Positions 1 to 64,000 of a stretch of DNA of 64,000 nucleotides are shown in pieces (the stretch's first letter is position 1; each line of letters opens with the position of its first letter). Under the pieces are notes generated by a model. That model had not been told where the DNA came from. It made no database searches and worked only from the letters and a program-made list of their open reading frames with translations. The stretch comes from Balamuthia mandrillaris (lineage: Eukaryota > Discosea > Longamoebia > Balamuthiidae), in assembly GCA_031835245.1 (NCBI GenBank), contig JAVKOQ010000004.1:496001-560000 (forward strand), in the 5' to 3' direction. A program made the translations under genes and the position numbers.

Positions 1-582
1 TAGAAGGAATAAAATTTTTTAGTAAATAACACACAAATATAACGCCTCTTAGTTGTTCCTTCTATTAGATTTACTTACAAATTACTGCTTATAAGTTGAA
101 ATACAAAATACACAAATGCGTAATTTCATTTTTGTGTAATTTATACTCCTTGAGAACTATTTTTAGTGTCATTAATAATATTTTAATTTTTATTGTCATT
201 ATGGAGTAGGTCAATATAGCTAAATAAAAACTAATATATTCAATTAATGCATAATAATTATGCCACTTTTTTTAAAATTTTTTTATTTTTTTACACCTAG
301 AGATGGAATTCAAACAGTAATTTTTAGTTTATTTTAACTTATTTTGCTTGATTTTGAAGTAAATTAAGCTTTATTTTATGTATAAACATTTAATTAATCT
401 GTTTTTTTGAATAATATCAATTTCTAAAATTCATCCAAAGTATTTTACTTAATTGTAAGAGTTTGTGAGAATAATTTATTGTTTATTGCTGTATTTATTG
501 CTATTTAGTTATTGTTTTTATTAGATTTAGATAGCTGAATAAACAAATAATGATTTAAATTTTAAATTGTTTTAATATTATT
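1..582. other. AT-rich intergenic stretch, no gene seen
   Basis: No reading frame with credible codon content was found on either strand, reading TGA as Trp. The only structure seen is a 9-bp inverted pair, TAGAAGGAA at 1-9 and TTCCTTCTA at 56-64, which may be the 3' side of an element that starts outside the window. Long A and T runs occur around 270-295. Confidence 0.5.
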
Positions 583-1209
583 TTATGGAGTTTGGTTTTT
601 ATGTTTTTTATTAGCCTCAATATGTTCTTTAATTTTGCTCATAGGATCTTGTGTTAATGCAGAATTAAATTCTTTTTTGTCTTTTTTTGCTTGTTGATTT
701 AACATCTCTTCATATTGAGTTTTAATTGAATTTTTAAAATCTTTTAATTCTTCTGGTAACTTTGCATCATCTAGGTAAACAGCTGCTTTTTGAGTACTTG
801 CTTTTGTGTTAACATAATCATTTAAAAATTCTTCAAGTAATTTATTAATTTGTTGTGTTTTTTCTTCTTTAGTAATTTTGTTATTATCTTCAATTGCTTT
901 TAATTCTAAGCTAAGTCCACTTTGAGAAAATAAAGTTAAAATTTCATTTTTAGTTTCCTTTTTTACAGCTTCTTGTGTAGAAAATTTAAATTTATCATCA
1001 TTTTGTTTTGAATTTAAAAGTTCCATTAAGGATGGTTCAAATTGAGATGATAAATTTTTATATTCTGTTTTAACTATTTCTTTTTCTACTACACTAACAG
1101 TAGATTTTGGAAGCGTTAAAACTGTAGCAATAGCCACTGGAGTCAATAAAATGCAACCTATTGCTACTGCAAATCAAGGTTTTGCCTTGTTTTTCTTGTG
1201 TTTTTCCAT
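583..1209 (-). CDS. Membrane-anchored Lys/Glu-rich protein of unknown function
   Basis: 208 residues. The start at 1209 is chosen because an AAGGAGATAT ribosome site lies just upstream. Translation from there reads through one TGA (Trp12) into a hydrophobic segment (about residues 12-36) after a basic tip, so the protein is probably anchored in or exported through the membrane by its N-terminus. A Cys sits inside this segment (residue 19), but the hydrophobic stretch before it is short, so a lipoprotein call is doubtful. The rest is rich in Lys, Glu and Gln and looks largely helical. A (TA)n tract covers its promoter, suggesting variable expression. I do not recognise the family; a surface-exposed protein is inferred only. 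Confidence 0.65.
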
Positions 1210-1243
1210 AATATCTCCTTCGAAATTTAGTAATTACACACAA

Positions 1244-1272
1244 ATTATATATATATATATATATCCAAAGAA
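1244..1272 (-). promoter_or_regulatory. Promoter containing a (TA)9.5 tract
   Basis: On the minus strand a TA dinucleotide run (1246-1264) ends in a TATAAT box (1244-1249), 34 bases before the start codon at 1209. A weak TTCTTT (1267-1272) lies 17 bases upstream of that box. The repeat therefore makes up most of the spacer between -35 and -10, so a change in repeat number would change promoter geometry. Confidence 0.55.
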
Positions 1273-1410
1273 TTTGTTTGGTTTTGTTAATATTTAACCC
1301 ATTTTTGCTTCTTAATGAACAAAATTCACAATTTAATAAGAATAAAAGTAATTAGAAATTTGTTATAAAAATAATGGAAACTACAATAATATTCAATTCT
1401 AATTTATAAA

Positions 1411-2915
1411 TGAGCAGATCCTCTTTTCTTAGAAAATTTTCTTATAAAAATAGAAAAGGGATTTTTTATGAAATATTCATTAGAATTTAAATTAGAATGT
1501 GTAAAAAAATACAAAAAAGGAATTGAAATTAAAAAGCCTGATTTTGCCAAAACAACTCAGAAAAATTTTTTAAATCAAGTATATTTTTAAAAAAAATTTA
1601 TGACAAATTAGGAGTTGAAGGTCTTAAGAAAGAACCTCGAAATAAAAAGTGAACTATAGATCAAAGATTAAACATAGTTAAAAGATTTTTAGCTAATGAA
1701 CCAATTGTTAAAATTTCACTTGAAAATAATCTTAATCCAAGTCAAATATCTTTTTGAACGAAAAAATATTTAGAATCGGGAATTAGTGGTTTAGAATTAA
1801 ACAAAGGAAGACCAATAATGAAATCTAAGATTAGTAATAATAAATCTACAAAAGTATCAAACAATTCCGATAGTCAAGATCAATCAAATTCTTCATTATC
1901 TGTATATGAAGAACTTAAACTTTTAAAAAAAGAAAATGAAGTACTAAAAAAAGTGAAGAGCCTTGGTAAAGATCTTTGACTCAAATCAACCAAGGCAAGA
2001 AAAAATAAAAAAAATTTATAATAAAGTAAAAGCTGATAAAAACCTTCGCTTAACTCAAGTATTAAAAGAGTTTTCTATTCCTATATCTACTTTTTATTAT
2101 GAACTCAAAAAAAGAAGATTTTGACAAGAAAAATGAAGAAATTATAAGCCAAATGAAGCTTATTTTTGAAGAAAATAAAACAAGATACGGAAAAAGAAGA
2201 ATCAAAGCTGAACTTAATAATAGTGGCTATAAAATTGGATTTAAAAAAGTTCGCAGATTAATGGAAAAATTCAATCTCAAAGCAATTTGTACAAGAAGAA
2301 AATACAAATCTTACAAAGGAACAGTTGGCAAAATTGCAGACAATATTTTAAATAGAAATTTTGTTGCTACTCAACCAAATCAAAAATGAACTACAGATGT
2401 AACTGAATTTAGCGATCCATTTGGAAAAGCATATTTATCGCCAATTTTAGATATGTTTAATGGCGAAGTTATTGCTTGAGATTTGTCTACAAGCACTAAT
2501 AATCAGCAAATTAGAAAAATGCTTCAAAGAGCTTTTTTCAAACACACAAATCTTGAGGGTTTAATTTTTCACAGTGATCAAGGTTGACAATATCAACATA
2601 AACAATTTTCAGAAAAATTAAAACAAAAAGGAATAACTCAGTCCATGTCTCGAAAAGGAAATTGTTTAGATAATAGCATCATTGAATCATTTTTTGGGAC
2701 ATTAAAAAGAGAATGTTTTTATGGTCGTGAGAAAGAATTTTTAACTTTTAAACAATTTCACAAAGCAATTGCAAATTATATTTATTATTACAATTACAAA
2801 CGAATTAAAGATAAAATAAAATGAATGTCTCCCATTAAATTTAGGGAAACATTCATTTCAAATTATAATTAATTAAAACACTCAAAAATTTTTTCAAGAA
2901 AAGGATATCACCTCA
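1411..2915 (+). mobile_element. IS3-family element, copy 1 (decayed), IS1221-like
   Basis: The ends are TGAGCAGATCC at 1411 and GATATCACCTCA ending at 2915, imperfect inverted repeats in the IS3-type TG...CA form. The element is 1505 bp and carries one broken transposase gene. Compared with copy 3 it lacks 63 bp (21 codons) of the Lys/Glu-rich linker. Three-base flanks (AAA left, TAA right) do not match, so no target duplication is visible. It is in direct orientation to copy 3 and inverted to copy 2. Confidence 0.9.
1468..2872 (+). pseudogene. Broken IS3-family transposase, copy 1
   Basis: The reading frame opens at 1468 with the same N-terminal helix-turn-helix region as copy 3. Codon 41, TGA (Trp) in copy 3, is TAA here, a true stop under this code. 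Further down, an A7 run (1946-1952) replaces the A6 of copy 3, and a second A7 run near 2107 shifts the frame again inside the orfB part. The catalytic DDE core (HSDQGW; DNSIIESFFG) is still readable in pieces to the stop at 2872. It is unlikely to make active transposase. Confidence 0.9.
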
Positions 2916-3099
2916 TAATGGTAATTGAAAATAATTTGCTGAAGTCTTTAAAATTTGAATGTATAAAAGATTCTGGAACTATTACTACAGAAATATTACT
3001 TATTTGAACTATTTTCAAACGTTATCAAATGTGTATGAATGTTCAAAGAATTTATCAAGCTTCTAATTCTTTCTAGTTGCTAAATTTTTAGCTACGTAT

Positions 3100-3385
3100 A
3101 GAGGTTTTGTAACTGTAATAAAGTTTTTATTTTTGGAATATTTATAAGTGAATCATTAATTTCTAAAGCAAGATTTGGAACAATATTTAGAGCTTTGTTT
3201 TCTTTGTTTAAAAAGATAATGCATTGAAAAAATCTCCATTTTTAGTAAAAGGTTCATAAATAATTTTCTTATTTTAGAATCAATAATAAATTAAAGAATA
3301 TAATCTAAAAGTCAAAAATGTTTGTAAAAAATTGATCCATTTCTGTTTTTAAATGCTTGTTTTTTCAAGTGTTTTCAAGATTATT
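3100..3385 (-). pseudogene. Degraded ORF remnant of unknown origin
   Basis: Between the IS and rnhC no intact gene is present. On the minus strand a protein-like trace can be followed (fragments such as KIIYEPFTKNGDFF and NKENKALNIVPNLALEIN). It is interrupted by at least one single-base shift, at a T5 run near 3222, and by in-frame stops. A short plus-strand ORF (2918-3079, 53 codons) starts right after the IS end and looks like chance coding. I do not recognise the family. Confidence 0.3.
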
Positions 3386-3392
3386 TTCTATT

Positions 3393-4115
3393 TTATTTAT
3401 TCTTAATTCTTTGTATTATTGTTTGAGTAGTTTTGAAATGATATTTTGCATTTTTTCTTAAAAAATCAAGTGAGTGTTTTTTGATTTCAGCTAAAGAATA
3501 ATTTACGATATTTTCAATGCCTGATGATCCTTTTGGAAAAATAGTTTTTCATTTTTTTTCTCTTTTTTGCATTGTCATTGTTAAACTATACTTTGCAATT
3601 ATTGAAGCAGCAGAAGCTTGTTTTAATTTTTCATCCGCTTTTTTGATTAATGTTAAAGGATATTTTTTTAAATTTCAATGTTTGATGTTCAATTTTTGAT
3701 AAATTTGCAATAAATAAGATTCAAAAGTTTCCAAGGAAACAAAACCATCAATAATAATTGCTTGTGGAGGAGTTGTTGAAAAATGTTCTTTTTTTAGTTG
3801 TTTTAGTATTTTTAAGTACAAAATAGTTTTAATTACATGCGAATTAAAACCTTGCTCAATTAAATAGTTATACTTTTCCATTTCTAAAACAATGACTTGA
3901 AATTTAATTTTTTCAATGAGCTGATTATATAAATTTTCTAATTTTAAAGCAGTTAAAGCTTTAGAATCCTTGGTTTGTTCAAGCAATTGAGATTCTAAAT
4001 CACTTTCTTTAAAAAGTGCACAACAAACAGTTAAATTAGTAAAATATTCTCCCACCCCAACTTCATCACAACCAACTACATAACTATTTGGTTTTATTGA
4101 ATTTAAAATATCCAT
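3393..4115 (-). CDS. rnhC: Ribonuclease HIII
   Basis: 240 residues after reading two TGA codons as Trp. RNase HIII cuts the RNA strand of RNA-DNA hybrids. The sequence shows the N-terminal active-site region GCDEVGVGEY (the family DExGxGE-type site, residues about 15-24), IIIDGFVS with the next acidic residue, and the C-terminal ASAASIIAKYS block typical of type 2 RNases H. The extra N-terminal domain of many RNases HIII is missing, so RNase HII is the alternative. The start lies inside the end of the upstream hypothetical gene (32-bp overlap), suggesting co-transcription. Confidence 0.85.
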
Positions 4116-4830
4116 TGTTATCCTTTGTTATTAATTTATCAGAAATTATAAAATACTTTAAATCTCAAATATATGCTCTATTAGAAATTAAAATTAAATT
4201 ATTTCAGATGTTGTTAAAGTCTACACTAAAATTTATGAATTGATTTTGGATTAACTTTTTTTCTGCTAAAAATCTCATTTTTTCTTCTTTTTCTGCATAT
4301 TTTCCCAGTGGTTTTTCAAAAGGAACATAAAATATTTTGTTTCAATCAATTTGAGTTTCTTTATTTTTTACATAAGACACACTAACTAATTGTTGAATGA
4401 AATTTTCTTGATTTTCAAAATTAGAAATTCTTTGATTTTTTTCATCCAATAGAAGAACGGGTTGCTTTGCATTGATTTTTAAGTTATTTAGATCGCGGTT
4501 CGAAAAAATTACACTATCTTCTAAATTATTTTCAAAATTAGCTCAAGTTGGGATTGTATTTTTGTAATACATAAAGAATTTGTTTTTATTTAGTCTTAAA
4601 AACTTTTTTATTAATTTTTCTTCATCTTCATTTAGATATTTATGTTTAATAATGCTTGTTTTTGAAGCAAAATTATCTTTATTTTGCAAAAATAATTTAA
4701 TTTGTTCAATTAAGTTTTTATCTATTTTTCTTTTTCTTAAAAAAGTTAAAAACTTATTTAAATCAAAAACAGATTTAGAAATTAAACTAAAAAAAATAAT
4801 TGCAAAATCAAGATTTGTAAACTTTTTCAT
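4084..4830 (-). CDS. Hypothetical protein upstream of rnhC
   Basis: 248 residues with four TGA-encoded Trp. The start at 4830 is the first ATG after the divergent gap to rnj. The N-terminal half is basic and probably helical, with one moderately hydrophobic stretch near residues 9-17. The C-terminal half is mixed, with aromatic residues clustered near the end (IWNNLIL, YIWDLKYF). No motif was recognised. It overlaps rnhC by 32 bp, so the two are likely co-transcribed and perhaps translationally coupled. Confidence 0.75.
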
Positions 4831-5030
4831 ATTTAATAATTTTAAAGCTTTTTAGAAAAATTTTGCTAGCAATAAATTAAAGCATTTTTTTATATAAATC
4901 TTTAATTAATATATAATTAGGAAATTAATATTAATAGAATAATGATTTTTATTTAATAAATTAATGTAATTTGTAAGAAATAATATAGAAAAAACAATAA
5001 ATTTTTGTTAATTTTTAAAGGATATAAATA

Positions 5031-6806
5031 ATGAGTATTAACTACAATGAGGATACAAAGGATAAAAATTCGAAAATTATTCCTACTAAGTTTTTTGGTC
5101 TTGGAGGAATGCAAGAAATCGGAAAATCGACTTTAGTAATTGAACACGCTTCAGATATTGTAATAATAGATTCAGGGGTTAAATTTGCAGATATTTTTAC
5201 CACAGGAGTTAAAGGAATGATTCCTGATTATTCTTATTTGCAAAAGAATCAAAACAAAATTAAAGGTTTATTTATAACTCATGGACACGAAGATCATATT
5301 GGTGGAATTGTTTATTTAATTCAACAAGTGCATATTAAAACTATTTTTGCACCAAGAATAGCGATTCAGTATTTAAGAGCAAGAATGGATGAATTTGGTT
5401 TGAAAATTAAGATCAAATTTATTGAAATTGAAAAAGATGCAGTACATACTTTTGATCATTTAAGTGTAGATTTTTGAACTGCGCAACATTCTATTCCTGA
5501 TGCTTTTGGAATTAGAGTTAGTTCAAAAAACGGTTCACTTATGTTAACAGGAGATTTTAGGTTTGATTACACACCAATTGGAAATTACACTGATTTTTCA
5601 AAATTAAAACAAATTGGTAATGAAAATTTAACTGCTCTGTTTTCAGATTCAACAAACGCTATGAGACCAAGTCATTCCCCAAGTGAAAAAGACATTTTAA
5701 AAGACATTGAGTATCATATTAAAAATGCAACTAAAAAAGTAATTATTACTGCTTTTGCTTCTAATTTAACAAGAATTAAAGCAATTATTGATCTAGGAAT
5801 AAAGCTAGATAAAAAAATTGTTACTTTTGGAAGAAGTATGATTAATGGGGTAAAAATAGGTAGAAAAATTGGTTATATTAACTCACCAGATAACATTTTT
5901 ATTGATAAGAAAAACATAAGTAAATATGATCCAAATGAAATTTTAATTTTAACAACAGGTTCTCAAGGAGAACAATTAGCTGCTTTAGACAAAATGTCAT
6001 ATAACAAACATCCTCACGTTAAAATTGGCAATAAAGACGTGATTATTTTTTCTTCATCTCCCATTCCTGGCAATAGAATCAAAATTGAATTATTAATTAA
6101 TAGATTATATAAATTAAATGCAATTATTAAAGAAAATGGATCAGATGGTTATCTGCATACTTCAGGTCATGCTTATAAAGAAGAACATGAAAAAATCTTT
6201 GAGTTGACAAAACCTAAATATTTTTTCCCTTATCATGGCGAATATCGAATGTGTTTAGCGCACAAACAAACAGCTATAGAATCAGGAATTAAAGCGACAA
6301 ATGTAATTATTCCTGATTTGGGTGAAGTTTATGAAATAGTTAATCAAAAAATTACCAAATCAAAAGAAGTAATTACAACAGGACCTGTTTACATTGATGG
6401 TTATGTTGTTTCCACAGCAAATTCACAGATTTTAAAAGAAAGAGAAGAACTAAGAGAAAATGGTTTTGTTTTTATACTAACTGCAATAGATAAAAAAACC
6501 AATTCAATTATTGGAAGATCAAAAGTAATTTCTCGTGGTGCTTTTTTTGCCAAAAGTTCAAAAAATCTTTTAAATGAAATAAGAAGATTAGTGCACGGAG
6601 CAATTTTATTTACAATTAAAAATGAATCCAAATGAGATATTCCACAGCTAAAACAACTAATTAAAAATAGATTAACTACCTTCTTTTATAAAGAAAAAAG
6701 AAGAAAACCAGTGATTCTATCTTCGTTTTTATTTGTAGATGAAAAATATGATTTTCTACAAGATTATGCAAAAACATTGTCTTTTGAAATAAATGATAAA
6801 AGTTAG
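5031..6806 (+). CDS. rnj: Ribonuclease J
   Basis: 591 residues with Trp-TGA at 5475-5477 and 6633-6635. RNase J is a metallo-beta-lactamase/beta-CASP nuclease for mRNA decay and rRNA maturation, with 5'-3' exonuclease and endonuclease activity. Metal ligands are visible in [10 protein letters not shown] (His84, His86, Asp88, His89), LTGDFRFD and the beta-CASP block TSGHAYKEE. The length fits the family. The start is supported by AAAGGA upstream. uvrA follows after 8 bases. Mycoplasmas often carry two RNase J paralogues; I cannot tell which this is. Confidence 0.93.
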
Positions 6807-6814
6807 GATTTCTG

Positions 6815-9682
6815 ATGAAAAAAGACACTCACAATTTTATTTATGTACAAGGTGCAAAAGAAAATAATTTAAAAAATATTGATGTAGTAATTCCTAAAAA
6901 TAAATTAGTAGTTTTAACAGGTGTTTCTGGCTCAGGAAAGTCATCTTTAGCTTTTAATACCATTTATGAAGAAGGAAAAAGAAGGTATGTTGATTCACTT
7001 AGCTCATATGCAAGGCAGTTTTTAGGTGGTACTAAAAAACCTAATGTTGATTCCATATATGGATTAATGCCAACCATTTCTATTGAACAAAAAACAACTC
7101 ACAATAATCCAAGATCAACAGTTAGTACTGTGACTGAAATTTATGATTATTTTCGTTTGCTATATGCCAAAATAGGAAGAGCTTTTTGTCCAAAACATAA
7201 GCAAGAAATTAAAGCTTGAAAAAACCTAGAAATTATTGATTATGTATTGTCTTTTAAAGAAAATACAAAAATTTTAATTCTTGCTCCTAAAGTGAAAAAA
7301 CACAAAGGAGATTTAACAACAATTTTAAACCAAATAAGAAATCAAGGTTTTTCCAGAATAAAGATAAATGAAGAAATTGTTTCTGTTGATGAAGAAATTA
7401 CTTTTAATAAAAACACTTATTATGATATTGATATTGTAGTCAACAGATTAGTAATTTCTTCTTCTATTACAAGGCAAATAATTAGTGATTCAATACAAAC
7501 AGCTTTTGAATATAGTAAAGGTTTGGTTAAAATTGAAGCTTTAGGTTATCAAACAAAAACTTTCTCACAAGTTTATGAGTGTGATGAGGGTGATTTTAAA
7601 ATTAATACTATAGAAAACAAACTTTTTTCCTTTAATTCGCCTTCAGGAATGTGTCAATCTTGTCAAGGAATAGGAATAAAATTAAAAGCTGATTTTAACT
7701 TAGTTGTTTTAAATAAAAAATTAAGTATTAACCAAGGTGCATTAACTTATTTTGGTGCTTCACCTGATCCTAAATCTATTGAATGGCAAGAATTTGATAC
7801 TCTTTTATCTTATTACGACATTGACAAAGACGTACCTATTGAAAAACTAAGTGCTGATGAATTAAATATTATTAAATACGGAACAGATGAAATTTTAGAC
7901 TTCACACTTATTTCATCATCAGGAAATAGATATAGAAAAACAAAGTCAATTGATGGAATTTTAATTAAAATCGAAAATAGATATTTAGAAACAAGTAGCG
8001 AAGAAATAAGGACTTGATATAAAAAATTTATGTCAGAATTAGTTTGTGCTGAATGTAAAGGAGCAAGATTAAATCCACAAGCTTTAGCTATAAAAATTAA
8101 TGCTTTAAATATTTATGAACTCTGTGAATTACCAATTGATAAAATTTATGAGTTTATTAAAAATCTAAAACTTACTGATTTTGAATTTGAAGTAGCTAAA
8201 AATATTTTAGTTGAAGTTGAACATCGACTTAAATTTTTAATTGATGTTGGACTTGGCTATTTGTCTTTAAATAGAAAGGCAGAAACACTCTCAGGCGGTG
8301 AATCACAAAGAATAAAATTAGCTACACAAATTGGCTCTAATTTAACTGGAATTTTGTATGTTTTAGACGAACCATCAATCGGACTTCATCAAAAAGACAA
8401 TCAAAAATTAATTAATTCTTTAAAAAAGATGGTTGAAATTGGTAATACTTTATTAGTAGTTGAACACGATGAAGAAACAATTTTATCAGCTGAACATATT
8501 ATTGATATTGGACCTTTTGCAGGAACGAATGGTGGTCAGCTTTTATCCAGTGGGCCACTAGACAAAGTGCTTAAAAATAAAGATTCTATTACTTCTCAGT
8601 ATCTTTTAGGCATTAAAAAAATTGAAATTCCTTCAAAAAGAAGAATGGGTAATGGGCAATTTATAGTAATTGAAGGTGCTAAAGAAAACAATTTAAAAAA
8701 CTTAAAAGTAGAAATACCATTGGGTAAATTTGTAGCTGTAACTGGAGTTTCTGGTTCAGGAAAATCTACTTTAGTAAATGAAATTTTAGTTAATGGAATT
8801 GTAAAACATCTAACAAATCCTTCACAAAAGGTAGGAAAACATTCGCAAATAAAAGGAATGTTTAATCTTGATAAAATAGTTTCCATTTCACAATCACCAA
8901 TTGGAAGAACGCCTCGTTCTAATCCAGCAACTTATACTTCGGTTTTTAACGATATTCGAGATATTTTTGCTTCAGTTGAGTTAGCTCGAGCTAGAGGTTA
9001 TCAAAAAGGTCATTTTTCTTTTAATTTAGCAATTGGACGTTGTGATAAATGTCAAGGTGATGGTTCAATTAAAATTGAAATGCATTTTTTACCAGATGTT
9101 TACGTTGTTTGCGATCATTGTGAAGGTAAAAGATATAAAGAAGAAATTTTAGAAGTAAAATATAGTGGCAAATCTATTGCAGATGTTTTAGAAATGACTG
9201 TTGAAGAAGCTATAATTTTCTTTGCAAAACGTTCAAAAATAAAAGAAAAATTACAAACTTTATTACATGTTGGACTTAACTATATCAAACTTGGTCAATC
9301 AGCAACTACTTTATCGGGTGGTGAAGCACAAAGGGTTAAATTAGCTACTTATTTACTTAAAAAACCAACAGGAAAAACATTATATGTTTTAGACGAACCA
9401 ACTACTGGATTGCATACTTACGATGTTGATAATTTATTAAAAGTTTTAAACAGAATAGTTGATCATGGAGACAGTGTTTTAGTCATTGAGCATAATTTAG
9501 ATGTTATTAAAATAGCAGATTACATTATTGATCTTGGACCTGAAGGTGGTGAAAATGGAGGTTACATAATAGCAACAGGAACACCTGAAGCTGTAGCTAA
9601 AAATTCAAATTCATATACAGGCGAGTATTTAAAATATATCTTAAATAAAAATAAAAGTTTTAAAAAAGAAGAAAAAGTATAA
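6815..9682 (+). CDS. uvrA: Excinuclease ABC subunit A
   Basis: 955 residues, normal length. UvrA is the damage-sensing ATPase of nucleotide excision repair; it loads UvrB. Two ABC modules are visible: Walker [10 protein letters not shown] near the N-terminus and GVSGSGKST in the second half, signature motifs [12 protein letters not shown] and [12 protein letters not shown], and Walker B LYVLDEPS and LYVLDEPT. Zinc-finger cysteines appear in CQSCQG, CAECKG, and the pairs CDKCQG/CDHCEG. Two TGA codons (Trp) split it under the standard code. It starts 8 bases after rnj. Confidence 0.97.
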
Positions 9683-9708
9683 AATATTATTCTAAAGAAA
9701 GGAAAGAG

Positions 9709-10731
9709 ATGGATGCACAATACACTATTCCAGAAAACCTAATTAGTGAAAGGCCTTTTAAAGAAGGAGAAGCATTTTATCTAATAGGTAATTGATTGCC
9801 TGTTTATTCTTTTACTATTGTTTTAGGTATGATTGTTTCAATTTGGACAATATTTTTCTTCTGAAAAAGAGAAAAATATAAAATTGACCACCTTTTAACT
9901 TTAATAATTATTACTATTCCTTCTTCAATTATTGGTGCTCGTTTAGGGTTTATTTTTGAGCGTTTAGCTGCTAATGATAGTACAATTGCGCAAAACTGAT
10001 GAAACATCCGTGAAGGAGGTTTATCAATTCAGTGGGCTGTGATTTTACCAACAATTTTTAACCTTCTTTATGCCTACAGAAAACGAATAGACATAGATTA
10101 TAGAAAAGCATTTTCATTTATTTTACCCGCTGTTTTAATCGGACAAGCTATTGGTCGTTGAGGAAATTTCACTAACCACGAAGTTTATGGAAAAGTTGAT
10201 TATACAGGACAGTATGTCGATTGACTTGGATACTGAATAAGAAGAAATATGTTTATTTCTGATAGCGTAGAACCAAATGGTGCCTTGAGAGTACCTTTAT
10301 TTTTCTATGAGTTCTTAACTTCTTTATTTGGTTATATTTTAATTGTTTGAGTGTTGAATTTATTTGGTTGATTAAAGCCAGGATCTACAGGTGCTTTATA
10401 CATTATGTACTATGGAATTGTAAGAACTTCAATGGAAAACTTAAGACAAGAAGCGTTTGCAATTTACTTTGTTTTAGCTATTTTATCTATTATTTTAGGT
10501 CTCATTTTACTTCTCAGATTTGAGTTGTTTACAAATTACTACATTAAAATTGGCAAAGAAGTAAATAAAGAACACAAAAAAATCTTTTCTCTAGGACAAT
10601 ATATTCACATAGTAAAATTTTTAAGATATCAAAAATCTAAAGAAAAATTCTTCAATATTCCTTTTATAAGATGAAATAGAGTAGCTACTATTAATAGATT
10701 AAATGCTCAAAGCAAACAAGAACTTAATTAA
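9709..10731 (+). CDS. lgt: Prolipoprotein diacylglyceryl transferase
   Basis: 340 residues, many Trp encoded by TGA. Lgt transfers diacylglycerol from phosphatidylglycerol to the lipobox Cys of prolipoproteins in the membrane. Several membrane segments are visible, together with the family signature IGRWGNFTNHEVYG (conserved RxxNFxNxE-type site) and REGGLSIQWA (the GGL(A/S) block). A C-terminal basic tail follows the last membrane helix. The ribosome site AAAGGAAAG precedes the ATG. It lies between uvrA and trxB; the lgt-trxB pairing is common in mollicutes. Confidence 0.95.
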
Positions 10732-10823
10732 CACTTATACTATTTGTTTTTATAACTTTTGTTGTTATTTAAAATGAATTTTATTAATAGTTGTAAAATT
10801 ATTACATATAAAAAGGAGAAGAT

Positions 10824-11741
10824 ATGGAAGTTAAAAAATATGATGTATTAATTATTGGAGCCGGTCCTGCAGGGATGACAACAGCTTTGTATGCAAGTAG
10901 AGGAAATTTAAAAGTAGCTTTACTTGAAAAAGGTGCTCCTGGTGGTAAATTAGTTTCACAATCTAAAATTGAAAACTGACCAGGTGATGAAATGATTCAA
11001 GGAGCTGATCTAGCTTTGAGAATGTATAATCATGTTTTAAAATTTGGCGTTGAACATAATTATTGTGAAGTAAAAGAAGTGATTTCAAATTCTGAGTTTT
11101 CAAAAGCTATAGTTTGTGAAGATGGAACTAGATATGAAGCAAAAGCTGTTGTTGTTGCATCAGGTATGGTTGAAAGAAAACCTTTAGATATTAAAAATCT
11201 TCAAAATTTTGAACATAGAGGAGTTTCTTATTGTGTTGTCTGTGATGGTCCATTTTATGGTCATAATCCAGCAATTGTTATCGGTGGAGGTAACTCAGCA
11301 GTTGAAGAATCAGCGTTTTTAGCTTCAATTGCTTCAAAAGTTAGTGTTTTTGTACGTGATGCACAATTTAATGCTGAACCAATAATGATTGAAGAGTTAA
11401 AAGCTAAAGAAAATGTAGAAATTTTCTTCAATTCTAAAGTTTTAGAACTCAAAGGAAAAGAATTTTTAGAAGAAGCTGTTGTTGATATTAATGGTACTGT
11501 TAAAACTATTAAGGCACATTCTTTATTCCCTTATATTGGTTTTCTTCCTGCAACTAGTTTTTTAACAAATTTAGATATTTTAAATGAAGCAAAATTAATT
11601 CCTGTAGATAAATTTGGTGAAACAAGAGAAAAAGGAATTTATGCAGTAGGAGATGTTGTTCAAAAAGAAATTCGTCAAATAGCAACAGCTGCAGCTGATG
11701 GAGCAATAGTTGGTAAAATTCTAACAAGTAGGCTTAAATAA
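10824..11741 (+). CDS. trxB: Thioredoxin-disulfide reductase
   Basis: 305 residues, close to bacterial TrxB. It is an FAD/NADPH flavoenzyme that reduces thioredoxin. The FAD-binding GAGPAG is at the N-terminus, the redox pair CVVC is at residues 137-140 (usually CATC), the NADPH site GGGNSAVEEA-like block is GGGNSAVEES, and the C-terminal FAD motif is GIYAVGDVV. One TGA Trp (WPGDE) is present. An AAAAGGAGA site precedes the ATG. It is followed by a strong terminator. Confidence 0.95.
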
Positions 11742-11763
11742 TTTTATGAAATCCTTCATTTTT

Positions 11764-11805
11764 AAAGCAAAAATAAAAATATATTTTTGCTTTTTAGTTT
11801 TTTAT
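11764..11805 (+). terminator. Rho-independent terminator after trxB
   Basis: A perfect 12-bp stem (AAAGCAAAAATA at 11764-11775 with TATTTTTGCTTT at 11782-11793) is followed by a T-rich run. It ends the lgt-trxB unit and separates it from the adhesin operon. Confidence 0.8.
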
Positions 11806-11852
11806 AATTTTTAATTAAATTCTAAATCTTAGGCAAAATCGCTATAAGAGTT

Positions 11853-11858
11853 TATAAT
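11853..11858 (+). promoter_or_regulatory. -10 box of the P97/P102-like operon
   Basis: A TATAAT box lies 50 bases before the ATG of the P97-like gene, downstream of the trxB terminator. No clear -35 was seen, which is usual in mycoplasmas. No homopolymer or dinucleotide tract likely to cause phase variation was seen here. Confidence 0.5.
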
Positions 11859-11908
11859 TTAATATTACTTATTTATTTGAAGTAAAAATTCGAATTAAAA
11901 GGATTAAT

Positions 11909-14900
11909 ATGAAAAAAAATAAGAAAAAAACATTACTACTTGCTTTATTCGTTTCATTAGGAGCCATTAGCTCCTTTTCTTTAATTGTTGGATTATCCTC
12001 TTTAGCAAAATACAATGCTAAAAATCCTATTGAAGAAGTACAAAAACAAGCACGTAGAATCACAGGAATTATTTTTAATCCCAATAAATTTACTTTACTT
12101 TCTAATTATGAAGTTATTAGAGATCAACTTTTTGATAAAAAAAATGGAAAATACCAATTAAAAAATAATGTTAATTTGGAAAAATATCTTAATTTTTATC
12201 AAGTTCAAAACCAAGAAAGCGTTCTAATTCGTTCATTTCCTAAAGAAGTAGAACTAAAGTTTGACCAAGTTCAACCACTTGATGATGTTCAAGAATTTAA
12301 AATAGTTTTTCATTTTTCACAAAATATTCAAAACAAAACCTTTAATTCTGAAATTAAAACCATTAATTTAGCTGTTAAAGATAATAAAAATTTTTTAATA
12401 AATTCTTTTGTTTCTGAAGTTGTGAAATCTTTTGCTCCAGGTGAAAAATCAGATCTTCATGATAACAAACCAGAAAATATTTTTGACATAAATGGAGCCA
12501 GATTATCTTCTGTTGAAAACAAAAAAGCTCCTTCACTTACATTGACTGAGGATTTTGATTTAGAAATTAAAAAAGTTAAAAACTCTGATGATTTGAAAAA
12601 ACTTTTAAATCAATATTTTAACTTAGATCAAGTTTTACAATCTTTAGACAAAACTATCGTTGACAAAACTTTAAAAATTCATCCTTTTAAATTAGAGTTT
12701 GTTAAAGATACAGAAAATCAAGAAAGATATATCACACAAAATCCTGATCAAAAAGGAATTTACAATATTTATCTTAAAATATCTTTTAGTGATGAGTTAA
12801 AAAATTTATTAGCTAATGATGTAGATAAAAACTTTTCTAAAATTCTTGTTTTAACTTTAGCCAAAGATACTTTTGCAACAAAATCCTTTTTCATTGATGC
12901 AAGTAAATTATTTGACTTTGTTTCTCTTTCTGATGTTGATTACAAAATAAATGAAAAAGATAAAACTAAAACAATTTCACAATATGATATTTTAAGTTTT
13001 CAAAATTTCTTATTATCTCCAGAGTCTTCAAAATCCAACATTAGTGATTGAATGTTTAAACAAAGATTTTATAACCCAACAAGTAACACATCTTTTTCAG
13101 AAGCATTAGGAAGTAAAATCAACAACTATTTAAACTCCAAGTTAGAGCTCAAATTTGCTAATTTCTTTGACAAAAATTACAAAAATAGTTTTAAATTTAC
13201 TTTATTAAATAACATTGTTGCCAAGCAAGATGCTAAAGGAGTTTATTTAGATATTCCTTACACCATTAGTTTAAGTTCTAAATTTAGAAATACTCAAGAA
13301 GTAACAACATTATATTCACAAACATATCATCTGGAACTTAGAGGATTCAAAGATGGATACCACTTAATTGATTCATATAATAAATACATTCAAGATAAAA
13401 ACTTCAAATTAACAAATTTAGATGTTCCAATTCTTCCAAATCTTGATATTTTATCTACATTGTTTTCTTCGATTAATGATTTAAATAATTCAAATTTTGT
13501 TATTGAACCTTCAGAAACTAATAAAATCAACAAAGAGATGACTCCACTTGAAGAAGTTTCAGGTGAGTACATTCAGCAGTTAATTAACTTAAATAAAACT
13601 GATAAATTAATTGAGTTTTTAAAAGATAGACGTTATTTTAATTTAAGTTTTTCTGAATTAGATTACTTTAAAAGTATAGAATCAGACTATGTTCTACCTT
13701 CATTAGATGAAGTACGAAAGAGCAATATTGAAATTGATTTATCACAAAATAATTTATCTAATTTTAACCTTATTGGATCTTTAAGTATTTTTAAAAATAA
13801 AGCTGAAGTTGGAACTTTTTTTGCTCTTTTACTAAAGGAAACCCCTGATACAGTTAAATCTTATTTAGAAGTTATTTATGACAAATTTGCTTCATTTTTA
13901 AAGCAAAAACAAGCAAATAATTCACAAGATAATTTTAAAATCAATAGTTTTAATTTAACAAATTCTGCTGTAGATGATCAAAGTTATAATTCCAATTTAA
14001 CAGTTAAAGCTATTAAAAAATTCGATTCTAGCAAAAATATTCCAGAGTATCAAAGTAGTATTTTTTACCAATATCTAACTAAAATAGATCAGAATTTTAA
14101 AAATTTAACAACTAAAAATTTAGATAATTCTTATTTTCCAAATATTTCTAAATCTAAATTTTCTATTTCAAATAATCAAGTTATTTCAAATGGTATTACT
14201 TATAGAAAAAATAATGCTGAAACTAAAAAAGTCCTTGTGAAGAATACTTCTAATTCAGAAGAAAAGATCTTTGCATTCAAAGATAATTTTATGAATTCAT
14301 TAGAAGAATTTTTATTAAGTTTTTATTTTAGTGCTGGATTAAAAAATAATTACAAAGGTTTTGAATCCATTGCTAAGGGTTGAACTACAAAGGTAAATTT
14401 TGAAATAGTTCCTAACAATGAAACTAATTTTGCTGATGCTAATCATATAAATTTAGCTTATTGATACAATTTTTATTTACCAATTAATGATCAAGATTTA
14501 GGTGAGGCAATTTTTAGAACACCTAAAATTGCAATGTCACTAAAAATAAGTAATCAAAGTGTATTTGATTTTAAAGAAAAAGCAAGACTGGATGAAATTG
14601 TTACTAATTTACCAACTGCATCATTGACTACAACTCTAACAAAAATTTATGTAAAAACAGTCGATAATAGTTCTCCTTTTCACTTTGAAAGAGAAGTTGA
14701 AGCTGATAAACAATATGATGATAATGATGTAAAATCAAAATTTGCCGACAAAGATTTAGATTCTACTCAAACAGAACAAACTTTTGAATTACTTTTTGGT
14801 CATCCAGAGTTAGTTAGATTAAAAGCATATTTACAAAATGCTAAGTTTATTTACAAAGCAAATTCTAATCATCTTAGCCGTTTTAATCCACAAACGAGAA

Positions 14901-15079
14901 TTATTACTTTTTATGCAGTTTCAGATGATAATAAAATTCAATCTAAACCATTTTCAATAGTAGTAACTTCAATTCCTAAACCACAACCCCAAAATACTAC
15001 AAATAATTCAAATCCAAAGTCAACACAAACTTCTTCTTCACAGCCACAAAATGTAAAAAACAATAAAGAAAAATCATAA
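11909..15079 (+). CDS. P97-like adhesin paralogue (surface protein)
   Basis: 1056 residues when the TGA codons at 13049-13051, 14381-14383 and others are read as Trp. A basic tip and one hydrophobic segment (about residues 8-33) ending in VGLSSLAKY match the start of the P97 cilium-adhesin family of M. hyopneumoniae as I remember it; the next 60 residues also align in spacing (F-P-x-x-F, S-x-Y). The large ectodomain is Lys, Asn and Asp rich. The C-terminus is a low-complexity Pro/Gln/Asn/Ser tail. The AAKP-type R1 cilium-binding repeats are absent, so cilium binding should not be assumed. It is first in a two-gene operon with the P102-like gene 41 bases downstream. Confidence 0.8.
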
Positions 15080-15120
15080 GAGAAAGAAAAAATAAAAATT
15101 AACTTTAAGTAGGTAATATT

Positions 15121-18100
15121 ATGAAAAACAAGTCTAAAGTAATTCTGTGAAGTTTTTTGGGTGGATTATTCTTTTTATTTACAGCTACTGCTTCGATTTT
15201 GGTTGCAACTAATTCAAAAAGAAAAAGTTTTCAAGCTTTATTAAACCAAAGAAATAACTTGCCAACAACACTTTCAGAAAACATCAACAAAAATCAATTA
15301 TCTTATGCTGATTTTCAAAAGATAATTTCTGGATTTAAGCTAAAACCTGAATTTACTAATTTAAAAGCACAAACAGTTTACACTTTGATGAAAGAACCAG
15401 GTTATTCTTTTAATGTTTTAGATATAATTGATACAGGTAACAAACTTAATTTAGCTTTTGAAATCAAGCTTAATAATTCAACTGATGAGAACACAAGAAC
15501 TCAAGTTGAAAACAATACAATAAAAAATTTAATCGTTTTAGCTTATAAAGATACTTCTCCATTTGTTTCAAATCAAAATTCTAATTCATCTACACATTCT
15601 CCAGATTTTATTTATCAAACAAACTTTAATTTAACTGGTTTTAAAGATGTTTCTAGCTCAAAAACTAATCAGGATGCTTCAAAATTAAGTCCATTAGATG
15701 CAAATATTAACTCAGAATTCAAAGATGAAAACACTAAAAAAGAAAATAAAATTTTAGATTTTGACATTTCTTTTATTAATTCTTATTTTAGAGTTGAAAA
15801 AAATTATAGTAAATTACTGCCCTCTGATTTTTTAAACAAACTAGAGCAAACTTATAAAACAGAAAAAGATAATAATGACACTTCTTCTTTTGGTTTAATT
15901 ACTAAATTAGGAAAATTTAAACTTTCAAATTCACTATTAGATCCAATTGTTTTAAAACCAAATCAAAAACTTTTCTTTTCTTCAACAAGTCTTCAAAGAA
16001 AAAGTTATTTAGCAAATGATGAAAATGGAACTTTGTTATTGGAATTTAATTTAGAGCAAGATAAAAGAATCATTAATACTATTTTTTTAGAAGTAAAAGG
16101 ATTAAATTCAATAAAAAATTTAGCAAAAGACATTCAGCAGCAATTAACTACTTTTCCTTCTTTGTTTTATAACAAATTCAATATCAACAAAGTAACAGAT
16201 AGCAAAATCAAAGAAATTTTAAAAAACAAATTAGAAGCTAAGCAGCAAAGTGGTAGTTCTCAAGAATTTAAATACGATAGAAAGTACATAGCACCATCTG
16301 AAATCATCAAAACACAACAAGATCTTAATAATTTTCTTCAATGAAACTATGCTGAGATCAAAAAACTTTCTTCAGTTTATGATATTCAATTTGATGCAAT
16401 TTTGAACGATCCACTAACTGATTCAGATAAAAATTTATTAAATTATGAAGGAAAAGTACACGCACAATTAAATGTTCTTTTTAAAAGAAAATCAGATAAT
16501 GTTTCTTATTTAGAAAATATTAAAGATGTTTATTTCAAACTTTTTGATAATCAATTTGATAGAGATTTAAAACTTGAATACGATGCTAAATTAGCACAAT
16601 GACATAATTCTAGCAATGTTTTTTCTATAAAACCAGAGAAGAAAAATTTATTAATTTCTGATATATTAAGAGACTTAAATAGTGTTATTCCTTCTTATAT
16701 TAAAAACAAATCTTCAAGAAATAGACCAGATAATGATTCACAATTTTATTCATATTCATTTGAGGAATTATTAGCACTAAGTGATTATACTAAAACAAAA
16801 ATTGTTATTAGTTTTCTTGAACAATACTTTAATGATCTTTTATTAGATGATCATTTAAATTCTGAATCTAAAAAACCAGGAACTATAATTGCTGATCTTA
16901 TTAAATTAGCAAGTAATAATAAACTTAATCCCCTACCTTCTACATTTTCCAAAACAAATGTAGTATTTCAACTATATTATGATAACCAAAGACAAGCATT
17001 AATTATAAAATTTGTTATGTCTCCTGATACAGATGGTTTAGACAAGGAAGCAAGATCAAGAGAAATTATTATAAAAGGATTTGCTCAAAGCGAATTAATT
17101 GATCAAATTAAAAATGATTACTCTCCTTTAATATTTTTAAATAGCTCAAAAGCAGATACTTCCCATCTAGTTTCTACTAATGAAGTTAAAAATAAAATAA
17201 GTTCATTGTCAGATATAATGTCAAACTCAGATGCTAAGTTATATGAAATAACACAATTATCTTCAGTAAATACCGATGTTGTGCATTACTCTAACATTGA
17301 CTCAAATAAGAAATCTTATTATTTAAATTCAAATAATTTATCAGGAATTATTCTAAAAGATACTGGATTAAAAACTGATAGTATTAAAAATGATTCAGAT
17401 GAAAATATTCAAGAAGGAACAACAATAAAAAATGGAACAATTTTTTTAACTTTTAATTTTTTAGAAGCAATAAATGATAATGAAAAACATTATATTTTAA
17501 GTTCTTTAAAAAATAGTAAATTAGGTGAAGTTGCTTTATTTATTCAAAAATTATCAAAAGATAAAGCATCTTCTTTCACTAATGAAGATAGTTTCATTTT
17601 AGGAATAGAATATAAAAATGTACCAATAAAAAGCACCACTGCATCTACAACTAATAATGAACAAAAAGTTAATCAAACTATTTTAGCTGCAATTTCTTCT
17701 GAGAAAAAAGCAGAAGTTACTCCAGTAAAACTAGATGATAACTCAAGTAATTCAAATACTTCAGTAGATAAAAATCATTTAAATATTAGCATTTTAAACA
17801 ATAGTCAAAATTTTTCAAAAGTCTTTTTTGCAAATCCGCTAAATACTATTATTTTACAAATTAATGTCAATAATACAGCTAAGGAATCAACACTAGAATT
17901 TATTCTTAAAACCAAAGCAAATCAAGATAATATTTACAAATCCATAATTAAAACTGATAATCAAGATGCAACAATAAAAGTTTTATTTGATAGAGGAATT
18001 GATTTTGCAGTTATTGGTTCCAGTGAAAGTTCAAAGAAAACTTCAATGTTGTTTAAATCATTATTAGCTTTTGATAAAATTTCAAAAGAAGATTCAGAGC

Positions 18101-18138
18101 AAATTATGAATTTGTTATCTTCAGAATATTTAAAATAA
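15121..18138 (+). CDS. P102-like surface protein
   Basis: 1005 residues with TGA Trp codons, for example at 15148-15150. A single N-terminal hydrophobic segment (about residues 6-28) is followed by VATNSKRKSFQALLNQ, then regions that resemble the P102 partner of P97 (spacing of the LSYADFQKI and NNTIKNLIVLAYKD blocks, from memory). The ectodomain is large and rich in Asn, Ser, Lys and Asp. The P97-then-P102 gene order is the family arrangement. In related species these proteins are processed and bind host molecules; this copy's function is inferred. It ends 2 bases before the terminator later split by IS copy 2. Confidence 0.75.
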
Positions 18139-18140
18139 AT

Positions 18141-18153
18141 AAAAAAACCTTGA
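18141..18153. terminator. Left half of a bidirectional terminator split by IS copy 2
   Basis: AAAAAAACCTTGA at 18141-18153 is the exact reverse complement of TCAAGGTTTTTTT at 19673-19685. With the IS and one TTT copy removed, the two arms form a 13-bp stem with a TTT loop between the P102-like gene and pgk, a terminator for both strands. The insertion has separated the arms by about 1.5 kb. Confidence 0.85.
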
Positions 18154-18156
18154 TTT

Positions 18157-19669
18157 TGAGGTGATACCCTTTTCTTGAAAAAATTTTTGAGTGTTTTAAT
18201 TAATTAAAATTTGAAATGAATGTTTCCCTAAATTTAATGGGAGACATTCATTTTATTTTATCTTTAATTCGTTTGTAATTGTAATAATAAATATAATTTG
18301 CAATTGCTTTGTGAAATTGTTTAAAAGTTAAAAATTCTTTTTCGCGACCATAAAAACATTCTCTTTTTAATGTTCCAAAAAACGACTCAATAATGCTATT
18401 ATCTAAACAATTTCCTTTTCGAGACATGGACTGAGTTATTCCTTTTTGTTTTAATTTTTCTGAAAATTGTCTATGTTGATACTGCCAACCTTGATCACTG
18501 TGAAAAATTAAACCTTCAAGATTTTTGTGTTTGAAAAAAGCTCTTTGAAGCATTTTTCTAATTTGCTGGTTATTAGCGCTTGTAGACAAATCTCAAGCAA
18601 TAACTTCGCCATTAAACATATCTAAAATTGGCGATAAATATGCTTTCCAAATGGTGCGCTAAATTCAGTTACATCTGTAGTTCATTTTTGATTTGGTTGA
18701 GTAGCAGCAAAATTTCTATTTAAAATATTGTCTGCAATTTTGCCAACTGTTCCTTTGTAAGATTTGTATTTTCTTCTAGAACAAATTGCTTTGAGATTGA
18801 ATTTTTTCATTAATCTGCGAACTTTTTTAAATCCAATTTTATAGTCTCTATTATTAAGTTCAGCTTTGATTCTTCTTTTTCCATATCTTGCTTTATTTTC
18901 TTCAAAAATAAGCTTCATTTGGCTTATAATTTCTTCATTTTTCTTGTCAAAATCTTCTTTTTTGAGTTCATAATAAAAAGTAGATATAGGAATAGAAAAC
19001 TCTTTTAATACTTGAGTTAATCGAAGGTTTTTATCAGCTTTTACTCTATTATAAATTTTTTTTATTTTTTCTTGCCTTGGTTGATTTGAGTCAAAGATCT
19101 CTACCAAGGCTTTTCACTTTTTTAGTACTTCATTTTCTTTTTTTAAAAGTTTAATTTCTTCTCTAAGAAGTTTGAGTTCTTCATATACAGATGTTGAAGA
19201 ATTTGATTGATCTTTACTATCGGAATTTTTTGATACTTTTGTAGGTTTATTATTATTATAATCTTAGATTTCATTATTGGTCTTCCTTTGTTTAATTCTA
19301 AACCACTAATTCCCGATTCTAAATATTTTTTCGCTCAAAAAGATATTTGACTTGGATTAAGATTATTTTCAAGTGAAATTTTAACAATTGGTTCACCAGC
19401 TAAAAATCTTTTAACTATGTTTAATCTTTGATCTATAGTTCACTTTTTATTTCGTGGTTTTTTCTTAAGACCTTCAACTCCTAATTTGTCATAAATTTTT
19501 TCTCAAAAATTTACTTGATTTAAAAAATTTTTTGACTTGTATTAGCAAAATCAGGCTTTTTAATTTCAATTCCTTTTTTGTATTTTTTTACACATTCTAA
19601 TTTAAATTCTAATGAATATTTCATAAAAAATCCCCTTTTCTATTTTTCTAGGAAAAGGGGATCTGCTCA
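18157..19669 (-). mobile_element. IS3-family element, copy 2 (1513 bp), IS1221-like
   Basis: In plus coordinates the element runs from TGAGGTGATACCC to GGGGATCTGCTCA, giving imperfect 18-bp inverted ends. TTT flanks both sides (18154-18156 and 19670-19672), consistent with a 3-bp target duplication. It is inserted in a terminator loop. Its length equals the 1513 bp I recall for IS1221. Its transposase is broken. Confidence 0.92.
18200..19624 (-). pseudogene. Broken IS3-family transposase, copy 2
   Basis: The gene starts at 19624 but shifts frame early: an A6 run (near 19531-19536) replaces A7 of copy 3 and leads to a stop. A 2-base change near 19255 disturbs the linker. In the orfB part, GGAAAGC replaces GGAAAAGC near 18651. 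The N-terminal half of orfB (from 19107) and the DDE C-terminal part (to 18200) remain open separately. The A6G heptamer at the A/B junction is kept. It is probably inactive, unless some shifts are sequence errors. Confidence 0.85.
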
Positions 19670-19672
19670 TTT

Positions 19673-19685
19673 TCAAGGTTTTTTT
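19673..19685. terminator. Right half of the terminator split by IS copy 2
   Basis: TCAAGGTTTTTTT is the partner of 18141-18153 and lies 12 bases past the pgk stop codon. On the minus strand, pgk transcripts now run from the remaining arm into the IS. Confidence 0.8.
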
Positions 19686-19697
19686 ATTTATTAATTT

Positions 19698-20906
19698 CTA
19701 TTTTTCTTGAATAGGATGTAATCCAACTAGATCTGCTTTTTCAATAAATGTAATTGAAGCTCCACCACCAGTTGAGATGTGGCTGAAGTTATCTTGTAAA
19801 TTATTTGCTTCAACAGCAGCTACTGAATCTCCACCACCTATAACTGTGTATGCGTTTTCTAATTTACTAATTTCTTTTGCTACTGCTTCTGTTCCTCATT
19901 TAAAATTACTAAATTCTGCAACTCCTAGTGTTCCATTTCATAAAACAGTGTGAGCACCTTTTAACTCATTTCTAAATAATCTAAGAGTTCAAGGTCCAAT
20001 ATCTAATCCTTCAGCATCTTTTAAAATTTGTAATGGAAATCTTGTGTTATATAGTCTTTGTGTATCTTTAAATTCGTATGCCATCGCATTATCAATTGGT
20101 AAAATAATTTTATCTCAGTATTTTTCTAGCAATTCATTAGCTAATTCGATTTTATCATCTTCAACAATTGAAATTCCAATTTCAAATCCTAATGCTTTTT
20201 TAAAAGTATATGACATACCACCTGCTATTAAGACTTTATCTGCTTTTTCTAATAATGAAGAAATTATTCCAATTTTATCTGAAATTTTTGCTCCACCAAC
20301 AATAGCGACAAAAGGTCTTTTTGGATTATCAATTAATTTGGTTAATGCTTTTAGTTCATTTTCTACTAAATAACCAATAGCAGATTCTTGAATGTGTTGT
20401 GCTATTCCTACATTTGAAGCGTGTTCTCTATGTAATGTTCCAAAGGCATCGTTAATAAATACATCACCTAAAGAAGCTCAGTATTTTCCAAGTTCTGGAT
20501 CATTTTTAGATTCTGCTTTATTATTTAAATCTTCAAATCTTGTGTTTTCTACTAATAGAACTTCTCCAGCTTGTAGACTTTCAACTGCTTGTTCTAGTTC
20601 TTCGCCTCTAGTAACAGGAACAAAAATTATTTCTTGACCTAATTCATTTGCTAATTCTTCAGCAACAATTCTTAAAGATTTTTTTGTTAAATCCTTTTCA
20701 GATTTTACTCTTCCAAGGTGTGAAAATAAAATAGTTTTTCCACCTTCTTCAATTATTTTTCTAATAGTAGGTAATGTAGATTTAATCCTTTTAGTTGAAG
20801 TAATTTGACCATTTTGTATAGGAACATTGTAGTCAACACGCACTAAAACTTTTTTATCTTTTAAATCTAAGTCATCAATACTTTTTTTGTTTAAAAAACT
20901 TTGCAT
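19698..20906 (-). CDS. pgk: Phosphoglycerate kinase
   Basis: 402 residues, normal length. It makes ATP from 1,3-bisphosphoglycerate in glycolysis, the main energy source of fermentative mycoplasmas. Visible motifs are the N-terminal [10 protein letters not shown] signature, the substrate-binding SHLGR block, FINDAFG, KISDKIG and the C-terminal GGGDSVAA and STGGGA(S) nucleotide loops. Several Trp are TGA. The start at 20906 has CTCC-complement GGAG upstream. Its terminator was split by IS copy 2. Confidence 0.96.
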
Positions 20907-21125
20907 TGTGTTTCAATTCTCCTTTAATTTTTCAATTTTGTAATTATATATTAGAAGAAAAGAAAAAATATAATTTTTCTTATAAAATAATTAATATTTG
21001 CTTGAATTTCCTTCTTTTTTAATTGTTTTGTACTCTTTTTAATAAAAAGAACAAACAAAAGAAGAAAAATAAATAATTTTTTTGCTTTTTTCTTTATAAA
21101 TTTCCTATAAAATATGCTTAATAAC

Positions 21126-21138
21126 TTATTGTAAGCTA
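21126..21138. repeat. 13-bp inverted repeat, upstream arm
   Basis: TTATTGTAAGCTA here is the exact reverse complement of TAGCTTACAATAA at 23376-23388. The arms flank the cysteine-rich gene closely on both sides (31 bases before its start, 12 bases after its stop). Confidence 0.6.
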
Positions 21139-21168
21139 TTATTTAGTTTTAAACAAACAGGAGAACAC

Positions 21169-23364
21169 ATGATATTAAAATTTTATTGTACTATTATCTG
21201 TGCTAAAGAAACCTCACAAAGCAGTGAACCTAAGTGTACCTATAGATTAAGGTACGCAAAAAAAGTTCACGGTATTTATGATAATTTTCATGATATTGTA
21301 GTTGCTATTAACTCGTTAAATGCTCCAGCAAGGTTATGGGTTAGAGAGGATAATAACTTTAGAAGAGTTCTTAGATTCCCATTAAATGTAAATAAACTAA
21401 CTACTGAACAAAGATTAGAGTTTTACAATGATGTTTTTTCTGATAGGAAGGAATTATCAAACTCTGTAGAATTAGCTGAAGAACAATTTCAAGAATTAGC
21501 TGAAAAAAACAAAGAAAGAACTTTAGAGCTAGCTAAAATTGATTCTTTAGAAAAAATTCAAGAACTACAAGAAGATACAGAATCAATTATTTCCACTACA
21601 GAAGAAGAACCACAAGAAGAACATGATCAAGAATGTGAAATTTGTAGATTAGCTTCATCAAAACCAGTTGAAGCAACATTAGAAGGGGAAGTTGTTGAAG
21701 AGCAAACTGTATCGGAAGAACCAGTCGTATTAAAAGAAGAAACTGTTGAAAAAATAGTAAGCAACAAAGAATGTTTAAGCTGCAAACTACTTGATGAAGA
21801 AGTTATTAGTACTGATGTGTGCCAAGGTTGTGCTAATAGCAAAAATGTATGTGATCTATGCGAGAGTTGTAATGGCCAATGCAATGAACAACAAATTTAT
21901 GTTAAAGAACCTGTTCAAGAAGAATTATTTGAAGAACAAGCAACTTTTGAGCAACCAATAGAGCTAACAGATTTAGAAGATGACCATTTTGAAACAGTTC
22001 ATTTAGAAGAAGAAGTTTGTTTAGCATGTCAACACGTTGCAACTTGTGATATTTGTAAAAATCTAGAACACAGTGAAATTCTTTACAGACTCAAAAATGG
22101 ACAAGTTGTTAATTTATTAGAAACCGAATTAGAAACCGAAGAACTTCATTATGCAGATTCACCAGTTCAAGAAGGAAAAGAACCTTGTGGATGTTCATTA
22201 AAAGAAACTGAAGAAAGCTGTGATTGTGAAGCTTGCAAATGTCAAGAATGTGAAGAAAACTGTAGTTGTTCAGAGTTAACTTGTGGATGCCAAGAAGCAA
22301 CCTGTAGTTGTGCCCAAGAGCATTGCGGATGTCAAGAAGAGTCTTGTGCATGTCCTAATACAACTTGTGCTTGTACTGAAGAACACTGTGAATGCACTGA
22401 ATCAACTTGTGGTTGTGAAAACGAACCTTGTGAATGTGAAGAAGAAGCTTGTGATTGTTCAGAAGAACACTGTGAATGTGTTGACGAAACCCAAGCGTGT
22501 TTAGATTGCAATACACAAGCTGACACAAAAGTTTGTGGATGTACACAAGAACAACATCCAACTTGTGAAGAATGCAAGGAATGTGATGAATGCAAACAAT
22601 GTAAAGCTTGTTTAGTACAAACTCAAGAATGTGAAGAATGCAAAATACCAACAGTACACGATGATGAAGAAATTCACTGTGAACTTTGTGAATTAGAAAA
22701 TACAGAAGTTGAAGGCTTAGAACCAAGATTATTTGAAGACTTTGAAAACGAACAAGTTGAATACATTGAAATTCAACACATAGAAGATCAAGCATACAAT
22801 TCATGATGTCATGATGAATGATGTAGAGAAATTGTTGAAAAAGCACAAGAGCCAGAACACACATTAAGTTGCGATTGTGATTTTGATTACAGTACAAATC
22901 CACTTGTTGAAGAAGTACACTCAGTTCAAGAACTAGAAGAACAAGAAGATTTACATGTTCACAAATTAGTAGAAAATGAAGGACAAGCAGAAGTTTCTAT
23001 TGAAACTGAAACACCAGATAGAGTTCCATTTACTTCAGTAACTTATCCTGTGGGTGGACATTTAGATCATTCTAAACTACAAGAAGGTGGATGCCCAACT
23101 TGTGGATTTGGAAACTTATTCTCAGTATCTAATGAACAGCTAGCAGCTGAAGTTCAAAGAAGAAATTTACCAATGGTTCTTGATCCTGAAGCAGCTCAAT
23201 CATATTCAAGTTTTGTTGTTTCAAAAGTGGATTCTGAACAAGAATACAAAGTTAGTTGATGAACAAACAAAAACTTAATTCTATGATTCTTAGTATGATT
23301 CTTACTAGCAGCAGTGGGGGTTATACTAGTTCTAGTATTTGTATTTTATGCTCGTAGTAACTAA
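21169..23364 (+). CDS. Cysteine-rich acidic tail-anchored protein with CxC heptad repeats
   Basis: 731 residues; about 66 are Cys (9%), far above any neighbour. Order: a small basic domain (about 1-90) with three Cys; a Glu-rich region with scattered C-x2-C pairs (about 150-320); eleven perfect tandem heptads C-x-C-x4 (residues 365-441, 22 Cys); a run of C-x2-C pairs (about 444-500); more acidic sequence; a CPTCG pair; and one strongly hydrophobic segment near the end (about 703-727) followed by a short basic tail. No signal peptide is seen, so the bulk is probably cytoplasmic, held by a C-terminal anchor. GAGAA-type ribosome site before the ATG. Metal (Zn, Cu) or redox binding is inferred from Cys spacing only. 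I do not recognise the family. Confidence 0.85.
22261..22491 (+). repeat. Eleven 21-bp coding repeats (C-x-C-x4)
   Basis: Eleven consecutive 7-codon units each start TGY NNN TGY, from CSCSELT to CECVDET, without a gap. The third to seventh codons vary, so the cysteine spacing is kept while the DNA has diverged, which suggests selection on the protein pattern. Confidence 0.9.
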
Positions 23365-23375
23365 ATAAAATTTCC

Positions 23376-23388
23376 TAGCTTACAATAA
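23376..23388. repeat. 13-bp inverted repeat, downstream arm
   Basis: Reverse complement of 21126-21138. It sits between the stop codon of the cysteine-rich gene and its terminator. Confidence 0.6.
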
Positions 23389-23393
23389 TATTT

Positions 23394-23424
23394 AAAAGAT
23401 ACTTTTATCAAGTATCTTTTTTGT
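23394..23424 (+). terminator. Terminator after the cysteine-rich gene
   Basis: An 11-bp perfect stem (AAAAGATACTT 23394-23404, AAGTATCTTTT 23410-23420) with loop TTATC is followed by more T. About 240 bases then follow with no gene before the cyclase. Confidence 0.85.
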
Positions 23425-23660
23425 TGTTTAAATAAGTAAAAGTTCTAGATTTTAATATTAAATTTTTCCTTGTTTTTAGCAAATATAATTTATTTCAAAT
23501 ATTATTTTTAAATATAGTAATCAAAAGTTAGATTTATAAAAATAAATGATACAAACTGCTAAAGATTTATTACAAAATTGTTGTTTTTGGAAATACTTTT
23601 TGAAGTTTCTTTTATTTTTTGTTAAAATATATAGAATATTCAAAAAAAGGTACAAAAGTT

Positions 23661-24254
23661 ATGTCACAAAATTACGAAATTGCTATTTTAACATTGCTTA
23701 TCATCTTTTTTTTGTTGTTTGTTGCAAAACAACTTTTTTTTCTTGTTAAAAAACTTCCATCGAAGAGCACAAAATTTGCTGAGCTTTCAAGCTCTACACA
23801 AAAACGTTTAGTACACGAAATTACAACAGCTGTTAAATATTTATCAACCACAAACACAGGAGCTATTATTACTATTGAAAATAAAGTAGCAATTGATAAT
23901 CTTCGAACTGATGGAATTAAAATAGATGCAAATATTTCTTCTTCGCTTATTCTTGCCATTTTCAACAAACAATCTCCACTTCACGATGGTGCAATTGTGA
24001 TAAGAGATAATAAAATAATTTATGCTTCAACGTTTTTTAAACTTACACAAAAATCTGTGCTAAGTAAATATGGTTCCAGGCATAGAGCTGCTTTGGGAAT
24101 CTCTGAACAATCTGATTCAACAACAATTATTGTTTCAGAAGAAAGAGGAGAAATTGGGATAAGTCAAAAAGGAAAAATTGAACCAGTATCTTTTGAAAAT
24201 TTTTCTCGTAAATTAGAGGCTATCCTTAAAAATCACAATATTGTAAATATTTAA
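23661..24254 (+). CDS. cdaM: Diadenylate cyclase (c-di-AMP synthase)
   Basis: 197 residues. The start at 23661 is preferred over a TTG 42 bases upstream because AAAAAAAGG precedes it and the hydrophobic helix follows directly. One N-terminal membrane segment (about residues 8-28) anchors a DAC domain with the catalytic blocks LHDGAIVI (DGA) and RHRAALGIS (RHR). It makes c-di-AMP from ATP; in related bacteria this nucleotide controls potassium and osmotic balance. A single membrane helix is the CdaM type known from mycoplasmas, against three in CdaA. mgtE follows 16 bases later. Confidence 0.92.
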   Translation: MSQNYEIAILTLLIIFFLLFVAKQLFFLVKKLPSKSTKFAELSSSTQKRLVHEITTAVKYLSTTNTGAIITIENKVAIDNLRTDGIKIDANISSSLILAIFNKQSPLHDGAIVIRDNKIIYASTFFKLTQKSVLSKYGSRHRAALGISEQSDSTTIIVSEERGEIGISQKGKIEPVSFENFSRKLEAILKNHNIVNI

Positions 24255-24270
24255 AAATTAAGGAGAAGTT

Positions 24271-25749
24271 ATGACACTTTTAGAACTAATTCGTAAAAAA
24301 GACTTAAATGGAGTTAGACAATATTCAAATCAAGTCACTGCTGCTCAATTAGCTGAAGAAGTTTCGCATTTTTCTTTATATGAAAGATCAATGTTTTTTA
24401 GAATGCTTACAACTGAAACAGCTGCTGAGGTTTTTTCTTATTTTGCTTCAGATATTCAAGAAGAACTAATTGCAGGTCTTCCTGATGAACAAATGAATGC
24501 ATTACTTGAAGAACTTTACACAGATGAAATTGCTGATTTAATTGAAGAAGTTCCAGATAATGTTGCTAATAAAATTTTAAAAAATATTGATAAAAACACT
24601 CGTAATATTGTTAACTTACTTTTAAAATACACTGATGAACAAATTGGTTCAATTATGTCTGTTGACATTGTTTATTTAGATGAGAATCTTTCTTCAAAAC
24701 AAGCACTAGATAAAATTAGAACCTATAAAGATGAAGCTGAATTAGTGCATTATTACTATGTAGTTAATCATCAAAAACACATTATTGGTGCTATTACTTT
24801 AGAAGATATTGTTTTTTCTGATCAAAATGAATTAGTTAAAGATATTTGTTTTGCAACCCCGATAGTAAAAACAACTGATTTAAAAGAAAAAGTAGCTCAT
24901 TATTTTGCTGAAAATGATTTTTCAGTTCTTCCTGTAGTTAATTCCAAAGAAAGATTAGTAGGAATGATTACAGCTGATGATATTATTGATATTGTTCAAG
25001 AAGAAGCAACAGAAGATATGTATAAATTAGCTGGTATTTCTTCAAAAAAAATTGATGATTCTTATATTAAAACAACAGTGTTGCAAATAGTAAAATCAAG
25101 AATTTTTTGACTTATTATTTTAATGCTAGGCTCTACTCTTTCTCAAGTAATAATTCAAATGTTTACTGATTCCATTGCACAAAATCAACGTTTAAAAGTT
25201 TTGGGTCTTTCAATTTTTATAAGCACTATTGTTTCCATTATTCCAGTTATTTCTGGTGCAGCTGGAAATGCTGGTTCTCAATCTGCAACAACAATTGTTC
25301 GGGCAATTTCTCTAGCAGAAGTTGAACGAAAAAACTTCTTTAAACAAGTATTTTTAAAAGAATTAGCTGTTGGTAGCATTATTGGCACTATTTTGATGGT
25401 AATTAATTTTGTAAGATTATTAATTTATTTTACAATTAGTAAAGATTTATTCAACAATCAACAACCTCATTATGAAATAGTAACTGGTGAGCATACAATA
25501 AATATTCAACATGTGCACAATGGTTTAGCACACAAAGACTACATTTTGATTATTTCAGCAGCTGCTTCTTTTTCTTTGTTTTTAGTTATTATTTTTTCAA
25601 AAATGTTAGGATCTTCAATTCCTTTATTGGCACAAATTCTTAAAAGAGATCCAGCAGTTATGTCAGCTCCAATTTTAGCTACATTAACCGATTCAGTTTC
25701 AACATTTATCTTTTTTGGCATTACCATTTTAGTTTTTGTACTTATTTAA
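24271..25749 (+). CDS. mgtE: Magnesium transporter MgtE
   Basis: 492 residues. Order: MgtE N-terminal helical superfamily domain with an acidic patch (about 1-125), a CBS pair (about 130-250) that senses Mg2+, a connecting helix, and a membrane domain with about five helices. The channel motif GAAGNAGSQSATT is intact. TGA (Trp) at 25108-25110 divides it under the standard code. AAGGAGAAG ribosome site. It closely follows the c-di-AMP cyclase, so both may be expressed together. A terminator follows. Confidence 0.95.
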
Positions 25750-25766
25750 GTTATTATTTTTATGAA

Positions 25767-25795
25767 TTTCAAGATTTAGTCTTGAAACTTTTTAT
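25767..25795 (+). terminator. Terminator after mgtE
   Basis: An 8-bp stem TTTCAAGA/TCTTGAAA (25767-25774, 25780-25787), loop TTTAG, then CTTTTTATTTT. Confidence 0.8.
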
Positions 25796-25852
25796 TTTCT
25801 CCTTAATTTAATTTATAATTAAATAGTTATATACTAAAAGAAAGGAAACAAA

Positions 25853-27301
25853 ATGAGCATTGATATCAGAAAATATTTAGTGCCTAAACATACAAAAGAA
25901 AAACCACTAACTTTTTCTGTAGGAATTATTTTATGGTTTCTACTGGTATTTTCATATTTACTTTTTGTAGTTGACTGAGGTCTAGCATTTGGTTTAAATG
26001 GAAAAACCGGAGCTGAGGGATATGGTACTTTAGGTTATTATTTCCCTACATCTACTGTATCAGAAATTACTAGTCAAGGAACAAACTTTGGAATTACAAT
26101 TGGTAGAGCTATTGGTTCTATAGCTGTGGGTTGAGCAATTGCAAAACTTACACATAAATACGCAGTTATTTTAGCGCTTGGATTAATGCTTTTTGGAATT
26201 ATCGCACCTTATTCTCCAACATACGCTGGTTTTGTTATAATGAGACTTTTACTAGCTATTGGAGGAACAACAATGATTGTTTTAGTACAACCTATTGTTT
26301 CTGCATACTTCAATAACGGTCAAAAAGCAGTTATTTCACAATTTACACCTTGGTTTTATCCAATTGGTACCATTATTACATTAGCACCATTTGCTTTTGA
26401 TTCTTCAGTATCAAAAGCAGTTAGTGCTTACTGACAAGAAATTTACTTGGGATTTGGTTTAGCAACTTTAATTCCATTAGTTGGATATATTTTATTAGGT
26501 TCTAGATTTGATATTTATCCTTCAACAATTAGAAAAGAAAAAGAAGCACAATTAGCAAATCCTAATCAAGAAAAATTATCAATTTGAAGATTTATTAAAC
26601 AAAAAGATACTTGAATTTGAACATTATTATATGGAAGCTGATTAATAGCAGTTGTATTCCCTTCAGCTTTTTCTAAAACTTTATTCGCGGGAATGTCCAA
26701 TAATATTTATTCATTAGATACAAAAATTTCAACACAATTCAATCCAATTATTAGTGTATTTTTAATTATATTCTTATGTGGTATATTTGCAGGACCATTT
26801 ACTGTAGGTTTATGATCTAAGTACAAATTAAAAAGAAGATACTTTATTGGATTAGTTTTAGGTTTAGGAGTTTTATTTTATGTTTTAGCAACTATTGTAT
26901 TTTTATACATGGTTGTACCAGCAAATTTAAATTCTTCAAAAACAGACTTAGCAATTAATGGTTTAGGTAATGGAACTTGATTATTCTATATTTTAGGATT
27001 TTTAATGGGAGTAATGCTTTGAGGAATTCAAGGTGTTATCTTAAATCTTCCTCACGAATACAAAGGATCAAATCCTAAAAAAGTTGGATATCAATTTGGA
27101 CTTATCTGAGGATTAGGTTATGCATTTTATTCTATAGCAACTGTTCTAGTTGCAGGAATTAAATCAGCATCAACAGAAGCTGCATATGCAGTATTTATTA
27201 TTCTAGCTGCACTTTCAGTTGTGGGAATTTTACTTTCAAAAGAACCTAATTCATCTTACAAACTTTGACCTTCAAAAGGTATTGAAAAAGTTAATAAATA
27301 A
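25853..27301 (+). CDS. Major facilitator superfamily transporter
   Basis: 482 residues with many TGA-encoded Trp and about 12 hydrophobic segments, so an integral membrane permease. The glycine-rich loop and GRAIGSIAVGWAIAK after the second helix fit MFS organisation. A long loop between helices 6 and 7 (about residues 215-255) is typical of the family. Substrate cannot be read from sequence; hexose phosphate or organic anion are guesses. AAAGGAAAC site. It lies 39 bases upstream of ldh, with an A15 run between them, so a metabolic link to glycolysis or lactate is possible. Confidence 0.8.
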
Positions 27302-27315
27302 ATTTATATTTAACT

Positions 27316-27330
27316 AAAAAAAAAAAAAAA
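27316..27330 (+). repeat. Poly-A tract (A15) before ldh
   Basis: Fifteen consecutive A directly precede the GAGG ribosome site of ldh. It is the longest homopolymer noticed in the window. It could vary by slippage, either during replication or sequencing. Confidence 0.9.
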
Positions 27331-27340
27331 GAGGTACAAA

Positions 27341-28282
27341 ATGAAAGCAACAAAAATAGTTTTAATTGGAGCAGGTAACGTAGGAAATTCTTTCTTATAT
27401 TCAGCAATGAATCAAGGTTTAGCTTCAGAATATGGAATTATTGATTTAAACAATGATTTTCGTGATGGAAATGTTTTAGATTTTGAAGATGTTGTAGCAT
27501 CATCTGTTAGACCATTTAGAGTTTTTGCAGCAGAATATGCAGATTTAAAAGATGCAGATTTCATTGTTATAACAGCAGGAAGACCTCAAAAGCCAGGTGA
27601 AACTAGATTAGAACTTATCAAAGATAATATTAGAATCATCAGACAAATAGGACAAAAAGTAAAAGAAAGTGGATTTAGAGGAATTACAGTAATAGCTTCA
27701 AATCCAGTAGATATTATTACAAGAGCTTATCGTGATGAAACAGGCTTTGATCACTCAAAAGTTATTGGTTCAGGAACAATTTTAGACACTAGAAGATTAC
27801 AATTCGAAATTGCTAAAAGAGCAAGAGTTTCTACTCAATCAGTTCAAGCTTATGTAATGGGTGAACACGGAGATAGTTCTTTTGTTGCCTTTTCAGCAGC
27901 TAAAATTGCTGGAGAATGCTTATGCAGATTTTCGAAAACTACAGGAATAACTAAAGAGAACTACGAACAAGAATTAGAATATCCTGTTTCAAGAAAAGCA
28001 TATGAAATTATTAACAGAAAAAGAGCAACTTTTTACGGAATTGGTGCTGCTTTAGCTTCAATTATTAGAAATATCATTCAAGACTCACGTCAAGTTATGG
28101 TTGTAGGTGCAAACTTACACGGTGAATACGGATTTTATGATGTAAATGTTGGAGTTCCAGCTATTATTGGAAGAAATGGAATTGAACAAGTACTAGAAAT
28201 TTCTCTAAACGAAAAGGAAAGAGAAAAATTTGTAAAATCAGTTAAAATCATTGACACAATGTATAAAGAAGCTGAAGAATAA
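27341..28282 (+). CDS. ldh: L-lactate dehydrogenase
   Basis: 313 residues. It reduces pyruvate to lactate and regenerates NAD+ in the cytoplasm. The NAD-binding GAGNVGNS is at residues 8-15, the substrate-loop region has KPGETRLELIKDNI, the catalytic pair region is SGTILDTRRLQFE, and the catalytic His176 lies in GEHGDS. GAGG site 7 bases upstream. Unusually for this window the gene contains no TGA codon. A terminator follows. Confidence 0.96.
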   Translation: MKATKIVLIGAGNVGNSFLYSAMNQGLASEYGIIDLNNDFRDGNVLDFEDVVASSVRPFRVFAAEYADLKDADFIVITAGRPQKPGETRLELIKDNIRIIRQIGQKVKESGFRGITVIASNPVDIITRAYRDETGFDHSKVIGSGTILDTRRLQFEIAKRARVSTQSVQAYVMGEHGDSSFVAFSAAKIAGECLCRFSKTTGITKENYEQELEYPVSRKAYEIINRKRATFYGIGAALASIIRNIIQDSRQVMVVGANLHGEYGFYDVNVGVPAIIGRNGIEQVLEISLNEKEREKFVKSVKIIDTMYKEAEE

Positions 28283-28299
28283 TACCTTTAAAAATTGTC

Positions 28300-28330
28300 A
28301 AAAGCAGGAGAAAATCTCTTGCTTTTTTGT
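28300..28330 (+). terminator. Terminator after ldh
   Basis: AAAAGCAGGAGA pairs imperfectly with TCTCTTGCTTTT, followed by T-rich sequence. It ends 36 bases before the next start. Confidence 0.75.
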
Positions 28331-28366
28331 TTTTTCTTTATTTTGCTATAAAATTTAAAATTAATT

Positions 28367-29113
28367 ATGAAGCAAACAAAAACTAATCAAAAACTTTTGC
28401 ACAATGTCTATCTAGATATATTTTTGGAAGAAATTAAAAAAAGTGCACATCAAAAATTTATTGCTTTTAGTTGAAGATGAAAAGAAGATCTTTGATATAG
28501 TTTTATTATTCGTAAATTAGAATTAGATTTTGATTTAAACAATGCAAATCTTTTTTATTTAAATCCAAAAATTCAAGATAATATTAAAACTGATTCTGTT
28601 ATTGATCTTGGCAATTTATATGTGTTCAAACAAGAAGATTTTGTAAAAATTCAAGATAAAATTCATCACAAAGACTTTCTTAATCCAAAATTACAATCTA
28701 AATTTTTCCACTTTGCTAAAAAAGTTATTCAAAGTAAAAAAATTAATATTTTCTTTGTTAGTTTTGATTCAATTACTCAATCTTTTCAAAGCAAAATCCT
28801 TTATTTAGAAAATCAAGATAACACATTTTTCTTTAATAAACGTTTAAAAGAAAAAATCAAAACTTCTTCATTTTTAAAAAATAAAATCTTTGAAGAATCA
28901 TCGCTTCTTTTCAAAAAAGAACAAAGCATCAAAAACAATATTTTACAAAAAGACAAGCAAAAAGCTTATCTAATTATGAAACAATTTTTTGATACACTAG
29001 AAAGTTTGGATTATGAAACACATTTTAAAAATCGTGCAAATAAATTTTGAAACAATAAACAAGCAAAATTAATTGATAAAGCCAAAATTTTATATGGCAA
29101 AAAAAGTAAATAA
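28367..29113 (+). CDS. Hypothetical protein
   Basis: 248 residues, basic, with four TGA Trp codons; three fall in a short SWRWKEDLWYSF stretch near residue 35-46. Start 28367 is the first ATG after the ldh terminator; no strong ribosome site. It looks soluble and partly helical, with no membrane segment. The C-terminal 60 residues are Lys-rich. It abuts plsY on the other strand (stop codons adjacent, 29113/29114). No family recognised. Confidence 0.75.
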
Positions 29114-29779
29114 TTATTTTTTAATCTTCAATTTTCTTTCTGTTTTATTGATAAGTCGAATAATATTTTCTTTATGAGCTAAAATAATAAAAATATCTCC
29201 AATTAATAAACTTAATGGATTTAGTCAGAAAAGATCTTGATTATAAAAGGTAAAAAATGATATTTGACCTAATGAAAATCAAGGAATAAATGAAAGGCAA
29301 ACAAGGATAAATGGAGCAATAAGTGAAGAAAGAGAAACGTATTTACTAATGAATAAAATACTAAAAAATATTACAAAACCAATTAAAACAATTACTAAAT
29401 TAAAAGCAAAAAAAGCTCCAAGAAGACAAGCAGCACCTTTTCCACCTTTAAATTTAAAATAAAGTGGTCAAATATGACCAATTATCACACCAATCGCGGT
29501 TACTAATGGAACTACATAAACAAATTCTGTAACATTTTTTTGTAAAATAGAAACAATAATTGTTGGTATAGCAGATTTTAGAACATCTAAAATTAAAGTA
29601 ATAATCGCCATTTTTTTTCCATAAGTTCTTAACATATTAGTTGAACCAGCATTTTTTGAACCAACTTCTCTTATGTCTTTTTTCTTAAATATTTTAGAAA
29701 TTAAAATTGAAAAATTTAATGAACCTATTAAATAACCAATAACTAAAACAAGAATATTAAAAAGAATAAATAAATTCAT
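29114..29779 (-). CDS. plsY: Glycerol-3-phosphate acyltransferase PlsY
   Basis: 221 residues, integral membrane. PlsY transfers acyl from acyl-phosphate to glycerol-3-phosphate, the first step of phospholipid synthesis. The three family blocks are present: GSLNFSILISK, GSKNAGSTNMLRTYG and FKGGKGAA. Trp-TGA codons interrupt it. With plsC and acpS elsewhere in the window it covers both acyl steps to phosphatidic acid. Start is the first ATG after the tRNA promoter region. Confidence 0.94.
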
Positions 29780-29864
29780 AATTTGTAATTTTATAAAAAT
29801 AATTTATAATTTTATAAAATTGCAGTAAAATTCATTTACCAAACTTGAAAATAACAAAATTATT

Positions 29865-29891
29865 TTGTTTTTTTTAAAATTAATATATAAT
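29865..29891 (+). promoter_or_regulatory. Promoter of the tRNA cluster
   Basis: TTGTTT (29865-29870) and TATAAT (29886-29891) are spaced by 15 bases, 27 bases before the first tRNA. The spacer is a little short, but no other box fits as well. Confidence 0.55.
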
Positions 29892-29918
29892 TTATATACT
29901 TCAAAACTTTTAGAAGTT

Positions 29919-29995
29919 GGAGAAGTAGCTCAGTTTGGTAGAGCGCTACGTTTGGGACGTAGTGGTCGCAGGTTCAAATCCTGTCTTCTTCACCA
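29919..29995 (+). tRNA. tRNA-Pro (TGG)
   Basis: Full cloverleaf; anticodon loop TTTGGGA in a CTACG/CGTAG stem; acceptor GGAGAAG with CTTCTTC; CCA encoded. Confidence 0.95.
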
Positions 29996-29996
29996 C

Positions 29997-30073
29997 GGGG
30001 GGGTAGCTCATTTGGCTAGAGCGCCTGCCTTGCACGCAGGAGGTAGAGGGTTCGACTCCCTTCCTCTCCACCA
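29997..30073 (+). tRNA. tRNA-Ala (TGC)
   Basis: Anticodon loop CTTGCAC in CCTGC/GCAGG. The acceptor 5' strand is seven G pairing with CCTCTCC through two G-T pairs. CCA encoded. One base after tRNA-Pro. Confidence 0.93.
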
Positions 30074-30074
30074 T

Positions 30075-30151
30075 GGCTCTGTAGCTCAGTTGGTTAGAGC
30101 GTTCGGTTCATACCCGAAAGGTCAAGAGTTCGAATCTCTTCGGAGCCACCA
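30075..30151 (+). tRNA. tRNA-Met (CAT), elongator
   Basis: Anticodon loop TTCATAC in TTCGG/CCGAA; acceptor GGCTCTG/CGGAGCC; CCA encoded. It lacks the GGG:CCC anticodon-stem signature of the initiator, so elongator Met. Confidence 0.9.
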
Positions 30152-30173
30152 TATATCCTAGACATACCGATTT

Positions 30174-30250
30174 GGACCTATAGCTCAGTTGGTTAGAGCA
30201 ACCGGCTCATAACCGGTCGGTCACTGGTTCGAGTCCAGTTGGGTCCACCA
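30174..30250 (+). tRNA. tRNA-Ile2 (CAT, probably lysidine-modified)
   Basis: Anticodon loop CTCATAA in ACCGG/CCGGT; acceptor GGACCTA/TGGGTCC. The body closely resembles Bacillus tRNA-Ile2, which reads AUA after conversion of C34 to lysidine by TilS. tilS is not in this window. A Met identity is the alternative. Confidence 0.8.
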
Positions 30251-30251
30251 T

Positions 30252-30342
30252 GGGCAATTACCCAAGAGGCTGAAGGGACTAGTCTTGAAAACTGGCAGGG
30301 GTGTTAAAGCCCGCGGGGGTTCGAATCCCTCATTGCCCGCCA
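30252..30342 (+). tRNA. tRNA-Ser (TGA)
   Basis: 91 bases with the long variable arm of class II tRNAs; anticodon loop CTTGAAA; acceptor GGGCAAT/ATTGCCC; CCA encoded. Confidence 0.95.
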
Positions 30343-30406
30343 TATATTACAAAAAAGTTAAATACTTTTAAGTGATAAAACAAAAAAATTATTTTAATGC
30401 ATCTTA

Positions 30407-30415
30407 TGCTATAAT
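30407..30415 (+). promoter_or_regulatory. Extended -10 promoter before tRNA-fMet
   Basis: TGCTATAAT is an extended -10 element 20 bases before tRNA-fMet, in the only long gap of the cluster. It suggests that fMet, Asp and Phe have their own transcript. Confidence 0.6.
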
Positions 30416-30435
30416 ATTGATGCATTAAATCACAT

Positions 30436-30455
30436 AGCGGAGTAGAGCAGTTGGA

Positions 30456-30501
<46 letters not shown>

Positions 30502-30511
30502 TCCGCAACCA
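30436..30511 (+). tRNA. tRNA-fMet (CAT), initiator
   Basis: Anticodon loop CTCATAA in a TTGGG/CCCAA stem (three G-C pairs, initiator signature). Position 1 is A opposite A72, so the first acceptor pair is unpaired, as expected for an initiator. CCA encoded. Confidence 0.93.
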
Positions 30512-30515
30512 ATAA

Positions 30516-30591
30516 GGTTCAGTGGTAAAGTGGTTAATACGTCTCCCTGTCACGGAGAAGATCGCGGGTTCGATTCCCGTCTGGACCGCCA
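30516..30591 (+). tRNA. tRNA-Asp (GTC)
   Basis: Anticodon loop CTGTCAC in TCTCC/GGAGA; acceptor GGTTCAG/CTGGACC with one T-G pair; CCA encoded. Confidence 0.93.
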
Positions 30592-30595
30592 TTAT

Positions 30596-30671
30596 GGCTC
30601 TGTAGCTCAGTAGGTAGAGCAACGGTTTGAAGCACCGTGTGTCACTGGTTCGATTCCTGTCGGAGCCACCA
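30596..30671 (+). tRNA. tRNA-Phe (GAA)
   Basis: Anticodon loop TTGAAGC in ACGGT/ACCGT; acceptor GGCTCTG/CGGAGCC, the same as the nearby tRNA-Met; CCA encoded. Last of the cluster. Confidence 0.94.
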
Positions 30672-30731
30672 TATATTCAAATACGAATATCGGATTATTT
30701 ATCATAAAAAATAAAAGATTTTACATTACCC

Positions 30732-30774
30732 CCCTAGAGTTATTAGAAATTTATTAATAATTCTAGGGTTTTTT
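30732..30774 (+). terminator. Terminator of the tRNA cluster
   Basis: CCCTAGA (30732-30738) pairs with TCTAGGG (30762-30768), extended inward by TTATTA/TAATAA, and is followed by TTTTTT. Confidence 0.85.
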
Positions 30775-30792
30775 ACATATTTATACGTTATT

Positions 30793-31485
30793 ATGTCAGC
30801 AGAAATAATTAAAGGTCTTATTCTTCAAGTTTATGAGTTTCAAGAAAAAGATTTAATTGTTAAAACAATAACAAATAAAAGAATTTTTTCATTTGTAGCA
30901 TTAGGAACTAGAAAACCAGAATCCAAAAATAAATTTGCACTTTTAGAATCAAGCATTTCAGAATTAGAAATTTTTTTATCAAGATTAAACAACAAATTAT
31001 CTAAACTAAAAAAAGCAACTACTGAAATCAGTTTAGATCTTAACAATTCTAAAATACTAGAATTTTGAAGATTCATTTCTTTTTTTCTAAATAAATTAGA
31101 AAAAACTAGTAATTATTTTTTTGAAAATCTTAAACTTGCTTGAGAGATTATTAATGAACAAAATTATCTTCATATTGTAGTTTTTTTACTTGCTAATCAT
31201 TTAGTTTTGCAAGGTCATTTTATTAGTTTTAATAAATGTGTTAAATGTATGAAAAACAAAAATTTAATATATTTTAATTTTTCTCTAGGTGGAATGTTTT
31301 GCAAGATACACTACAAAAACAAGGATTTACAAAATATTTCTTTATTAAAATCCTATTATTTTTTAAGTTTAAATCTTGATCAGTATTTGAAATTCGTTAA
31401 TACAATTGATAATTTTTTAATTTATGAACAATTAAAGCTTTTTATTGAAGCCAACCTTTATAGTTTTCCTAAAAATTTGTTATAA
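30793..31485 (+). CDS. recO: DNA repair protein RecO
   Basis: 230 residues. RecO works with RecR to load RecA at gaps. The N-terminal OB-fold strand pattern (KGLILQVYEFQEKDLIVKTIT) and the later helical domain with a Cys cluster (CVKCMKNK then FCKIH, near residues 149 and 175), as in zinc-bearing RecO proteins, support the call. Two TGA Trp codons. No good ribosome site; start 30793 follows the tRNA terminator closely. First gene of a packed run to rpe. Confidence 0.85.
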
Positions 31486-31497
31486 TTTTTAGAATTT

Positions 31498-32049
31498 ATG
31501 ATTAGAATTATTGCAGGTAAATATAGAGGTTTACTTATTAAAAATCCTGATTTTAATATTGTAAGACCTATGTCGGATCGCACTAGAGAAGCAATTTTTT
31601 CTTCATTGCAGTTTTTTATTCCTGATAAAAGAGTTTTAGATCTATTTTCAGGAACAGGTGCAATAGGAATTGAAGCACTTTCTCGTGGTGCAAAAGAACT
31701 AATTGCTTCTGAATTAGATAAAAAAGTTTTCGATAACATTGTTGAATTAAAAAATAAACACAGTATCGAAAACTATTTTATTCAAAGAAAAAGTGCTTTA
31801 GTTTTGTTAGACGAAGTACAAAACCAAAAATTTTCTATTATTTTTTTAGATCCTCCACATGCTCAAATAGAAGTAACTAAAGCTTCTTTTGCCAAAATTT
31901 ATGATTATCAAATTTTAGAAAAAGAAGGTTTTTTAATATATAAAACAAATTTAGGTGCTCAATTAATTCCGGATAATTTTAAGATTTTAAAAGAAAAAAA
32001 ATATGCTAAGAACACTGTATATTTTCTACAATATAAAGATGAGGGATAA
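31498..32049 (+). CDS. rsmD: 16S rRNA (guanine966-N2)-methyltransferase
   Basis: 183 residues. It methylates G966 of 16S rRNA using S-adenosylmethionine. The start MIRIIAGKYRG is the family signature, followed by RPMSDRTREAIFSSL, the SAM motif VLDLFSGTGAIGIEALSRG and the catalytic DPPH (usual DPPY/F). The gene ends at the base before gmk starts, so they are translated from one transcript. The His in place of Tyr at the catalytic motif is a mild oddity. Confidence 0.94.
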   Translation: MIRIIAGKYRGLLIKNPDFNIVRPMSDRTREAIFSSLQFFIPDKRVLDLFSGTGAIGIEALSRGAKELIASELDKKVFDNIVELKNKHSIENYFIQRKSALVLLDEVQNQKFSIIFLDPPHAQIEVTKASFAKIYDYQILEKEGFLIYKTNLGAQLIPDNFKILKEKKYAKNTVYFLQYKDEG

Positions 32050-32628
32050 ATGGCAAAGCTAATAGTATTAATAGGTCCATCAGGTGTTGGTAAAGGAAGC
32101 ATTGAAGAAATTCTTTTTCAAAATCCAAATCTCAAAATCAAACTTTCAGTATCAGCAACAACAAGAGACAAAAGACCTAATGAAGTAGACGGAAAAAATT
32201 ATTATTTTATTTCTAAAGAAGATTTTAAAAATAAAATCAAAAATAATGAATTTCTTGAATGAAACAAACACTTTAATAATTATTACGGAACACTAAAATC
32301 AGAAGTTGATAACATTATTAAAGAAGGTTATAGTCCTATTTTAGAAATTGAAACTGTTGGAGCACTAAACATTATGAAAATGTATGAGCAAGCAAACAAA
32401 AGTGATCAACTTGTTACCATTTTCATAGCTCCTCCAACATTTGATGATCTTAAAAAAAGAATAATTAGTAGAAAAACTGATTCACACGAACAAATTCAAT
32501 TAAGAATTGATAAATCTTTAGAAGAATTAAGTCAACAACATAAATTCCAATATATTGTTGTTAATAAAGATTTAAAAGTAGCAGCAAAAGAAGTTGAAAA
32601 AATAATTTTAAAAGAAGATAAAAACTAA
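32050..32628 (+). CDS. gmk: Guanylate kinase
   Basis: 192 residues. It converts GMP to GDP. The P-loop GPSGVGKGS is at residues 9-17, the GMP-binding block SVSATTRDKRPNEVDGKNYYF follows, then EWNKHFNNYYGT (Trp by TGA) and the lid region. Length is normal. It overlaps the next gene by the TAATG junction. In many Firmicutes and mollicutes this gene precedes the phosphatase/kinase pair prpC-prkC; here only the phosphatase follows. Confidence 0.96.
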
Positions 32629-33373
32629 TGAAATATTCAATATTAACAGAAACAGGCGCAAAAAAAATAATCAAGATTCAGTTTTATTTGTAGAAAATAA
32701 AGACTTTTGATTGGCTATGGTTTGTGACGGATTAGGTGGACATTTTGCTGGTGAAGTTGCTTCTTCTTTAGTGGTAAAAACTTTTAAATCCTTCTTTAAC
32801 AAGAAAAATTTACCTAAATTTTTAAACAAAGTTGCAATTTATGATTGATATTTAAATACTATTTCAGCAGCTAGAGAACAGATGTTTGAATTATCTAAAA
32901 AAGATGAAAGATATTTAGATACTAAAACCACAATGACTTCAGTTTTCTTCTTAAAAAAAGCTAAAAAAGCATTTGTTTTAAATTCAGGTGATTCTAGAGT
33001 ATATAGTTTTTCCAACAATCAAGAACTAGAGCAAATTACAAAAGACCATAATCGTTTAAATTTTGTGTATTTAGAAAAAGATAAACTTACTTTAGAACAA
33101 GCTCTAAAAACTGATGATTGAGATAGAATAGTTTCTTCAATTGGCCCAAAAAGCAAGTTCTTTTTAGATATTTTTGAAATTAATGCTGAAGATTTAACTT
33201 ATTTTTTATTATCTTCAGATGGTGTTTTTAACTTTTTATCCAACAAAGAATTTCAAAGCATTTTAAGTTCTAAAAAAGAATTAGATAACATAGCAATTTC
33301 ACTTTTAAAAACAGCAATTAATAACCAATCAGATGATAATTTATCCTTGATTTTAGTAGGATTAAATAAGTAA
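32628..33373 (+). pseudogene. prpC: PP2C-type Ser/Thr phosphatase, frameshifted near the start
   Basis: The start MKYSILTETGA leads into an A8 run (32660-32667). In the given sequence the frame then stops at TAG. With one more base the frame continues NNQDSVLF, CDGLGGHFAGE, LNSGDSRVY, SSDGVF and SDDNLSLI, the metal-binding Asp motifs of PP2C phosphatases, to a stop at 33373, for about 248 residues. No alternative start lies upstream of the first catalytic motif. The family removes phosphate from targets of PrkC-type kinases. Either a real inactivation, a slippage switch, or a missing base in the assembly. Confidence 0.85.
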
Positions 33374-34227
33374 ATGAAAGCTCAAGTAACAAGAGTCATT
33401 GCAGGATTTTATGATTTGTGAATTCCTCGAAGTAATGAATTTTTTTATTTACAAAAATGTAATGGAAATCTTCGTAAAGATAAAAATTCTCCATTAGTTG
33501 GTGATTATGTTGATTTTGAAAAAGAAGGTTTTATTTATAATATTTATCCACGAAAAAATTTTTTTACTAGACCAAAAGTAGCAAATATTGACAAAGCAAT
33601 AGTTTGTATGTCAATTGAGGAACCAACATTTTCATCCAAACTTTTAGATAAGTTTTTACTCATCATTGAGCAAAAACAAATTGAACCAATTATTATCATT
33701 ACAAAAAAAGACTTAAACAGTAATTACAAAAAAATTTTTCAAGACTATATCCAAATGAATTATTCTATTTTTTTGTTGATAATAATAACTTTGTTTTAGA
33801 AGAAAAATTGTTAAAAATGCTTCAAAATCAACTAATTTTTATTATGGGACAATCAGGAGTTGGAAAAACTAGTTTTATTAATAATTTAACTAATAGCAAT
33901 TTCCAAACACAAGAAATTTCTAAGAGTTTAAATTGTGGAAAACACACCACCAGAGTTGTTCAAATTGTTTTTTCAAACAAAATTAAAATCATTGACACTC
34001 CTGGTTTTTCTTCATTTGATATTGAAATAGCAAAAAACGATTTACCAAAAGCATTTGCTAATTTTAGATATTTATCTCAATTTTGTAAGTTTAGTTCTTG
34101 TTTCCATCATCTTGAGCGTGAAGAAGATTGCAAAGTAAAACAAGAATTAAAGAACAACAACATCCCACAGTCTCGTTATGACAACTACATTTATTTTTTA
34201 AAAAATTATGAAAACAAAAATTATTAG
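33374..34227 (+). pseudogene. rsgA: Ribosome small-subunit GTPase RsgA, frameshifted
   Basis: RsgA helps mature the 30S subunit. The N-terminal OB domain (MKAQVTRVIAGFYDLW...) is open from 33374 to a T7 run (33768-33774), where the frame breaks. In the next frame the circularly permuted GTPase part follows: GQSGVGKTSFINNL, DTPGFSSF, and the zinc site CKFSSCFHHLEREEDC. Eight T instead of seven would join both parts (about 284 residues). It overlaps rpe by 20 bp. The break falls inside the GTPase region, so neither piece should work alone. Confidence 0.88.
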
Positions 34228-34864
34228 TCCATCTTTATTAAATGTTTCAAAAAATCAAAGAATTAAGGTAAGTAAAACTCTTTTTAATCTAGGAATTGAA
34301 TGAATTCACTATGATTATATGGATGTAAAATTTGTACCTAATAAAGCAATTGAAATTTTTGAAATAAAAAAAATAGTTAATAAATTTTCAAATTATATTA
34401 GTGATATTCACATTATGGCATATAATCCTGAAAAAATTATTGATCAAATTATAAATGTTGTCACATATGCAACTTTTCACTATGAAGTTTTTGAAAATGC
34501 TTCAAATATAAAGGATTTTATAGCAAAATATAGTTCAAAAATTAAACTTGGAATAGCAATAAATCCTGATACTTCTGAAGAAGTTTTACTTCCCTTTTTA
34601 GATAAAATTGATCTTGTTTTAGTTATGTCTGTAGTTCCTGGAAAAGGTGGACAATTATTTATAGAAAATAGCTATAAAAAAATAGCTAATTTAGCTAAGA
34701 TAAGAAAAGAAAAAAAATATAAATTTTTAATTCAAGTTGATGGCGGAATAAAGGATTTTAATGCAAAAAAAGTCTTTGATTCTGGAGCAGATGTTATAGT
34801 TTCAGGAACATATTTAGCAGTAAAACCATCAAAACAAAAAATATTAAAGCTATTAGCTAATTAA
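34208..34864 (+). CDS. rpe: Ribulose-phosphate 3-epimerase
   Basis: 218 residues. It interconverts ribulose 5-phosphate and xylulose 5-phosphate. A TIM-barrel with active-site blocks ISPSLLN, HYDYMDVKFVPN (usually HxDxMDGxFVPN; Lys replaces Gly), DIHIMAYNP, MSVVPGKGGQ (usually VNPGFGGQ), QVDGGIKDFNA and GADVIVSGTYL. Metal ligands His and Asp are kept. The start at 34208 lies within the end of rsgA. Last gene of the recO-rpe run. Confidence 0.92.
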
Positions 34865-34955
34865 AATTATTTAGATAAATTTTATTTTATAGTATAATTT
34901 TATTACTTTTTATTTTTAACAATATTTTTAATAATTATATTTTTAAGGAGATTTC

Positions 34956-35228
34956 ATGGCAAATATAAAATCCAAAATCAAAGCAATTGCTTCAAATGAA
35001 AAAGCAAGAGTTAGAAATAATGCAATCAAGTCAAGAGTTAGAACAGCTATCAAAAAAGCAAAAGCGGCAGCAATGCACAATCAAGATAATGTTGCTGCTT
35101 TAGTAGCAAAAGCACACAAAGAAATTAACAAAGCAGTTACAAAAGGTGTATTTCACAGAAACAATGCTGCTAGAAAAACTTCAAGACTTGATTTATTTGT
35201 TCAAAAACATCAATCATTAAATGCTTAA
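34956..35228 (+). CDS. rpsT: 30S ribosomal protein S20
   Basis: 90 residues, very basic and helical, starting MANIKSKIKAIASNEKARVRN, with KGVFHRNNAARKTSRL near the end, the typical S20 pattern. AAGGAG lies 8 bases before the ATG. Monocistronic, with its own terminator. Confidence 0.95.
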   Translation: MANIKSKIKAIASNEKARVRNNAIKSRVRTAIKKAKAAAMHNQDNVAALVAKAHKEINKAVTKGVFHRNNAARKTSRLDLFVQKHQSLNA

Positions 35229-35253
35229 AAATATAATTAATATTTTAGATAAT

Positions 35254-35285
35254 AAAAAATCCACTTGATAAAAAGTGGTTTTTTT
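35254..35285. terminator. Bidirectional terminator between rpsT and tsaD
   Basis: CCACTT (35261-35266) pairs with AAGTGG (35273-35278), flanked by A and T runs on both sides, so it can serve both convergent genes. It overlaps the tsaD stop codon. Confidence 0.8.
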
Positions 35286-36264
35286 ATTTATTTTTTAAGA
35301 TATTAATCCCTGCATATGCAATCATTGCAGCATTATCTGTGCAATATTTAAATTGTGGAATTTTAGTTATATAACCTTCATTTTTATAGCTCAATATTAA
35401 ATTTCTCAACTCAGAATTTGCAGCTACACCACCTACTAAAGTAATTGTTTTTATATCAGGAAAATCTTTTAAAACCAAATTGATTTTTGATTTTAAATAA
35501 CGAATAATGCTTTTTTGAAAATCAACACTAATTTGAATTTTATCAACAACTTTGTGTTGTTTTTCTAAGTTATTAATGCGATTTATGACTTGGGTTTTAA
35601 TTCCACTAAAAGAGAGATTATAAACATTTTCAGTAACAGGAATGCTAAAATATTTTTCGACTTTGAGATTAGGATTTTCTTTATTTAGTTTATCAATAAT
35701 AGGGCCGCCAGGAAATCCTAATTTTAATCTACGAGCAATTTTATCATAAATCTCACCTAAAGCATCATCTTGAGTTTTACCTATAATTTCAATATCTTTT
35801 TCATTTTTAGCATAAAAAAACTGACTATGACCACCTGAAACTAATAAAGCTAAAGTTGGAAATTTAATATCTAATTTATCCTCATTGTCATCTTCAATAA
35901 AGGCGGATCAATAATGCCCCATCAAATGATTCACAGCAATTATTGGTTTGTTAATAACTAATGAAATTGCTTTAGCAAATAAAAAACCCAATTGTAAACT
36001 TCCAAGTAAACCAGGCTCTTTTGTGTAACAAATGTAGTCTATTTTATTGATATCAAAGACTTTATTTAATTGATCTAAAATAATAGCTAAATTTTTGCTA
36101 TGTTCTCTTGAAGCTAACTCAGGGATTGTTCCACCATATTTTTGATGAATATTAATTTGACTAATGCTAAACATATGCAAAACTTTATGGCCTTTTAATA
36201 CAGCAACAGATGCATCATCATGTGAGGTTTCAATAGCTAAAAAATATTTATCTTTAATTTGCAT
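35284..36264 (-). CDS. tsaD: tRNA threonylcarbamoyladenosine synthase subunit TsaD
   Basis: 326 residues. With TsaB and TsaE it forms t6A37 on ANN-reading tRNAs. The start reads FLAIETSHDDASVAVL (ATPase fold phosphate loop), followed by the metal site HLMGHYW (HxxxH), LLVSGGHSQF, GEIYDKIARRLKLGFPGGP and the C-terminal VGGVAANSELR. One TGA Trp. Start at 36264 is fixed by alignment to the family N-terminus. It is divergent from the tRNA-Ser gene. Confidence 0.95.
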
Positions 36265-36299
36265 AATTATTCCTGAAAGTTTTTATTTTAACAAAATTA

Positions 36300-36308
36300 T
36301 GGTAAAAT
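36300..36308 (+). promoter_or_regulatory. Extended -10 promoter of tRNA-Ser (GCT)
   Basis: TGGTAAAAT lies 12 bases before the tRNA. It is an extended -10 form similar to the one before tRNA-fMet. Confidence 0.5.
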
Positions 36309-36320
36309 ATTACTCGGTAT

Positions 36321-36411
36321 GGGTCAGTACTCAAGAGGCTGAAGAGGACGCACTGCTAACGCGTTAGGGGTGTGAAAACCCGCGCAGGTTCAAATCCTGT
36401 CTGACCCGCCA
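36321..36411 (+). tRNA. tRNA-Ser (GCT)
   Basis: 91 bases, class II with long variable arm; anticodon loop CTGCTAA; acceptor GGGTCAG/CTGACCC; CCA encoded. It decodes AGY Ser codons. Confidence 0.95.
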
Positions 36412-36428
36412 TTTTTTTATTGCTTTTT

Positions 36429-39323
36429 TTAAGATAGAAAAATGGCTAACAAAATAGCAATAATAACAATTGCATAAATTGAATACGCTACTTTATAATA
36501 AATAAAATGAGTTCGAGTTTGTTTTTTGTTTAAGTTAGAATCTAAAGTCATTGCATAACTTATACTTCTAAATTTATCAAGACGTTTTTCTCCAAATCAA
36601 ACAATCAGTAAAAATAAACTTGATGCCACGTAAGGAACTAATCAAGTAAAAATCCTACTTGAAAAATTAAATACTTTTAAATAATAATCACCTTCATTTG
36701 CGATTAGTGGATTTGCATTAGTAACTGGGAAATAATTTTTAAAAACTATTAAAGAAATCAAATCAATTGAACCAAGTCCGCTTGGTGTTGGATTTAAATT
36801 ATTTGAAATTGTTAAAATATTAGAACCAGCTAAAAATTTAATATAATCTACAAAAGAAGTGGATTCTGGAAATTCACTTGCATAATTACTTAACTCATGT
36901 GCTGTGTATGTTGTTTGTAATAAAATAAAAAAACTCATATTAATTAAGCTAAAAATAATAGCTTTGTAAATAAAAGTTTCCAAAAAGAACTTAAAATCCT
37001 TAATAACAAATTGGAAATTCTTTTTAAATAACTGTGCTTCTGCTTGGAAAAAGAAGTCCAATCTGTTCTTGTCTTGTAAGATTTTCAAAGGATTAAAGGA
37101 AATTAATCAAATACCTAACTTAATGCATTTTAGCTGTAATTTTGTCCAAATGGATAAAACTAAAATAACTAATGTCAAAAACAAATTAATAAACATAGTA
37201 AATATTAATCAAACCAAAAGAATGATTTTATTAACGCTATCAAAAACAAGTAAGTTATCTCTATAAAAATATAAAGCTAATGGAAACATTATTAATGAAT
37301 ATATTAAGAGATAAATTTGATGTAAAAATGCAGAGTAAGTAAAAGCTGATAATAATTTACGTAATTTATAACCTTTTTTTTGCAAATATCAATATTGAAC
37401 AATTTCTCCACCGAAGTAAAAAGGAGTTGAATAAGCAGTAAAAATCCCTAAAAATAAAGCTAAAGTAATGTGTCTAAACTTCATTGGTACATCTATTTTT
37501 TTCATCACCCGATACATCAAAAAACCACTTCCTAATGCATAAAATACAAAATATAAAATAATGTAAATAAAAAATAAACGTTTTTTTGTATTAGCTAAAA
37601 ACACATCATAAAATCCGTTTAATAATGTTGCAAAAGATTCTTCAGCATTTTGATTAGTTAGTTTGTAGACTTGATAGAACAAAAAAATTAAAATTAAAAT
37701 AATTATTGAAGCTAAAATAAAGACTTTTATAGCAGTTTTTTTCTTTTGTTTTCTTTGTAATTGTTGCTTTGCTTGATTCTTTAGTTCTTTTTTAATTTGA
37801 TTTTCAATAATAATTGCTTCTTGATAACTTTGTTGATTTAAATCAGAAATTACAAGAGTTTTGAGTTGTTGTTTTATTTTGTCGTAAATAAGAAAAACAA
37901 AAACATTTTTTTCTAAAAATACTTTGATTTTTTCAAATCTTGAATACTGATTTGCTTCAATAATTTGAAAATTTTTAATATTTAGTGAAGCAAAAGTTTT
38001 GTCTTTTTGAATATTTTGATAAAAGTTTTGAAAATAATTGTAAGTTAAATTTATTTTAAATTCATATCTTGATTCAAAGTTTAATTTTTGCTTTAATTCT
38101 TGAATGTAGCTAAAAAAGTTTGTGTTTTTTTGTTTTACTACTTCTAACATTTTTACATAAAAGAACATTTGTGAAGTTAAATCAAAGTTAGAAAAATTAG
38201 CTTTTGGAAAATAGAAAACTTGATGCTGATTTATTAAAAATACTTCATTTTCCCTGTTTTTTTCGATTAAATAATCTTCAATGTTTTCTTCTGAGTAAAA
38301 AATAATTTGTTGTTGAAAAAAACTCTTTAAAAATTTTTTTATAAACTCAGGAGTTTGAGTATAAACAAGAAATTTAACCTGTTTATTATCTAAATATTTT
38401 TGGTTTAAAAATTCAAGAAAAATTAATTGTAATTCAGCTTTTGATAGGTATTCAAAAAATAGTTTATTTTTATATAAAATATCTATATTTTTGTTTTTTA
38501 GTCAAAAAATTACATCGGTGTCTTTAGTTGCATTTCTAGCAATTTTTTTTCAAATAATTCCTTGATTTAATTTATTAAGAAAAAGTTTTTTATTGTAATT
38601 GAATTTAATTTCACTCAACGGTAAAAAATGATTTTTATTAATATAAAAAATTGTTTGGCGTGTGTCTTGATTTAAATCATTAAAAAAGGAATATTTATGT
38701 TTTAATTCCTTTAAATGCAAAAGATAAAAATCAGCTTTTTGTTCTATGTTTTGCTTTAGTTTTAAAGGATCAATTTGTTTAATTTGTTGATCTAAATTAG
38801 ATGTTGTTCATCTCGAATCAATTTCTTGTTTTTCTAAGCTTATATTATTAAATTGATCAATTTGGTTTTGATCTAGAACATTTCAATTTTTTTTAAAAAT
38901 ATTTATTTGAAAAAAGCTATTTTTTTTATCTTCGAAAGAATTAAGATAAATAAAAAAATCAAAACCTTGTTTAGTTAATTCGTTTTTTGTTTGTCCTCAA
39001 GAAAAGTTAGGATTTTTTTCAAATAAAATTAAATCTATATCAGTTTGAGTAGATAAAACAAAATAAATAATTTTGTAAAAGTTAGTATTTATTTGTTTAT
39101 TTTCTAGGTTTAAAATTACTTTTGGTCTTTGATTTGACAATAACAAAAAATGCTTTAATTTTAAAGCAAAATTAAATACATTTTCGATGTTAAATTGATA
39201 TTTTAACTCACCTACAGAAGCTATTATTTGTGATTTATATAGTTTTAATGGTTCAAAATCTTTAGTTTTTATTTGTGAGTTATTTTTAAAAATATCTTTA
39301 CTTCAAATACTTACACTATTCAT
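36429..39323 (-). CDS. Fusion: phosphohexomutase-like domain plus MprF/YbhN-type membrane domain
   Basis: 964 residues, single frame with TGA Trp. About 530 N-terminal residues are soluble. Their layout follows phosphomannomutase/phosphoglucomutase: a domain-I-like block, then FFIYLNSFEDKKNSFFQINIF where the catalytic Ser loop (TASHNP) should be, and a domain-III-like block FDLTSQMFFYVKMLEVVKQKNTNFFSY... . The catalytic Ser-His and the metal-binding DxDxD were not found, so it looks like a dead enzyme fold. From about residue 532 there are about eight hydrophobic helices with YALGSGFL, STPFYFGGEIVQYW and NPTPSGLGSID, typical of the lysylphosphatidylglycerol synthase/flippase membrane domain. 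The domain call for the N-terminus is inference. Lipid flipping or glycolipid export is possible. Confidence 0.7.
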
Positions 39324-39333
39324 AAAAAAATTT

Positions 39334-39945
39334 TTATTCATCAAATGAATCAAGTTCTCTTTGTGAACTATATAAATCAAATGCCTCAGCTTCTTTTTGT
39401 ATTACTTCATCTGTGTTATTATCAGCTACATAATAATCAAATTCTTTAAATTTAGGCAAATCTTTTAATGATCTTAATTTGAAATAGTCAAAAAATTTGT
39501 TTGTAACTCCATATAAAATTGGATTACCAACTGTTGGTGCATTTCCTAACTCTTCAACAATTCCTTTAGCTAATAAAGAACCAACAATTGAATCAGAAAT
39601 TTTTCCTCCTCTAATTTGGTTAATCATTGAACGAGTAACAGGTTGTTTATAAGCAATTATCGCAGCTACTTCAATTGCTGAATTTGTTAGCTTATATTTT
39701 CTTTCATTGCTTACAAAATCAATTAAAAATGGTTTAACGTCTTTTGCAGTTACAAATTTAAAAACATCATTGAACTCAACAATTGTAATTCCTCTGTTTT
39801 CTCTGTTGAATTTAATCATATAGTCTTTTAAAAGCTTTCTTGCTTCATTTATTTTTTCAAGTTTTAAAGATTGTTGTAATTGTTCTGAAGTAAGTCCTTG
39901 TTCACCTTGGACATATAATAAAGCTTCAATAACTCTATATTTCAT
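39334..39945 (-). CDS. scpB: Segregation and condensation protein B
   Basis: 203 residues from the ATG at 39945. An ATG 36 bases upstream is in frame, but the strong AAGGAGGAG site (39949-39957) points to this one. ScpB is the winged-helix (kleisin-interacting) partner of SMC-ScpA condensin. It shows MKYRVIEALLYVQGE at the start and LTNSAIEVAAIIAYKQPVTRSMINQIRG in the second winged helix. The coding region overlaps the end of scpA by 11 bp. The C-terminus is acidic. Confidence 0.93.
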   Translation of the reverse strand: MKYRVIEALLYVQGEQGLTSEQLQQSLKLEKINEARKLLKDYMIKFNRENRGITIVEFNDVFKFVTAKDVKPFLIDFVSNERKYKLTNSAIEVAAIIAYKQPVTRSMINQIRGGKISDSIVGSLLAKGIVEELGNAPTVGNPILYGVTNKFFDYFKLRSLKDLPKFKEFDYYVADNNTDEVIQKEAEAFDLYSSQRELDSFDE

Positions 39946-40684
39946 TTTCTTCTCCTCCTTTATAAATTTTAATATCACCAAATTGTTTATCTTGTTTTAA
40001 ATGAAGAATGTGTTTTTTTGCCATTTCTAATACAGAAATTAAGGTAATTGAAAAATGTTTTAATGTTGGAAGCGCAAACACTTGTTCAAAATCCAGCATA
40101 TCATGTTCTTTTAAAAGCTTTAAAACATAATTACTTTGTTGTTCAGGATTTACTTGTATATTATCAGTTTTTATTTGAATTTTTTCTTTAGCTGTGTTTC
40201 TTTCAAACATCATTCTCAAAATTTCAATTAGCTTCATTTGTGAAGACTTTCCATCTAATTTACTATTATCTTTTTTTCTTTTAAAATCAGAATAACTACT
40301 TGCTGGTTTTTCATAGTAATTATTTCTGTGATCTAGTTGTTCACGAAGCATTTGCGCAATTGCTTTAATCTGTTGATATTCATATAGCATTGCTAATATT
40401 TTGTTTTTATCAATTTCTAATTCTTCATCAACTTCTTCTGTTTTATCAATTAACAATGCTCTTGCTTTGATGTAAATTAGTGTAGCAGCTATAACTAAAT
40501 ATTCTGAAGCAAGTTTGATGTTTTTGTCTTTTAAATGATCAATGATTTTAATATATTGATCAGCTAGTTCAACAACATCTACATCTTTGATTTCAATTTT
40601 TTTACTTCTTACTAAATCTAGCAATAAATCTAATGGACCATCATAGTTTTTAATTTGAATATTTAAATTTTGATTTAAAAACAT
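39935..40684 (-). CDS. scpA: Segregation and condensation protein A
   Basis: 249 residues. ScpA is the kleisin that bridges SMC heads. The N-terminal signature YDGPLDLLLDLVRSKKIEIKDVDVVELADQYI is intact and followed by LASEYLVIAATLIYIKARALL. The C-terminal winged helix is weakly conserved but of fitting length. It is in a row plsC-scpA-scpB on the minus strand with junctions of 1 to 11 bases, so co-transcribed from the acpS end. Confidence 0.94.
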   Translation of the reverse strand: MFLNQNLNIQIKNYDGPLDLLLDLVRSKKIEIKDVDVVELADQYIKIIDHLKDKNIKLASEYLVIAATLIYIKARALLIDKTEEVDEELEIDKNKILAMLYEYQQIKAIAQMLREQLDHRNNYYEKPASSYSDFKRKKDNSKLDGKSSQMKLIEILRMMFERNTAKEKIQIKTDNIQVNPEQQSNYVLKLLKEHDMLDFEQVFALPTLKHFSITLISVLEMAKKHILHLKQDKQFGDIKIYKGGEENEI

Positions 40685-40685
40685 T

Positions 40686-41459
40686 TTATTTACCTTTTTT
40701 TAGTTCTTTTTCAGCTGTGTGTTTGACATAGTTTTGTTCAATTATATTTTTGGCTTTTAGAGCAAGTGCTTCTGCAGGTTGAGATGCTACAAAAGGAGCT
40801 TTAATTGGTTTGTGAATAATAACTTCAACAACTAATTTTTCTTTTCTATTGCTATCAAAAACTCTTCCTGAATTATTTATTGTTATTGGAATTATAGGTA
40901 AAAATTGTTTTTTAGCAATTTTAAACGCACCGATTTTAAAATTTTGAATATGTCCATCCTCAGTTCTTGTTCCTTCTGGAAAGACAACACCATAAGTTTT
41001 TTTATCTCTAACAAATTTTCCAAAATCAACTAATGTAGTAAATGATTCTTTAATTTTTTTTCTATCAATAAAGAAAGTATCTATTAATTGAAGAATTCAT
41101 TTAGTAACCTTTTTGTTTTCTAATTCTTTTTTTGCTAAAAAAGTTAATACATTTTCTTTATCTTGTTCATCTTTATTTTGTTTTTCTAAAGCAGAATAAA
41201 TAATTAACGAATCAGCATTAGAAGCATGGTTGGCCACAACCATTGCTGGGGTTTTTTGTAGATTTTCATAACCTTTTATTTCAACTTTTACATTATAAAG
41301 TTTTAGTAGTGATTTTGTATATTTTAATACTAAACTAGATCTAAAGTGTGGCGAAAGTTCCTTCTTTTTCTTTATGTGTTTTTTTGAAAGTGATCTAATT
41401 TTGTTGATTCTATAAGCTCATAATCAGCTTCATAATACAAGTTTTAGTTTAATTATCAT
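40686..41459 (-). CDS. plsC: 1-acyl-sn-glycerol-3-phosphate acyltransferase
   Basis: 257 residues. PlsC adds the second acyl chain to make phosphatidic acid. The catalytic NHASNAD (NHxxxxD, about residues 76-82) and VFPEGTRTEDG (acyl-glycerol phosphate binding) are clear, with a membrane-associated basic N-terminus. Several TGA Trp. The start at 41459 lies one base past the acpS stop codon. The stop lies one base before the scpA ATG. Confidence 0.93.
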
Positions 41460-41460
41460 A

Positions 41461-41781
41461 TTATTCCTTGATCTTCATAACAACTGCTACAACAATGTTT
41501 TCTTCATTGGAAGTAGAAATAAAAAATTGTTTTTCAAAATGTTCTATGAAGTATTTTCTATCATTATATTTTAAATTAATTTTATTAAAATAAAAAAAAG
41601 AATTATCACATTTAAACAAGGCCTCTTTAATTGCTCATCTAGTTGCTAAAAATCTTAATTTATCTTCTTCAAAATCAAGTAAAGAATATTCTAAAATTTC
41701 TTCGTTGTGAAGAATTTTTTTTAAAAAAGTTTGAGATTTATTTCTAAATCTTTGAATATTTGCAATATCAATTCCTATCAT
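41461..41781 (-). CDS. acpS: Holo-[acyl-carrier-protein] synthase
   Basis: 106 residues. It attaches 4'-phosphopantetheine from CoA to acyl carrier protein. The N-terminal Mg-binding block MIGIDIANIQRF and the second conserved block FLATRWAIKEALFK (family F-A-x-R-x-A-x-K-E-A) are present. One TGA Trp. First gene of the acpS-plsC-scpA-scpB run, with a divergent gap to recU. Confidence 0.92.
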
Positions 41782-41861
41782 AAATTAACTTTCTCTTGAT
41801 TTTTTCTTAAATTTTTCCCTTTTTTGAGAAAAAACTTTAAAAAATTATAAATGTTAATTGT

Positions 41862-42350
41862 ATGATAATGAAAAACAAAGGGATGATTTTAGAAAAAATT
41901 CTTAATCTAACAATAGATTTTTACTGAAAAAATAACATTGCTATTTGTCATAAGAAAAATTTAGATATTCAATTTAAAAAAGTAAATGATGATTTGCAAT
42001 TAGAAAAAAGTTATATTTCTAGAAAAAGCACAGTCGACTATTATGGAATTTACAAAGGAATTTTTTTGGCTTTTGAAGCAAAAAGCACAAATGAAAATAA
42101 ACTAAGTTTAAACATCATTCCAAAACATCAAATAAATTATCTTAAGAAAATAAAACAACACTTTGGTTGTGCTTTTTTTGTTATTTTATTTAAAACAGAA
42201 GAGCGTTTTTTCTTGATAAGTATTGATAAAATTGATTTTGCAAAACAAAAATCTTTAACAATTGAATATTTAACCAAAAACGGTTTTGAGCTAATGCTTA
42301 CATATCCTGGAATTATTGATTTTGTTGAATTTATTGATAAAATGCTTTAA
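41862..42350 (+). CDS. recU: Holliday junction resolvase RecU
   Basis: 162 residues (a second ATG 6 bases downstream is also possible). RecU cuts four-way junctions. The N-terminal NKGMILEKILNLTIDFYW matches the family start. The catalytic PD-(D/E)xK core is visible as STVDYYGIYKGIFLAFEAKST (Asp, Glu and Lys), and a Gln-rich helix follows (KHQINYLKKIKQHFG). One TGA Trp. It stands alone, divergent from acpS. Confidence 0.9.
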
Positions 42351-42447
42351 ATTTCTTTAATTTATTACGCTTTTGTAGTAAAATTTGTAAACTATTACTT
42401 AAGAATATATGTCAAAACAAAAGATTTTGATAAATTATAACAAAAAT

Positions 42448-42512
42448 AAGCATTAAAATGGATTCGGTTGGGTGTGCAAAATTGTGCTAGCCGTTAGAAA
42501 TTTTAAGAAGTA
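42448..42512 (+). promoter_or_regulatory. Structured leader of rpsB-tsf
   Basis: In the 186-base leader, GGTTGGGTGTGCAAAATTGTGCTAGCCG can fold with CGGTT pairing AGCCG and a TGCA/TGCG-like inner loop. S2 operons are often autoregulated through their leader. Binding by S2 here is inferred. The element has higher G and C than its surroundings, which supports conservation. Confidence 0.45.
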
Positions 42513-42536
42513 AAACAAACTAAAGGAACATAAACA

Positions 42537-43376
42537 ATGACATTAAAATCAGAAAATTCAAAAATGGAAAAAGAAAATAAAACAAAATCAACAGAATCAA
42601 ATGTTTCAAATGAAAACACTAAAGAAAATTCACAACAAACAGAATTAACTCCTATTGTTTCTAAGCAAAAACTTTTAGAAGCTGGAACATATTTTGGACA
42701 CAAAGCTTCACAATGACATCCAAAAATGCAACCTTACATTTTAAAAAGACCAAAAAATGGAACTCACATTTTAGATGTTGTTAAAACTCAAAAAACACTT
42801 GAAATTGCTTATCAATTAATTAATAAATTGGCTTTAAAAGGTGCTTCATTTATCTTTGTAGGTACTAAAAAACAAGCAAGAAAAGTAGTTGAAGCTCAAG
42901 CTGAAAGAACAAATTCAATCTATGTTTCAGAAAGATGATTAGGTGGAACTTTAACAAACAAAAAAACAATTTTATCTAGACTAAAACAAATGCAAGAATT
43001 AGAAGAACATGCTGAAAATAACTTCAGTAATTACACCAAAAAAGAAGGTGTATTGATGTCTAAAAAGCTTGCTAAGTTACAAAAAAACCTAAATGGTATT
43101 AGAGGATTAAAATTCATAAATAATGATAAATTAATTATGTTAGTAGCAGATCCAAATAAAGATATTATTGCTATTAAAGAAGCTAAAAAAGCAAAAGTAA
43201 AAGTAATAGGAATTATGGACTCTAACACCGATCCTGCTTTATTAGATTTTGGAATTCCAGCAAATGATGATTCTGTAAAATCAATTACATTAATTTTTAC
43301 AGTTTTAGCAGATGCTATTGCTACAGCTAAAGGCGGAAAAGCTTTATTTGCTTACCAACCAAAACAGAAAATATAG
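42537..43376 (+). CDS. rpsB: 30S ribosomal protein S2, C-terminal extension frameshifted
   Basis: 279 residues in the frame as given. A Lys/Asn/Thr/Glu-rich N-terminal extension (about 45 residues) precedes the S2 core: [56 protein letters not shown], and the end block DANDD...[11 protein letters not shown]. After QPK an A4 run (43361-43364) changes frame and stops at 43376. In the neighbouring frame 54 more sensible codons run to a stop at 43543, one base before tsf, so the original protein was probably longer. The conserved core is whole. Confidence 0.9.
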
Positions 43377-43544
43377 TTCTTCCAGAAGATCCTGATAAAG
43401 AACACAAAGCATTAAATAAATTTAGAAAAGTAAGTGCAGAAGTTCAAAATCAAGTACATCACAAAAGTTTTGTGGCTAAAGCAAAACCAGAAGTAACTTC
43501 TCAACAAAAAGAAGAAAATAAACACCAAAAACAAGGAGAATAAA

Positions 43545-44435
43545 ATGGCAGCAGACTTGATGCAAAAAATTAAAAAATTAAGAGAAATTACAGATGCACC
43601 TTTTATTGATTGCAAAAAAGCTTTAGAGCAAACAGGTGCTGATTTAGATAAAGCAGTTGCTTGATTACAAGAAAACGGAAAAACTAAAGCACTTAAAAAA
43701 GCTGATAGAATTGCTGCTGAAGGTTTAGTTTTTGCTACTAAAAATGAAACACATGGTGTTATAGTAGAATTAAACTCAGAAACAGACTTTGTTGCAAAAA
43801 ATAAAAATTTTGTTGAATTATTACATTTAATTTCACAAACTTTATTAGAAAATGAATTTTCTTCAGATCAAGAAGCATTTAAATTAAAAACTAAAACAGG
43901 AAAGTCAATTGAAGATTCAATAACAGATGCAACAGCAACAATTGGAGAAAAAATTAGTTTAAGAAGATTTGAAAAAGTTGCAATTAAATCTGATGAACAA
44001 TTAGGAGTTTATATTCACCACAATGGACAAATTGCTTCCATAGTATTAATAAAATCAGAAAAAGAAGCAGTTGCTAAAAATATTGCAATGCACGTTGCAG
44101 CTTTAAATCCTGAATACATTTTTGTCAAAGATGTTCCTCAAGAACAAATTAAAAAATTAGAACAAGAATTCAAAGCATCTCCAGCTCTAGCAGGTAAACC
44201 AGAAAAAATTCAAGAAAATATTTTAAGAGGAATGATGAATAAAGAATTAGCTAAATATGTTCTAGTTGCTCAAGAATATGCTTTAGAACAACAATATACA
44301 GTTCAAAAATATTTAGAAACTAATCATTCAGAATTATTAAAAGTTGTTAGATTTGAAGTTGGAGAAGGAATCGAAAAACAGTCAGTAGATTTTGCTCAAG
44401 AAGTAGCGGCACAAATTAAAGAAAGTCAAAAATAA
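43545..44435 (+). CDS. tsf: Elongation factor Ts
   Basis: 296 residues. It exchanges GDP for GTP on EF-Tu. Blocks visible: the UBA-like start MQKIKKLREITDAPFIDCKKALEQT, the EF-Tu contact TDFVAKN, and a long C-terminal coiled region. One TGA Trp in AVAWLQENG. GGAG lies just before the ATG, and the rpsB extension ends one base before it, typical rpsB-tsf coupling. Confidence 0.96.
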
Positions 44436-44443
44436 TATAATTT

Positions 44444-44479
44444 AAATTTTTCTATGTAATAATAGAAAAATTTTTGTAT
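44444..44479 (+). terminator. Terminator after tsf
   Basis: AAATTTTTCTAT (44444-44455) pairs with ATAGAAAAATTT (44462-44473), followed by TTG and T. It ends only a few bases before the ffh start. Confidence 0.75.
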
Positions 44480-44484
44480 TTTTT

Positions 44485-45821
44485 ATGTTTGATTTTTTAA
44501 GTAAAAGATTTCAAAAATCATTTGCTAAAATGAATGCTAAAACTACACTTAAGGAAGAAGACTTAAATGAAGTTATTAGAGAAATCAAATTAGCATTATT
44601 AGAAGCTGACGTTAACTTATTGATTGTTAAAGATTTTATTAAAGAAATTAAAGAAAAAGCTTTAGCAACCGAAATTACTTCAACATTAAATCCACAACAA
44701 CAATTTATTAAAATCGTAAATGAAAATTTAGTTCAAGTTCTAGGTGAAAAACCAAAACAAATTAAATATAATAGACCAATAGAAAAAATTGTTTTAGTTG
44801 GTCTTCAAGGTTCTGGAAAAACCACAACAGTTGCAAAACTTGCTCATTTTTCACTTAGAAAAAAACATATTCAAAAACCTTTATTAATTACTGCTGATAT
44901 TTACCGTCCTGCTGCCATTGAACAACTAATTCAGTTAGGAAAACAAATTAACATTCCAGTTTTTTCACAAAAAGATAGTACTCCACAAGAAATTGTAAGT
45001 GCAGGACTTGACTACGCTAGTTCCAATGATTTTGATTTAGTGATTATCGATACAGCTGGTAGACTTTCAATAGATGAAAAACTAATGCAAGAACTAAAAG
45101 ACATAGAAAAAATTGCCAAACCGCATGAAATTTTCTTTGTTGCTGATGCTCTTTCAGGTCAAGACATTATAAATGTAGCAAAGACATTTAATGAAAACAT
45201 TACTCTAAGTGGTTCAATTATCACAAAATTAGATTCTGATGCAAGAGGTGGAGCAGCACTTTCTCTTATTAAATTATTAAAAATTCCTATAGTTTTTATC
45301 GGTACTGGTGAAAAAATCACAAATTTTGACTTATTTTATCCAGATAGAATGGCTTCTAGAATTTTAGGTATGGGAGATGTACTTTCACTAATCGAAAAAG
45401 CAGAAGAAGTAATCGACAAAGATCAAATAGGAAAAATAGGTAAAAAAATCTTTTCAGGAAATTTTAATTTAGATGATTTACTAAATAGTTTATATCAAAT
45501 TCAAAAACTAGGAAAGATTACTAAAATTATTAAATTAATTCCTGGTATGGCAGATAAAATAAATGCTGAACAAATTACTGAAGCTGAAAAGAAAATAAAA
45601 CTTTATGAAATTTTAATATCTTCTATGACTTTAGAAGAAAGAAAAAAACCTAAATTACTAAAAAATGATTCAAGAAAAAGAAGGATTTTAAAAGGATCTG
45701 GTAGAAGTTCACAAGAATTCAATAGACTTTTGAGCGAATTTGAACAAATGTCAAAAAAATGAAGGAAATGTCACAAAACAAAGGTGGTATTTTCAATTCA
45801 ATGATGCAAAATAAATTTTAA
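44485..45821 (+). CDS. ffh: Signal recognition particle protein Ffh, C-terminus frameshifted
   Basis: About 445 residues intended. Ffh binds the SRP RNA and signal peptides and delivers ribosomes to FtsY. GTPase motifs are GLQGSGKTTT, DTAGRLS and TKLDSDARGG; the M domain contains IPGMADKI and the RNA-binding KNDSRKRRILKGSGRSSQEFNRLL. After EQMSKK an A7 run (45753-45759) puts the rest out of frame; with A8 it continues MKEMSQNKGGIFNSMMQ to the stop at 45821. As given, the frame instead reads TGA as Trp and runs 15 codons into glyS (stop at 45867). The functional core is unaffected. Confidence 0.93.
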
Positions 45822-45832
45822 TAAGGAACAAA

Positions 45833-47209
45833 ATGGAAAACAAAATAGAAATGCAAACTTTAATTAATCATTTAAAACAATTCGGTTTTGTTTTTCAAGG
45901 ATCTGAAATTTACGGTGGTTTAGCAAACACTTGAGATTATGGTCCTTTAGGAGTTTTACTAAAGAAAAACATTCAAGATCTTTGGTGAGATTACTTTATA
46001 ACTAAGATTCATAACAATTTTGCAATTGATAGCAAAATATTATTAAATCCAAATGTATGACAAGTTTCAGGCCACACTAGCAATTTTAATGATCTTTTAA
46101 TAGAAAATAAAGTCAATAAAAAGCGTTATCGTGTTGATCATCTTTTTGAAGAACATTTTCCAAATCTGAATTTTAATGACTTTTCACAAGAGAAAATTTT
46201 AGAACTTTTAAAAGAAAAAGTTTTAAAATATGACAATTCAGCAACACGATGAGAAGAAATAAAACAATTTAATTTAATGTTTGAAACCCAACAAGGTGTA
46301 GTTGAAGATAAAAAATCAAAAATTTTCTTAAGACCAGAAACTGCTCAAGGAATTTTTATTAACTTTAAAAATATTCAAAGGTCTATGAGATTAAAGTTGC
46401 CTTTTGGTATTGGTCAAATTGGTAAGTCTTTTAGAAATGAAATCACACCAGGTAATTTTATTTTTAGAACTAGAGAATTTGAACAAATGGAACTTGAAAT
46501 CTTTTGTCATCCAGAACAAGCTAACCAAATTTTTGATGATTATTTGAACAAAATTCAAGATTTTTTATTTAATGAATTAAAAATAAACAAAGGTTTAGTA
46601 AGAGTTAGACATCATAAGCAAGAAGAATTAGCGCATTATTCATTGGCAACTAGCGACATTGAATTTTTATTTTTATTTGGTTGAGGAGAACTAATCGGAT
46701 TAGCAAATCGTTCTGATTTTGATTTAAAAGCTCATTCAGCTGCTTCAGGTGAAAAATTAGATTATCTTGATCCCTTTACTAATCAAAAATTTTTTCCTTA
46801 TATAATTGAGCCATCTATGGGAGTTGATAGATTGTTGTTAGCAGTTTTAACTAATTTTTACAAAGAAGAAAAATTAGAAGAAAACGAAGAAAAAAGAAGT
46901 CTTTTAGCGTTGCCTTACTCTCTTTCTCCATTTAAAGTTGCTATTCTTCCTTTAGTTAAAAAACTAAGTCCTAAAGCTTTGGAAATTTATAATCTTCTTC
47001 TTAAAAATTCTATTTCTGCAACATTTGATGAAAATAATTCAATAGGAAAAAGATATAGAATTCAAGATGCTATTGGTACTTATTTTTCAATTACAGTTGA
47101 TTATCAAAGTTTAGAAGATAATACAATTACAATTCGTGAGCGTGATTCTATGAAACAAAGTAGAATCGCAATTGATCAATTGCTTAACTTCTTAGAAAAG
47201 GCAAAATAA
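45833..47209 (+). CDS. glyQS: Glycine-tRNA ligase, single-chain type
   Basis: 458 residues, alpha2-type class II synthetase. Visible blocks: [15 protein letters not shown]-like start, motif 2 region ([24 protein letters not shown]), the ATP-binding [21 protein letters not shown], and motif 3 [15 protein letters not shown]. The C-terminal anticodon domain has [10 protein letters not shown] and [20 protein letters not shown]. Many Trp by TGA. AAGGAAC site. Downstream dnaG starts 5 bases after its stop. Confidence 0.95.
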
Positions 47210-47214
47210 GGTTA

Positions 47215-49002
47215 ATGCTAAATAAAGAAATTGAAACTATAATCAATCAAGTTAATATTTTTGAAGTAATTTCAAATTTTATAAATTTAAGTAAAAAAGG
47301 AAATGACTTTTTAGGTCTTTGTCCTTTTCATGAAGATTCTTCACCTTCTTTATCTGTTTCTGTATCTAAAAAAATCTTTAAATGTTTTTCTTGCAATGTT
47401 GGTGGCAATGTTTATTATTTTGTTAAACGTCTTAACAATTGAAATGATTTAAAAACCCTAGAATACTTTGAAAAAACATTCAATCTAAACTTAAATTCTT
47501 CACTTATCGCAAAAAATGTTAAAGAATTTACTCCAAATGAAGAAAAAGCTTTAAAAGCACTAGAAGATGCGTTTTTATTTTTTTCTTTAGAACTCAAACA
47601 AAATAGTCCTGATTATCTTAAAAAATATTTACTACAAAGAAATTTAACAAAAGAAATAATTGATTATTTTTCTTTGGGATATTGTCCAAAATCAGGAATT
47701 AAAGAGAAATTGTTAAAAAAAGGACATGATGAAGCAATTTTACTAAATTATTCACTTCTTTCCTTTGAAAACAAGACAGACATTTTTCAAGATCGTATCA
47801 TCTTTACGATTAAAAATTCAGAAGGTCAAATTGTAGGTTTTTCAGCTCGTAAAATCTTAGATTCTACTCTAGGGCCAAAATATATTAATTCATCTGCTAA
47901 TTCTTTATTTGTTAAATCACAAATTTTATATAACTATTCAAATGCAATTCAATATGCCAATGCTTCAAAAACTTTGATAATTTGTGAAGGATTTATGGAT
48001 GTGATTGCTTTTTTTAGAGATGAAGTTAAAAATGTTGTTGCTCTTATGGGTACAGCATTAACAAAAGATCACATTTCTTATTTAAAACCTTTTGAAATCA
48101 TATTAATTTTAGATTCAGACCAAGCAGGAATTGATGCGTCACTTAAGTCAATTTCACTACTTTTAGAAAATAAAATTTCTATCAAAGTACTAAAAAGAAA
48201 ATTAGAAAAAGATCCAGATCAATATTTTGTTACAAATGGTAAAGGATCATTAAAATTAGAACTGGACAACACGCAAGATGCAATTCATTGAGTTTACAAG
48301 AAATTATCTGAAAAAATTGTTAAAAATGATTTAAAAACTCTAGATACTTTTATTTATGATTTTTCAAAATATTTACAACATTATTCTATAAATTTTCAAA
48401 ACAATTTTATTGAACAAGCTGAAAAAGATTTTTCTATTCCTAAGGCTTCTTGAAAACTCGTAAATCGCTGAAGTTCTAATTCAAGATATTATTATCCAGA
48501 AACTACTACTAACAACGACAATTTATCACTAATACCTACTTCTAACGATTTAGAAACTTTAGGTGTTGAACCTAAACACCCACTATTTCAAAAAAAAGTA
48601 TTTAATATATCTCAATCAGAAAAAATTCTTTTATTTTCTTTATTACATAAACCTGAATTTTTAAAAATTATCACTTTTTTTAATTATCAATTTCAAACTT
48701 CAATATTTCAAAGTTACTATTCTGAATTAGTAGCTACTAATTTTAATTTAGATGTGATTAAAAAAGTTTATTATAACCTTAATGCGTCTTCAACTATCAA
48801 AGGTAAAACATTAAAAATAGAAACTTCTGCAGATAAAATAGAAATGCTGATTAAAACTTTAAATATAGAAAAACAAAAACAAAAAATTGCAACACTTTCG
48901 AAATTATTAAAAAATAAAACTTCTTCAGAACAAGAAATTAAACGTTCTATATCAGAAACACAAAAAGAAAACAGTTTAAACAAAAACAAACTACAAAAAT
49001 AA
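47215..49002 (+). CDS. dnaG: DNA primase
   Basis: 595 residues. It makes RNA primers for replication. The zinc domain CPFHEDSSPSL...CFSCN (CHC2 type) is at residues 36-65, the RNA polymerase domain follows with DRIIFTIKN, and Toprim motifs are ICEGFMDVIAF and ILDSDQAG. The C-terminal helicase-binding domain is divergent and Lys/Ser/Glu-rich. Four TGA Trp codons. The dnaG-rpoD order is the classic macromolecular-synthesis arrangement (without rpsU). Confidence 0.94.
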
Positions 49003-49027
49003 AATCCAATCCTTAAAAGGAGTTATT

Positions 49028-50601
49028 ATGACAACAAAAAAACAACTTCTACATCTGCAACAACAACTGATACATTAAGTTCTTCAAAAAAACCAGCAAA
49101 AAATTCATCTACAAAGAAAACTCAAACAAAATCAAGCGCAAATCAAGCCTCAACCACTAAATCCAAAACCAAAACAACTAAAAAAAGCACAACTACAAAG
49201 CAAAACACAACTAAAACAACTACGAAATCCACAAGTTCTAAAACAAAATCAGAAAAAAGTGGTTCTTTTGATATGTCATCATTAATTAAAGAATTAAAAG
49301 CAGGAATGAAAGCGTTAAATAAAAAATATTTAACACAACACGAAGTTATGCAATTTTTAGAAAAAAATAGACTTGAATTAGATACAGATGAAGCAGTTGA
49401 AGAATTTTTAAATACATTAATTAAAAACAAAATTCTAAATACAGATGCTGATGATTTAGATAAAGAAGATATTGATGTAAAAGACTTTGCCCAAACAATC
49501 AAAGAAAAACAATATGATCTAAGTCATCACAATTATGACGATTCAGATTCTGATTTAGCTTTTATGGAATCACTAAAAGATGATGACGATTTTCTTGAAG
49601 ATGATTCTTTGGATGACGATGATTTTGAAGATGATTTAAAAATTAGGGATATTCATGATATTGAACTAGACAAAATTCATATTAATTCCAAAAGTCCATA
49701 TATTTTGAACGATGCAGCTTATAAAAATAAGTTATCCGATACTAATGACATCATCAAATGATATATGCGTTGAATAGGAAAATATGGAAAATTACTAACT
49801 CCTGAAGAAGAAAATAATTTGGCAAAACAAATCAAAAACGGTGGTCGTGCAGGTAAAAGAGCAAGACATACATTGATTAATAGAAATTTACGTTTAGTAA
49901 TTAATAACGCTAAAAGATACAAAAATCGTGGTCTTACTTTTATTGATTTAATTTCTGAGGGAAATCAAGGAATTTTAAAAGCTGTTGATAAATATGATTA
50001 TACAAAAGGATATAAATTTTCAACTTATGCAACTTGATGAATTAGACAAGCAATAACTCGAGCTGTTGCTGATCAAGCAAGAATAATTCGTATTCCTGTG
50101 CATATGGTGGAAACTATTAACAAAATTAACAAAATCGAAAGAGAATTACGGCAAGAATATGGGGTTACTCCAACTGATGAACAAATTGCTGAAGTTATGG
50201 GTGGTGATTTTACAGCTGAAAAAGTTAGATATACTAAAAAAATCAATATTGACCCTATTTCTTTAGACAAAGCAATTGGTAAAGAAGAAGATAGCTCATT
50301 TTCAGATTTTATTAAAGACGAAAGTGTAATTTCTCCAATAGATTACTCTGAAAGAGAAGAAAAAACTAAAATTTTAAAACAAATGATTGAAAATAATCTT
50401 GACAATGATGAAAAAGTTTTCATTATGAAACGTTATGGATTTGGAACTGATCCAAATGGTGAACAATACAGAATCCATAGTTTTGATGAATTAGCAAAAG
50501 AAAGAGGAGTAACTAAAGAAAGAATTCGTCAAATTGAATCTAAAATTCTTAAAAAATTAAGACATCCACAAAAAAAGTGAAAACAAAGGGATTTAATTTA
50601 A
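49028..50601 (+). CDS. rpoD: RNA polymerase primary sigma factor, N-terminus frameshifted
   Basis: The ATG at 49028, preceded by AAAAGGAG, opens MTTKK and then meets an A7 run (49036-49042) that shifts into a stop. One more A would give about 524 residues: a Lys/Thr/Ser-rich N-terminal region, an acidic stretch ([19 protein letters not shown]), and regions 2-4 with [55 protein letters not shown], and region 4 [22 protein letters not shown]. The longest frame as given starts at 49273. Downstream Trp codons use TGA. The conserved part is intact; the sigma factor is essential. Confidence 0.9.
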
Positions 50602-50602
50602 T

Positions 50603-51373
50603 TTGAAAACAACAATTAGTCAAATTTCTAATTTTTTAAATGAAATTTTTCCACTTGAAAAAGCTGAACTTTGAGATAAATCAGGTTTTAGTTTTTATTT
50701 TAATAATATAGTTTCAAAAATTATTATTTGCATTGATTTAACACCTGATATTTTAACTCGAGCACTGCAACAAAAAGTTAATTTGATTATTACTCACCAC
50801 CCTTTTTTATTTTATAAAACCAAAAAAGAAAATTATCAATTTAGTCCATATAAAAAAACAATGGTCAAAGCTATAAATCAAGCAAAAATCAGTGTTTTTT
50901 CTTTGCATACAAATTATGACTCAAGTAATCACGCAACAGCTAGAGCTATTTTATCTTCATTGGATTTACAAGTATCTTCAACACAAGCAATTGATGATTA
51001 TAATCTTTTAGTTAACACTAATATTAAATTTTTAGAACTTGTTTCAAAAGTTAAAAATACTTTAAATTTAAAGCATTTACAAACAAATTTACAAAAAAAT
51101 TTAACAATTAAAAAATTAGCAATTTTACCAGGTTCAGCTGGAATTGAAGCAGTTTTATTAGCCAAAAAACATAAAGCAGATTTGGTAATAACTTCAGATT
51201 TAAAGTGATCAGATCAATTGGCTTTTGTTTATAAAAAGGTTAATGTTCTTTTAGTTTCACATTTAATTGAACAATTTTTTGTTTTTGATATCAAAGCAAA
51301 ATTAGAACAAAGTTTTAAAAATAGCTTTGACATAAAAATTGAATTATTAGAAGAAATACTTTACAATTTATAA
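50603..51373 (+). CDS. Nif3-like dinuclear metal centre protein
   Basis: 256 residues from a TTG start at 50603, chosen because AAAGGG precedes it and no ATG exists upstream of the first conserved strand. Metal ligands of the DUF34/NIF3 family are visible: ITHHPFLF (HH), [10 protein letters not shown] (His and Asp) and a C-terminal VSHLIEQFF region with His and Glu. Family role is uncertain (GTP cyclohydrolase I type 2 was proposed and disputed); the call is by homology only. Located between rpoD and nfo. Confidence 0.85.
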
Positions 51374-51389
51374 GGAAAATAAAGAAAAA

Positions 51390-52217
51390 ATGATTAAATT
51401 AGGTTCTCATATTTCATTTAAAAAACCCGGTTATTTAACTAATGCAGTTGAAGAATCACTTCAAAATAAAGCAAACACAATGATGATTTTCCTAGGTGCT
51501 CCACAAACAACTAAAAGGGTTGATTTTGCTAATTATAATTTACAAACTTATTTAGAAAAATATCAAAATCTTATCCCACCTGAAGATATTATCGTTCATG
51601 CCCCTTATATAGTAAATCCTTCAAGTGTGACAAAACACCAATTCGCCAATGATTTTTTAATTCAAGAAATAAAACGGATGAATTACATTGGAGCTAAATA
51701 TTTAGTTTTACACCCCGGTTCTTATACAACTTTTACTAATAAACAAGCTCTTGAACAATTGATTAAATCTTTAAAATACATACTTTCACAAACAAAAAAC
51801 GTAGTAATTACAATCGAAACAATGGCTGGAAAAGGTACTGAAGTAGGTACAACTTTTGAAGATGTAGTTTATATTGTAGAAGCTGTTAATTCAGAACGTG
51901 TTGGTGTTTGTTTAGATACTTGTCATGTTTGAGATGCAGGATATAATTTGCACAATTATGAAGAATTTATAGCAAAAATAAAATCCACTAGATTAATAAA
52001 TTATTTAAAAGTTATTCATCTAAATGATTCCAAAAATGAGTTAAATTCTAAAAAAGATCGACACGAAAATATTGGAAATGGTTTTATTGGCTTTGAGACT
52101 TTACAAAAAATAGTGCATGATCCTTTATTTGATAATATTCCAATTATTTTAGAAACTCCTTGAGTAGATAATAAACCAATTTACAAAGAAGAAATAGCAA
52201 AATTGCTTCAAAAATAA
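51390..52217 (+). CDS. nfo: Endonuclease IV
   Basis: 275 residues. It cuts at abasic sites in base excision repair and binds three zinc ions. Blocks: [86 protein letters not shown] and ILETPWVD, all typical. Two TGA Trp. Terminator follows directly. Confidence 0.96.
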
Positions 52218-52249
52218 AGAAAAACAAGTTTGAGAACTAGTTTTTCTTT
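52216..52249 (+). terminator. Terminator after nfo
   Basis: AAAGAAAAACAAGTT (52216-52230) pairs with AACTAGTTTTTCTTT (52235-52249) with one A-A mismatch; loop TGAG. It overlaps the nfo stop codon. The following 170 bases up to the IS hold no gene. Confidence 0.85.
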
Positions 52250-52425
52250 ATTTTAAATTTTAAAAAATTACGCTTTTCGAAAATAAATATAAAACGATAA
52301 ATTACTTTAACAAAAAGCATATGTAAAATATTTAAGAACCAAATTGTTACCAATCTAAGTGTTCAAACAAAAAATTCTCATTTATTTGAAATCTTCATCT
52401 TTTTAACAAAAGATCAATGTGAAAA

Positions 52426-53977
52426 TGAGTAGATTCTCTTTTCTTAGAAAAATAGAAAAGGGAATTTTTTATGAAATATTCAATAGAATTTAAATTAGAA
52501 TGTGTAAAAAAATACAAAAAAGGAATTGAAATTAAAAAGCCTGATTTTGCTAATACAAGTCAAAAAAATTTTTTAAATCAAGTATATTTTTGAGAAAAAA
52601 TTTATGACAAATTAAGAGTTGAAAGTCTTAAGAAAAAACCACGAAATAAAAAGTGAACTATATATCAAAGATTAAACATAGTTAAAAGATTTTTAGCTGG
52701 TGAAATAATGATCAAAATTTCACTTGAAAATAATCTTAATCCAAGTCAAATATCTTTTTGAGCGAAAAAATATTTAGAATCGGGAATTAGTGGTTTAGAA
52801 TTAAACAAAGGAAGACCAATAATGAAATCTAAAATTCTTAATGATAAACTTTCAAAAGTTTCAAAAAATTTAAATAGTAAAGATCAATCAAATTCTTCAT
52901 TATCTGTATATGAAGAACTCAAACTTCTTAAAAAAGAACTCAAACACTTTAAAAAAAGAGAAAAAAACTTTGAAAAAGAAATTAAACTTTTAAAAAAGGA
53001 AAATGAAGTTCTAAAAAAGTGAAAAGCCTTGGTAGAGATCTTTGACTCAAATCAACCAAGGCAAGAAAAAATAAAAAAAATTTATAATAGAGTAAAAGCT
53101 GATAAAAATCTTCGATTAACTCAAGTATTAAAAGAGTTTTCTATTCCTATATCTACTTTTTATTATGAATTCAAAAAAGAAGATTTTGACAAGAAAAATG
53201 AAGAAATTATAAGTCAAATGAAGCTTATTTTTGAAGAAAATAAAGCAAGATATGGAAAAAGAAGAATAAAAGCTGAACTTAATAATAGAGACTATAAAAT
53301 TGGATTTAAAAAAGTTCGCAGATTAATGAAAAAATTCAATCTCAAAGCAATTTGTTCTAGAAGAAAATACAAATCTTACAAAGGAACAGTTGGCAAAATT
53401 GCAGACAATATTTTAAATAGAAATTTTGTTGCTACTCAACCAAATCAAAAATGAACTACAGATGTAACTGAATTTAGCGGACCATTTGGAAAAGCATATT
53501 TATCGCCAATTTTAGATATGTTTAATGGCGAAGTTATTGCTTGAGATTTGTCTACAAGCGCTAACCAGCAAATTAGAAAAATGCTTCAAAGAGCTTTTTT
53601 CAAACACAAAAATCTTGAAGGTTTAATTTTTCACAGTGATCAAGGTTGACAATATCAACATAAACAATTTTCAGAAAAATTAAAACAAAAAGGAATAACT
53701 CAGTCCATGTCTCGAAAAGGAAATTGTTTAGATAATAGCGTTATTGAATCATTTTTTGGGACATTAAAAAGAGAATGTTTTTATGGTCGCGAAAAAGAAT
53801 TTTTAACTTTTAAACAATTTCACAAAGCAATTGCAAATTATATTTATTATTACAATTACAAACGAATTAAAGATAAAATAAAATGAATGTCTCCCATTAA
53901 ATTTAGGGAAACATTCATTTCAAATTATAATTAATTAAAACACTCAAAAATTTTTTCAAGAAAAGGGTATCACCTCG
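52426..53977 (+). mobile_element. IS3-family element, copy 3 (1552 bp), potentially active
   Basis: The left end is TGAGTAGATTCTC at 52426; the right end GGGTATCACCTCG at 53977, where the final A of the other copies is G. The inner linker is longest here. Flanks AAA and AAT do not form a target duplication. Its transposase frame is open throughout. It lies directly upstream of the S10 operon promoter. Confidence 0.9.
52471..53934 (+). CDS. IS3-family (IS150-like) transposase, continuous A+B frame
   Basis: 487 residues when TGA is read as Trp at six or more sites. N-terminal HTH domain (orfA part) with KKWTIYQRLNIVKRFLAG and NPSQISFWAKKY; a Lys/Glu-rich coiled linker; the A/B junction VLKKWKALVEIF; then the orfB part with HTH-21 (YGKRRIKAELNNRDYKIGFKK) and the rve/DDE core: KWTTDVTEF (D), IFHSDQGWQY (D), and DNSVIESFFGTLKREC (E). 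The A6G heptamer (53013-53019), normally a -1 shift site, lies at the junction, but here the two parts are in the same frame. One codon (an Asn in ANNQQ) is missing relative to copies 1 and 2. Confidence 0.92.
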
Positions 53978-54036
53978 AATGAGTAAATGACTTTCATAAT
54001 CAAATAATTATTTACTTAATAAAAACAAAAAAATAT

Positions 54037-54064
54037 TTGGTGTTTTTAAAAAAAGGAATATAAT
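54037..54064 (+). promoter_or_regulatory. S10 operon promoter
   Basis: TTGGTG (54037-54042) and TATAAT (54059-54064) are spaced by 16 bases, 60 bases downstream of the IS end. It is a near-consensus sigma-70 type promoter, the best seen in the window. Confidence 0.75.
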
Positions 54065-54074
54065 TAAAAAACTA

Positions 54075-54180
54075 AATTTAGGACTATGAAGCATAAGGTT
54101 GCGATACACTAAAGAGAGTTGTTAGTTAGTTATCGGTTTTTATGTAGAGTCTGGTTTTAGAAAAAACCAAAGGAGACAAC
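54075..54180 (+). promoter_or_regulatory. S10 operon leader with hairpin before the ribosome site
   Basis: About 110 bases of leader before rpsJ. It ends with TGGTTTT (54152-54158), loop AGAA, AAAACCA (54163-54169) directly in front of the AAAGGAGA site. The upstream part (GGACTATGAAGCATAAGG...) is richer in G and C than intergenic DNA. In other bacteria the S10 leader is bound by L4; whether this one is cannot be judged from sequence. Confidence 0.5.
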
Positions 54181-54191
54181 ATTTTATTTTT

Positions 54192-54506
54192 ATGGATAAA
54201 ATTCAAATTAAACTAAAAGCATTTGATCATCGTCTAATAGACAATGCAACAGCGAAAATAGTTTTAGTTGCAAAAGAAGCAAATGCCGAAGTAAGTGGTC
54301 CAATTCCACTACCAACCAAAAAAGAAATCTTTACTATCTTGAGATCAGTTCATGTTAATAAAAAATCACGTGAGCAATTCGAAAGTAGAACACACCAAAG
54401 ATTAATTATTGTTAAAACAAACAGTTCTAATTCAAAAGTATTAGTAGACAAAATTAAAAGACTACAACTAAATTCTGGTGTTAAAGTAAGTCTAGAATTA
54501 TCATAG
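54192..54506 (+). CDS. rpsJ: 30S ribosomal protein S10
   Basis: 104 residues; [19 protein letters not shown] and [26 protein letters not shown] are diagnostic. First gene of the S10 operon. No TGA. Confidence 0.97.
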
Positions 54507-54513
54507 GAGAAAC

Positions 54514-55209
54514 ATGAAAGGTATTTTAGGTAAAAAAGTGGGAATGACACAACTATTTACAGAAGAAGGAATTAGCATTCCAGTTACTGTTGTAGAAGTT
54601 CAACCTAACGTAGTTACAAATGTTTTAACTAAAGACAAAAACGGTTATGAAGCTATTCAATTAGCAGCATTTGACAAGAAAAAAAGCAGATTTACAAAAC
54701 CAGAATTAGGACATTTTAAAAAAGCTGATACTGAACCAAAACGTTTCGTTAAAGAGTTTAGAAATATGCAAGCTGAATTAGGACAAAAAGTAGATTTATC
54801 TATATTTGAAGAAGGTGAATTTGTTGATGTAGTTGGAACGTCAAAAGGTAAAGGATTTGCCGGAACTATTAAAAGATATAACCAACACATAGGTCCAAAA
54901 TCTCATGGTGGAGGTGGAGGTTCTAAACCTATTCGTCAAACAGGATCAATTGGTGATATTTCAGGAAACAAAGTAGTTAAAGGTATGACAATGCCAGGTC
55001 ATTTAGGACATGAAAGAACTACAGTACAAAATCTAGAAATTATTAAAATTGATTTAACAAATAACATTTTAGTTATTAAAGGATCTGTTCCAGGACCTAA
55101 AAAATCATTTTTAGTTATTAAAGAATCAGTTAAACAAGCTCCTAAAAAAGCAGCAGAAGTTTTAGTTGATTATTCACAAACACAATCAGAGGAGGCAACT
55201 AATGAATAA
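54514..55209 (+). CDS. rplC: 50S ribosomal protein L3
   Basis: 231 residues. [15 protein letters not shown] at the start; [16 protein letters not shown] and the glycine-rich [11 protein letters not shown] block (Gln methylated in some species) are visible. C-terminal extension of about 20 acidic residues beyond the usual end. Its last codons contain the GAGGAGG ribosome site of rplD (55189-55195), so the two overlap. Confidence 0.96.
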
Positions 55210-56089
55210 AAAAGAAAACACAACTCAAACAAGTAATGCCCCTAAAAAAGAAGTTATTAAACCAAGATCTTCAACAACTCACGCACATGTACACAAACAT
55301 ACACATACTCATGTACATACTAAAAAAGTTGAAAAACAACCTGAAGTTCAACAAGTAAAAACACCTGAAAAAGCAACAACTCAAGCAAAAGTAGTTACAA
55401 AAGCAGCTCCAAAACCTGCAACAAAACCTACAGCTTCTGCAAAAACAGGCGAGAAAAAAGTTGAAATCAAGCAAACTAAAAACGTAGCAAAAGTAAATAT
55501 TACAAATAAAGTTTCTTTACCAAATGAATTATTTGGAAAAACTGAAATTCACTCACAAGCTATTTTTGACACTATATTATATGAAAGAGGATCACGCAGA
55601 AATCCAACTCATAAAGTAAAATCAAGAGCAGAAGTTAGTGGAACAGGTAAAAAACCTTGAAAACAAAAAGGTACAGGTAAAGCAAGAGCTGGCTCTCTAC
55701 GTTCACCAATTTTTGTAGGTGGTGGTCGTGCATTTGGGCCTACAAATAATAAAAATTACAAAATTAAATTAAACAAAAAAGTTCGCAAATTAGCTTTTGC
55801 CTCAGCTTTAAGTCAACTTGCTCAAAATAATCAAGTACTAGTTTCTGATTTTGCACAAAAAGAAATTTCAACTAAGACACTAGTTAAAAAATTAGCTTCT
55901 GAAAAATTAAATGAATTAAAAAATGTGTTAATTATTTCATCATCTTCAGAACTTTTCTTATCAGCTCGTAATTTACAAAATGTTAAAGTTACAAAATGAA
56001 GTTCAATTTTAGTAGAAGATTTAGTAAAAGCAGATGTGTTCATTATTTCAGAATCAGATATTAAAAACCTAGAAGGAAGATTTAAATAA
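55202..56089 (+). CDS. rplD: 50S ribosomal protein L4 with histidine-rich N-terminal extension
   Basis: 295 residues against about 205 normally. The start at 55202 is chosen for the GAGGAGG site 7 bases upstream; it overlaps rplC. The extra N-terminus (about 100 residues) is Lys/Thr/Ala-rich and contains seven His alternating with other residues (27, 29, 31, 33, 35, 37, 39). The L4 core follows: [36 protein letters not shown] (with Trp by TGA) and GGGRAFGP. L4 binds 23S rRNA and, in E. coli, also the S10 leader. Metal binding by the extension is only inferred. Confidence 0.95.
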
Positions 56090-56583
56090 TGAATATAAAT
56101 GAAATTATTAAAGCTCCATTGTTAACAGAAAAAACTCATTTACAAATGTCTGAAAATGTTTACACATTTAAAGTAGACAGAAGAACAAACAGAGCAGAAG
56201 TTAAAAAAGCTGTTGAACACATTTTTGATGTTAAAGTAGCAAAAGTAAATATCTTTAATGTACCTAAAAAACCAAAAAAATTAGGTCGTTTCCATGGATT
56301 TACTAATGCTTATAAAAAAGCTATAGTTACTATATCTCAAGGATCAATTAATTTCTATCCAGAAGATACTCAAGAAGAAAAAGAAGAAAAATTAAGAGCA
56401 GAACAAGAAATAAAAGCTAAAGAAACTACATTAAGAGAAAAAGCTAAAAAAATAGAAGAAAAAGTTGCCAAAAAATTAGCTCTAAAATCTAAATCAATCA
56501 CAAAAGTAGAAGAAAAAGAAGTAAAATCAACTACTAAAGAAACTGCAGATGCTAAAGTTAAAAAAGCAACTAAAGGAGAGTAA
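56089..56583 (+). CDS. rplW: 50S ribosomal protein L23 with charged C-terminal extension
   Basis: 164 residues; L23 is normally about 95-100. The core has [49 protein letters not shown]23 sits at the peptide exit and contacts SRP and trigger factor. The extra 60 or so residues are Lys/Glu-rich ([17 protein letters not shown]), probably a coiled coil. It starts at the last base of the rplD stop codon. Confidence 0.95.
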
Positions 56584-56585
56584 AT

Positions 56586-57431
56586 ATGGCGATGAAAACA
56601 TATAAACCTACAACCAATGGGCTTCGTAATATGAGCTCTTTAGATTATTCAAAAAACTTATCAGGACATACTCCAGAAAAATCTTTACTTGTTATCTTGC
56701 CTAAAAAATCTGGTCGTAATAACACAGGAAAAATTACAATAAGACACCAAGGTGGAAGAAGCAAAAGAAAATACAGAATTATCGATTTTAAAAGAAATAA
56801 ATTTGATATTCCAGGTTATGTAAAATCTATTGAATATGATCCAAATAGATCAGCAAATATTTCTTTAATTAACTATGTTGATGGAGAAAAAAGATACATT
56901 TTAACTCCAAAAGATTTAAAAATTGGTCAACAAGTAATTTCTAGTGATAATGCAGATATTTTAGTTGGAAACTCACTTCCTTTATCACAAATTCCTGAAG
57001 GTACATTTATTCACAATGTTGAATTAAAACCAGGAAAAGGTGGACAACTTGCTCGTTCAGCTGGATCTTCAATTCAAATCCAAGGTAAAGATGAAGATGG
57101 AAAATATGTTGTTTTAAAATTAAAATCTGGTGAATACCGTCGTGTGTTATCTAAATGTAGAGCAACAATAGGTGTTGTAGGAAATGAAGAACATAACCTA
57201 GTTAACATTGGAAAAGCAGGACGTAATCGTCATTTAGGTATTCGTCCAACAGTTAGAGGTTCTGTAATGAACCCAAATGATCACCCACATGGTGGTGGTG
57301 AAGGTAAACAACCAATTGGACGTAAAGCACCACTTACTCCATGAGGTAAAAAAGCACTTGGAATTAAAACAAGAAATAATAAAAAAGCTTCAACTAAATT
57401 GATTCTTAGAAGAAGAAAGGATACTAAATAA
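56586..57431 (+). CDS. rplB: 50S ribosomal protein L2
   Basis: 281 residues, normal length. Blocks: [16 protein letters not shown]-like region [60 protein letters not shown] (Trp TGA), with the His essential for peptidyl transfer in PHGGGEG. Starts 2 bases after rplW. Confidence 0.97.
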
Positions 57432-57706
57432 TGGCACGTTCATTGAAAAAAGGTCCATTTGCAGATGAGCATTTACTTAAAAAAGTAGAGGCGATGAATG
57501 AACAAAAAAACAAAAAACCAATTAAAACTTGATCAAGAAGATCTACAATATTTCCTGAATTTGTTGGACTCACATTTTTAGTTCATAATGGAAAAATCTT
57601 CAATGAAGTTTATGTAACTGATGATATGGTTGGACACAAATTAGGTGAATTTTCTCCTACAAGAACATATACAGGACATGGACAAGACAAAGGGAAGAAA
57701 AAATAG
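57431..57706 (+). CDS. rpsS: 30S ribosomal protein S19
   Basis: 91 residues. [37 protein letters not shown] and [16 protein letters not shown] are diagnostic. The Trp is TGA. Starts on the last base of the rplB stop codon. Confidence 0.97.
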
Positions 57707-57719
57707 GTAGGCATTAGTT

Positions 57720-58085
57720 ATGGAAAATAAATCACAACAAGCAAGAGCTAGTGTAAAAATGCAACGTATTTCAGCTCAAAAAGCTCGTTTAGTTGCACGT
57801 TTAATTAAAAAACAACCAACTACAAATGCATTAGCTATTTTACAAAATACAAATAAAAAAGCTTCATATTTCTTCATAAAACTATTAAACTCAGCTGTAG
57901 CAAATGCTGTTAATAACCATGGATTAAACGGTGATAGTTTAGTAGTTAAAGATGTAATTGTAAATGAAGGTCCAACACTTAAAAGATTTCAACCAAGAGC
58001 AAAAGGTGTTGCATATCGTATTTTAAAAAGAACTTCTCATTTAGCTGTAGTAGTTGAAGAAGTAAGTTTATTAGGAGATAAATAA
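57720..58085 (+). CDS. rplV: 50S ribosomal protein L22
   Basis: 121 residues. [41 protein letters not shown] and [24 protein letters not shown] are the L22 signature; the last part is the loop lining the exit tunnel. GGTAGG ribosome site. Confidence 0.96.
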
Positions 58086-58087
58086 TT

Positions 58088-58819
58088 ATGGGACAAAAGG
58101 TTAATCCAAATGGATTTAGATACGGAGTTACTAAAGAACATAATGCAATTTGATATGCTGATAAAAAAGACTTTGCTCCAAATCTTTTAGAAGATGTTAA
58201 AATTCATCGTTTTTTTGAAAAAATAACAAGAGAATATTTAATTGGTAATACAAAAATTCGTCGTGATCAAGATAACAAAGTAACAGTTGTAGTTTACACT
58301 GCAAAATTAGGTACTTTTCTAGGACAATCAGGAAGTAATCTTAAAAAAATAATTGAAGATGTTAAAAAATACGTTAAAAATAAAAAACTTGTTTTAAACA
58401 TAGATGCAGTAGAAATTGAAAAACCAGATTTAGATGCAAAATTATTAGCTGAATCAATTGCAATTAAATTAGAAAACCGTGGATCATACCGTATGGCACA
58501 AAAATTTGCAATTCGTTTAGCACAAAAAGCCGGAGCTAAAGGTATTAAAACTAAAGTTAGTGGTCGTTTAAATGGTGTTGATATGGCTAGATCAGAAGGA
58601 TATTCTGAAGGTGAAATGAAATTACACACACTTAGACAAGATGTTAGTTATGCAACAGCAACAGCAAGAACAACTTATGGAGCACTTGGAGTTAAAGTTT
58701 GAGTTTCATTAGGCGAAGTATTTGCAAAGCAAAATCAAGCATATAATGAAGAAGAACCAACACACAAAAAAGGTCCAAAAAGAGCAGCAAGAGTTAAAAA
58801 AGAAAGTACAAAGGAATAA
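58088..58819 (+). CDS. rpsC: 30S ribosomal protein S3
   Basis: 243 residues. Start [16 protein letters not shown] domain with [18 protein letters not shown] (GxxG at GQSG); [15 protein letters not shown] and GVKVWVSLGEVF. Three TGA Trp codons. C-terminal basic tail. Starts 2 bases after rplV. Confidence 0.96.
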
Positions 58820-58821
58820 AA

Positions 58822-59235
58822 ATGTTACAACCTAAAAAAACAAAACACCGTAAAACATTTAGAGTAAAACATGACAAACGTGCTGCTTTTAGAGGAAAAG
58901 AAGTTTCATTTGAAGAATTTGGACTTCAAGCTACAACATCTCAATGAATAAGTGCAAGACAAATTGAATCAGCAAGGATTGCGATTACAAGAAGAATGGG
59001 TCGTGAAGGACAAGTTAACATAAGAATCTTCCCTCATCTATCTCTTACTAAAAAGCCTATTGGAGTTAGAATGGGATCTGGTAAAGGTTCAGCTGAAAAA
59101 TGAGTAGCTGTTGTTAAAGAAAATACAGTTATGTTTGAAGTTGGTGGAGTTAAAGAAGAAATAGCTCGTGATGCACTTCGTTTAGGTGGACACAAACTAC
59201 CAGTAAAATGAAGAATAATTAGCAAGGGAGAATAA
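58822..59235 (+). CDS. rplP: 50S ribosomal protein L16
   Basis: 137 residues. [55 protein letters not shown] and [14 protein letters not shown] are typical. Trp by TGA at three sites. Ends on the first base of rpmC. Confidence 0.96.
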
Positions 59236-59444
59236 TGGAATTCAAAGATTTAAAGAAAAAAACTACTGAGCAATTAGAACAGTTATTAAATGAATATAAA
59301 TCAGAGCTTTTTACCCTTCGTTTTAGAAATAAAACTCAACAACTAGATCATACTCATAAAATCAAACAAGTAAGAAAAGATATTGCCAGAATTTTAACAG
59401 CAATTAGACAATCAGAATTAGAACAAGAAAAAGGTAGAAAATAA
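59235..59444 (+). CDS. rpmC: 50S ribosomal protein L29
   Basis: 69 residues; two-helix protein with [26 protein letters not shown] and [15 protein letters not shown]. Linked by one-base overlaps to rplP and rpsQ. Confidence 0.95.
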
Positions 59445-59746
59445 TGTCTCATTTTAATCATAAATCTCATAAAGATGCAAGTCAAAAAAGACAAAATACA
59501 CGTAAAACTTTAACTGGAGTTGTAGTTTCTGATAAAAATGAAAAAACAATAATTGTTGCTGTTGAAACTTATGTTAAACACCGTTTATATCAAAAAAGAT
59601 TCAAAAAAGTTAAAAAAATCGCAACTCATGATGAAGAACAAAAAGCAAAAGTTGGAGATGTAGTTAGAATTGCTGAAACTCGTCCATATTCCAAAACTAA
59701 ATCTTTTAGATTAATAACTATTACATCTTCTAAAGGAGATAAATAA
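59444..59746 (+). CDS. rpsQ: 30S ribosomal protein S17
   Basis: 100 residues, slightly long because of a basic N-terminus. [30 protein letters not shown] and [20 protein letters not shown] are the OB-fold signature. Ends on the first base of rplN. Confidence 0.95.
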
Positions 59747-60117
59747 TGTTACAAGAACAATCAAGATTACAAGTTGCAGATAATTCAGGTGCAAAAGAAG
59801 TTGGTTTAATTAGAAACTTAGGTGGTTCTGTTAAGAAAAATTCTAATATTGGTGATGTTATTGTGTGTTCTGTGAAAAAAGCGATTCCAGGAGGAATTGT
59901 TAAAGAAGGCCAAGTAGTTAAAGCTGTTATTGTTCGTTCAGTTTATGGAATTAATAGAAGAAATGGATCACGTATTAGATTTGATGACAACGCTGTTGTT
60001 ATCATTAAAGAAGATGGAACACCTAGAGGAACAAGGGTGTTTGGTCCAATTGCTAGAGAAATCAGAGATAATCAAAAATTTGCAAAAATCGTTTCATTAG
60101 CACCTGAAGTTTTATAA
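59746..60117 (+). CDS. rplN: 50S ribosomal protein L14
   Basis: 123 residues, no [60 protein letters not shown] are diagnostic. A 69-base gap follows, the longest inside the operon. Confidence 0.97.
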
Positions 60118-60186
60118 AAACTTGTTTGCTAAAATCATTTGCAAAACAAAACAAATTAATACATTCTTAAATTTTTACAAAGGAAA

Positions 60187-60510
60187 ATGATGAAAATTAG
60201 AAAAAACGATGAAGTTTTAGTTATCTCAGGTGATGATAAAGGAAAAACAGGTAAAGTATTATCCGTAAACGCAAAAAAACAAACAGTGGTAGTAAAAGAT
60301 ATTAATAAAGTCACAAAACATAAAAAACCAAATCAACAAAACACCGAAGGTTCTATTTCAATTTATGAGGGACCAATTCATGTTTCTAAAGTAGAGATTG
60401 TAACTAAAAAAGCATCTAAAGACAAACCAGCAGAAAAATCCAAAATCGGCTACATTTTTAAAGACAATAAAAAACTTCGTATAGCAAAAACTACAAAGAA
60501 GGTAATTTAA
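60187..60510 (+). CDS. rplX: 50S ribosomal protein L24
   Basis: 107 residues. [26 protein letters not shown] is the KOW-motif signature; [17 protein letters not shown] follows. Two adjacent ATG codons (60187, 60190) could serve; AAAGGA upstream fits the first. Starts after a 69-base gap that may hold an internal processing or promoter site, none clear. Confidence 0.95.
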
Positions 60511-60511
60511 T

Positions 60512-61057
60512 ATGAACGCTTTAGTACAACACTATAATTCAAAAGTAAAAGCTGCATTAAAAGAAAAATTTAACTATTCTTCAGATATGCAAATTCCAAG
60601 AATTGAAAAAATAGTTTTAAATATGACAGCTGGTAAAGAAGTTACTAACTCAAAAGCTATCGAAGAAGTTATGAATGAAATGTCTTTAATTTCAGCACAA
60701 AAACCATATCAAACAGTTGCAAAAAAATCATTAGCTTCTTGAAAATTACGTCAAGGAATGCCAATTGGAGCAAAAGTAACACTAAGAAGAGACAATATGT
60801 GAGACTTTTTAGCAAAACTTATTAATGTTTCCATTCCAAGAATTAGAGATTTTAGAGGAGTAAATCCAAAAGCATTTGATGGTAGAGGGAACTTTTCTTT
60901 AGGTGTTAAAGAAATGATTATCTTCCCAGAGATTAGTTTTGATAAAATCCGTAAATTAAAAGGTTTAGATGTAATTATTGTAACCACAGCTAAAACTGAT
61001 AAAGAAGCTCGAGCATTATTAGAACTCTTAGGCATACCATTTGCTAAGAAAGCATAA
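60512..61057 (+). CDS. rplE: 50S ribosomal protein L5
   Basis: 181 residues with two TGA Trp. [57 protein letters not shown] and [30 protein letters not shown] are the L5 blocks. It contacts 5S rRNA. Confidence 0.97.
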
Positions 61058-61077
61058 TAAAACAAAAAGGAAAGTAC

Positions 61078-61263
61078 ATGGCAAAAAAATCATTAAAAGT
61101 AAAAGCAGAAAAGCATCCTAAATTTAAAGTACGTGCTTATACAAGATGTCAATTATGTGGTCGTCCACATGCTGTATTACGTAAATTTAAAATTTGTAGA
61201 ATTTGCTTCCGTGAACTAGCTCACAAAGGACAAATACCAGGTATTAAGAAAGCGAGTTGATAA
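61078..61263 (+). CDS. rpsN: 30S ribosomal protein S14, zinc type
   Basis: 61 residues with a TGA Trp as last sense codon before TAA. The zinc-binding pairs CQLCG and CRICF mark the short C+ form of S14, common in Gram-positive-derived lineages. [24 protein letters not shown] start is normal. AAAGGAAAG site. Confidence 0.96.
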
Positions 61264-61264
61264 T

Positions 61265-61657
61265 ATGATAATCACAGATCCAATAGCAGATATGATCACA
61301 AGAATCAAAAATGCCTTCACACGTAAACACAAAAATGTTATTATTCCTCATTCTAAGAAAAAAGAAAGAATCTTACAAATCTTCTTAGATGAAGGATATA
61401 TAAAAGGATTTACTGTATCTGGTGAAGTTAAAAAAGAAATTAATGTTGAGCTTAAATACAAAGGAAATACAAGTTCAATTGTTGGAATTAAAAGAGTTTC
61501 CAAGCCTTCTTTAAGAGTTTATTCTTCAGCTTCTGATTTACCTAAAATTGTATCGGGATATGGAACCGTTATAGTTTCAACATCTAAAGGATTATTAACT
61601 GATAAACAAGCAAGAAAGGAAAATGTAGGTGGTGAAATCATTGCTTACATTTGATAA
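61265..61657 (+). CDS. rpsH: 30S ribosomal protein S8
   Basis: 130 residues, ending ...IIAYIW with Trp by [78 protein letters not shown] are typical. S8 regulates the spc operon in E. coli by binding near rplE; I saw no matching site here. Confidence 0.96.
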
Positions 61658-61662
61658 TTAAT

Positions 61663-62202
61663 ATGTCTCGTGTCGGAAATCGTGTTTTACAAATACCAGA
61701 AGGTGTTGAAGTAAACATTAACAATTCTTTAGTAACTATAAAAGGTAAATTAGGAACATTATCAAGAGAATTTTCATCATTTATTTCAATTGAAAAAGTT
61801 GAAAACACTCTACTTACTAAAAGAACATCAGAAGAAAAAAATATTAAACAATTACACGGAACTACAAATTCATTATTACAAGGTATGTTAACCGGAGTTT
61901 CTAAAGGATTTTCTAAAGAATTAGAAATCAAAGGTGTTGGTTACAGAGCAACATTAAAAGATAAGACTTTAGAATTATTATTAGGATATTCACATCCTGT
62001 TTTGGTTGACTTACCTCAGGATTTAACTTTAGAAGTACCAAAACCTACAGTTGTTGTAGTAAAAGGAATTGATAAACAAAGAGTTGGTGAATTAGCTGCA
62101 CAAATTAGACAAAAAAGAAAACCAAATCCATATTCTGGAAAAGGTGTTGCATACAAAGATGAAGTTATTAGAAGAAAAGAAGGGAAAAAAGCTTCTAAAT
62201 AA
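61663..62202 (+). CDS. rplF: 50S ribosomal protein L6
   Basis: 179 residues from [15 protein letters not shown] at 61663; an upstream ATG (61651) is in frame but would overlap rpsH and breaks the family N-terminus. C-terminal [42 protein letters not shown] is the L6 signature. Confidence 0.96.
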
Positions 62203-62214
62203 AGCTAAATAATT

Positions 62215-62586
62215 ATGGCAAAACAAACAAGAAATCAAGCTAGAATTGTTAAACATAAAAGAATTTTAAATAAACTAACTTCTAATTTAACAATCAATCA
62301 AAAACTCAGAATTGGTGTTTATAAATCATTGAATCATTTTTACGCATATGTTTTTGATCCTGTATCTGCAAAAACTTTAACTTCAGCAACTACACTTAAA
62401 AAAGAGTCAAAAACCAAAGGTGGAAATATTCAAGCAGCACAATCACTTGCTCCTTTATTTGCTAACAAACTTAAAGAGTTAAAATTAGATCAAAATGAAT
62501 TTATTTTTGATCGTTCAGGTTATTTATATCACGGTAGAGTAAAAGCTTTTGCTGAAGCTTTAAGAAAACAAGGAATTAAGTTTTAA
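62215..62586 (+). CDS. rplR: 50S ribosomal protein L18
   Basis: 123 residues. [32 protein letters not shown] and [26 protein letters not shown] mark L18, which binds 5S rRNA. Starts 12 bases after rplF. No TGA. Confidence 0.96.
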
Positions 62587-62588
62587 TT

Positions 62589-63260
62589 ATGGAAAATCAA
62601 AAAAAAGAAGAACAAGTAGTAAAAACAGAAAAAATGAAATCTACACAAACAGTTGTAGTTTCTAAAGAATCTGTTGATAAAAAACAAGCTTCAGATAAAT
62701 CAAATGCTTCAAAAAATGAAGCTAAAACCTTTAAACGTAAACCTGGATTTGCTAAAAAAGATAAAACTCAGTTTCAATCAGAATTTGAAGAAAAAGTTAT
62801 TGACATAGCTCGTGTTACAACAGTGGTTAAAGGTGGACGTCGTTTCTCATTTTCAGCTTATGCAGTAGTTGGAAATAAAAAAGGAAAAGTAGGATATGGA
62901 CACGGAAAAGCAAACGAAGTTCAAGACGCAATTAAAAAAGCAGTTAAAGATGCACAAAATCGTTTAATTACTGTGCCAATTGTTAACAAATCAACTATTC
63001 CACATGAAATTTCAGAAAAATTCTTAGCTTCAAAAGTTTTATTAAAACCTGCTCCAAAAGGAAAAGGAATTATTGCTTCTAATACAGTTCGTGCTGTTGT
63101 TGAATTAGCTGGTTATACAGATATTTATACAAAAACACACGGATCAAGAACAAAAATCAACACAGTGCATGCAACAATTAAAGCTCTACAAAAATTACGT
63201 ACAGTAGAAGATATTGCTTGAGCTAGAGATATTGAAGTTGAAAAATTAACTCAAAATTAA
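62589..63260 (+). CDS. rpsE: 30S ribosomal protein S5 with long N-terminal extension
   Basis: 223 residues; the usual length is about 165. The first 60 or so residues are Lys/Ser/Glu-rich and unlike the core. Core blocks: [46 protein letters not shown] and [40 protein letters not shown]. One Trp TGA near the end. Starts 2 bases after rplR. Confidence 0.95.
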
Positions 63261-63283
63261 TAAATTAGTAATAAGGAAATAAA

Positions 63284-63730
63284 ATGTCAAAAATACAATT
63301 ACATAATTTAAAACCAACTGAAAATTCTCGTCCAGATAAGCACCGTAAAGGTAGAGGTCATGCAGCAGGTAAAGGAAAACAAGCTGGTAAAGGGCAATCA
63401 GGACAAAGAAAAAGAGGTAAAGTTCGTCTTGGATTTGAAGGGGGACAAAACCCTTGATACAGAAGGGTGCCAAAAATTGGATTTAACAATGTAAATTCAA
63501 TTAAATACCAAACAATTTCTTTATCAGATTTAGATAAAAAATTCACAAATAATGAAACAGTAACTTTCGAAAAATTAGTTGTTAAAAGACTTGTGAGAAG
63601 AAAGTCTTTACCTGTTAAGTTATTAGCAAATGGTAAATTAACTAAAAAATTAATAATTGAAGTAAACGCAGCTAGCGCAAAAGCTTTTGAATTTGTAAAA
63701 GCTGCAGGAGGATCAATAGAGGTTAAATAG
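63284..63730 (+). CDS. rplO: 50S ribosomal protein L15
   Basis: 148 residues. [59 protein letters not shown] is diagnostic, with Trp TGA. Its stop shares a base with the secY start (TAGTG). Confidence 0.96.
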
Positions 63731-64000
63731 TGCTTAAATTTTTAACAAAAATTCTCGGAAAAGTTTTTGAATACAGTGCAAATAAATATATTAATTTTAA
63801 GCATACTTTTTCTACATTATGAAAAGAAAAAGTATTACTTAAAAAGATTTTATTTACACTTTTAATGCTCTCAATTTTTGTTGTTGCAGGAACAATTACC
63901 ATTCCAGGATTAAGACTTGTTAATGCAAACGCTATTGATCGAAATTCATTTTTAGGAATTATAAATATTGTAGGTGGTGGTGGATTATTAAATTTCTCCA
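63730..64000 (+). CDS. secY: Preprotein translocase SecY, 5' part
   Basis: 90 residues before the window ends; truncated at 64000. The start is GTG at 63730, overlapping the rplO TAG by one base. The first membrane helix (ILFTLLMLSIFVVAGTITIPGLRLVNA) and the plug region FLGIINIVGGGGLLNFS match the SecY N-terminus. The N-terminal cytoplasmic part is longer than in E. coli (about 35 residues). SecY is the channel of the Sec translocon. Confidence 0.9.

Follow-up and report, generated by a model that had tools for sequence, protein, structure and literature searches.

Why does a mycoplasma whose proteins are poor in cysteine carry a gene for a single protein with dozens of these residues? The locus lies in a stretch of 64,000 nucleotides (here called the window), positions 496001 to 560000 of contig C3 (569,775 bases) in assembly G000, which comprises 64.8 Mb in 775 contigs. 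In a protein search the nearest named cluster for the product of the gene, here called gene X, was that of Mesomycoplasma hyorhinis (93% identity), and DNA of M. hyorhinis NCTC10121 covers 82% of gene X at 99.9% identity in a single place. The window is therefore M. hyorhinis DNA within a far larger assembly, presumably a cell-culture contaminant in the genome of another organism. The mycoplasma_FSE frameshift element matches the window at three places (1934-2021, 19049-19135 and 53001-53087), the second and third of which fall inside transposase-like ORFs.

An earlier note on this DNA had described a protein of 731 residues with about 66 cysteines in a lineage poor in cysteine, and took this for a real investment. 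We counted exactly 66 cysteines, 9.0% of all residues. As background we used the longest non-overlapping ORFs of the window of at least 150 aa, gene X excluded (n=46), which contain 62 cysteines in 16,193 aa (0.38%). Gene X alone thus exceeds the other 46 ORFs summed and holds just over half of the total (66/128). The second richest ORF, 57641-58141 on the minus strand (4.8% cysteine), was rejected as an ORF-calling artefact, since it lies antisense to a ribosomal-protein-like ORF at 57720-58085; it was counted among the 46, so the real background is slightly lower than 0.38%. Such a concentration would also be found if the protein were a thiol store or redox buffer in a cell where other protein thiols are scarce, a reading to which we return below.

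Gene X (21169-23364, plus strand) is an ORF under translation table 4 with an ATG start, six TGA codons read as tryptophan, and an AGGAG at 21159-21163. Its product is strongly acidic (165 acidic versus 52 basic residues), and 60 of the 66 cysteines stand in CxC or CxxC spacing. The first ~72 residues (21169-21384, plus strand) form an N-terminal domain delimited by the alignments A7 and A8, with a predicted beta-beta-alpha-beta-beta fold in a low-confidence AlphaFold2 model (mean pLDDT 60); the AlphaFold2 models were poor in general, with mean pLDDT values of 41 and 60. In the middle, pattern counts and alignment A3 revealed one half module, CLACQHVATCDIC, at residues 284-296 (22018-22056, plus strand), which is followed by eleven exact CxCx4 heptads at residues 365-441 (22261-22491, plus strand), as stated in the earlier note. 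Hydropathy exceeded 1.6 only at residues 700-731 (23266-23361, plus strand) and reached at most 0.84 elsewhere, so that by this crude test there is no N-terminal signal segment. A single hydrophobic segment at the extreme C-terminus, as already noticed, makes this a tail-anchored protein by hydropathy, with the N-terminus probably in the cytosol. Profile scans of the window protein against Pfam and NCBIfam returned no family at E values up to 1, in line with the view that it belongs to no known one; a clear match to a metallothionein-like or cytoskeletal family was likewise not found.

The neighbours of gene X are the divergent pgk (19698-20906, minus strand) and, downstream, cdaA, encoding a diadenylate cyclase (23661-24254, plus strand), and the magnesium transporter gene mgtE (24271-25749, plus strand), the latter two identified from the annotation of the corresponding NCTC10121 locus, L003. 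Between gene X and cdaA lies a hairpin of low GC content with a T run behind it (23394-23420, plus strand; -9.2 kcal/mol, z -4.23 against 200 shuffles), which is a likely terminator. A consensus terminator scan that is stricter on G-C pairs found none.

The heptad block contains 22 cysteines in 77 residues, at positions 1 and 3 of all 11 units. The mean pairwise nucleotide identity between units is 0.61, and amino acid identity is 1.00 at the two cysteine positions and 0.07-0.40 at the other five. The claim that the heptad DNA has diverged while the cysteine spacing is kept is therefore right for the copy in the window. The register of all 22 cysteines is not chance, and the array likely arose by internal duplication. 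Heptad number, which had been raised as a feature to compare across strains, does vary: strain BTS7 (787 aa) has one extra heptad, one heptad cysteine changed to tyrosine and a poly-Glu expansion. In the orthologue of the sister species, Mycoplasma sp. 1654_15 (621 aa, 39 cysteines), both ends are present and the heptad array is absent, which makes the heptads lineage-specific.

Compared with this orthologue, the dN/dS of gene X was 0.26 overall, 0.10 for residues 1-100, 0.12 for residues 495-575, 0.23 for the anchor and 0.35 for the cysteine region (67 aligned codons). The low values at both ends point to purifying selection between the species. Moreover, the window protein keeps 35 of the 39 cysteines of 1654_15, versus 69% identity over all aligned positions. 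Within the species, only 17 changes separate the window from BTS7 (13 of them non-synonymous, 4 synonymous; dN/dS 0.78), which gives no evidence of constraint on gene X at this level; the cysteine region shows five non-synonymous changes and no synonymous one. These latter changes, the lost heptad cysteine, the poly-Glu expansion and the sister species without an array are what near-neutral repeat slippage would leave behind if the function of the gene resided in its two ends. We nevertheless regard this as improbable, because neutral drift would hit the cysteines too, whereas these are kept in 11 of 11 units and the other five positions have diverged.

Is this protein peculiar to M. hyorhinis? 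With a first profile, built from three sequences, relatives came to light in 15 of the family's 135 genomes, and a ten-row profile again gave 15 of 135. The order pgk (divergent), X, cdaA, mgtE was present at all 15 loci (14 fetched loci and that of BTS7), likewise in the window. Together these genes define a family, the X family, whose members combine an N-terminal domain of ~72 residues with a cysteine-rich middle and a C-terminal anchor and are encoded next to pgk, cdaA-mgtE or both; gene X of the window belongs to it by its orthologous position and by both ends. The 14 intact members of the 15 all have 31-69 cysteines and a C-terminal anchor, although the type of motif changes. The remaining orthologue (genome G007, L030 6689-8750) is frameshifted and split into three ORFs in different frames, which may reflect a sequencing error or decay. 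Named members include those of M. hyopneumoniae (915 aa), M. flocculare (869 aa), M. dispar (965 aa) and M. ovipneumoniae (1003 aa); they are annotated as hypothetical or uncharacterized, except that one source gives the label IMCp domain-containing, which we take to mean alveolin-like. The M. ovipneumoniae-type protein at L033 4817-7834 has V/P/E-rich repeats ahead of its C-terminal part, and these are perhaps the reason for that label.

What differs between lineages is the middle, which consists of arrays of 4-7 zinc-finger-like modules, of CxCxxC motifs, of CxxC pairs or of CxC heptads. The module, C-x2-C-x-H-x3-C-x2-C-x12-C-x2-C, occurs in 4-7 copies spaced ~60-75 residues apart in 11 of the 15 genomes, those of M. 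hyopneumoniae and M. ovipneumoniae among them. There is one module in G006 and one in G007, and no more than a half module is found in M. hyorhinis and 1654_15; the half module of the window, CLACQHVATCDIC, may accordingly be a remnant or a precursor of the modules of the relatives. In an alignment of 16 modules from three genomes (two G019 copies are identical, and a single one was used), C1, C4, H6, C10, C13, E22, A23, C26 and C29 were invariant, and the resulting C6H1 pattern resembles a set of zinc ligands. A search of the order (320 genomes) detected the module in 14 genomes, in 13 of them at the X locus and in one, G248, as a borderline match (E 5e-4). The Pfam family zf-C3HC4_3 (PF13920) matched four of six orthologues scanned, three of them above the cut-off and all partially, and the best match to a solved structure was the RING of MAT1 (E 0.0037). 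This resemblance is partial and may reflect only the spacing of cysteine and histidine. The modules also bear on the thiol store considered above: the CxC and CxxC pairing and the invariant histidine and cysteines resemble metal ligands, whereas a plain store would need no spacing at all. We therefore consider a mere store or redox buffer very improbable. The interpretation in the earlier note is partly supported; what the sequence of the window alone could not reveal is that the heptads are specific to one lineage and fill a chassis of much wider occurrence, in which relatives carry C6H1 modules.

Five genomes with a close mgtE but no match to the profile (G020, G021, G022, G024 and G055) were examined at the mgtE locus. 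A cysteine-rich anchored protein precedes cdaA-mgtE in G021 (896 aa, 51 cysteines), G022 (542 aa, 21 cysteines) and G024 (506 aa, 20 cysteines); none was found before cdaA-mgtE in G020 and G055 when the locus was read. In G020 and G023 an X protein with 18 cysteines lies beside pgk, with cdaA-mgtE elsewhere in G020, and in G055 a protein with the N-terminal domain is located away from cdaA-mgtE. When diverged members were added, the N-terminal domain profile A7 matched 51 of the 320 genomes of the order, and a broader profile, A8, matched 73 of 320. The loci of the 51 A7 genomes, which all counts of ORF types given here cover, yielded 66 matches in 65 ORFs. Forty-five of these ORFs are anchored, 17 are fused to the ribosomal protein uL4 and three fit neither type (a gene with a frameshift and ORFs of 76 and 375 aa).

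The uL4 fusions occur once per genome in 17 genomes, nine of which have both the anchored and the fused kind. Two fusions were scanned and matched PF00573 (uL4) with E values of 1.5e-60 and 1.5e-58. The domain forms an N-terminal extension of uL4, for example at L095 2672-3643, L103 1924-2922, L101 2550-3497 and L106 8503-9480. The uL4 of M. hyorhinis itself (window 55166-56089) lacks the domain and has a His-rich N-terminal extension instead, which is possibly metal-binding too. At least 10 cysteines are present in 20 of the 65 ORFs, all of them anchored: 19 of X type and one paralogue from another lineage, in G098 (L096 2557-3588; 343 aa, 11 cysteines), whose version of the chassis bears a CxC run of its own. 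A protein of G112 similar to this paralogue (L100 2049-3035) has three cysteines. The protein encoded ahead of cdaA-mgtE in G119-G122 has a single cysteine, and the three of these sequences that were read have a charged, coiled-coil-like middle. Cysteine is thus not the general purpose of the chassis, and the cysteine arrays are one among several fillings of it.

We also compared the domain with the MAG3090 family N-terminal domain (NF045932). Eight N-domain proteins were scanned, and three matched it weakly (E 0.0015-0.022); the best of these scored 19.2 bits, below the curated cut-off of 70 bits. This model matched 0 of 12 A7 members, that of the window included, and none in G001 or G006-G020. 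Twelve loci were found by both the NF045932 model and the A8 profile, weakly by at least one of them. At other loci, 53 of the family's 135 genomes carry the MAG3090-type domain above cut-off. The two domains possibly form one superfamily or are cousin families.

The occurrence of the N-terminal domain on uL4 bears on where the cysteine-rich part lies. Since strains differ in size, the protein could be thought of as a surface antigen, with its cysteine-rich part outside, cross-linked by disulphides and size-variable like other mycoplasma repeat proteins. However, it has no signal segment, its anchor stands at the extreme C-terminus and its N-terminal domain is shared with an intracellular ribosomal protein, which makes an exposed position highly unlikely. 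The uL4 fusions also bear on the constancy of the locus. X precedes cdaA-mgtE at every one of the 15 loci first found and in G021, G022 and G024, as does the protein with the coiled-coil-like middle in G119-G122. The product of gene X may then regulate the neighbouring c-di-AMP synthase CdaA, or MgtE, as a membrane sensor of metal or thiol state; CdaR offers itself for comparison as a CdaA regulator, for which X would stand in. We think this unlikely, given the probable terminator that separates X from cdaA in the window, the X gene of G020, which stays at pgk with cdaA-mgtE elsewhere, the N-domain protein of G055 away from these genes, and the uL4 fusions without cdaA-mgtE context in the stretches read.

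A more serious alternative is that the protein is an adaptor or scaffold. Its N-terminal domain would bind a partner (ribosome, nucleic acid or protein) and the anchor would sit in the membrane, while the metal-bound modules or heptads would be mere structural spacers of which only length and stiffness matter. Few parts of the protein are as constrained as its first 100 residues, the domain is seen with coiled-coil-like, low-cysteine and cysteine-rich middles as well as on uL4, and V/P/E repeats occur in the M. ovipneumoniae-type orthologues, with the IMCp label from one source. A spacer, on the other hand, has no need of 31-69 cysteines, and the cysteines are kept better than the rest of the protein. 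We regard the adaptor, including the idea that spacer length and stiffness are what counts, as possible yet doubtful. A bolder proposal, and an improbable one in our judgement, is that the domain which opens 45 anchored and 17 uL4 ORFs (of 65 in total) is a shared dock linking ribosome and membrane. If it binds itself or a common partner, the tail-anchored members would serve to tether ribosomes, or ribosome assembly, to the membrane. The metal-thiolate middle of Mesomycoplasma would then make the ribosome tether responsive to metal and adjustable in length by in-frame recombination.

How do the arrays grow? In M. hyorhinis NCTC10121, gene X is a single ORF of 7632 bp (L003 6141-13772; NZ_LR214949.1) encoding 2543 aa with 310 cysteines. 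A block of 1368 bp (456 codons), present once in the window (21557-22924, plus strand), occurs there in five tandem in-frame copies without a mismatch. The copies are joined at the 11-bp microhomology TTCAAGAACTA, which marks both ends of the block in the window, with a left copy at 21557-21567 and a right copy at 22925-22935 (both plus strand). The junction sequence was found four times in NCTC10121 and not at all in G000 and G001. The final residues of the anchor are altered in NCTC10121 by a G run that lacks one base there, possibly a sequencing error. The record NZ_LR214949.1 is filed in PLSDB as 'plasmid 3' and is of chromosome size (843,827 bp, 691 features).

The five-fold form is based on one deposited assembly, and block copies may have been collapsed in others, that of the window among them. 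No other multi-copy form was found in protein searches covering ~402-1279 and 1399-4450 aa; the NCTC10121 protein itself was missed as well, so the protein database is no full census of multi-copy forms. In addition, the longest exact repeats within X genes measured 133 bp in G009, 106 bp in G019 and 93 bp in G017, versus 12-13 bp in the pgk and mgtE controls of the window; such long repeats do not occur in all members, as the gene in the window (17 bp) and that of G006 (12 bp) show. The long repeats suggest that unequal recombination also acts in the module arrays of relatives.

To the question of what the cysteines are for, we give roughly even credence to one answer: that the product of gene X is a cytosol-facing, membrane-tethered metal-thiolate array, acting as a buffer or as a metal-stabilised scaffold. 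The C-terminal helix would anchor the protein in the membrane and the ~72-residue domain would dock it to some partner. The acidic and probably largely unfolded middle would face the cytosol and offer closely paired cysteines, presumably in the reduced state, which would bind soft metal ions, most likely Zn2+ and possibly Cu+. The seven invariant ligand-type residues per module of the relatives and the pairing of 60 of the 66 cysteines argue for metal-thiolate sites, and Zn2+ would suit the modules; between buffer and scaffold, sequence comparison allows no firm choice. Selection would chiefly concern how many paired thiols are present close to the membrane, so that the middle could be rebuilt in various styles and enlarged by unequal recombination. 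Among the roles proposed earlier, metal binding thus stands as the most likely, while redox storage and a cross-linked scaffold have become less likely because the segment probably faces the cytosol. Several observations count against a metal-thiolate array: the neighbours cdaA and mgtE hint at c-di-AMP or Mg2+ rather than soft metals, the window protein matched no metallothionein profile in Pfam or NCBIfam at E up to 1, and there are low-cysteine members of the chassis, poor structure models and weak constraint within the species.

No prior description of the X family was found in the literature searched. Thiolate arrays, zinc-finger-like repeats and tail anchors are already known; what is new, as far as we found, is that they replace one another on a single anchored mycoplasma chassis, together with the five-fold in-frame block. 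One anchored chassis, largely at one locus, with at least four cysteine-rich fillings in one bacterial group amounts to a natural experiment, in which it becomes testable whether cells select thiolate capacity over fold. Transposon libraries exist for M. hyorhinis (PMC6642558). As the orthologues are labelled only hypothetical or uncharacterized, apart from the one IMCp label, the analysis gives a conserved protein of unassigned role, present in livestock mycoplasmas and in a cell-culture contaminant, a family and a concrete hypothesis. The fusion of the N-terminal domain to uL4, an unexplained link between a ribosomal and a membrane protein in minimal cells, is the bolder lead.

The modules of the relatives recall RING-type zinc fingers (PF13920; MAT1, RNF4) in their C-x-H-x3-C-x2-C ... 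C-x2-C spacing. A RING finger has eight ligands, C3HC4, in cross-brace order, whereas these modules have seven invariant ligands, C6H1; at best they cover profile positions ~17-47 of 49, leave the first metal pair unmatched and stand 4-7 in tandem. The X proteins are moreover bacterial and anchored, and the window protein itself, with its half module, has no RING match. The gain of thiolate ligands through tandem copies resembles the tandem amplification of CUP1 in yeast, which however involves whole-gene copies, whereas gene X repeats in frame within one reading frame. A metallothionein is small and soluble, has few other domains and binds several metal ions in thiolate clusters. The product of gene X shares the high content of cysteine in CxC and CxxC spacing (22 cysteines in the 77 residues of the heptads) and differs in having 731 aa, a conserved N-terminal domain and a hydrophobic C-terminal anchor. 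A close likeness to the heptad block is found in the long fungal copper metallothioneins, in which, according to PMC4755600, a CxC-rich unit is tandemly amplified to very high cysteine content: CnMT1/2 of Cryptococcus neoformans and TmMT of Tremella mesenterica consist of tandem CXC-X5-CXC-X3-CXC-X2-C units, with 57 cysteines in 257 aa in TmMT. Compared with these proteins, which have neither anchor nor N-terminal domain, bacterial gene X combines CxC-X4 heptads with a tail anchor, an N-terminal domain and long acidic flanks.
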